DNA from: a virus
Reading direction: 5' to 3' (one strand)
Virus record (IMG/VR): IMGVR_UViG_3300034198_000329
Coordinates: 1 to 32,023 of that record
DNA length: 32,023 nt
The stretch's first letter is position 1. Every line of letters begins with the position of its first letter. The translations under genes and the position numbers were made by a program. Shown here piece by piece: positions 1 to 32,023 of the stretch. A model generated the notes under the pieces. It worked only from the letters and a program-made list of their open reading frames with translations, made no database searches and was not told the origin of the DNA.

Positions 1-179
1 CAACGCATGTGCTCTACGAACTTCTCTGCAAGGCCCTGAGGACCAAGCTCTTTAAGCTCTTCATTGGACATGCCGTAGCGAGACCCTCGAAAGAATCTCA
101 CCAAGTCTTTTTGGAAATCCTGATCCTGAACAAGGTCAGTGAAGTACTTGCCGTCAACTTCTTCGAGGTAATTTGCCAT
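1..179 (-). CDS. N-terminus of a virion-associated protein (partial, runs off window)
   Basis: Only the first 59 codons are visible, starting at an ATG (179-177) that overlaps the upstream stop as TAATG. The peptide begins MANYLEEVDGKYF and contains FFRGSRYGMSNEEL and KFVEHMR. It is acidic and helical-looking, with no signal peptide or membrane segment. Its place at the end of a run of internal virion protein genes suggests a large ejection or internal virion protein. From memory, similar N-termini occur on large structural proteins of marine phages. The family assignment is inference; the reading frame and start are seen directly. Confidence 0.7.
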   Translation of the reverse strand, partial: MANYLEEVDGKYFTDLVQDQDFQKDLVRFFRGSRYGMSNEELKELGPQGLAEKFVEHMR

Positions 180-1219
180 TATCTAAATGTTTCCACATCA
201 AAACCAAACCCATAATCCCCAAGTCCCTCTACAGTTTCCTCAGGGGTATTGATAGGTTCAGGGACTTCCACTACAGGGACGTAGGTCTCTACAAATCTGT
301 TAGGGTCAGTGAGGATTGTTTGGAAGTTAGTAAGAAGATCATTGGGTTTTGCCTGACCTTTAGTGCCTGTAATAGCAGTCTCCAACTGGGTCACAACAAA
401 GTTTGCTGCGTCAGTGGGGGTATATTCCCTAGTGGGGCCAAAAGACAACTCTCTAGCCCTACGTTCTGCTTCATTGAATACCTGTTTCACAGAGGAGTCT
501 GCATTCTGATTTACAACAACGTCCCCATTATCTGTCACGGTAAAAGAGTTTGAGAAGTATGTATTAAGACCTTCTGCAATCTCTCTACGCATAGCTTTAG
601 TCTCTGACTCCTCTGCACCAGCAACAGTGCTAAAGTCTACATCAAAACTCGGAAGTGGGGTGTAGGTCGTACCAGCCGTAAGGAGTTTTTTGTACAGATC
701 GTCCAGTTGTTCTGGGGTAGATGCAGTGATGACAGCCTCTGTGATGGCAAGCTGAGACTCGTCACGATCTGTAACATCCCTGTCGGTAGAGACGCCTGCA
801 ATCATAACCCCAGCGATTGTCTCCGGTGACTCTTCCCCCAACTTAGTTTCAACAAAGGTGTTGAGGTCTGCCACAAACCTAGGGTCAACTTTCTGATTCT
901 TTTCATATGCAGATAAGAAGAGGTCAAGCTGACCTGAACGCAAAAGTGCATCTGCTGTCGTTTCGGTGAGGCCCAGAGACCCAGCAAGCTTAACTTTTTT
1001 ACTTAGTTCTGCCTTCTCTTCACCCCGTTTTGCGGCGAGTTCAAGCACAGTCCCCCGGTATCTCTCTAAGACCTCCTTCTCGAACATGTCGAACCGATCT
1101 TGACGTTCTTGTGCACGTTCAGCCGCACGGAGGTCAATCTCTTGCTGCCGTTCCTCTCTACGAATCTTTTCTGCTCTAATGTTTTTAAGACCAGCGTTTA
1201 ACCCTTGCCAGAAACCCAT
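179..1219 (-). CDS. Putative internal virion protein, 346 aa
   Basis: The ATG at 1219-1217 overlaps the upstream stop (TAATG) and the gene's own stop overlaps the next ATG, so it is translationally coupled on both sides. Residues 1-80 are strongly helical and charged (Arg/Glu/Gln-rich, for example EERQQEIDLRAAERAQERQ), a likely coiled coil. The rest is soluble and acidic with no membrane segment. I recognise no enzyme motif. Position between the transglycosylase-bearing genes and the truncated large gene suggests an internal or ejection protein of a podovirus-like particle. The function is inferred from context only. Confidence 0.75.
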   Translation of the reverse strand: MGFWQGLNAGLKNIRAEKIRREERQQEIDLRAAERAQERQDRFDMFEKEVLERYRGTVLELAAKRGEEKAELSKKVKLAGSLGLTETTADALLRSGQLDLFLSAYEKNQKVDPRFVADLNTFVETKLGEESPETIAGVMIAGVSTDRDVTDRDESQLAITEAVITASTPEQLDDLYKKLLTAGTTYTPLPSFDVDFSTVAGAEESETKAMRREIAEGLNTYFSNSFTVTDNGDVVVNQNADSSVKQVFNEAERRARELSFGPTREYTPTDAANFVVTQLETAITGTKGQAKPNDLLTNFQTILTDPNRFVETYVPVVEVPEPINTPEETVEGLGDYGFGFDVETFR

Positions 1220-1725
1220 TACATATCCCCCCGTGCCATGAGACCTTTAGGTGCCATAGGAGCTTCTTCTTTAGGGGCTTCCTCCATCTGAACCTCTTTA
1301 GCAACTTCCTTAGGCTTAGCTCCCATTTCTTTCAACATCTTCTTAGCACGGCTAGTGACCACGTAGTCATACTTTTGCTTCTTAGCCTTCTTGTCCTCAA
1401 AGCCATCCTCAGCATCAATGCCCACTGCCTTAGCAGCCTGCTTAAGAAACTCATGAACGACAGGTGCGGCGAGGATTGCAACATCAATAGAGTGGATACC
1501 CTTAGAGACGGCACCACGCATAATACCTCTCACGAGGGTCTGGATGTCTAGGTCTTCAAACTCAAGAAGGTTAAGGGCATCCTCGAGCATCTCAGGCTGA
1601 GACAGCCGGGTAATGTGCATCTGGATTGCTTCTTCAGGGTCAACAATCTCTGGGGGTCTTTCCCAAGGAAAATTTCTGGGTGCGGTGGTCAGGGATTGAC
1701 CGGGGATGGGGCCATTAAACTGCAT
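1219..1725 (-). CDS. Putative internal virion protein, 168 aa
   Basis: The start is taken as the ATG at 1725 (MQFNGPIPGQ). A TTG four codons upstream is possible but would overlap the previous gene, and GGA sits 7 bases before the ATG. The middle is helical (residues about 35-110, many Leu/Ile/Glu) and the C-terminus is a Lys/Glu/Pro-rich tail (KEVAKEVQMEEAPKEEAP), probably disordered. No signal peptide or catalytic motif was seen. It lies between the transglycosylase-like protein and the 346-aa protein and shares their coupled junctions, so it is probably a virion component. The exact role is unknown. Confidence 0.75.
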   Translation of the reverse strand: MQFNGPIPGQSLTTAPRNFPWERPPEIVDPEEAIQMHITRLSQPEMLEDALNLLEFEDLDIQTLVRGIMRGAVSKGIHSIDVAILAAPVVHEFLKQAAKAVGIDAEDGFEDKKAKKQKYDYVVTSRAKKMLKEMGAKPKEVAKEVQMEEAPKEEAPMAPKGLMARGDM

Positions 1726-1726
1726 C

Positions 1727-2449
1727 TTAGTTTCCAAGCATCTTGTTATATCTTCTCATCCAGTCACTCTGGTATTGCTGAGCAGTGAGGCCGTCATTTG
1801 CAGCGAGGGCTTTCTCACTCATCTCACCTTTTGCGTTACCAGTGTACCACACAACAGGGACTTTTGTCACGTCGTTATTATTTTCAATAAGGATTTCTCT
1901 GACATAATTTCCAGCAACTGCATCTTGAACCCCCGGGGGTGCGTCTTTTGCAGTCTTGTACTCAGTACCAATCCCATACTTTTTAGTAAGACTTTGCCAA
2001 GTGCTATCAATCATCTGATAACCACCCGAGGCAGAGCTTTTTTTATTCTTAACGCTGTAGTCACCACTAGACTCTTTTGCCTTAAGGGTCTCAAGTATGG
2101 CCCTTACGTTCTCGTCAGTCTCTGCGGCAGTAATGGGTGCAAGTAGGGGCGCATCTTCCCAGTAGCTAGGATTTCTCTTGGCCATAGGGGAACCATTTTT
2201 GAAAGCAAGGTAGTTCTCAATCTCAGATGTACTTTGTTCTCTTGAAGGAAGTGAGTCAGCAAACATATTTCTGATGTCATTGACATACTGTGCCTGAATG
2301 TCCGCAATGTTTTCTGACATACTCTCTCTTTGTTTTCCGATTTGACGAGAGCCAAGACCTGACTTACCCTTGTCTTTGGTCTCACGAACAGACTGCAAAA
2401 GCGTGTCAGCCAGACTTACAGTGTTTTTGTAGCTATTGTAGTAATCCAT
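1727..2449 (-). CDS. Virion-associated lytic transglycosylase-like protein, 240 aa
   Basis: The C-terminal half carries the lysozyme-superfamily (SLT, goose-type) signature: ESSGDYSV at about residues 126-133, with Glu126 as candidate catalytic acid, followed by SGGYQMIDSTWQ at 141-152, the usual Gly-Tyr-Gln-x-x-x-x-Thr-Trp segment. Residues 1-100 are a helical, polar extension without a signal peptide. That fits an enzyme carried in the particle and used to cut peptidoglycan during DNA ejection, rather than the lysis endolysin, which is encoded separately at 28902-29312. Starts at ATG, 2 bases after the 699-aa gene. Confidence 0.85.
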   Translation of the reverse strand: MDYYNSYKNTVSLADTLLQSVRETKDKGKSGLGSRQIGKQRESMSENIADIQAQYVNDIRNMFADSLPSREQSTSEIENYLAFKNGSPMAKRNPSYWEDAPLLAPITAAETDENVRAILETLKAKESSGDYSVKNKKSSASGGYQMIDSTWQSLTKKYGIGTEYKTAKDAPPGVQDAVAGNYVREILIENNNDVTKVPVVWYTGNAKGEMSEKALAANDGLTAQQYQSDWMRRYNKMLGN

Positions 2450-2451
2450 TT

Positions 2452-4551
2452 TTAACTCCCAAAGCCCCCAAATACCAGATTGACGAGAGCCTCTGTCCTT
2501 GCCGCAGACTCCGCTTCAGCCGCTGTCCACTTGGCTAGGTCTATTTCTTTATCCGCAAGAGTAACCTGCAGTGCACGGTCCTTGTCATTCTCAATGGCAG
2601 TGAAGGCATATGCGATAACATCTTTTTCTTGTTGCCAAGTCTCTTCCATAGCCCTAGCAGTCATAGCATTAGCTGCTGCTGCTGCCTGCAGGTTAGCCTC
2701 ATTCTGTGCACGGGTAGCCTCAGTAGCAACATCCTGTCTCCACTTGGCATTGGCCTGAGCAATAACAAGAGAGTTGGTGGCATTGAATTGATCTCTTGCT
2801 GCCTTCTGCTGAGCATTGAAACGTGCGGTAGCGTTAGCCTCCCCTGTATTGAACTGGTTCATCGCATTCTGTTGGTCAGCATTGAACTGAAGAGCACGAG
2901 CAGTTAGGTCAGCAAAGAATTGATCTGCTTGGTTCTTACTGGCAGCATTGAACTGGATAATAGCATTCTCGGCAGCAGTGTCAGTAAGAATAGCCTGCAC
3001 GTTAGATTGAGCACGGAACATCTCTGCCTGCTGAGCATTGTCGAGGTTAGTCAGGTCCACCTGCAGGAAGTTCTGAGCATTCTGAACAGCAGCCTGTTGA
3101 CGGTTATTCAGGTTAGCAATATCAAGGTTAGCCAGAGCAGATGCCTTAGCCAGAACCATTGCCTGTCTGTTGTTCAGGTTCTCAAGGTTTACCGTGTTAA
3201 TGATACGGCTGTTCTCCAGAGCAATCGTCTGGGCGGCAGTAAAGTTTAGGTTAGCAATGTCAGAGACCTTGGCAGCATTCAGAACACGTGTCTGGAAGTT
3301 CTGGTCGAACTCTTGCTGGAGGAAGGATGCCCTCTGTTGTGCCGCGAACATTGCAGTCTGCTGACGATTAGAGAGGTTCTGAGATTCAAACTGTGCACGG
3401 GTCTGAGCATCAATCTGAGCAATAGGAAGTGCAGCCTCCATAGCGGCCTGAATAACAGCCTGACCAGCCATTGAGGAAGCACCAAGACCTCTCTCTGCAA
3501 GCATTGCCTGAGCACTACGCATAGCACCAGCAGCCCAAGCAGGCGTCTTACCACCCTCAAACTGGGTCATGAGTTCTGAGAGTTGACCTTGTACAGTGGC
3601 CTTATCTGTAGGGGTAGCCTCAGCAGCCTGCACCTGAGACATCATCTTGTCTACTTTAGCTGCATCAACAGCAGTGCCAGAGACCATCTCCCCAGCCTCA
3701 ATCTGCCGCTGTACCGGGTTAGACATCAGAATACCAGTACCCTGAGCAGCTTCCATGTCAGCAATAGAAGTCTGTGTCTGCTGTTGTGCAGTTATGGTAG
3801 AGCCTTCTTTGATAGCACCCTGAGCAGGCTTAATCCCAGCAGTAGACGCAGCCACCGCATCAGCAGAAGTGACAGCAGTAACCGCCTCTGGGGTAATAGC
3901 AGTAGGTGCAACAACCTGTGCAGTAGTGTCTACGCCAGTCGTAGTGGCAGATACATCACCAGTAACTTGACCCGTACCCTCAGCGATACTGGTGCTATCC
4001 GTAGTAGGGGAAGTTGTAGAGACTGTGGGAGTACTGACATACGTAAATGGGTCTCTGATAGTATCCTGAATCAAACCTCGACCGGGACTTAGGGTAGGGA
4101 CAGTGGTAATGCCATCACCTGTAGCAGGGGGAGTAGTAGTAGTATCAGGATTAGAAGGAGCACCCGGAAGAGTACCTGTATCAGGAGGAGTAGTGGGGGC
4201 AGGGTTAGCAGCAGCAGCATTACGTGCAGCAACATCTGCCTTTGCCTGAGCTTCTGTGGCAAAAGTGGCTACAATTTTATTTGCAGAATCTCTTACTTGG
4301 TACTCCCATTCACCCTGTCCACCAACTCTTCTTACGGTGAAACCACCAGCAGCATAGCCACTGACAGTACCACCCTGAGCCATACCAGTATTGCCTGCAT
4401 TCATCTTCTGGGCGGCACGACTGAACTTACCCATACGAGCAGCAGCACCGGGGTTGGACGACAAGAAAGCATCCATCATCTTAGGGTTAGCAGGCCCAGT
4501 GTATCCCATCTTGGACAACAGAATGTGTTGCTGTTGAGGGTTAAAGTCCAT
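2452..4551 (-). CDS. Large Gln/Asn/Ala-rich internal virion protein, 699 aa
   Basis: Three parts are visible. Residues 1-50 form a small domain with PGAAARMGKF. Residues 110-250 are a Thr/Pro/Ala/Ser-rich linker. Residues 340-690 are a long helical, repeat-like region rich in Gln, Asn and Ala, with recurring NLNNRQ, NLSNRQ, NLDNAQ and QFNA segments spaced irregularly by about 10-35 residues. Motifs such as RGLGASSMAGQA and ALPIAQIDA precede the repeats. I recall this architecture from many uncultured marine phages, where it is an uncharacterised structural protein. The length and rod-like helical make-up suit an ejection-tunnel or internal core protein. No membrane segments or enzyme motifs were seen. 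Confidence 0.85.
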   Translation of the reverse strand: MDFNPQQQHILLSKMGYTGPANPKMMDAFLSSNPGAAARMGKFSRAAQKMNAGNTGMAQGGTVSGYAAGGFTVRRVGGQGEWEYQVRDSANKIVATFATEAQAKADVAARNAAAANPAPTTPPDTGTLPGAPSNPDTTTTPPATGDGITTVPTLSPGRGLIQDTIRDPFTYVSTPTVSTTSPTTDSTSIAEGTGQVTGDVSATTTGVDTTAQVVAPTAITPEAVTAVTSADAVAASTAGIKPAQGAIKEGSTITAQQQTQTSIADMEAAQGTGILMSNPVQRQIEAGEMVSGTAVDAAKVDKMMSQVQAAEATPTDKATVQGQLSELMTQFEGGKTPAWAAGAMRSAQAMLAERGLGASSMAGQAVIQAAMEAALPIAQIDAQTRAQFESQNLSNRQQTAMFAAQQRASFLQQEFDQNFQTRVLNAAKVSDIANLNFTAAQTIALENSRIINTVNLENLNNRQAMVLAKASALANLDIANLNNRQQAAVQNAQNFLQVDLTNLDNAQQAEMFRAQSNVQAILTDTAAENAIIQFNAASKNQADQFFADLTARALQFNADQQNAMNQFNTGEANATARFNAQQKAARDQFNATNSLVIAQANAKWRQDVATEATRAQNEANLQAAAAANAMTARAMEETWQQEKDVIAYAFTAIENDKDRALQVTLADKEIDLAKWTAAEAESAARTEALVNLVFGGFGS

Positions 4552-4602
4552 ATCGTACTACTCCAAAAGTCTATCAGGTTTTAACACAGTATAGGGAATA
4601 AA

Positions 4603-5058
4603 TCAAGTAGGTTTAACTGGCCAAATAACATTATGAGGGAAGCCAGCCTGTGCAGTGATGTCTCTCAGTGCTTGACGGTAGGTAGCCCATGCAGCCTTGT
4701 CTACAGGAGCATCAGCTACTTGGGTCCAATCAGAAGCAGAGAGCTTTTCGTTACGCTCAGAACGGATAGCAGATGCTTTGGCTTCTTCCAGTGCAGTGAT
4801 CTGATCTTGGGGCATAGGCTCTACGCTACGTACAACGACAACAACCTTACGGTCTGCATCAATGGTAAGGGTCTCGCTGCTGTAGACTTCAAGCTCTCCC
4901 AGAAGAGCCGATTGGTCTTCTTCGGGCCACCACATGCAGTCAGCTACACCAAGTGCAGGGTCAGTCCACGAGAGATCAAGGAGCGACTCTGGTTTGAGGC
5001 CTATGAGGAAAGTAGGGATAGGCTCACGAGTAGCGGTGTTGTTATGGATTTTAATCAT
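4603..5058 (-). CDS. Tail fibre assembly chaperone-like protein, 151 aa
   Basis: The C-terminus (RNEKLSASDWTQ near residue 100, then WATYRQALRDI and FPHNVIWPVKP) matches the tail assembly chaperone family seen downstream of fibre genes in many tailed phages (PF16778-type: RN-x-L-L-x-x-SDWTQ, YRQ-ALRD, NV-x-WP). Such proteins help adhesins fold or attach and may remain bound to the fibre tip. It directly follows a glycine-rich adhesin gene (5069-6046), the usual partner. Starts at ATG 5058. This is the chaperone of the second of two receptor-binding cassettes. Confidence 0.85.
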   Translation of the reverse strand: MIKIHNNTATREPIPTFLIGLKPESLLDLSWTDPALGVADCMWWPEEDQSALLGELEVYSSETLTIDADRKVVVVVRSVEPMPQDQITALEEAKASAIRSERNEKLSASDWTQVADAPVDKAAWATYRQALRDITAQAGFPHNVIWPVKPT

Positions 5059-5068
5059 GGCGTGTTCC

Positions 5069-6046
5069 TTAGTATGATGTGCCTACGTCAGTCGAAGGGA
5101 ATTTACGAGAGCCTCCGGGCCAGATAATGCGTACTGCACCATTACCACCATAACCGCCACTGGAGGCGTATGAAACAGTACTAGAAGCTTGTGCGCCGCC
5201 CCCTCCACCACCAAACATACCGCCACTACCCCCAATGGCCTCTTGATTTGAAGGGCTAAGTCGCGTCCCACCGTTCTGGCCACCACTGCCGCCGCCCCCC
5301 CCAGCTCCGGTCCCAGAACCGTCAGCGGGAACGGAGCCAGTAGCACCCTCCCCATAAAGTCCTACGCCACCACCTCCACCACATCCACCAACGTTACCCC
5401 CGCCCTGCTGGTAAAATCCACCGTATCCACCAGCACCTCCTGACGGCGCTATCGCAGAAGTCATAGAACTGCCGCTGAAATGATAAGGACTGCCGCCAGC
5501 ACCAGAGTAACCCCCAGCGCCACCACCTCCACCACCTGCGTTTGTGGGTGTCCCAGAAGAATATGCACCACCGGAGCGGCCCCCGCTAAACCCTGTCCCT
5601 GCAAGTACTGTGCCGCCACTAGGGGGTGTAGAAACCCAAGTGATGCCGCCAAATCCCGCCTGACCTCCGCCAGCGGCACATGTAGACGTATCTACAAAAT
5701 ACGAAGTGCCGCCATTCGTACCAGCAGTAAATGTTGTACTGGTGTTTAATATCCGTGGCTTTCCACCTTCACCAACGACAACCGTGTAAGAAGCGCCGGG
5801 GGTAACGCTGTAGTTGTTTATGTAAGCTAGAGCGCCACCACCCCCACCAGTTATACCGGAAGCAGTGCCGTAGCCACCACCCCCACCCCCACCGACGCAC
5901 ACAACGCTGACAGAGGTCACCCCCTGAGGGCAGACCCAGTTATGGGTTCCGGGGATTACATAAACAGTTTCCCCTCGAGCGGGTGCCGCCAAGGGTATAG
6001 CTAGAGCATTGCCTTGTGGTCTTCCCAGCGCACGAACACCTGTCAT
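5069..6046 (-). CDS. Glycine-rich receptor-binding adhesin, cassette 2, 325 aa
   Basis: Residues 1-25 form a short attachment segment. A beta-sandwich-like start follows (VYVIPGTHNWVCPQGV then VCVGGGGGGGYG), and then long polyglycine tracts (GGGGGAGG, GGCGGGGGVG, GGGGGSGG) interrupted by short variable Ser/Thr/Tyr loops. This is the make-up of phage tip adhesins such as those of T-even-like phage S16, in which polyglycine helices pack and the loops contact the host receptor. It ends with VRIIWPGGSRKFPSTD. It is paralogous to the 409-aa protein at 7268-8497 and is followed by its own chaperone gene. Receptor identity cannot be read from sequence. Confidence 0.85.
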   Translation of the reverse strand: MTGVRALGRPQGNALAIPLAAPARGETVYVIPGTHNWVCPQGVTSVSVVCVGGGGGGGYGTASGITGGGGGALAYINNYSVTPGASYTVVVGEGGKPRILNTSTTFTAGTNGGTSYFVDTSTCAAGGGQAGFGGITWVSTPPSGGTVLAGTGFSGGRSGGAYSSGTPTNAGGGGGGAGGYSGAGGSPYHFSGSSMTSAIAPSGGAGGYGGFYQQGGGNVGGCGGGGGVGLYGEGATGSVPADGSGTGAGGGGGSGGQNGGTRLSPSNQEAIGGSGGMFGGGGGGAQASSTVSYASSGGYGGNGAVRIIWPGGSRKFPSTDVGTSY

Positions 6047-6047
6047 A

Positions 6048-6461
6048 TTAGAAATCCGTATATTCAGCTTTGAAGACGATACCGCTTGCGAGGGCTACCT
6101 GAGAGCCGACGTAGATTTGATCCCCAGCCTCAAGGCGGAGAGGAGCAGACTCAGAGTAGGAGAAAGCAGTCACAGGGATTGCAGTCGTGGTAGCAACCGT
6201 GTGTGCCGACATCAAGGCCGAGTCAATCAGACGATCCGTAGTGCCACTGTCCTTGCTGATGAACACAACAAGACTTGAAGCAGTGACCGTGGCCCGAGGG
6301 GTGGCAGTCAACTTGGTCAGGATGGCACCATCAGCACCAGCGGTCATAAGCAGGACAATGTTAGTCGGGGTGTCACCTGCAATCGAACCAACTGCACCAG
6401 TAGCAACAGCCGTGGCAGTCTTGGGTGTTTGAGCGAAGGGAGCGGTAAATGTTTTAGCCAT
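6048..6461 (-). CDS. Small beta-rich tail tip protein, cassette 2, 137 aa
   Basis: Ala/Thr/Val-rich, no charged helices, probably an all-beta fold. The segment VLLMTAGADGAILTKLTATP is followed by LVVFISKDSG and ends in Phe. It resembles in length, composition and pattern the 133-aa protein at 8497-8898 (VVTAGSSGTRIDYIDIQG, LVNLFIYDGTNY, also ending in Phe). Both sit immediately upstream of a glycine-rich adhesin, so they look like paralogous connector or collar proteins of two receptor-binding cassettes. Function is inferred from position; the similarity is by eye and remote. Confidence 0.8.
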   Translation of the reverse strand: MAKTFTAPFAQTPKTATAVATGAVGSIAGDTPTNIVLLMTAGADGAILTKLTATPRATVTASSLVVFISKDSGTTDRLIDSALMSAHTVATTTAIPVTAFSYSESAPLRLEAGDQIYVGSQVALASGIVFKAEYTDF

Positions 6462-6473
6462 TTTGTGTATCCT

Positions 6474-6797
6474 TTAGAAGCAGAGGGCTGTAGCTTGAAC
6501 TTGAGCTAGGGCAGCATTGTTTGAGAAAGGTTCGGTAGCTACTGTACCAAAGCTTAGGTTTCCAGAGCCATCTGTTTTGAGGTATTGATTTGCAGTTCCG
6601 TCAGAAACAGGGAGGGTAAAAGTGCCTGCAAAGTCCCCCAGTTCATTGATCTCAGAGGTGGTTGCAGTTACACCATCAAGAATATTCAACTCAACAGCAC
6701 TTGCAGTCAAGTCACTAATATCTGCCACAGCAAGAATGCCATCAGCAAGAGGGTTTCCTGTAGAAACAAAGTTGGCAAGGTCGCGGGCTTTAGTCAT
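6474..6797 (-). CDS. Short tail fibre-like protein or fibre-tip fragment, 107 aa
   Basis: Starts at ATG 6797. The N-terminus (MTKARDLANFVSTG then LADGILAVADISDL, and AVELNILDGVTATTSEIN) is typical of marine phage tail fibre proteins. The segment TLPVSDGTANQYLKTDGSGN closely matches one near the C-terminus of the 771-aa fibre (TLPTSDGTADQYLKTDGSGN), so the two share a module. It is much shorter than normal fibres. It may be a fibre-tip adaptor for the second adhesin cassette or a duplicated remnant. The frame is intact and the spacing to neighbours is normal, so it is probably expressed. Confidence 0.75.
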   Translation of the reverse strand: MTKARDLANFVSTGNPLADGILAVADISDLTASAVELNILDGVTATTSEINELGDFAGTFTLPVSDGTANQYLKTDGSGNLSFGTVATEPFSNNAALAQVQATALCF

Positions 6798-6834
6798 TGA
6801 TCTTATCCATCTTGGAAAGGTTTTTAAGAGTGTG

Positions 6835-6863
6835 TTCCGGCAGATATACCCTACCCACCGGAA
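6835..6863 (-). other. Stem-loop between the two receptor-binding cassettes
   Basis: A perfect 6-bp inverted repeat (TTCCGG at 6835-6840, CCGGAA at 6858-6863) with a 17-base loop lies in the 75-base gap between the cassette 1 chaperone gene and the 107-aa fibre-like gene. It could affect mRNA stability or mark a recombination joint. No T-run follows, so it is not a classical terminator. Confidence 0.35.
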
Positions 6864-6872
6864 GACTTATTA

Positions 6873-7265
6873 TTAAGCGAGAACCTTGTCCGCAGAAGCC
6901 TGAGAGATAACCCCAGCACCAACGAGCATGTCGAGAATCTCAGTGGCCTCATCAACGCCCTTGGGTGAAGAAAGCTCCTGCTTCGCAGTGATAACCTCGG
7001 GAGAGGCATCATTGTCCCACTTCACTTTCTCACCCAAGGTAAGGTGCTGACGCACACTGGCGACATCCCAAGTACGAGGTGCGGGAGCCGGAGGAGCAGG
7101 AGGTTCGGGCTTCACGAGGGTACCATTGATCCACCCGTCCCCATTCACTGCGTCGTCAGGCACCAGCGTGTTGTAGAACTGGGCTACGTCAGGGTGATAG
7201 CAGGACACCGGGTCGCCATGGCAGATGTCTCTGATCTTGTCAGCTTCGATCCATGCGTACTTCAT
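6873..7265 (-). CDS. Tail fibre assembly protein-like, cassette 1, 130 aa
   Basis: I chose the ATG at 7265 (MKYAWIEADKIRDICHGDP). The open frame extends 7 codons further but into the preceding gene, whose stop is at 7268-7270. The N-terminal pattern YAWIEADKIRDI-x-HGDP, CYHPDVAQFY, LVPDDAVNGDGW is that of tail fibre assembly chaperones, which start with a beta domain describing a position-value-like repeat. A Pro/Ala linker (about residues 58-70) leads to a helical C-terminal domain. It follows a glycine-rich adhesin gene, as the 151-aa chaperone does in the other cassette. The C-terminal domains of the two chaperones differ. Confidence 0.75.
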   Translation of the reverse strand: MKYAWIEADKIRDICHGDPVSCYHPDVAQFYNTLVPDDAVNGDGWINGTLVKPEPPAPPAPAPRTWDVASVRQHLTLGEKVKWDNDASPEVITAKQELSSPKGVDEATEILDMLVGAGVISQASADKVLA

Positions 7266-7267
7266 GA

Positions 7268-8497
7268 TTAGTATCCCTCCGTCCACATCAGAACAACAAG
7301 GCCGTTGCCGCCAAACAGTGTAGTGGTCCCATTACCACCTCCACTACCGCCACCTACACCTCCACTTCCCCCATTCGTCTGTGCGCTACCGCCACCGCCG
7401 CCGCCGATACCACCACTACCACCAATTCCGCCACCTCCGCCACCAGCACCAGCACCACCCATTCCACCCACATAGGATGAAGATAGTGTACCCGCGCCAC
7501 CCGCACCTGCACCGCCATTTCCCCCATTTGCTCCTGTACTTACTCTTCCCCCAGAGCCGTTAAAAACTTCAGGGTTAAGTAGGAAAAGACGAAAGAAGTT
7601 GATGCCCTTTTCCAAAAGATCAGTTGTGGACAACCCGTTGGAACCTGCAGTGGTGGGCGTTGACACAAAAAAACCAGTCCCCGGATCGCCTGTGTTCCCA
7701 CTTCCGGTACTATTAACTCCCGGACTTGCAGCCCCACCACCTCCAGTATAAGCTCCGGCTGAGGAACTTGAGATGCTGTCTACGTCACCACCTTTCTTAA
7801 GGCCACCACCTCCGGTGGTGGCACCTACGGGTGCGGTCCCTCCAGACGACAGCAGGCTTCCTCCCGCACCGCCAAAACCACCACCACCAGTAGCGTGACC
7901 ACTACTAGTAGAGGCATGACTGTTGAGGTTGACCGACCCGCCTGCTCCTCCAGTACCAAACTGAGAACCTGCACCCCCACCCCCAGTGTTTACGTTTCCT
8001 GAAGCGGCAGCACCTGTCTTATTTCCACCCGCCCCACCGGAGGCAGTGAAAACATTTCTAAGGTTTGCCGTGGAACCCGTACCGCCAGCACCACCGGAAG
8101 CCGTCGCTGTTCCGGTATTGGTAACGCCGCCGCCGGAGCCTCCAGTTGCCGTGAGCAAAGAACCTATGGAGGATGTCCCCCCGGCGTTCCCTGCCCCGTT
8201 TGTCGTGGTAGAACCTCCCGCCCCTACAGTGATGGTTGGGAGAATCTGCCCGGGAACGACATCAATAATACCCGCGGCAAAACCACCGCCACCGCCACCA
8301 CAGTTGATAGCATTAGCACGTCCGCCAGACCCGCCAGCACCAACACAGAATGCGTAGATTTGATACACGTTCTGAGGGACAACAAAGTCGTTGTACGTTC
8401 CGGCGACTGGGTACACCCGAGTGTTGGCCCAGACGGGAGGAGCTACGCGAGTGGCCTGATTAGGCGGAAGACCAAAGCCGTATTGACCTTTATTCAT
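7268..8497 (-). CDS. Glycine-rich receptor-binding adhesin, cassette 1, 409 aa
   Basis: Same architecture as the 325-aa adhesin. After about 27 residues comes VYPVAGTYNDFVVPQNV, then FCVGAGGSGG, followed by polyglycine tracts with short variable loops (GGGGGGF, GGGAGSQFG, GGGGGGIGG) and an ending of VVLMWTEGY. A non-glycine insertion (about residues 285-310, FFRLFLLNPEVFNG) breaks the repeat and may be an exposed loop. Expected role is host receptor recognition at the fibre tip. The start ATG overlaps the stop of the preceding gene (TAATG). Nucleotide repeats rich in CCACC (+ strand) make this region prone to slippage and recombination. Confidence 0.85.
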   Translation of the reverse strand: MNKGQYGFGLPPNQATRVAPPVWANTRVYPVAGTYNDFVVPQNVYQIYAFCVGAGGSGGRANAINCGGGGGGFAAGIIDVVPGQILPTITVGAGGSTTTNGAGNAGGTSSIGSLLTATGGSGGGVTNTGTATASGGAGGTGSTANLRNVFTASGGAGGNKTGAAASGNVNTGGGGAGSQFGTGGAGGSVNLNSHASTSSGHATGGGGFGGAGGSLLSSGGTAPVGATTGGGGLKKGGDVDSISSSSAGAYTGGGGAASPGVNSTGSGNTGDPGTGFFVSTPTTAGSNGLSTTDLLEKGINFFRLFLLNPEVFNGSGGRVSTGANGGNGGAGAGGAGTLSSSYVGGMGGAGAGGGGGGIGGSGGIGGGGGGSAQTNGGSGGVGGGSGGGNGTTTLFGGNGLVVLMWTEGY

Positions 8498-8898
8498 TAG
8501 AAGTCACCTCCCAAGCCAATGACATTGATCCCGGTCTGAGCCACCGAAGTCGTCGCGCGGAGAGAGTGTCCCGAAGGGAGAACCAGTGGCATGATGTTGG
8601 CATGACTGTTGCTCGACAGCGTGGTGGTAAAAGCCGGAGCAGTGGTGCTGGACGTAATTGGCAAGACAGGAACCTGCGTCCACAGACGGTAGTTGGTGCC
8701 GTCGTAGATGAACAGGTTCACAAGACCCGAGAGTGTCGTGGCAACACCCTGAATGTCGATGTAGTCGATACGAGTACCCGAGGAACCTGCAGTGACCACA
8801 GTGCCAACAGTCGAAGGAGCCGTCAGAGACGTGTCTGCGGTAGTAAGCAGTGCTGCACCAATCTTAGGTACAGATGCGTATTGTGCTGAAGTAGCCAT
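8497..8898 (-). CDS. Small beta-rich tail tip protein, cassette 1, 133 aa
   Basis: Thr/Ser/Ala/Val-rich and probably all-beta, with STVGTVVTAGSSGTRIDYI then LVNLFIYDGTNYRLW. It lies directly between the main fibre gene and the 409-aa adhesin gene and is translationally coupled to the latter. It is the likely paralogue of the 137-aa protein at 6048-6461. A connector between fibre and adhesin, or a decoration protein, are both possible. No catalytic motif was seen. Confidence 0.8.
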   Translation of the reverse strand: MATSAQYASVPKIGAALLTTADTSLTAPSTVGTVVTAGSSGTRIDYIDIQGVATTLSGLVNLFIYDGTNYRLWTQVPVLPITSSTTAPAFTTTLSSNSHANIMPLVLPSGHSLRATTSVAQTGINVIGLGGDF

Positions 8899-8907
8899 AG
8901 TTTTTCC

Positions 8908-11223
8908 TTAGATTAGAGCGATAGAGTCAGAGGCAGAGAAAGAACCCGGAGGTGCATTACCACCCGTAACTTGTGTAACAAAACCTTGTGCACCAGTGGG
9001 CGGAAGGCTTGCAAGTGTAAGATTCCCAGAGCCATCTGTTTTGAGGTACTGGTCTGCAGTTCCGTCAGAGGTAGGTAGGGTGAATATCCCAAGGAAACTG
9101 CTGAGGTTTGAGTCGTAAGCCTGAACACTGGTTCCAATGTCTGCAGACTTAAGAATTGTAGCGTCATAAGCCTGAACATCGACACCAACAGCAACACCAA
9201 GGTTAGTTCTCGCCGTAGCCGTATTATTCAGATCAGACAGGTTATTGGTGATACGAAGGAAACGACCATCAGACTGGGCCTGAGTGTAGGTGTTAGCAAT
9301 CTCAAACGAACCATAGGCAATGATGTCAACAGTGTCGTTTAGGGCTGCACCAGTGGCCAGTACAATAGAAGTACCGTTGGTTGCAGTGTAGTCTGTGCTA
9401 ACAACAAGCTTCACACCATTCAGGTAGACATCTACAAAACCAACATCGTAGACTGCAGCAAAGGTTGTTTGACCACTCGTAGCAGTATAGACACTACGTG
9501 CTGCAGTACCGTTCACCGAGGAGCCAGCATCCACCCAAGAGGTACCAGTGTAGACCTTCATCAACTCTGAAGTAGTATCCCAGTACAGAGCGCCTGTGAG
9601 AAGAGTGTTACCGTCATTGTCTACAGAAGGAGGAGACGACTTGGAACCAAGATAGCGATCATCAAAGGCATCATAGGAAGCAGCAGCAGCGGTAGCACTA
9701 TTTGCAGCATTGGTAGCAGATGTCGAGGCAGCAGATGCACTACCAGCAGCAGCAGTCGCAGAGGTTGCAGCAGCAGCAGCACTAATAGCAGCATCTACGT
9801 TACTTGAGACGATACTATCAATATAACCTTTTCTTGTCAAGTCATCTGCATTAACAGGATTAGCAGTTGAAGTGATTTTGTTGGAACCCATGACAATATT
9901 GCCAGTCATAGTCCCGCCAGAGAGGTTCAACTTAGTGGCGTCTGCAGTGTCAACATAGGCTTTAGTGGCAGCATCCTGATTGGACGTAGGGTCACCCATG
10001 CCAGTGATCTTATTCGTCCCCATAGCGATAGCACCAGACATGGTACCACCAGCAAGAGGGAGACGAGTATTAACTTGAGTGTCAACGTAGCCCTTACGGG
10101 TCAGGGTATCATCTGTCGTGGGTGTGGCTGTAGAAGTAACCTTGTTCGAACCCATAACCAGATCGCCAGTCATGGTGTCACCAGCCTTAGTCAGCTTAGT
10201 GGCAATAGAGGCGGCAGTGGTTGCAGCAAAGTTAGGGTCATCACCGAGGGCAGCAGCAAGCTCATTCAGCGTGTCCAGAGTACCCGGAGCAGTGTCGATC
10301 AGGTTGCTGATAGAGGTGTCAACGTAGCCCTTGGTAGCAGCGTCTGCAGTGCTTGTGGGGGTGCCAAGACCAGTGATCTTATTCGTACCCATTGCAATAG
10401 CACCGCTCATGGTGCCACCAGAGAGGTTCAGCTTCAAGTTATCTGCAGTATCGACGTAGGTCTTAGTGGTTGCATCAGTGCCATTTACAGGAGCAGAGAG
10501 GCCCGTGACGGTACCTGCACTACCACTGTTCATGTTCAGTGAGCCATTGATCGTGACATCATTAAAAGAGCTAGAACCGCTAGAAGCAGTAATGTTACCA
10601 GTGACATCCCCAATCACAGCCCCAGTGTGGGTGCCTGCAGAGTTGCCAGTGAGGTTGCCCGTCACGTTGCCTGTCAGAGTACCAAAGAGGCCCGTAGTAG
10701 CGGTGATGTTTGTACCAGTGATTGCCTGAGCAGAAGAACCACCAATAACCGCACCATCAATCGTACCACCATTAATGTCTGCAGTGGCTAGGGTGGAGAG
10801 ACCAGTGACATTGAGGGTACCAGCGACAGTAGCGTTCTCGTGCACTTCCAGAGTGTCGATGTATCCAATGCCATCAATGTAGACGTTCTTGAACTCAAGT
10901 GAGGAAGTGCCAAGGTCAATATCATTATCAGTAATAGGAACAATGGCCCCATCCTGAACTCTGACTTGCTCAACTGCGCTGCCACTCACTTCAACAAAGA
11001 AACTTACTCTGTTGTTTACTGTATCAACGACAACCTTGTTTCTGGCGTCAGTGTCTGCAATCAGAGGTACATAAGCACCCTCACCAGTGGAACCATCATG
11101 ACGGTGGCCAGTGACGAGGAGGAAGGCATCCCTGATAGCATTAAATTCAGCGTTAATCGGAGAAGCCCGAACGACAGCGGTAGGAACGATATCCGCAGCA
11201 GACTGGCGAACGTATCCTGTCAT
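8908..11223 (-). CDS. Tail fibre protein, 771 aa
   Basis: The N-terminus (MTGYVRQSAADIVPTAVVRA) is a likely particle-attachment domain. Residues about 110-250 are Gly/Thr/Asn beta-structure. Four imperfect repeats (about 266-303, 345-382, 389-426, 433-470) have the pattern LSGGTMSG-x-I-x-MG-x-NKIT followed by KGYVDT. Next come an Ala/Ser/Thr helical stretch (473-516), a conserved module FDDRYLGSKSSPPSVDNDG, and VDVYLNGVKLV. The C-terminus carries a double VQAYD motif and TLPTSDGTADQYLKTDGSGN. These features are typical of trimeric phage fibres. It follows the tail tube genes and precedes two adhesin cassettes, so the adhesins probably bind its distal end. Confidence 0.9.
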   Translation of the reverse strand: MTGYVRQSAADIVPTAVVRASPINAEFNAIRDAFLLVTGHRHDGSTGEGAYVPLIADTDARNKVVVDTVNNRVSFFVEVSGSAVEQVRVQDGAIVPITDNDIDLGTSSLEFKNVYIDGIGYIDTLEVHENATVAGTLNVTGLSTLATADINGGTIDGAVIGGSSAQAITGTNITATTGLFGTLTGNVTGNLTGNSAGTHTGAVIGDVTGNITASSGSSSFNDVTINGSLNMNSGSAGTVTGLSAPVNGTDATTKTYVDTADNLKLNLSGGTMSGAIAMGTNKITGLGTPTSTADAATKGYVDTSISNLIDTAPGTLDTLNELAAALGDDPNFAATTAASIATKLTKAGDTMTGDLVMGSNKVTSTATPTTDDTLTRKGYVDTQVNTRLPLAGGTMSGAIAMGTNKITGMGDPTSNQDAATKAYVDTADATKLNLSGGTMTGNIVMGSNKITSTANPVNADDLTRKGYIDSIVSSNVDAAISAAAAATSATAAAGSASAASTSATNAANSATAAAASYDAFDDRYLGSKSSPPSVDNDGNTLLTGALYWDTTSELMKVYTGTSWVDAGSSVNGTAARSVYTATSGQTTFAAVYDVGFVDVYLNGVKLVVSTDYTATNGTSIVLATGAALNDTVDIIAYGSFEIANTYTQAQSDGRFLRITNNLSDLNNTATARTNLGVAVGVDVQAYDATILKSADIGTSVQAYDSNLSSFLGIFTLPTSDGTADQYLKTDGSGNLTLASLPPTGAQGFVTQVTGGNAPPGSFSASDSIALI

Positions 11224-11229
11224 GTAAAT

Positions 11230-12783
11230 TTACCTCCGGTCGGCAAGTGTATAAGAAACCACAAAGGACTGAATTGTGTGGCTTGGTTGGTCGTTTGTGG
11301 TCACGTAAGTAATAGACATTGAGTCCCCTGAGCCTTGGATAGAAGTTCTACGAACTGGGCTAGGGTTACCATCATAAATGTCAGAGGCATCGTATGTGGC
11401 AGAGAACAAGTCGTAGTAGGCTGCAGCACCAGTGGTAGTGAAGAGATAGTCACTAGGCTTAATAACAGTACTGTCACCGTAGTTGAAGTCAATACCTACG
11501 TTTACTGTAACCTGACCCTCAGCCCGCATGTAGGTGTGCAAGTCATAGAAAATCTTACGAAGGATAGGGTCATCCATGTAGATGTAGGGGGTCTGATACA
11601 AGGAGAAGATTGGGTTGCCATCGAAGGTCTGACCAACCTCTTGTCTGAACACCTTACCCAGAGAATCACCGTGGATCACAAACTCTTCTGTTCCGAGGTA
11701 CCCTGAGTCACCACAAGAGACTTCCATGCCGATAAGCTGAGAGTACTCAAAACCGAGTCCATCTTGGGCTGCACGACGAAGGGAGCCAATAAGTCCAAGA
11801 GAGTCAGCCTGAGAAAAGAACAAACGGAACTGAGACTTCTTATTCACAACCATCAGAGTGATGCTCTCAAGGTCTTCAAACTGAGAGAAAGACTCAAAGA
11901 GTTGCTGCACAGGCTTAGACAGGGTACCAAGTTCGATGTCCCCGATACGCTCTGTAGCACTCACAGGACGGATACCATCAGGTCCAAGGAACAGCAAGTC
12001 ACCGTTGAACTCAATCACAGCATCAGACGACACACAGCCAAGGTTCTTGGTTACTTCTGCAAGAGCAAAGTTAGCTACGTTAGAGCCTGAGAGACGCTTG
12101 ATATTGTTTACGCCAAAGACATAGAGTTGGTCACGGAAAGCCTTGATTGCCTTGATCTCAAATCCTACGTTGATAACACCAGCACCATTAGCGGGATCAA
12201 AACTGGCTTCATTCAACGGCGCAGAAAAGAAAAGGTTATAGGGTTGTGTCGCATCACCAGCAAGGAACAAGTGACCAGAGAAGTTTTCAGAGAACTTAGG
12301 TGCAGCAGGTGCGAGAGCGTTTGTAATCTGTACGTAGGTAGTGCCGTTCCAAGTAGCTGCACGGTTGACCCCGTCTGTCATTACAAGTTTAGGGACACCC
12401 CAGTTGATCTTGGAGAAGCGAACCTTTGTCACCCCCACCATTGTAGGAGTACCAGCAGTAGAAGGGGTTACCCATGCCTCAGTGGTAGAGTTCCAGTAGT
12501 GAAAGTAATTGTTGCCAGATGCAGGCTTTCTGCAAGCAAAGATACCGTTATTAATGCCATTGAAGACTGCCACACCAAGGACAGGAGCACTAAGCTCACC
12601 CGGAACAGTTCCGTAGTCATTACTGTAGCCCGAGATACGACGATACCCACCCTCAAGGGCAGGCTCATAGTTAATCATACGAAGAGCAGAACCGGGGAGA
12701 GCAGAACCCTGAGTAAGGTAGTCCAGATTATTAATCAGACCGCCTTGGCAAGGGGCAGGGAAAGACTGAATGTTATCTGGCAT
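11230..12783 (-). CDS. Tail tube / packaged DNA stabilisation protein, 517 aa
   Basis: Begins MPDNIQSFPAPCQGGLINNL and contains MINYEPALEGGYRRISGY near residues 37-54. Many WNG, DG and beta-rich segments follow (for example FRDQLYVFGVN and NGDLLFLGPDGIRPVSATE), a likely beta-propeller-like body. This matches the podovirus family of P22 gp10-like stabilisation or T7 gp12-like tubular proteins that form the short tail after the adaptor ring. It comes directly after the adaptor gene with the start overlapping that gene's stop. Assignment rests on order and overall pattern. Confidence 0.8.
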   Translation of the reverse strand: MPDNIQSFPAPCQGGLINNLDYLTQGSALPGSALRMINYEPALEGGYRRISGYSNDYGTVPGELSAPVLGVAVFNGINNGIFACRKPASGNNYFHYWNSTTEAWVTPSTAGTPTMVGVTKVRFSKINWGVPKLVMTDGVNRAATWNGTTYVQITNALAPAAPKFSENFSGHLFLAGDATQPYNLFFSAPLNEASFDPANGAGVINVGFEIKAIKAFRDQLYVFGVNNIKRLSGSNVANFALAEVTKNLGCVSSDAVIEFNGDLLFLGPDGIRPVSATERIGDIELGTLSKPVQQLFESFSQFEDLESITLMVVNKKSQFRLFFSQADSLGLIGSLRRAAQDGLGFEYSQLIGMEVSCGDSGYLGTEEFVIHGDSLGKVFRQEVGQTFDGNPIFSLYQTPYIYMDDPILRKIFYDLHTYMRAEGQVTVNVGIDFNYGDSTVIKPSDYLFTTTGAAAYYDLFSATYDASDIYDGNPSPVRRTSIQGSGDSMSITYVTTNDQPSHTIQSFVVSYTLADRR

Positions 12784-13472
12784 TAGCCTCTCCCAAGAAT
12801 AACGGTGCTCCTAATGTGGACAGGATCATCAAGGAGGAGACGCCTCATAGTCTTGATACCGTTTTCGAAATTGCGTTGATGGATTTCAGCACTCTGGTCA
12901 TTCGAGCGGAACCGCATCATGTAGGTCATAGCCCCATCCACGATAATGTGGTCAAATCTGCTGGGGACAACACAAGTATCTGTGTAGAGGGTCAGGTCCG
13001 TGGGGACACTCCAGTAGATGTACTCAACCTCATAAGCCTTATCTGGGCTAGGGGAAATACCAAACTTGCTCTCAAAGGTCTGATAGACCCTCTCTGGGAT
13101 AGCCTGACTGCCTTCATCATCCTGTGCACGGTAGAGGTCAGTATACTCTTCATATGTAATCACAGGGAGTTTCTTAGGCTGGTTGTCCAGTGCAGAAGTT
13201 TTCTTCAAGTAGAAAGTGGACGTATCAGACGAAGAGTAGCTGGCTGGGTAACTGTATTCTCTGGTCCCTATGGTGAGGGTCTGAGTGTAAGTGTTCTTAA
13301 GGAATGGCCATTCTTGGGCTTCTTGGTAGATATGGCGAAGACTGTTATTAATAGCGTTTTTGGCCAAAGCCTGAACACCGCGAACAGAATCAAAACCATC
13401 ACCAAGCGGGTCAAGAGTAACCTCGTTGAGCCTTGTCAAAAGAAGGTTGACGAGAGTTACGTAGTTGGACAT
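12783..13472 (-). CDS. Tail adaptor protein, T7 gp11 (tail tubular A)-like, 229 aa
   Basis: Helical N-terminus (YVTLVNLLLTRLNEV), then ALAKNAINNSLRHIYQEAQEWPFLK, the usual adaptor helix with a conserved Trp-Pro. Beta-rich middle (GTREYSYPASY, LPVITYEEYTDLYRAQ) and helical C-terminus (NFENGIKTMRRLLLDD). These are hallmarks of the head-to-tail adaptor or tail tubular A proteins of short-tailed phages, which form a ring under the portal. Length is close to the T7-like family (about 200 aa). Starts at ATG 13472 after a strong stem-loop. Confidence 0.85.
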   Translation of the reverse strand: MSNYVTLVNLLLTRLNEVTLDPLGDGFDSVRGVQALAKNAINNSLRHIYQEAQEWPFLKNTYTQTLTIGTREYSYPASYSSSDTSTFYLKKTSALDNQPKKLPVITYEEYTDLYRAQDDEGSQAIPERVYQTFESKFGISPSPDKAYEVEYIYWSVPTDLTLYTDTCVVPSRFDHIIVDGAMTYMMRFRSNDQSAEIHQRNFENGIKTMRRLLLDDPVHIRSTVILGRG

Positions 13473-13500
13473 TGCTAAAGAACCCTTGTGGAGAGCATAA

Positions 13501-13524
13501 GGGGGCCACAGACAGCAGCCCCCC
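13501..13524 (-). terminator. GC-rich stem-loop downstream of the 162-aa structural gene
   Basis: GGGGGC (13501-13506) pairs with GCCCCC (13518-13523), loop 11 bases. It lies in the 63-base gap between the 162-aa gene stop and the adaptor gene start. On the transcribed (minus) strand only two T residues follow, so it is at best a weak terminator or a 3' stabiliser that lowers expression of the tail genes relative to capsid genes. Confidence 0.5.
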
Positions 13525-13535
13525 TAAGTTAGTCA

Positions 13536-14024
13536 TTATGCGAGAACGTCACGGTCAACTTCTGCAGCAGTCTTACGACCATCAATGTCCATCAGAACAG
13601 CCCACACACGAACCACACCCGAGGTCGGAGCAGTCGTAGCGGTAGCAATCAGCAGGTCAATGGTGTCAGCAGAGCCGATAACCAAGGGCTGATAGGCAGC
13701 AGCGTTCTGGGCATAAGCACCAGCCGAAGCAGCATCAAGATCGTAACCGTCAACAAAGATATCCGGCTCAGTCGTGGTCACACCAAGGTCAACAGTCGTG
13801 TCGTTCGATTCACCACCAGCGGCAGTGATGACTTCCAGACCAGCGTTGATAATCATGGTATTAGCAGGAACCGAGATTGCTTCGATCACGTCAGCAGCAG
13901 CCAGAGCCGAACCCTTAGCAGTTGCAGCAGCAGCGAAGTCAATCAGAACTTCCTTGAAGTAGGGCATACGCCCAGCGGTGAAGCCATCAACAGACCCGCC
14001 CGCAAGAGTAGTAACAGTAGCCAT
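13536..14024 (-). CDS. Head decoration-like structural protein, 162 aa
   Basis: Ala/Thr/Val/Asp-rich with little Lys, probably a beta-sandwich (for example IEAISVPANTMIINAGLEVI, TVDLGVTTTEPDIFVDGYD, VRVWAVLMDIDG). It sits directly after the major capsid gene, where decoration or stabilisation proteins are commonly encoded, and is bounded by stem-loops on both sides, consistent with a high and separately tuned level. No known catalytic motif. Decoration is an inference; a minor head protein is the alternative. Confidence 0.75.
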   Translation of the reverse strand: MATVTTLAGGSVDGFTAGRMPYFKEVLIDFAAAATAKGSALAAADVIEAISVPANTMIINAGLEVITAAGGESNDTTVDLGVTTTEPDIFVDGYDLDAASAGAYAQNAAAYQPLVIGSADTIDLLIATATTAPTSGVVRVWAVLMDIDGRKTAAEVDRDVLA

Positions 14025-14049
14025 TTAAGTGTCCTTTCCTATGGCGGTT

Positions 14050-14075
14050 AAGGGTACCCCGTGAAGGATACCCTT
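14050..14075 (-). terminator. Stem-loop downstream of the major capsid gene
   Basis: AAGGGTA (14050-14056) pairs perfectly with TACCCTT (14069-14075) and the inner bases extend the stem. It follows the capsid stop at 14085 by about 10 bases. No T-run follows, so partial termination or RNA protection is more likely than full termination. Confidence 0.5.
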
Positions 14076-14084
14076 GGGTCTTTA

Positions 14085-15161
14085 TTAGGCGAGGTTGTAA
14101 CGAGCGACGGTGATAGCTTCCGGGCGCAGAATCTTACGACCGTACAGGTGCATACCACGCACGATGTCAGCGAACGAGTCCGGGTCACGGTAGGTCTCGG
14201 TCTTGTTGATCTGCTCAGCGGTAGCCACAGCCGAGTCATGACCAGCAACGATCACACCGTAGTTCGTGGACTGGGCGCTGGAGTTACCCACGAAGGACGA
14301 ACCAGTACCGACTTGCGGCAGGTTGTTCGACACGTAGACACGGAAGCCGTTCCACTTCGGCAGAACCAGACCATTACGCAGAGCACCCGACTCGCCCTGA
14401 TCTGCATTCAGGAAGCGCGAATCTTCGTCCATCAGGACTTCCATCATCACGGGGTCAATCACCAACCAACGGCCAGACTTGTCCACGTTCTGCTGGTCGA
14501 GCAGACGGCCCATGCGGTTAATCAGCATGACGGGCGAGACATACGAGGTCGGCAGAGCGGAAGCACCCGGAAGACGAGCAGCAACCGGGATCGAGTCACC
14601 AGCCGAACCTGCAGTGGTCAGGTTGCCGAATGAGGGGCGCGAGAGCTTCATGGAAGCCAGCAGTTCGTCCGAGCCAGCCGTGGTGATAGCTTTGGTGCCA
14701 TTCACAACGTCATTCACAGTGCCAGCATTTGTGTGCAGAGCGGTCTGCTTGTAGCCCGACAGGTAGCCCAGAACTTCTTGGTCATGCTGGTCAGCCAGAC
14801 GGTAAGCCGCACGGTTGGTAGCAAGGTCCATGAAGTTGACGTGCGAGTGAGCTTCTTCGATGTCGTCAACTTTGAAGGCGAAGTAGTTTGCCTTGTCAAC
14901 AACCAGCGAGAAGTCTTCGTCGTCGAGGTCTTGAGCTTGGACTTGGGTGCCACGAGCGTATGCCGACACCGAGATTTCCGGTTCTTTGATGATGCGGACG
15001 GTATCACCCTGAGCCGAGATTTCACCAAAGTAGTCCGAGTTCGTAATGTCACCAACAACAGTGGACTTACGGAAAGCGAGTTGAACTTTCTTCGAGTAGA
15101 TGACCGAAGAGAAGTTACCGTTGGGCAGGTTCGACCAGCCAGCAGCAGTTTGGAAAGCCAT
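14085..15161 (-). CDS. Major capsid protein, 358 aa
   Basis: Position after the scaffold gene, length, and internal pattern support a HK97-fold coat protein. The N-arm is MAFQTAAGWSNLPNGNF followed by FRKSTVVGDITNSDYFGEI. EPEISVSAYARG and DEDFSLVVDKANYFAFKVDD match the E-loop and spine helix region, the middle contains ARLPGASALPTSYVS, and the late part has GRWLVIDPVMMEVLMDEDSRFLNA and GLVLPKWNGFRVYVSNNLP. Codons here are GC-richer and more biased than in flanking genes, as expected for the most abundant phage protein. A 258-base leader separates it from the scaffold gene. The match is to coat proteins of short-tailed phages by pattern, not by search. Confidence 0.9.
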   Translation of the reverse strand: MAFQTAAGWSNLPNGNFSSVIYSKKVQLAFRKSTVVGDITNSDYFGEISAQGDTVRIIKEPEISVSAYARGTQVQAQDLDDEDFSLVVDKANYFAFKVDDIEEAHSHVNFMDLATNRAAYRLADQHDQEVLGYLSGYKQTALHTNAGTVNDVVNGTKAITTAGSDELLASMKLSRPSFGNLTTAGSAGDSIPVAARLPGASALPTSYVSPVMLINRMGRLLDQQNVDKSGRWLVIDPVMMEVLMDEDSRFLNADQGESGALRNGLVLPKWNGFRVYVSNNLPQVGTGSSFVGNSSAQSTNYGVIVAGHDSAVATAEQINKTETYRDPDSFADIVRGMHLYGRKILRPEAITVARYNLA

Positions 15162-15179
15162 GAGAAAATCCTCCTATGA

Positions 15180-15438
15180 TATTTGGCTTTGATTAGAAGC
15201 TAAACACACGTCTAAGAGGCTGAGGGGTTTTTAGGGTGCACAGTCTATAAACTATAAGGATCAGTTATTGCTTAGAAATTGTGGGCCTATACCTAATCAG
15301 GTATGTCTTATTGATCGTTTAGACTTTAGGGTAAAACAAATAGCCGAGGGTGTCTTAGGACGTACTCTCACCAAGAGGCCACAGCTATTTGTTGGTAGTT
15401 ATATGAAGAAGCCCTTACTTGTCAAGGACTATCTTATT
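15180..15438 (-). other. Capsid gene leader: structured intergenic region
   Basis: The only gap over 200 bases inside the late operon, between the scaffold stop and the capsid start. It holds a perfect 9-bp inverted repeat (ACAAATAGC 15336-15344, GCTATTTGT 15384-15392, 39-base loop), a second hairpin (ATACCT 15289-15294, AGGTAT 15299-15304, loop AATC), and AT-rich TATAG/TATAAA-like boxes near 15245-15262 on the minus strand that could be a -10 element for a capsid promoter. No coding frame with a ribosome site was found. It most likely carries expression control for the capsid. Confidence 0.5.
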
Positions 15439-16311
15439 TTATCTTGCGCCACCAGAGAGATCATACACAAAGTTCCCCTTGCGGATGGCCTCCATGATCT
15501 TCTTTTCATTCTTGGCGTACTCGTCCATGCTCATCTTGTTGACACGAGACTCAAGAATCCTTTCGCCGTCATTCTCAAAGTCCATGTTGGCTTTGTTCTT
15601 TGAGGTGACGAGGGATGCGGCTTCCTTGGTCTTTTCCTTACGTGCCGAGGGGGTCATACCCTTATCGACTTTGTAGAGGTCAAGAACACGGATAACTGCA
15701 CGAGCATCCTCTTCATTTTCATACAGAGCATCTTGAACCCACTTGGGTTGTTCTTCTGCCCAGTTGTGGAACTCGTCTGACTTACGGAGAGCATCAAAGT
15801 CCGAGTGAGCCTGACGGATAGCATCCATTGCTTTGTTGCGAGAGGCGTCGTAGCTCAGCTTCTCATACTCATCAAACTTACTCTTGTACTGTGACAGCTT
15901 CTCGTCTGCCTTCTTAGTAGCAATAGTTTCTACGATAGAAGCCACATCAGGGTACTTACGTGCCCATGCAGCAATATCCTCGTCTGACTTGGGAGGGAGT
16001 ACCTTGGTACCGCTAACAGAGTTCTTCAACTCCTCAAACTTAGCTTCCCACTCTTTCTCTTTGTCAGAGAGGTGTCTACGAAGATCGCCGTAGCGTTTCT
16101 TAAAAGACTTTTCTTCCGGGTCAGTAGGCTCAGGTTCAGACTCTTGCGCCTTAACCACTACCTCTTCTTCTTGTTCTTTTTCTTCTTCTTCTTGCCCTGA
16201 GGTTCTAGACTTGCCGATCAGTTCTTCAAGTTCTTTCTCATCAGCCTCAATACGTTTACGATTACGACTATGATTGAAATTAGAATCAACGTAGACTTTA
16301 GTTACAGACAT
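15439..16311 (-). CDS. Capsid scaffold protein, 290 aa
   Basis: Highly charged and almost wholly helical. It has an acidic Glu-rich tract (EEEEKEQEEEVVV, about residues 41-53), then KSFKKRYGDLRRHLSDKEKEW and EAKFEELKNS, a Pro/Lys segment, and long Glu/Lys/Asp helices. There are no cysteines or membrane segments. It is encoded immediately upstream of the capsid gene, as expected of a scaffolding protein that guides procapsid assembly and exits before packaging. The KKRYGDLRRH segment is common in scaffolds of marine podovirus-like phages, from memory. Confidence 0.85.
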   Translation of the reverse strand: MSVTKVYVDSNFNHSRNRKRIEADEKELEELIGKSRTSGQEEEEKEQEEEVVVKAQESEPEPTDPEEKSFKKRYGDLRRHLSDKEKEWEAKFEELKNSVSGTKVLPPKSDEDIAAWARKYPDVASIVETIATKKADEKLSQYKSKFDEYEKLSYDASRNKAMDAIRQAHSDFDALRKSDEFHNWAEEQPKWVQDALYENEEDARAVIRVLDLYKVDKGMTPSARKEKTKEAASLVTSKNKANMDFENDGERILESRVNKMSMDEYAKNEKKIMEAIRKGNFVYDLSGGAR

Positions 16312-16378
16312 TCTTTATCCTTTATGTTGGGGCCAGCCTAAGCCGGGTAGCCTTATATTTTATATATCACAATCTTAC

Positions 16379-19300
16379 TTAGGAAGCAAGACCTTTTCTA
16401 GATTTTCTCGCGGCAGTTTTTTGAGTAGCCTGTTTCTTAGGTACCAGCCCACCTGTGTTCCAAATGCTCCTATCGGAGTAGGGATCGTAATCAGGTCCAA
16501 TAGCGCCTGTATCCCCTCGAGAAGCTTTTTCATACTCTTTTGCAGTTGCTGCGAGGTCTTTCTCACGTTCTTTTGCAGTTCGATCTCTTTCCTCCTGAGT
16601 TCTGCCCTCAACATTAGTAGAAGGTCTTGACCAAGCTTTCTCATAGCCAGCCTTGTCGAAAGTGCCTTTTGCGACAGCCTCCCTAGTTTTTTCAATGGAG
16701 AAATCAGATTGGTAATTACGTGTTGCTGTTGTGGGGTTTGTAATAGCGTTAATCGCAGCGTTCTTTTGCTTACCTGTAGCGGTGAAGCCAATATCTGTCA
16801 GAAGACCTACAATCGGTGAGCTTATGGAGCCTGTAAGTGCATCAATGCGGGACTGCAAGTCTTGCTTTTGAGCTTCATCCGTAACGCGAGACAAAGCAGC
16901 CTGAGCATCAGAGATAGCCTCCATTTTTTGGAAATCGCCAATGATACCACCAGAGAAGACACGTCCAAATCCCGTAGCTTGCTTGGAAGCATCATTAATA
17001 GCATTTACACCAAAACCGTAAGGATCAGAGGTGATAGCGTCGTAGTTTTCTTTGGCCCAACCTTCGTAGCTCTTTTCGGAAGTACCAGTGCCCTGCTGAT
17101 CCCTGTCACGACCTTCTCTCTCTACTTTTTCTGTAGCGGTGGTAGGAGTCTCTGTCTCAGGTGCTTTTACTGCATCTGCAAGTTCTTGAGTCCACGGCAC
17201 AAACCCTTCCGGCACAATACCAAGGGGAGTGTCATTGAGGAAGTTAATCGTTCTCTCTTCTTTGGTCGTAGGGTTGATGTACTTACGCTGTTGAATGCCA
17301 GTTTGCCCAGTACCTAGCGAGAACTGAGTACGATCAGGCATACCACCTTCAGCCATCCCCACAGGTACAGACATATCCGGGAGAGGGTAGGGATTTGCTG
17401 GGGTCTGGGTAATCATACCGCCATATGCCATGCCAGCGCCACCACCAGAGGCACCAAGGGCTTCCATGAGCATCTGCTGCTCTTCCGGGGTAAGCTCTTC
17501 GTCTTGACCTTCCATAGGCACTCCCTGAGCGTCTACGGGGGTACCCCCAATACGGCCATCAGCATCCATCTCTGCCAGACCCTGCTTAGCCTGACTACGG
17601 AGGTCTTCAAAGAACCTTACACCAAAGAAGCGGACGACATCAGCAGGGACAATATACTCACCCTCTGACAGTTGTGCAGGGATATCGTCACGCACTTCCG
17701 AAGCCATAGAACCCGGAGGGATTTCATTACCAGTGACAGGCTCGACACTCATTCCGTCGTCAGCAATGCCACCCTCTTGCATTAGTCTATTCATTTGTTC
17801 ATCCTCTATCATGCCACCCTCGGCAAAGGTTTTTACAAGACCGCCTTTGGCCATCTTAGGTTTAGTGAAGTCAAATCGTGTCTTAGCATCTGAGATATCA
17901 ATCATCGTGCCGGGAGTGTCTAGAGTTTTAAGCTTACCATAGATTTTAACTGCGTCATTGTATGCAACCCTCTTGAAAGTCTTTAGCCAGTCTTTGTCTC
18001 GTGCTTTAGAAGCCTTATTGAACTCTTCTTTATAGTTATCCCTAAAAGACTTTAGACCCTCTTTATCTAGACCGGAAGCCTTAAGAAGTTGCTCCTCAGT
18101 AATCCTGTCATTCAACATGTCGTTGTAAAGTTTTGCAATCTTCATGTCTTTTGTAAAAGTTGCTGCAACATCGTCAGGAAGACCTACATACATTTTAGGT
18201 TGTGAGGCCTCATCTCCAAAACCTGTGATACCAAAACCTGAGGTACCGCCCGTAGTCTTGACTTCACGGGTAACAGTTGCATTTGTAGCGTCAGACAGGT
18301 CTCTTGTCGCCTTGTCCAAACCTGTGACATAGGTTTCATAGAAAAAAGAACCCGGCTGAGTCTGCTCAAAGAACTCAAAAGACCCCGGTTTAAATCTGCC
18401 TTCATGACCTACAATCTGCTCAAGCGAGGGGATAAAGACCTTATCAATATCAGTGCTCTGAGCGTAACCAAGAACACCGTCAAGAAGGTTCTCTACTGCA
18501 TCGCTCACATTACCTACTGGAAGTTTTGTGGCACCCCTTGTATCGGTAGACGCAATCTCTACAAGTCCGTCTTGAATATTAAGCAAGAGAGCATTTCTGT
18601 CGTCAAAACTCAACCCTGCTTTTTTGAGGTCTTCTCTAAGTTCCCTCTCAAGACCTCCGTCAATCCAGCCCAACCTGTTTGATTCAGGGTCATTCAAAGC
18701 CCTGTCAATAACAGCCTGCACTTCTGGTGTAAGAAGTTTATCAAGACCTTGTGTAGCTATGGCGTTTGCCTTGACCCTAAGGGCATTAATGTCTGCACCC
18801 GGACCTGCTTTTTTTGCACCCTTTTGCAAGTAGTCACTCTGAAACTCATGGACAAGCAACTCTTTCTGTCCTGTTCCAAAGTTCTCATTTGTAGAAACAC
18901 GAGCGTGTGCAAGAGTGTTCTCAGGGAAATGGTAGGAACCATAATCTTTTCTGAGTTCTTCAGGGATATCAAAAGTAGGCAGGCTTTTGTCTTTGCGCTC
19001 TACATTGAAAAGAATTTCTTTGTAGTCCCCATCTGCTTCCATACCATCAAACTCTTGAATTTGAGTCCTACGGTAGCGTGGGTAGTCTTGAACAGCAAAA
19101 GAGCCTTTCCAAGTTTTTGGCTCAATGGTCGAAAGCAAATCCTCTTTAGTGTAAAACTTACCCTTATCAATGCCAAGGTCAGCAGAGTTGTAAAGGGCAG
19201 ACTTTGCAGCAGGGGATTTGTCAAGTGCCTTGATAAAGTCAGACCCTTTCATCCCATTCTTAGGGAAAGGTAGACCTTCTGCAACTTCCATAACAGGGTC

Positions 19301-20215
19301 TCTGTAAGAAATCTCAAAAGGCTTTTGTAGTGGAGTGCGAATATCGCTTTGATGAAGGAGGTTGTTTTGCTGTAGGAATCTTTGATACTCTTTGTTCGCC
19401 TCTGAGAATTGCACTCCCATTGCGTAGTATCTCAAAGCCTCTTTTTCATCCTTGTAGCCAGCGTCCTTTACATCCTTAAACGTAACATTGTTATTCTTAA
19501 GGAAGGAGTCAATAACTTTATCTCGTTGAGACTCAGCAACAAATGCAAGGTCTTCCTGTAAATCAATGAAATTACTTACGGGAATCTCTCCAAGATTAGA
19601 GACAGCTTCAAGGTCTTTAGCTACACGGTGTGTGACAACTGAACTCGCAGGAGATGCTACAAGGGTTTCAAACTTAGTGATATCAGCTTCCGGCACTTTA
19701 TAGCTTGGAGGAGCTTTAGTGTACTCACCAGCTTGAAATCTCTGGGGTGTTTTAATATCTTGAGAAGCTGCAGGTCCAGCACCACCAGAGCTTACAACTG
19801 AAGTGTCAAGTGGTTTACCAATTCTTGTAGCAGCACCAGACATGCCTGCAGGGAGAACCTCAGCTAAGTCTCCGTAGGTAGGGCTATCCCCAGAAGCAAT
19901 TTTACGGAAAGGTTCGTAGGCCCCTTTAACCGCTTCTTTAGCAAACTCTGAGGTCTCTTCCAGAGATGGCAAAGAGGGATCAGAGATATATTCACCTACA
20001 GCTTTTGCGGTGGTCAACAGGGGTGGTTCTTGTTTGGTCTTAGTCTCAGGGTAAAGAGTATAAAGCTCTCCTGTGCTTTCGGACCTATAGATTGTACCGT
20101 TCAGCTCATCAAAACCCTCCACTACATCCCTAGGCCCAGCAATGAGGGGGACGTTCTGTGGACTAACGTCTTCAATTCGAGTGAAGGCATTCTTGGTCTG
20201 TTCGTCTTCGGTCAT
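16379..20215 (-). CDS. Composite virion protein with polyvalent-protein-like domain, 1278 aa
   Basis: Two parts are visible. Residues 1-785 are Lys/Asp/Glu/Phe-rich, AT-richer at DNA level, and include HARVSTNENFGTG then LLVHEFQSDYLQKG (about 437-466), resembling the 'EIQSDWHQ' segment of large polyvalent proteins that some phages inject. Residues 788-1278 begin MAKGGLVKTFAEGG and contain DDIPAQLSEGEYIVPADVVRFFG, several AEGGM/AYGGM repeats, and an Ala/Glu/Lys tail ending in a basic stretch (KKQATQKTAARKSRKG). I recall the second part as a recurring structural module of marine phages. Location between portal and scaffold suggests a head or ejected protein. Starts ATG, overlapping the upstream gene by 4 bases (ATGA). 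The fusion is read directly; the function is inference. Confidence 0.8.
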   Translation of the reverse strand: MTEDEQTKNAFTRIEDVSPQNVPLIAGPRDVVEGFDELNGTIYRSESTGELYTLYPETKTKQEPPLLTTAKAVGEYISDPSLPSLEETSEFAKEAVKGAYEPFRKIASGDSPTYGDLAEVLPAGMSGAATRIGKPLDTSVVSSGGAGPAASQDIKTPQRFQAGEYTKAPPSYKVPEADITKFETLVASPASSVVTHRVAKDLEAVSNLGEIPVSNFIDLQEDLAFVAESQRDKVIDSFLKNNNVTFKDVKDAGYKDEKEALRYYAMGVQFSEANKEYQRFLQQNNLLHQSDIRTPLQKPFEISYRDPVMEVAEGLPFPKNGMKGSDFIKALDKSPAAKSALYNSADLGIDKGKFYTKEDLLSTIEPKTWKGSFAVQDYPRYRRTQIQEFDGMEADGDYKEILFNVERKDKSLPTFDIPEELRKDYGSYHFPENTLAHARVSTNENFGTGQKELLVHEFQSDYLQKGAKKAGPGADINALRVKANAIATQGLDKLLTPEVQAVIDRALNDPESNRLGWIDGGLERELREDLKKAGLSFDDRNALLLNIQDGLVEIASTDTRGATKLPVGNVSDAVENLLDGVLGYAQSTDIDKVFIPSLEQIVGHEGRFKPGSFEFFEQTQPGSFFYETYVTGLDKATRDLSDATNATVTREVKTTGGTSGFGITGFGDEASQPKMYVGLPDDVAATFTKDMKIAKLYNDMLNDRITEEQLLKASGLDKEGLKSFRDNYKEEFNKASKARDKDWLKTFKRVAYNDAVKIYGKLKTLDTPGTMIDISDAKTRFDFTKPKMAKGGLVKTFAEGGMIEDEQMNRLMQEGGIADDGMSVEPVTGNEIPPGSMASEVRDDIPAQLSEGEYIVPADVVRFFGVRFFEDLRSQAKQGLAEMDADGRIGGTPVDAQGVPMEGQDEELTPEEQQMLMEALGASGGGAGMAYGGMITQTPANPYPLPDMSVPVGMAEGGMPDRTQFSLGTGQTGIQQRKYINPTTKEERTINFLNDTPLGIVPEGFVPWTQELADAVKAPETETPTTATEKVEREGRDRDQQGTGTSEKSYEGWAKENYDAITSDPYGFGVNAINDASKQATGFGRVFSGGIIGDFQKMEAISDAQAALSRVTDEAQKQDLQSRIDALTGSISSPIVGLLTDIGFTATGKQKNAAINAITNPTTATRNYQSDFSIEKTREAVAKGTFDKAGYEKAWSRPSTNVEGRTQEERDRTAKEREKDLAATAKEYEKASRGDTGAIGPDYDPYSDRSIWNTGGLVPKKQATQKTAARKSRKGLAS

Positions 20216-20403
20216 TTAGCATTAACCTTGTCACGGAGTTGCTCTAGTTTGCGGAGGGCTTGGATTTCACCCTGAGTACGATGAAAGTCTACCGGGTCAG
20301 TCAACTGTTCCAACTTCTTGTGGCAGGCTTGAATACGCTCCTGCAGTTCCACCAAGAAGTCATCCCAGAGTTCTCTGTTGTTTACGAAAGGCTTGAGATT
20401 CAC
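20212..20403 (-). CDS. Small coiled-coil protein, 63 aa
   Basis: Starts with GTG at 20403, overlapping the portal stop as GTGA, and its stop overlaps the next ATG, so it is coupled on both sides. The sequence is one predicted helix pair (WDDFLVELQERIQACHKKLEQL, then RTQGEIQALRKLEQLRDKV). There is no membrane segment. Small helical proteins are frequent after portal genes in short-tailed phages, with unknown role. It could be a portal- or scaffold-associated factor. Confidence 0.75.
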   Translation of the reverse strand: MNLKPFVNNRELWDDFLVELQERIQACHKKLEQLTDPVDFHRTQGEIQALRKLEQLRDKVNAK

Positions 20404-22490
20404 TGTGCACCCTGACCAGTATTTGCCGTAAAGCCTTGCTCACCCGGAGTGGGGACAGAGCCAGTACCCATGTTACCGCCACCAGAGCCTTGAGTATCCT
20501 GAGCCTGTACACCTGCAGGAGCACCTTGTGCAGGAGCCTGACCGGGTGCAGGAGCCTGAGGAGCAGGGGGTTGTGACGCTTGGAAGGTCTTAAGGAGTTC
20601 AGCTTGGATAGCAGCCCGCTGCATGGAGTTTGCAACCTTATCGGGATCAAGGTCCATAGACTTAGCAATCTCACGTACAATGTAATCCATACGAGCGAAG
20701 GGAGCCAGCACAGGGTTCTGCACAACACCAAGGAACTGCATCAGGCGCTGAGAACGAACCTCGTTAGCCATCAGAGACTCAGTGCCTGCAGCCTTAACTT
20801 CCAAGTCACCCTTGATCTCAGGGTCGAAGTCAAACTGCATGTTGAAGCTGAACAGAGCCTTACCCAGAGGGGCAAGCAAGTAGTCGTCAATGTTCTTGAC
20901 CACAGTACGGATAGAACCGTTAGCGGCAGACATGAGCATAGAGATGCCCGAGGCAGTACGACCAACACCACTGATGCCAGTCTGGCCATGTGCAAATGAG
21001 GGGAAACCAGTAGATTCATCAGCAAGGACACGAGCCTTGTCGAACATCTGCATGTTTTCATTCGAGACGTTAGGGAACTTAGTACCAAAGATAGCCTGAC
21101 CGGGAGCACCACCCTCACGACGGAAGACTTTGCCGGGGTAGACTTCGAGGTCTTGGCCGGGGATCAGGTTAGTCTCATCAACTTCAATCAGCAAGTTGCC
21201 ACTCAGAGCAGCATTGTCTACTGCCATCCGCATGAAACCATTCATCAGGGTCTGGGTGTCATCCATGTTCTCTGCAACACCAATGCCCCACATGGAGTAG
21301 GGGTTGATCTCATAAGGAACAACGTAGAAGGGGATAATGGTAGGGGTGAAGGGGTTCATCACAAGGCGCAGGACTCGGCCATTGCAGACCCACACGTTGA
21401 CAGACACCTCAGCTTTGTTTTTAAGCTCAGCAGGAACCTCTACATTATGGTTCTTGAGGATTTCCATGTCCACGTTGCCCCAGAACTCAAGGACTTCGTA
21501 ACGCTCTGTGGAGGGCTGCTGGGCATCGTCTTCCATGACCTGTTCCCACCACTCTTTGATGTAGTTGGGGCCAGCCTTGACAGCAATATCAATCTCATTC
21601 TTACGGAAGTAGGGACGGTTGGCAAGCTTGCGGAGTTCGCTACGAGACATCTTATGACGTTCAATGCCGTACTCAGCCTCTTCCATATTGTTGGCATCCG
21701 GGTCCGGGTAAAAGTTCCAGATGGAGACGTTAGAGACCATAGGGACAGTCTTAATCGTGGGGTCGTAATTACCTTCACCATCCCAGTTAGGGTACTCTTT
21801 ATCAACTGCAAACGGACCCTTCATCACACCAGTACCAAAGAGTGCACACTCAAAGGCAGTAGAACGAAGGTGCTTTGAGGCATGAGACTCCTCAAGCTGG
21901 TCATGGATTTTCTTTTCCATCTTCTTTGCTGCAATCATAGCAGGCTCGAAGGTGACCTGAGACGGAGTTACACCGGGACCGGGACGCACATCCTCAATAG
22001 GCTCAAGCATCTTCTTAAGCCCACCAAGACGCTCACGATACTCAGGCATAGTCTCGCCGGGAAGCAGAGGCTCAAGACCACCAGCCTTCTCTGCTTTCTT
22101 TACCTCAGCATTAGTCTCAATGTGGACAGACTCTTCTACACCCTCAGGGAGCGTAGTAGGATCAATAGTGATTGGGAATTTATTACCACCGAAGAGCACC
22201 TCGGTCATCTGCCCAAAGGCAGCAAGCACTTTAGTTTTAGTTACTTTGACAAAAACTCTGGACTTCTCAGTCTTAGTGAATTGGACATCCGATCCATACA
22301 GACCACGGTAATTGCGGTATGCTTTGATCCAACGCTGTTCTTCCGTCTCTCTCGCAGTCTCAGCCTTAGAGAAGCGTTCTTCAACGTAAGCAACAATGCC
22401 ACCAGCAGGCTTGTCATTAGGCGAGTCGCCAGAAGTATCCTTGACGGCAAGCATCTTGACGCTGTCGGGGGAGATGTTGTCTTCTTCCAT
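20400..22490 (-). CDS. Portal protein, P22-like, 696 aa
   Basis: I chose the ATG at 22490 (MEEDNISPD), which has GGA about 7 bases upstream. An ATG at 22496 and a TTG at 22502 are also in frame. Typical segments are EEQRWIKAYRNYRGLYGSD, ALFGTGVMKGP, VSIWNFYPDPDANN, VPYEINPYSMWGIGVAENMDDTQ and ADESTGFPSFAHGQTG, the pattern of P22/podovirus portals that form the 12-subunit ring for DNA passage. Residues from about 655 are a Gln/Pro/Ala/Gly-rich low-complexity tail. Follows the HNH gene inserted after terL. Length is close to the P22 family (about 725 aa). Confidence 0.9.
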   Translation of the reverse strand: MEEDNISPDSVKMLAVKDTSGDSPNDKPAGGIVAYVEERFSKAETARETEEQRWIKAYRNYRGLYGSDVQFTKTEKSRVFVKVTKTKVLAAFGQMTEVLFGGNKFPITIDPTTLPEGVEESVHIETNAEVKKAEKAGGLEPLLPGETMPEYRERLGGLKKMLEPIEDVRPGPGVTPSQVTFEPAMIAAKKMEKKIHDQLEESHASKHLRSTAFECALFGTGVMKGPFAVDKEYPNWDGEGNYDPTIKTVPMVSNVSIWNFYPDPDANNMEEAEYGIERHKMSRSELRKLANRPYFRKNEIDIAVKAGPNYIKEWWEQVMEDDAQQPSTERYEVLEFWGNVDMEILKNHNVEVPAELKNKAEVSVNVWVCNGRVLRLVMNPFTPTIIPFYVVPYEINPYSMWGIGVAENMDDTQTLMNGFMRMAVDNAALSGNLLIEVDETNLIPGQDLEVYPGKVFRREGGAPGQAIFGTKFPNVSNENMQMFDKARVLADESTGFPSFAHGQTGISGVGRTASGISMLMSAANGSIRTVVKNIDDYLLAPLGKALFSFNMQFDFDPEIKGDLEVKAAGTESLMANEVRSQRLMQFLGVVQNPVLAPFARMDYIVREIAKSMDLDPDKVANSMQRAAIQAELLKTFQASQPPAPQAPAPGQAPAQGAPAGVQAQDTQGSGGGNMGTGSVPTPGEQGFTANTGQGAQ

Positions 22491-22508
22491 TCTCATTTCC
22501 AATTTGTG

Positions 22509-23060
22509 TTAGTAGCCGAAGTCTTCCCAAGAAGAAAACTTGTTACCTTTTTCTAGGTTCATTTTTGCAGGAATTATCTGCAAGTTATTCTCTACGTGTA
22601 ACCCGCACACACTTTTACCCCGCAACGGAACTGCATGATCTACGTGATGAACTACGCCCGTTTTCTCTGAAACTTTAGCACAAAGGGTGTAAATACGACT
22701 TATCTGTTCCAGATTTGCCCAGCTTGGTGTGGCGTTATTTCTGGAAGCCCTTCTTTGAGCAACGGCAGATTGATGTTTTCCGGGATCAGCCTCCCTACGT
22801 CTTTTTGCCGCCAACCTGCTTTTTTCTTTGTTGTTTTTGTGCCAAGCTGTTTCTGTAGCACGTCTTATGTAGGCGTCTTTATTTTCTTGATAGTGTTCTT
22901 TGCTTGCAAAAGACTTACGATTTTTATTCTCTTTGTTCCAAGAAACAGACTTTTCTTTCGCACAAGCCTTGCAGGTATAGGTTTTACCTAAGGGGAAACT
23001 TTTACAATTATGATAGCTGTCCAAAGACTGCAATACTTTGCAAACATTACATGTCCTCAT
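22509..23060 (-). CDS. Free-standing HNH homing endonuclease-like protein, 183 aa
   Basis: Start chosen at ATG 23060 (MRTCNVCKVL), 1 base after the terL stop; longer frames would run into terL. Two CxxC pairs (Cys4/7 and Cys30/33) make a zinc finger. Residues 41-105 are Lys/Arg/Asn-rich and likely bind DNA. The HNH nuclease motif is HHVDHAVPLRGKS (138-150) with GLHVENNLQII (153-163) and KMNLEKGNKF (166-175). Base composition is visibly AT-richer than terL and portal, a sign of separate origin. Insertion between terL and portal is typical of homing or rescue nucleases. Confidence 0.85.
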   Translation of the reverse strand: MRTCNVCKVLQSLDSYHNCKSFPLGKTYTCKACAKEKSVSWNKENKNRKSFASKEHYQENKDAYIRRATETAWHKNNKEKSRLAAKRRREADPGKHQSAVAQRRASRNNATPSWANLEQISRIYTLCAKVSEKTGVVHHVDHAVPLRGKSVCGLHVENNLQIIPAKMNLEKGNKFSSWEDFGY

Positions 23061-23061
23061 T

Positions 23062-24633
23062 CTAGTACCCAAATTTCTGGTCAGCAATCTGGAAGCCTGT
23101 ACGTCCAGCATTAGGATCAAGATCAAACAGGCCACTCCTTGGTCGGGTCATAACCCCGTATCTAAGAGCGTCGTACAGGTGGTCTTCTGCTTTTGTGTCC
23201 ACATCCTCAGGGTTAGTCTTGTCCAGAGGAAGTGAGGGTAGTTGAGAGATCAGGTTCTTGCAGCTATTGAAGATAATCATACGTGGTTCGTCAGTGTACT
23301 CGTCAACCTGCAGGCGTCTGTGGATTTCGTTCTTACCTGCAATACGAGAGCCTCTACTTCTGTCTGAAGGACGCCAACGACACCCCTTAAGGATCATCCG
23401 CTCAGCAATGCTAGGCCCAGTATCTCCACGCTTGTGCCACAGAGAGGAGTCAAGAACACCGTACCGCACCTTCTCTCCAGACTCAGCCTCAAGAACTCTT
23501 GTTGCTAGGTCTTCTGCCAGAACCTTTGAGACGTACAATTCTCTGTACACAACAAGCTGCTCACTAGGGGCCACAGCAAACCAAAGAACACCAGTGTAAG
23601 AGCTATAACCGTAGTCTGCGGCACGGAATCTTGGCCAACTGCTAGGGATGTCAAAAGGCTCTACTACATGAAGTCTACGATTAAACTCTGGGAAGGCTGC
23701 ACCCTCTGCAGTGTCCCAGCTACCTTCTAGAAGTTGCTTCCTCTGGTGCTCAGGGAGAGACAAGAGGTTGGCTTCATACATTCCATCTTCGGCTAGGTAA
23801 GGGTTGTCGAAGAGGGTTGCAGGAATAAAGCGTCTTTCAAAGAGTGGCTCACCCTCACGAGAATGACCCTTAGGCCAGCGTAGAGTTTCACCAGTCTCCG
23901 GGTCAATAGCCCAGAAAGGTTTTCCGGGTGGAGAGGGATCAATGAAGGCTTTCTTAACCCAGTGATGTCCTGCCCCTCCGGGGTTAGTAGTAGCCCTCTG
24001 GTATAGCTTTAGACCACTGTCTTTCGTTGTACGGAGACGAGAACGCATGTAGTTCCAAGCGTAAGGACTGGCCCACTGAGTAAGTTCGTCAAAACCAATC
24101 CAGTTGTATGCCTGACCCTGATAGCGAGTAACGTCATCATCAGCATCAAGGTAGCTCATCCAGAGTGTCGCACCTGAAGGGGCTACCCAAGTCTTGTCTC
24201 TCTCTAAAAACTTAATCCCCGGAATGGCTCTGGGGTACAACATCTTTGAAACAGAAACCAGTTCTCGGAGTTCTTCTGTAGACTTACGGACCAGAAGCAT
24301 CTTGGCATGGGGGTTGTTCAGGTAACGAACTGGGTCAGCCAACATAGCGTAGGACTTACCACCACCCGCTGCACCACCATACAAGACTTCTTGTTCGTCT
24401 GCAGAAAGAAACTCTGACTGAGGGCCGGGGTTAGGGGAGAAGATAATTTCCCTAGCCTTTTCTACCTCAATCTTCTGTGGGATTGCTTGGGCTGGTACCG
24501 TCAACACGGGTGTTGGTTCTGGTTGAGGTGCCTCCAATTTTGGCTTCGAGTCTTTCGGCTTTTTCGAGGGCCGCTTTGTACTTTTCGGCAAAGTAGCGTT
24601 GGTTTGCAGCCTCTGTCTTACGTTTATACTCAA
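23062..24633 (-). CDS. terL: Terminase large subunit, 523 aa
   Basis: Packaging motor ATPase plus headful/cos nuclease. Walker A is GGAAGGGKS (86-94), Walker B YNWIGFDEL (176-184, Asp182/Glu183), and the coupling motif ATTNPGG (214-220). The nuclease acids are Asp340 (AADYGYSSYTG), Asp395 (YGVLDSS) and the Asp in DHLYDALRYG. Starts with TTG at 24633: the sequence AGAGGA lies 6 bases upstream, a strong ribosome site, so the first 55 Lys/Pro-rich residues are probably real. They overlap the upstream HTH gene by 167 bases. A GTG at 24507 is the alternative. Confidence 0.95.
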   Translation of the reverse strand: MSINVRQRLQTNATLPKSTKRPSKKPKDSKPKLEAPQPEPTPVLTVPAQAIPQKIEVEKAREIIFSPNPGPQSEFLSADEQEVLYGGAAGGGKSYAMLADPVRYLNNPHAKMLLVRKSTEELRELVSVSKMLYPRAIPGIKFLERDKTWVAPSGATLWMSYLDADDDVTRYQGQAYNWIGFDELTQWASPYAWNYMRSRLRTTKDSGLKLYQRATTNPGGAGHHWVKKAFIDPSPPGKPFWAIDPETGETLRWPKGHSREGEPLFERRFIPATLFDNPYLAEDGMYEANLLSLPEHQRKQLLEGSWDTAEGAAFPEFNRRLHVVEPFDIPSSWPRFRAADYGYSSYTGVLWFAVAPSEQLVVYRELYVSKVLAEDLATRVLEAESGEKVRYGVLDSSLWHKRGDTGPSIAERMILKGCRWRPSDRSRGSRIAGKNEIHRRLQVDEYTDEPRMIIFNSCKNLISQLPSLPLDKTNPEDVDTKAEDHLYDALRYGVMTRPRSGLFDLDPNAGRTGFQIADQKFGY

Positions 24634-24913
24634 GCTTAATCCTCTTATACAGACCTACGTGAGAGATGGCTCTACCACTCTGCTCACTCAGCCATGCTGC
24701 CACTGCTCTGTAGGAGTACTTCTTGAGGTGCTTCTTTGCTTGCTCAAGGAGTTCTAGTTCCTCTGGAATAGGTAGCAGTACGTCTGGGTCAGTTGGGTCT
24801 TCTTTGTACCCGAAGGGCATAATTCTCCCGCTTCTGACAACAGGCTTCCACTCGAAGTGGTCACCGTGGTCGATTGGCTTGGGGAGTCTCCATTCTTTTT
24901 TGATCTTTGGCAT
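24467..24913 (-). CDS. HTH protein, possible terminase accessory, 148 aa
   Basis: Residues 64-97 (KKYSYRAVAAWLSEQSGR then ISHVGLYKRIKLEYKRK) form a clear helix-turn-helix with the SyR-x-x-AxWL / ISHxGLxKR pattern. A coiled coil follows (AEKYKAALEKAERLEAKIG, 109-127) and then a Thr/Ser-rich end. The N-terminal part has RIMPFGYKEDPTDPDV. Genes like this occur just before terL in marine phages. It may bind DNA at the packaging site together with, or instead of, the TerS encoded upstream. Its last 167 bases also encode the terL N-terminus. Confidence 0.8.
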   Translation of the reverse strand: MPKIKKEWRLPKPIDHGDHFEWKPVVRSGRIMPFGYKEDPTDPDVLLPIPEELELLEQAKKHLKKYSYRAVAAWLSEQSGRAISHVGLYKRIKLEYKRKTEAANQRYFAEKYKAALEKAERLEAKIGGTSTRTNTRVDGTSPSNPTED

Positions 24914-24944
24914 AAGTTACTTATAATACAAACAACAGAAACTG

Positions 24945-25307
24945 TCAATCACTTTTCTTGGATGGGAGGATGAAGAGGGGAGTGTCAGTCTCAACCTTAA
25001 CTTCATCCTTGGGCTTGAAGCCACCACGATCAAGCAAGTCCTTAGCAGCAGCCATCTTCTCTTTATTGCCGAGAGCTGTAGGATCAGTCATGACCTCATA
25101 CATGCTGTAAGCAGCCTTAACACCAATGTGGGCAATGTACTTCTTGGTGAGTTCAGCAATCTCAGACTCAATCGACTCTACAATATGCTTGGTCGAATAC
25201 GTGTCGCTGTAGCCTGCAAGTTTCTTTGCTTTGACAAAATCACCCCGAGCCTCTTCGAAGAGGACATCAAGGAATTTCTGCTGCATCTCTGTAAGTTGTT
25301 TAGTCAT
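24945..25307 (-). CDS. Terminase small subunit-like protein, 120 aa
   Basis: Begins MTKQLTEMQQKFLDVLFEEA then VKAKKLAGYSDTYST, a helix-turn-helix of the small terminase type. SEIAELTKKYIAHIGVKAAY and NKEKMAAAKDLLDRGGFK follow, the usual oligomerisation helices and 'AAxxLLDRxG' ending. The C-terminus is acidic and short. Small terminase recognises the packaging signal and recruits TerL. The 31-base gap to the HTH gene holds nothing else. Length is in the normal range (100-180 aa). Confidence 0.85.
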   Translation of the reverse strand: MTKQLTEMQQKFLDVLFEEARGDFVKAKKLAGYSDTYSTKHIVESIESEIAELTKKYIAHIGVKAAYSMYEVMTDPTALGNKEKMAAAKDLLDRGGFKPKDEVKVETDTPLFILPSKKSD

Positions 25308-25687
25308 CTAAACCTCGCTGTCTTCTTTGCAATACCTTCGGGCTGCTTAGAAAACTGCTTCCCTTTCTTGGCGTCTTCTCTTTTCTTGGCACTTGTACGC
25401 TTGTACTCTTCACTGGAGAGAGCTTCTCGTGCCTTCTTTGGCAGATATCTCTCACCAGTAGCTTTAGGGCCTTGTGTGGAGGGCTTACCTGACTTAGTAC
25501 CCCAGTCCTCTTTAGTCCACTTGGACATAGACTTCTGGGCCTCAGTCTTCTCTCCGGTGTAGCCCCCACCCTTTTCCTTGTAGATTTTACCTGCAAGTTG
25601 CATGGCTCTGGCAGAATGCTTACCGCCCATCTTGGACTTGGCCTCAGCCTTAGCACTCTCCCAGAGCTTTTCGTTGGTTCTACCCAT
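25304..25687 (-). CDS. Conserved basic phage protein, 127 aa
   Basis: Lys/Arg/Gly/Ser-rich. Features are KLWESAKAEAKSKMGGKHSARAM, LAGKIYKEKGGGY, a conserved-looking KWTKEDWGTKSGKPS, then RYLPKKAREALSSEEYKRTSA and a basic end. It is probably helical at the N-terminus and otherwise extended. Several unrelated phages and large viruses carry similar small 'KW-xx-EDW' proteins of unknown function. It is likely nucleic acid-binding by charge. Overlaps its neighbours at both ends by one to four bases. Confidence 0.75.
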   Translation of the reverse strand: MGRTNEKLWESAKAEAKSKMGGKHSARAMQLAGKIYKEKGGGYTGEKTEAQKSMSKWTKEDWGTKSGKPSTQGPKATGERYLPKKAREALSSEEYKRTSAKKREDAKKGKQFSKQPEGIAKKTARFR

Positions 25688-26037
25688 CAGACTGCAACCC
25701 TTGTCGTGTTCGAGATAAACATTTCTTCTGCAGTGCAGAGGGCATCTACAACTCCGCTAGAACTAAGAACAATCTCTAGCCTGTCTTCAGGTTCAAGAAC
25801 AAGATATGCCCCAGAGAGTTGAACAAACTCCCCTTGAGACATATTCTTTCCACCAATAATGTAATAGCTCGCATCATCTTGCTTACGGTACCACTTGAAC
25901 GAGACAGTATTGGTGCCGTTGGCATTGGTAAAGAACACAAGAGGAATCTTAGCCCTGCAGTTGAGAGGGCAAGTATACAGTACGTGTGTAGCCGCAGTAG
26001 TGCAAGCAACAACGTGTGATATTACCCTCTCGACCAT
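25687..26037 (-). CDS. Small beta-rich structural-like protein, 116 aa
   Basis: Starts MVERVISHVVACTTAATHVLY. Segments such as KIPLVFFTNANGTNTVSFKWY, YYIIGGKNMSQGEFVQLSG and LVLEPEDRLEIVLSSSGVV alternate hydrophobic and polar residues as in a beta-sandwich. There are three cysteines (Cys12, Cys23, Cys27) near the start and one near the end. Proteins with this layout are common as small tail or head accessory proteins (baseplate or stabiliser-like). It sits among small basic genes upstream of packaging, so a virion role is likely but unproven. Confidence 0.7.
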   Translation of the reverse strand: MVERVISHVVACTTAATHVLYTCPLNCRAKIPLVFFTNANGTNTVSFKWYRKQDDASYYIIGGKNMSQGEFVQLSGAYLVLEPEDRLEIVLSSSGVVDALCTAEEMFISNTTRVAV

Positions 26038-26603
26038 TATTTAGTTCTCATCTTGTATTCTTTGCCAGTAATACCGGTCATGAGGCGATTAAAACCTAGT
26101 TCACCACCAACAACACTTACAGGTAAACCAAGTTTTCTACGGTTTGCAGCGGGCATTTCTTTCCACTGTGCGTAAGTAACATCAAAGGGAGCAACTGGTT
26201 TACCCAATGCTGAACCATATCTACCAAGTTGACCTTTATCGGTTTTACCCAATGAAAAATCTGCCCGCTCTTTTACTTTTTTTGCTTTAGCCTGAATTTC
26301 TGCACGTTTAATAGCTTTATCAGCACCATCAACAACATTAGAAGTGATTCTTGAGGTGGTCACATCCCCCTTGCGATAGCCCTTCATAGCATCCACAGGC
26401 TTACTCTTAGGACGAATACTAGAAGTAGGTGCGGCGCTCTTAGAAGCAGGTTTAGACGCAGGCTTAGATTCCTTCTTAGGGGCCTTCATTGCTTCTTTTT
26501 CTGCTTTGGTAAAGAACTTACGGGTCTTGTAATTAGAACCTTTAGCAGTCACCCACTCAAAGTCTACACCAGCTTTGTAATTGTCGTCGTCATCACGAGC
26601 CAT
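26037..26603 (-). CDS. Basic hypothetical phage protein, 188 aa
   Basis: N-terminus MARDDDDNYKAGVDFEWVTAKG is acidic. The middle is disordered and Lys/Pro/Ser/Ala-rich (SKPASKPASKSAAPTS). The C-terminal third is more ordered (FDVTYAQWKEMPAANRRKLGL and GELGFNRLMTGITGKEY). I do not recognise a family. Coupled to the gene before by TAATG. It may be a virion or DNA-binding protein by charge and context. Confidence 0.7.
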   Translation of the reverse strand: MARDDDDNYKAGVDFEWVTAKGSNYKTRKFFTKAEKEAMKAPKKESKPASKPASKSAAPTSSIRPKSKPVDAMKGYRKGDVTTSRITSNVVDGADKAIKRAEIQAKAKKVKERADFSLGKTDKGQLGRYGSALGKPVAPFDVTYAQWKEMPAANRRKLGLPVSVVGGELGFNRLMTGITGKEYKMRTK

Positions 26604-26707
26604 TACTTCTTACCTTTTTTAGCCATGCAAGAACCCATAGCTTTGCACTTAGCGGGTGAAGGGCAGGCTTTGCAGGGAGTGAATTTGGGTGCAGGTTTCT
26701 TAGCCAT
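26603..26707 (-). CDS. Cys-rich Lys-rich micropeptide, 34 aa
   Basis: The ATG (26707-26705) and TAA (26605-26603) are clear and the stop overlaps the next ATG as TAATG. The peptide starts MAKKPAPKFTPCKACPSPAK and ends CKAMGSCMAKKGKK. Four cysteines (positions 12, 15, 21, 27) suggest a small zinc-binding knot. It is spaced and coupled like the surrounding genes, so it is probably translated. Its function is unknown. Confidence 0.65.
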   Translation of the reverse strand: MAKKPAPKFTPCKACPSPAKCKAMGSCMAKKGKK

Positions 26708-26709
26708 TA

Positions 26710-26859
26710 TTATTTACCTTTTCCTTGAGCAGGTTTCATAGAGGCACCACAGTTAGCCATGCCGCCTTTAGCCATACCCTTCTTGGCCATACCACCGTAA
26801 GCTATGCCCTTCTTAGTGGCACCACCTTTGGCCATAGCAGCCTTCTTGCCGTACATCAT
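26710..26859 (-). CDS. Gly/Lys/Met repeat micropeptide, 49 aa
   Basis: Starts with two ATG codons (26859 and 26856) overlapping the previous stop. Composition is nearly all Gly, Lys, Ala and Met, with MAKKG, MAKGG and AYGGM repeats: MMYGKKAAMAKGG then AYGGMAKKGMAKGGMA. The same AKGG/AYGG words occur in the C-terminal half of the 1278-aa virion protein. A disordered, nucleic-acid-binding or packaging-condensing peptide is possible. The function is unknown. Confidence 0.65.
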   Translation of the reverse strand: MMYGKKAAMAKGGATKKGIAYGGMAKKGMAKGGMANCGASMKPAQGKGK

Positions 26860-27002
26860 TTGTCTTTCCTCTTCGTGGATTTAGTGACACCCTTGATGGT
26901 GCCCTTGTTCTCTGAGGCATAAAAGACTTTTTCACCAGCCTTCTTGCCGTATTCTTTCTGCATAGCAGCTTTGATCTTCTTGCCTTTAGCGTTCAGGGGC
27001 AT
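26856..27002 (-). CDS. Conserved basic micropeptide, 48 aa
   Basis: Starts at ATG 27002, one base after the previous gene's TGA, and its stop overlaps the next gene's start. Residues MPLNAKGKKIKAAMQKEYG then KKAGEKVFYASENKGTIKGV form a recognisable small phage protein pattern (AKGKKI-x-x-AM-x-x-YG-KK-GE-KVFYAS-x-NKGTIKGV) that I recall from other marine phages. Lys-rich, no membrane segment. Function unknown. Confidence 0.75.
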   Translation of the reverse strand: MPLNAKGKKIKAAMQKEYGKKAGEKVFYASENKGTIKGVTKSTKRKDK

Positions 27003-27003
27003 G

Positions 27004-27252
27004 TCACTTCTTCCTTGCAGTTTTGGTTCTGGGGAAAGATCGATTAGCAGCCTTGGAGGTAACCTTGAGGTTGCTTCTCTTGTTGTTCAGAGGGTTGCCA
27101 TCTTTGTGGTCGATATCCTTACCGTCACCCTTAGAGACTACACCACCCTTTTCTAGGGCATAACGAGCACGTTTACGAGCATTATTTTTCTCCCGCTGTT
27201 CAGGCTTGGAGTGATACTCTTTGTACTCGCTCTTGTAGTCCCTACCCGGCAT
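27004..27252 (-). CDS. Mini HNH endonuclease-like protein, 82 aa
   Basis: The C-terminal half has the His-Me (HNH) finger: KDIDHKDGNPLNNKRSNLKV then SKAANRSF (about residues 45-73), with Asp48-His49 as metal/general base, Asn61 in the loop and Asn70 in the closing position. The N-terminal half is a basic helix (EQREKNNARKRARYALEKGG). Small HNH proteins near the terminase often act with packaging, so this may help cut concatemers. A homing role is less likely given its size and close packing with its neighbours. Confidence 0.8.
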   Translation of the reverse strand: MPGRDYKSEYKEYHSKPEQREKNNARKRARYALEKGGVVSKGDGKDIDHKDGNPLNNKRSNLKVTSKAANRSFPRTKTARKK

Positions 27253-27572
27253 CAGTCCTCTTCCTCTTCTTCATACTCTTTTTCCCAGTCAGGGCAGTCC
27301 CAAGCTTGGCAAGCAGCCTCTTGAGAACAAGCAAACTGGAACTTCTTGCAGGCACCCATACCCGATTCAAGCTTCAAAGCCTTCAGGGTCTGTACACGAT
27401 TGTCGAAGTACTCGCAGTTGCCACACTTCTTAAGCTCAGCAATAGCAACAGGCTTGTCCCATGCTTTAGCAAGCTCCTCAGGAGTAGCACCATACATCCA
27501 GTAGGTCTCTGCCCGCTTCTTGTTCTTCGGAGAAACCTCAGGAATCTCGCCAATCATCAAACCCATTATCAT
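27252..27572 (-). CDS. Cys-rich metal- or Fe-S-binding-like protein, 106 aa
   Basis: Start chosen at ATG 27572 (MIMGLMIGEIPEV), with GGTGAG about 3-4 bases upstream; the longer open frame overlaps the previous gene. After AETYWMYGATPEELAKAWDKPV come six cysteines: Cys50-x2-Cys53, Cys75, Cys82, Cys88, Cys93 (CGNCEYF, CKKFQFACSQEAACQAWDC). The end is a run of Glu/Asp. This pattern suggests a zinc ribbon or an iron-sulfur (HiPIP/rubredoxin-like) fold. I recall similar proteins in marine phages, not functionally defined. The metal is unproven. Confidence 0.75.
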   Translation of the reverse strand: MIMGLMIGEIPEVSPKNKKRAETYWMYGATPEELAKAWDKPVAIAELKKCGNCEYFDNRVQTLKALKLESGMGACKKFQFACSQEAACQAWDCPDWEKEYEEEEED

Positions 27573-27576
27573 TTTC

Positions 27577-27864
27577 TCACCACTTTTCCTTATCAGCCCA
27601 GTAGGCAGCAGACATTTTACCTTTTGCGATATTCTTGGCATGTCTGGCCTTGAAAGAGGCACGTTTTTTACTCATTCGGTCAGATTCTCCAGCCTTAGGA
27701 GCACCTGCAGTACTGGCTCCTTGCTCACCAAAGCGGATAGTCTTGATCTTGTCGCCCTCTTTAGCCACCACAATGTGTGATTTCTTGGGGTGATCCGGGG
27801 TTCTCTTCGGTTTATTGAAGCCAGACACACCTGCTCTAGCTAATCTAGGGTCTTTAGTGGTCAT
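27577..27864 (-). CDS. Conserved marine-phage protein with SFKARHAKNI motif, 95 aa
   Basis: Well-conserved-looking throughout: GVSGFNKPKRTPDHPKKSH, VVAKEGDKIKTIRFGEQG, and RASFKARHAKNIAKGKMSAA then YWADKEKW. The RxSFxARH...GKxSAxYWAxKxKW ending is a pattern I recall in many phage and large-virus proteins of unknown function. Strongly basic, no membrane segment, one possible His-based metal site (HPKKSH, ARH). Starts at ATG 27864, overlapping the previous stop. Confidence 0.8.
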   Translation of the reverse strand: MTTKDPRLARAGVSGFNKPKRTPDHPKKSHIVVAKEGDKIKTIRFGEQGASTAGAPKAGESDRMSKKRASFKARHAKNIAKGKMSAAYWADKEKW

Positions 27865-28184
27865 CGCTTAGCTTTCTTGGAGAACTCCATATAGTCTTTT
27901 TCCAGTTTGTCGTACATCTTAGTGGTACTGTTCTTTTTACCACCACGAATCTTAGAGATAAGCTTGGATTCATTAGCCTGACTAGCAGCCTGAACATTCC
28001 CCCAAACCTTATTGCTCTTTGTACCTTTAGAGTGTTTTGAGAGATTTTCTCTACGTTCCTCAGGGCTATCTCCACGAACGTACTGTTGTGCACCAGCGGC
28101 AGTCTTGTAGGTCTTTGCAGTGGCCTTAGACTTAGGCCCCATAGCATCTGCTTTACGGGTAGGTTTTTTAGCTTTATCTGCCAT
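27861..28184 (-). CDS. Basic hypothetical protein, 107 aa
   Basis: Start taken at ATG 28184 (MADKAKKPTRKADAMG), 1 base after the previous gene stops. The frame is open further upstream but would overlap the spanin-like gene. Lys/Ala/Ser-rich; AAGAQQYVRGDSPEERRENLSKH and KIRGGKKNSTTKMYDKLEKDYMEFSKKAKR look helical. I do not recognise a family. Probably a nucleic acid- or virion-associated small protein. Confidence 0.7.
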   Translation of the reverse strand: MADKAKKPTRKADAMGPKSKATAKTYKTAAGAQQYVRGDSPEERRENLSKHSKGTKSNKVWGNVQAASQANESKLISKIRGGKKNSTTKMYDKLEKDYMEFSKKAKR

Positions 28185-28185
28185 T

Positions 28186-28566
28186 TTAAGTGCCTTTTCT
28201 TTTGAAGAGATTAGTAATCCATCTTCCGATTTCATTAGGGGAGGGGAGCAACCAACCAAGGATTAAGAGTAATATTACCCACGGCTGGACCTCATTAACG
28301 GTAACTTTCTCGACTTGTTCAGCAGAAACCTTAGCTTCTACAGACTTGATGTCACCACTATTTGTCTTCTGCTCCGTAATTCTCGTAGTCCCCAGCGTTT
28401 GGGAGTTTGTTTTCCCCGCTTGGACGTTTGCTGCTACGTTGGGACCGCCCCCGGTCAGTAGTTTCATGGGTAAATTGCTGCACCCCGGAAGGAGACTTAC
28501 CGAACCAATCAAGACCAAAGGAAAGAGCAGCGAAGGTAAAGACTGGCCAGACAAGAATTTCAACAA
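28186..28566 (-). CDS. Spanin-like lipoprotein with C-terminal membrane helix, 126 aa
   Basis: Starts with TTG at 28566. AAGGA lies 8 bases upstream, a strong ribosome site, inside the upstream gene. The N-terminus is a signal peptide (PSLLFPLVLIGSVS) with a lipobox LLPG-Cys29. A soluble linker follows, with KLLTGGGPNVAANVQAGKTN. A C-terminal membrane helix (WVILLLILGWLLP, about 96-108) is followed by a basic end. A lipid-anchored N-terminus plus an inner-membrane C-terminus is the topology of unimolecular spanins, which fuse outer and inner membranes at lysis. The first 209 bases overlap the 95-aa gene in another frame. An ATG at 28467 is an alternative start lacking the lipobox. Confidence 0.75.
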   Translation of the reverse strand: MLKFLSGQSLPSLLFPLVLIGSVSLLPGCSNLPMKLLTGGGPNVAANVQAGKTNSQTLGTTRITEQKTNSGDIKSVEAKVSAEQVEKVTVNEVQPWVILLLILGWLLPSPNEIGRWITNLFKRKGT

Positions 28567-28645
28567 GGCTAGGTTCCTTCACCTCTACAACGTAAGCCAG
28601 CCAGACTAAGAGAGCTACAGCCAACTCACGCTTGTAGGTTTTCAT
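28358..28645 (-). CDS. Two-helix membrane protein of the lysis cassette, 95 aa
   Basis: Starts MKTYKRELAVALLVWLAYVVE. Two hydrophobic stretches (about residues 7-22 and 28-46, the second EILVWPVFTFAALSFGLD) are followed by a polar, basic C-terminal tail. A holin-like or holin-partner role is possible. Its last 209 bases also encode the start of the spanin-like gene. Overlaps the preceding gene by 4 bases (ATGA). Confidence 0.75.
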   Translation of the reverse strand: MKTYKRELAVALLVWLAYVVEVKEPSLVEILVWPVFTFAALSFGLDWFGKSPSGVQQFTHETTDRGRSQRSSKRPSGENKLPNAGDYENYGAEDK

Positions 28646-28902
28646 TTCACAGCCATTGCCTCTACTGCACCCCTGATTGCTTTGATATTCTCATCAATGC
28701 GACCCATAGTGACAGCCTGATTCTGGACAGTCTCTTCCAGTGTGTTAATTCTCGTATCCTGCCGTACAAGTTCTTTCTGAGCAGAATCAATATCGTTACG
28801 CAGACTAGCAACAAACCAGATCAAAGCAACTGTCTGGCAGAAGATAGCAAAGACTAGGGTGAGGGGGATGGACTTAGACAAATGCCACTCTTCGTTGCTC
28901 AT
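28642..28902 (-). CDS. Membrane protein with coiled coil, 86 aa
   Basis: Start taken at ATG 28902 (MSNEEWHLSKSIP), overlapping the endolysin stop (TGATG); a GTG one codon upstream is also open. One membrane helix (TLVFAIFCQTVALIWFVASL, about residues 13-32) is followed by a long coiled coil (DIDSAQKELVRQDTRINTLE, then a heptad-like region). N-in, C-out topology would fit an inner-membrane spanin subunit or holin regulator. Part of the lysis cassette. Confidence 0.75.
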   Translation of the reverse strand: MSNEEWHLSKSIPLTLVFAIFCQTVALIWFVASLRNDIDSAQKELVRQDTRINTLEETVQNQAVTMGRIDENIKAIRGAVEAMAVK

Positions 28903-29312
28903 CACTTGTAGACCTTCCGGTCAAGCTCGAAGTGAGGTCCGTCAGGAAAACCCTTCCAGTCACCACCCCAGACAATAGCAACACCAAGGTCTTTAGCAGC
29001 CTCTTTCATGGCATCAGCAATAGGGTGGTACTCATCCCAGTCAGCAATATTCAAAATACCATCAGAATCAAAGTCACCATTCAGGGGCCAAGGACCGAGG
29101 TCTACAGCATGACCAGTCAGGTGACGGGAGTTCATGGTCTTAGACTTACCAGCAGCAAAGAGCTGAGCCTGACGCTCCTTGGTTCTGAGACCCTCAAGCA
29201 CCGTAAAGTCTTTCTCGGTGATCTTGATTGCTCTCTCCACGACAGCCACGAGGTCAGGGTGTACCCCCTCTAGTTTTTGTCGTGACTTGGGTCCAAGGCT
29301 GAAGGATGTCAT
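28902..29312 (-). CDS. Endolysin, M15 family D-Ala-D-Ala-type peptidase, 136 aa
   Basis: Peptidoglycan peptidase of the VanY/M15 zinc family. Zinc site: SRHLTGHAVDL (about 62-72, ligands His64 and Asp71) and GPHFEL (125-130, ligand His127). LRTKERQAQLFAAGKSKT is the usual 'substrate tyrosine/Arg' segment before the first motif. No signal peptide, so release needs a holin-like protein. Length is near that of phage M15 endolysins (130-150 aa). First gene of the lysis cassette. Confidence 0.9.
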   Translation of the reverse strand: MTSFSLGPKSRQKLEGVHPDLVAVVERAIKITEKDFTVLEGLRTKERQAQLFAAGKSKTMNSRHLTGHAVDLGPWPLNGDFDSDGILNIADWDEYHPIADAMKEAAKDLGVAIVWGGDWKGFPDGPHFELDRKVYK

Positions 29313-29551
29313 TCCCAGTCTCTCTTTCTGTCTGGCTCAAAGACATCCTGCTTACGGAGGTGCCCTTCAAGGTACATTGCTCTTTCTATCCGATCCAAGG
29401 AGTACCTGATGCCAGTCCTCTGGTGGATAGCCTCTCTTACGTAGAACACATCTGATCGTGGAATGTGAACTCGTCTTAGCCTGCCCTCATCCTTGTCTGC
29501 CAAAGCATTGTAGAAGTTTGTGAGGACATCGTCGTCTGCGAAATATTTCAT
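29309..29551 (-). CDS. Conserved small phage protein, 80 aa
   Basis: First gene of the leftward operon. The sequence MKYFADDDVLTNFYNALADK followed by IPRSDVFYVREAIHQRTGI and DRIERAMYLEG looks helical, with the C-terminal half reminiscent of a winged or helix-turn-helix fold (YSLDRIERAMYLEGHL). Stop overlaps the endolysin start (ATGA). I recall near relatives in other phages with no known function. Being promoter-proximal, a regulatory role is possible. Confidence 0.75.
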   Translation of the reverse strand: MKYFADDDVLTNFYNALADKDEGRLRRVHIPRSDVFYVREAIHQRTGIRYSLDRIERAMYLEGHLRKQDVFEPDRKRDWE

Positions 29552-29650
29552 GTCTAGTTATACCCTTAGGCTTTCCTTAGTCAAGCCTTTTTCTACGGCA
29601 AAAAAAGATTTCATCAGTACTTGAAATTCATCTTCTGCTTACTATATAAG

Positions 29651-29820
29651 AATACTTAAGTATTACTTAAGTAGTACTTAAGTCCTCCTAGAGTCTCTAC
29701 TTAAGTATTCTTCTTATATATTATATACTTAAAGAATAATAATACTAATGTAGTACTTAAGTAGTCTCTCAAGGAGTACCTTAGGTAGTCCATCAAGAAG
29801 TACTTAAGTATCTCTTAAGT
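29651..29820. repeat. Array of TACTTAAGTA palindromes
   Basis: Seven exact CTTAAG hexamers at 29655, 29666, 29677, 29700, 29756, 29803 and 29814, mostly inside the 10-bp palindrome TACTTAAGTA, plus near-copies at 29728 (CTTAAA) and 29780 (CTTAGG). The first is a 14-bp palindrome, AATACTTAAGTATT. The spacing is 11, 11, 23, 56, 47 and 11 bases, so several sites lie on the same helical face. This looks like an operator array or replication-initiator array placed between a leftward promoter and the first late gene. Confidence 0.8.
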
Positions 29821-29848
29821 AATATACCGCCTTTCCGTTTTTTGTCAA
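29821..29848 (-). promoter_or_regulatory. Leftward sigma70-like promoter of the late operon
   Basis: On the minus strand a perfect -35 box TTGACA (29848-29843), a 16-base spacer, and a -10 box TATATT (29826-29821, one mismatch to TATAAT). Transcription would start near 29814, inside the rightmost CTTAAG palindrome, and lead to the 80-aa gene, endolysin and the whole late operon. Confidence 0.65.
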
Positions 29849-29891
29849 GACCCTATCTCATCTTTTTTAGAAGAAATTATCCTTACCTCAC

Positions 29892-29938
29892 TGTCCGGAC
29901 ACTTTGCTATGGAGTCACTATAGCTCTTTGTCCGGTCA
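29892..29938 (+). promoter_or_regulatory. T7-promoter-like core flanked by TGTCCGG boxes
   Basis: GAGTCACTATAG (29912-29923) matches 11 of 12 bases of the core of the classical T7 promoter (GACTCACTATAG). On both sides lie TGTCCGGACA (29892-29901, a palindrome) and TGTCCGGTCA (29929-29938). The GTCCG word recurs in the three rightward header palindromes. If real, it would be read by a phage single-subunit RNA polymerase encoded outside the window; the downstream GGGAGA typical of T7 is absent. Confidence 0.4.
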
Positions 29939-30154
29939 AGGGCACCCAAGCTCTGGCCATACGTAATCCCCCGCCGCCCCTAAGAAGAGTCCTCGGACTT
30001 ACGTCCTTGCGGAGGTAACACTTAAACACAGTCAAAACAGCCCCAAAGAGAGCCGCCAGATAGCCTCCTCTGATTTTTCTAGGTCACCCTAGCCGAGACA
30101 AGAGATCGCTCTCTGAGGGCCTTTCTAGAGCCTCTACAACTATCCCTCATTTTT

Positions 30155-30209
30155 GACCAACTGGTAAAGAATTACATAGTGTTAACCACTTGGTCTTTTT
30201 CTGGTTAAC
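30155..30209 (+). promoter_or_regulatory. Two overlapping, mutually exclusive stem-loops
   Basis: GACCAACTGG (30155-30164) pairs with CCACTTGGTC (30186-30195, one mismatch) and is followed by five T residues, terminator-like on the + strand. A perfect 8-bp repeat GTTAACCA (30181-30188) with TGGTTAAC (30202-30209) uses the same CCA, so only one structure can form at a time. They could equally be operator half-sites of a GGTTAAC-binding repressor. Confidence 0.4.
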
Positions 30210-30341
30210 AGAACTACAAAAATCCCCCCGCTGTCATTGTTGGTATACGCTATCAGGCACCCCCCCGGTGGCCCATGCCCGCCCCCCTATGCCTGTCATG
30301 ACGTAGGTAGGCCAGCGCATTATGCTTAAGCGTATGACATC

Positions 30342-30434
30342 ATGATGCCTAACATGTTGATTCCTAAAGGAATCCCAGAGAATGTAGGTTTGTCAACTCT
30401 GCTAAAGCAGATGGAAATTGGTAAGAAATCCTGA
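30342..30434 (+). CDS. Possible micropeptide or gene remnant, about 30 aa
   Basis: In-frame ATG codons at 30342, 30345 and 30354 lead to a peptide MLIPKGIPENVGLSTLLKQM then EIGKKS before TGA at 30432. The sequence is protein-like rather than random (the 'LLKQMEIGKS' ending resembles the start of small phage DNA-binding proteins), but no good ribosome site precedes any ATG, and the frame does not continue past the stop. It may be a leader peptide or the decayed 5' end of a small regulator gene. Confidence 0.3.
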   Translation: MMPNMLIPKGIPENVGLSTLLKQMEIGKKS

Positions 30435-30593
30435 CCAATCGGGAGACGGCAAAGGACATGCACCCTGATGGAACATCAGAAGGGCCAAAAAGACCAGCTC
30501 AGAACCCCAAGAGTTTTTGTTGCCCGCGCCTTGCATAATGCTTAACCCCGCAGGCTAAAACTTTCGAAAGGTTTCCCCTTTAGGGGAAGTTAA

Positions 30594-30619
30594 AGTCGGA
30601 CCGTCCGACTATAGAAAAT
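30594..30619 (+). promoter_or_regulatory. Palindromic header, copy 1 (rightward)
   Basis: Perfect 17-bp palindrome AGTCGGACCGTCCGACT (30594-30610) followed directly by ATAGAAAAT. It is 131 bases upstream of the 195-aa gene start. The ACTATAGAA end matches the core of SP6-type promoters (ACTATAGAAG). It may be a phage RNA polymerase promoter or an operator covering a -10 box (TAGAAA). Confidence 0.6.
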
Positions 30620-30741
30620 CCCGATGCTACCCTTTAGGGTAAAAAAGCCTTGACAACCGGTTTGACTTGACGGCCTTATAGAGGGGCCAAACAACGGCGC
30701 TGATCGAAACCACCCCTAAAGGGGAAACCGGAGAAAACACC

Positions 30742-31329
30742 ATGTCGAATATTGCTAACGTAGTTATCGCCGCTGATGCCACCGTCAAAGTCGGCAAGAA
30801 ATCCTTCACCATTGCTGAAGCAATCAAACATGCCTCGTCGATCTACGACACCATGTGGCTGATGCAAGAGCAGATGCTGGACCACTACCGTGAAATCGGA
30901 ACGATTTTGATTGGGCTTCAGACCCTGTTCGGCGACAACCGTAAGGCATTCGGCCAGTATCTTGCCGGGACTGACCTTGGTCAGATGTCAAAGCAGGACC
31001 GTTCCGATGCCATGTTCCTTGCGACAAACTGGACTAAGGTCCAGAAGCTGAACCAGAACGGCGCCCTTGACACCCTTGGTGTTTCGGCAATCCGTAAGCG
31101 GCTCAAAGTTGCCGAAGGCAAAGCATCGAATGGTGCCGGGGTTCGCAAGATGGACCAGAAAACCGCAGCCCCTAAAGGGGAAGTCACTGAGCCGAAGGCT
31201 GAGGCTAAGGCACCAAAGGTGAAAGACGAGGCTGAATTGGCGGATCTGGTCTGGACCCTGATTGCAGACAATGGTCTGGACTTCGCAGTGTTCACCAAGG
31301 CTCTGGTCGCCAAGCGCAAGGGGTCGTAA
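30742..31329 (+). CDS. First rightward gene, DUF3102-like helical protein, 195 aa
   Basis: ATG 30742 has GGAG 8 bases upstream. Residues 20-105 are helical (AEAIKHASSIYDTMWLMQEQ then LDHYREIGTILIGLQTLFG, KAFGQYLAGTD, SKQDRSDAMFLATNW), a pattern like the DUF3102 phage/plasmid family (Ile-Gly-x-x-Leu, Phe-x-x-x-Leu, later Ser-x-x-x-Ala-x-x-Met). Residues 125-165 are a basic Ala/Lys/Glu linker and the C-terminus is another helix. It lacks an obvious enzyme motif. Codons are GC-richer than in the late operon. As the promoter-proximal early gene it may regulate or take over host functions; function unproven. Confidence 0.85.
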   Translation: MSNIANVVIAADATVKVGKKSFTIAEAIKHASSIYDTMWLMQEQMLDHYREIGTILIGLQTLFGDNRKAFGQYLAGTDLGQMSKQDRSDAMFLATNWTKVQKLNQNGALDTLGVSAIRKRLKVAEGKASNGAGVRKMDQKTAAPKGEVTEPKAEAKAPKVKDEAELADLVWTLIADNGLDFAVFTKALVAKRKGS

Positions 31330-31364
31330 GACCCCACCACGTTTCCCCTTTAGGGAAATCACGA

Positions 31365-31388
31365 GGCATCCTTCGGGGTGCCTTTTTT
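31365..31388 (+). terminator. Rho-independent terminator after the 195-aa gene
   Basis: GGCATCC (31365-31371), UUCG-type tetraloop (31372-31375), GGGTGCC (31376-31382), then six T residues (31383-31388). The stem has one G-T pair. It lies 36 bases after the stop and just before the second palindromic header, so each rightward unit appears to be separately transcribed. Confidence 0.85.
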
Positions 31389-31428
31389 CGTTTGTCGTCA
31401 CGGTTTCCCGAAGGGAAGGCCAAGGTAA

Positions 31429-31452
31429 AGTCGGACGGTCCGACTATAGAAT
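31429..31452 (+). promoter_or_regulatory. Palindromic header, copy 2 (rightward)
   Basis: Perfect 17-bp palindrome AGTCGGACGGTCCGACT (31429-31445) followed by ATAGAAT, then the CCCCTGAAAGGGG hairpin and an AGGAG ribosome site 7 bases before the ATG at 31480. It lies directly after a terminator, as expected for a promoter. Confidence 0.65.
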
Positions 31453-31479
31453 CCCCTGAAAGGGGAGAGGAGAAAAACC

Positions 31480-31587
31480 ATGACAGCATGTCGGATGATC
31501 GAATTGAGCGTGATCCTGTTTGCCTTTGTGGTGGGTGCGCTGGTCCTGATCTGTGCGCCGCATGATGATGATGAGGGGGGTGAGTGA
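31480..31587 (+). CDS. Single-pass membrane micropeptide, 35 aa
   Basis: ATG 31480 with AGGAG at 31468-31472, 7 bases upstream. The peptide begins MTACRMIELSVILF and has a membrane helix AFVVGALVLICA (about residues 9-26), ending HDDDEGGE. Acidic tail outside or inside the membrane. Such peptides in early operons often alter host membrane functions or exclude other phages. The function here is unknown. Its TGA overlaps an ATG, but that ATG leads to no long frame. Confidence 0.7.
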   Translation: MTACRMIELSVILFAFVVGALVLICAPHDDDEGGE

Positions 31588-31588
31588 T

Positions 31589-31849
31589 GTGCATGTGAGC
31601 AAGCGTGAGCGCATGGCCCGTAGGGCAGACAAGTGGTGGCGTAGCGTGTGGCATGTGCAGATGCTGATGACAGACAGTCGCATGAGTGGGCGCGATGAAC
31701 CCTTGAGCAGGGCGAAACCCTTGAGCAAAGCGAATCTATTGACAGATGATGTGGGCCGTGGTTTTCTAAAGGCTCATTCGACCTGCTGCCAATCGAAACA
31801 CAAACCTAAAGTCGGACGGTCCGACTATACAATGGGAGAAACGAAATGA
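31589..31849 (+). CDS. Possible basic protein, 86 aa
   Basis: Open frame with GTG start candidates at 31580 and 31589 (AGGGGG about 8 bases upstream of the latter) or ATG at 31613. The product is strongly basic (KRERMARRADKWWRS), with a perfect-frame 18-base tandem repeat at 31700-31735 giving PLSRAK then PLSKAN. The frame runs through the third palindrome and stops inside the next ATG (ATGA). The last 30 residues may be only an open tail. Start and reality are uncertain. Confidence 0.4.
   Translation: MHVSKRERMARRADKWWRSVWHVQMLMTDSRMSGRDEPLSRAKPLSKANLLTDDVGRGFLKAHSTCCQSKHKPKVGRSDYTMGETK
31810..31833 (+). promoter_or_regulatory. Palindromic header, copy 3 (rightward)
   Basis: Perfect 17-bp palindrome AGTCGGACGGTCCGACT (31810-31826) followed by ATACAAT (a TACAAT -10-like box). 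A GGAG ribosome site lies at 31835-31838, 7 bases before the ATG at 31846, so any transcript starting here has a very short leader. Confidence 0.6.
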
Positions 31850-32023
31850 CCTACGGGTTCATTGAATCAGATGTGATCCGCTACGCCTTGATCGACCGGG
31901 ACAACACACCTGACACCCTGTCCAAGTGTCTGGACCTGATGACTGACTACATCGTGAATGACATGGTGGATGAGCAGGTGCCGTATGAGGTGTGGACCAA
32001 GCGCAACGATGCACTGACAAAGG
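31846..32023 (+). CDS. Hypothetical early protein (partial, runs off window)
   Basis: ATG 31846 with GGAG 7 bases upstream. The visible 59 codons begin MTYGFIESDVIRYALIDRDN and continue with CLDLMTDYIVNDMVDEQVPY then EVWTKRNDAL. Acidic, helical, no membrane segment, no known motif. Headed by the third palindrome. Confidence 0.7.
   Translation, partial: MTYGFIESDVIRYALIDRDNTPDTLSKCLDLMTDYIVNDMVDEQVPYEVWTKRNDALTK

Follow-up and report, generated by a model that had tools for sequence, protein, structure and literature searches.

The window analysed here is a 32,023-bp virus contig in which the late operon runs leftward and the early operon begins at the far right, where the window end cuts it (Table 1). 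Its large terminase is 66–78% identical to those of Roseobacter phages CRP-13, CRP-9 and CRP-2 and of phage HMO-2011, and we therefore take the window to be a fragment of an HMO-2011-type marine podovirus, a group that is reported to dominate in the ocean and in which many members have integrases. Facing the leftward late operon is a strong sigma-70-like promoter, TTGACA-16-TATATT (11 of 12 positions; 29821–29848, - strand), adjoined by a block of TACTTAAGTA repeats (29640–29820).

Table 1. Features of the early region at the right end of the window (window positions).
Feature	Position	Strand	Remarks
Site c1, TAAAGTCGGACCGTCCGACTATA	30591..30613	+	precedes the gp01 -35 hexamer by about 40 bp; all relatives with the region have an equivalent copy in their gp01 leader
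TTGACA, likely host -35 hexamer of gp01	30650..30655	+	downstream of c1 in every clade read; no clear -10
gp01, 195-aa orphan protein, first early gene, candidate site-binding regulator	30742..31329	+	
Intrinsic terminator after gp01	31363..31388	+	stem 31363-31384 plus T-run
Site c2, TAAAGTCGGACGGTCCGACTATA	31426..31448	+	past the gp01 terminator, ahead of the next small gene
Small ORF, 35 aa, hydrophobic, headed by c2	31480..31587	+	
ORF with conserved basic stretch KRERMARRADKWWRSVWHVQM	31553..31849	+	tracks with the sites; alternative trans-factor
Site c3, TAAAGTCGGACGGTCCGACTATA	31807..31829	+	ends 16 bp before the next ATG
Gene headed by c3	31846..32023	+	runs off the window end

An earlier note on this DNA had described a perfect palindrome, AGTCGGAC-S-GTCCGACT, at 30594, 31429 and 31810, and we recovered it exactly: AGTCGGACSGTCCGACT matches 30594–30610 (centre C), 31429–31445 (centre G) and 31810–31826 (centre G), and the window has no further match when up to 3 mismatches are allowed. 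Shuffling the window gave a mean of 0.09 matches, and none of 100 shuffles reached three. The local details described with it were likewise found, with 3' flanks of ATAGAA, ATAGAA and ATACAA after copies 1, 2 and 3, distances of 34 and 19 nt from copies 2 and 3 to the ATGs at 31480 and 31846 (both with GGAG-type ribosome sites), a terminator ahead of copy 2, and a leftward operon free of further copies. The symmetry goes beyond 17 bp, with TA...TA at ±10/11, and the unit is therefore 23 bp (sites c1 to c3, Table 1).

We searched IMG/VR with gp01, alone and then as a profile, and obtained 21 loci, all 21 of which carry CGGA-NNN-TCCG sites in the same place, namely the gp01 leader and early-gene boundaries. 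In these relatives the element is a 23-bp dyad, N6-CGGA-NNN-TCCG-N6, with an invariant core and clade-specific flanks: TAAAGT..ACTATA (window), TAATAT..AGGATA (G001/G002), TAGTGA..TCAGTA (G003), ATCTGT..ACGGAT (G004), ATATGT..ACAGAT (L026), CGTTGT..ACGACG (L027–L033) and TAATCA..AGAATR (G005/G006, L034–L039). The loop bases (CSG, TGG, CCA, TCG, CGA, AAT, ATT, AAA or GAT) vary even within one genome. Complete genomes hold 5–8 copies confined to 3–5 kb of early genes (5, 5 and 8 copies within 3.3, 3.3 and 5.1 kb in G001, G002 and G006); G001 has a further, stray match in its late region, and the chance expectation for exact 11-mers is about 0.9 per 59 kb. The sole match of an exact-pattern scan of IMG/VR (L004) fell in an unrelated phage at chance level and was set aside.

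Copies lie preferentially at gene junctions, mostly 21–45 nt before starts, and some overlap the ribosome site or ATG itself. The TAA stop of the upstream ORF fills the left arm of several sites (G006, G017, G019, G020), and in this same clade one site has the start codon at +9 and a centre that reads GGAG, the ribosome site; in L026 one 23-mer lies mid-way in a 130-aa ORF. The observation that the palindrome always stands on the same side holds within the window and becomes a mere tendency among relatives, with 60 of 71 copies forward, 6 better reversed and 5 tied, and with c2 reversed in G017 and G019. From these stops, ribosome site, start codon, mid-ORF copy and reversed copies, we conclude that many copies are probably transcribed through and that orientation is a preference rather than a rule. 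Intrinsic terminators or a known RNA family were rejected as identities for the sites: Rfam gave no family match, and the window sites lack a T-run behind them on the coding strand (one is present after c3 of the G005 clade).

Other elements accompany the sites in the same region. The gp01 terminator is found behind gp01 in most clades. Small dispersed hairpins (CCCCTTTAGGGG / CCCCTAAAGGGG / CCCTTTAGGG) occur at 30571–30588, 30625–30642, 30713–30724, 31165–31182 and 31341–31358, in leaders and inside the gp01 coding sequence, and also in most relatives, often directly flanking sites. A block of the form CCCCCGCTGTCATTG...GTATACGC..CACCCCCC..TGGCCCATGCC (approximately 30225–30290) is kept in the gp01-bearing relatives read and is recognisable in the CRP-13 leader, and in most clades a GCATAATGC element (approximately 30533–30541 in the window) is found close to c1 and the gp01 promoter.

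Presence of the sites coincided with presence of gp01. The gene occurs in 14 of 14 site-bearing and 0 of 13 site-less group genomes (the latter being ten named phage records plus IMG/VR contigs G007, G008 and G011), and it is the only sizeable family with that pattern; two small early families also track with the sites, less completely, including that of the 31553..31849 ORF with homologues in 12–13 of the 14 site-bearing genomes and in none of the 13 site-less ones. The array is absent from all 13, where the nearest 23-mers differ by 5–8 mismatches. A close comparison is between G001 and G011, which are about 90% identical over much of the genome: where G001 has a 3.5-kb segment (52129–55604) containing gp01 and all five sites, G011 has unrelated DNA instead, and the DUF7178 gene, preceded by a site in G001 and G002, lacks one in G011. 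Taken with the co-occurrence, this replacement indicates that gp01 and the sites appear to travel as one module, and shared ancestry of the early region could account for the co-occurrence in part. In G011 (L054), where the module is missing, positions 8432–8989 hold four to five 25-bp tandem repeats and two TTGACAC...AGTAAATGCCAGAGTAAGG repeats. The late genes of G001, G002 and G011 are strongly mosaic; a 1170-aa late (ejection-like) protein is 60% identical between G002 (L041) and G011 (L046), while G001, the sister of G002 elsewhere, shows 29%.

No significant Pfam, PHROG or PDB relative and no recognised DNA-binding domain was found for gp01, and its AF2 model was mediocre (pLDDT 72) and yielded no significant or confident match in a fold search. 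A scan of the bacterial genome set turned up no gp01, hence no prophage state is in evidence, and no cultured phage with gp01 was found, all gp01-bearing relatives being metagenomic contigs. A tyrosine integrase is present in all ten site-bearing genomes that hold the region, and CRP-3, an HMO-2011-type phage, has been reported to integrate (PMC9038755).

Evaluating variation across the dyad, we found that positions ±2 to ±5 never vary, while ±6, ±7, ±8, ±10 and ±11 change in matched pairs and ±9 is mostly unpaired. The covariation score for 24 distinct sites was 0.380 against 0.129 ± 0.023 in shuffled data (0 of 500 shuffles as high) and at most 0.100 in slid controls, and changes on both sides were seen in 33 cells, compared with 12.5 ± 2.7 after shuffling. 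Such covariation fits two half-sites read on duplex DNA, and the invariant core with clade-specific flanks is, by analogy, the pattern seen with co-evolving repressors and their sites.

We interpret the palindromes as 23-bp, stoperator-like operators recognised by a dimeric DNA-binding regulator that the phage itself encodes, most likely gp01, and put the probability of this reading at roughly 0.55. It draws on the gp01 co-occurrence, the module swap and the dyad covariation, on the integrases of site-bearing genomes together with the report on CRP-3, and on the placement of sites that are tied neither to promoters nor to ribosome sites (the mid-ORF copy, the overlapped stop codons and ATG, the position of c1). 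Against it stand the lack of a recognised DNA-binding domain and the mediocre model of gp01, its absence from the bacterial genomes scanned, another small gene family whose presence follows that of the sites almost as closely, and a flank asymmetry with one orientation in 60 of 71 copies that a pure dimer site would not need. Mechanistically, gp01 appears to form its own transcription unit, with the host TTGACA -35 hexamer ahead and the intrinsic terminator behind. Its product would bind at c1 in the leader, at c2 past the terminator and at the remaining copies, which lie at early-operon junctions, and sites so occupied would block host RNA polymerase from starting in or continuing into early genes. 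With c1 upstream of the gp01 promoter and c2 past the terminator, gp01 could be expressed while early transcription via c1 or beyond c2 would be blocked, such that early genes would be silenced in a lysogen or shut off later in infection. We infer all three of the elements involved, namely binding by gp01, repression by gp01 and lysogeny as the setting.

One alternative is that the sites are RNA operators, in which hairpins in early mRNAs near ribosome sites are bound by a phage protein that controls translation or mRNA stability. Copies do stand at transcribed cistron junctions, mostly 21–45 nt before starts and in some cases over the ribosome site or ATG, and ±8 reads T-G in 9 distinct sites and C-A in 1, a bias towards pairs that survive in sense RNA. 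However, ±11 has no such strand bias (6 vs 7), ±9 is unpaired in 30 of 45 sites, ±6 is A-A in 12, c1 precedes the gp01 promoter and one copy sits in the middle of an ORF. Two clades have only weak predicted hairpins (-3.3 and -3.8 kcal/mol), other clades have strong ones, and in one clade the stem is mismatched next to the core. On balance we consider RNA operators unlikely.

There is likewise only a small chance, in our estimation, that gp01 acts as an immediate-early activator and that the sites serve host RNA polymerase as promoter elements. Copy 2 stands behind a terminator and has no visible host promoter, and the 3' flank of the copies in the window and its close relatives is -10-like (TAGAAT, TACAAT), as would suit activator-dependent promoters; yet other clades lack a -10-like flank, c2 is flipped in G017 and G019, and a ribosome site or ATG lies inside or abuts some sites, where a downstream transcript start would remove it. 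A host-promoter search upstream of each copy found TTGACA about 59–79 bp upstream of c3 and a few other copies, not all, and the one upstream of c3 may be coding (KPLT). The earlier note had also entertained a shared operator over host -10 boxes, and its two halves fared differently: the operator is supported because the sites recur as a conserved dyad family in all gp01-bearing relatives, and the host -10 box is rejected because the 3' flank is clade-specific, ATAGAA being replaced elsewhere by ACGACG, ACAGAT or AGAATG.

Sites that serve DNA organisation, partition (parS-like) or the initiation of replication instead of controlling transcription would also appear as multi-copy palindromes around a gene of uncharacterised product and would tolerate mid-ORF placement. 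We find this improbable given that copies prefer gene junctions and are spread over 3–5 kb, and that integrases rather than partition genes were noted, with no ParA/ParB-like gene noticed in passing.

The idea that the earlier note favoured, T7/SP6-like or N4-type hairpin promoters read by a phage-encoded RNA polymerase, fared worst. Sequence methods detected no single-subunit RNA polymerase motif in the complete relatives, the only polymerase motif being that of the DNA polymerase, and no match to the N4 vRNAP, although a very diverged enzyme could escape such a method. No RNA-polymerase-sized gene tracked with the sites across the 14 site-bearing and 13 site-less genomes. A virion RNA polymerase among the 1170- to 1355-aa late proteins was rejected, with no RNA polymerase family, PDB or N4 match, and a scan with PF00940 (Pfam RNA_pol) was uninformative because its control was as silent as the scan. 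A 23-bp element with a 3-nt loop, found in the early region only, ahead of genes and mostly in one orientation, would suit such promoters, as would the resemblance of the window copies to SP6 ACTATAGAAG, but with no polymerase gene found, loop bases that vary within one genome, copies inside genes and some copies flipped, we regard this explanation as very improbable.

If gp01 does act through these sites, abundant marine HMO-2011-type phages may possess an undescribed immunity or early-control system, comprising an orphan repressor, 5–8 palindromic 23-bp roadblocks at junctions and approximately seven clade-specific flank types, a proposal that we advance tentatively and at somewhat less than even odds. 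We found no described regulator of lysogeny or early expression for HMO-2011-type phages, and the main survey of the group contains neither ‘repressor’ nor ‘promoter’. With a linked regulator and site array, and with a close site-less genome serving as natural control, immunity and the choice between lysis and lysogeny would become directly testable in this group, and the system also offers a sequence marker by which these phages might be sorted into immunity types.

Among known systems, the sites share with T7/SP6-class promoters a length of 23 bp and, in the window copies, an end in ACTATAGAA, but they are palindromic, no RNA polymerase gene was found, the ATAGAA end is not conserved across relatives and neither is the -4..+1 initiation segment of T7/SP6 type, which reads TATAG, GATAG, CGACG, AGATA, AATGA and so on by clade. 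The hairpin promoters of the N4 virion RNA polymerase consist of a GC-rich inverted repeat with a 3-nt loop, in few copies in the early region (PMC4496689). The sites match this description in all these respects and differ in that no vRNAP gene was found, the loop is not conserved, and sites lie inside genes and are sometimes reversed. The repressor of Streptomyces phage phiC31 acts at conserved inverted repeats, multi-copy palindromic operators among early genes, which probably differ from the window system in sequence, host and protein. In the temperate Cluster A phages L5 and Bxb1, a single repressor gene is paired with many short stoperators that lie mainly in short intergenic spaces, are biased in orientation with transcription and have a clade-specific consensus that varies with the genome; the L5 sites are 13–14 bp long and without dyad symmetry, are bound by a monomer and occur 20–30 times across the genome (PMC6550527, PMC9283540). 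Like stoperators, the window family places many sites at intergenic or junction positions within transcribed operons and has a consensus that changes from clade to clade; unlike them, its sites are 23 bp with a conserved dyad, number 5–8, keep to the early region and accompany an unrelated candidate protein. Because the sites are dyads, few and early-restricted, and gp01 resembles no known repressor, we do not regard the system as a member of the L5 type; by analogy, the L5-clade repressor with its stoperators is its closest functional parallel.
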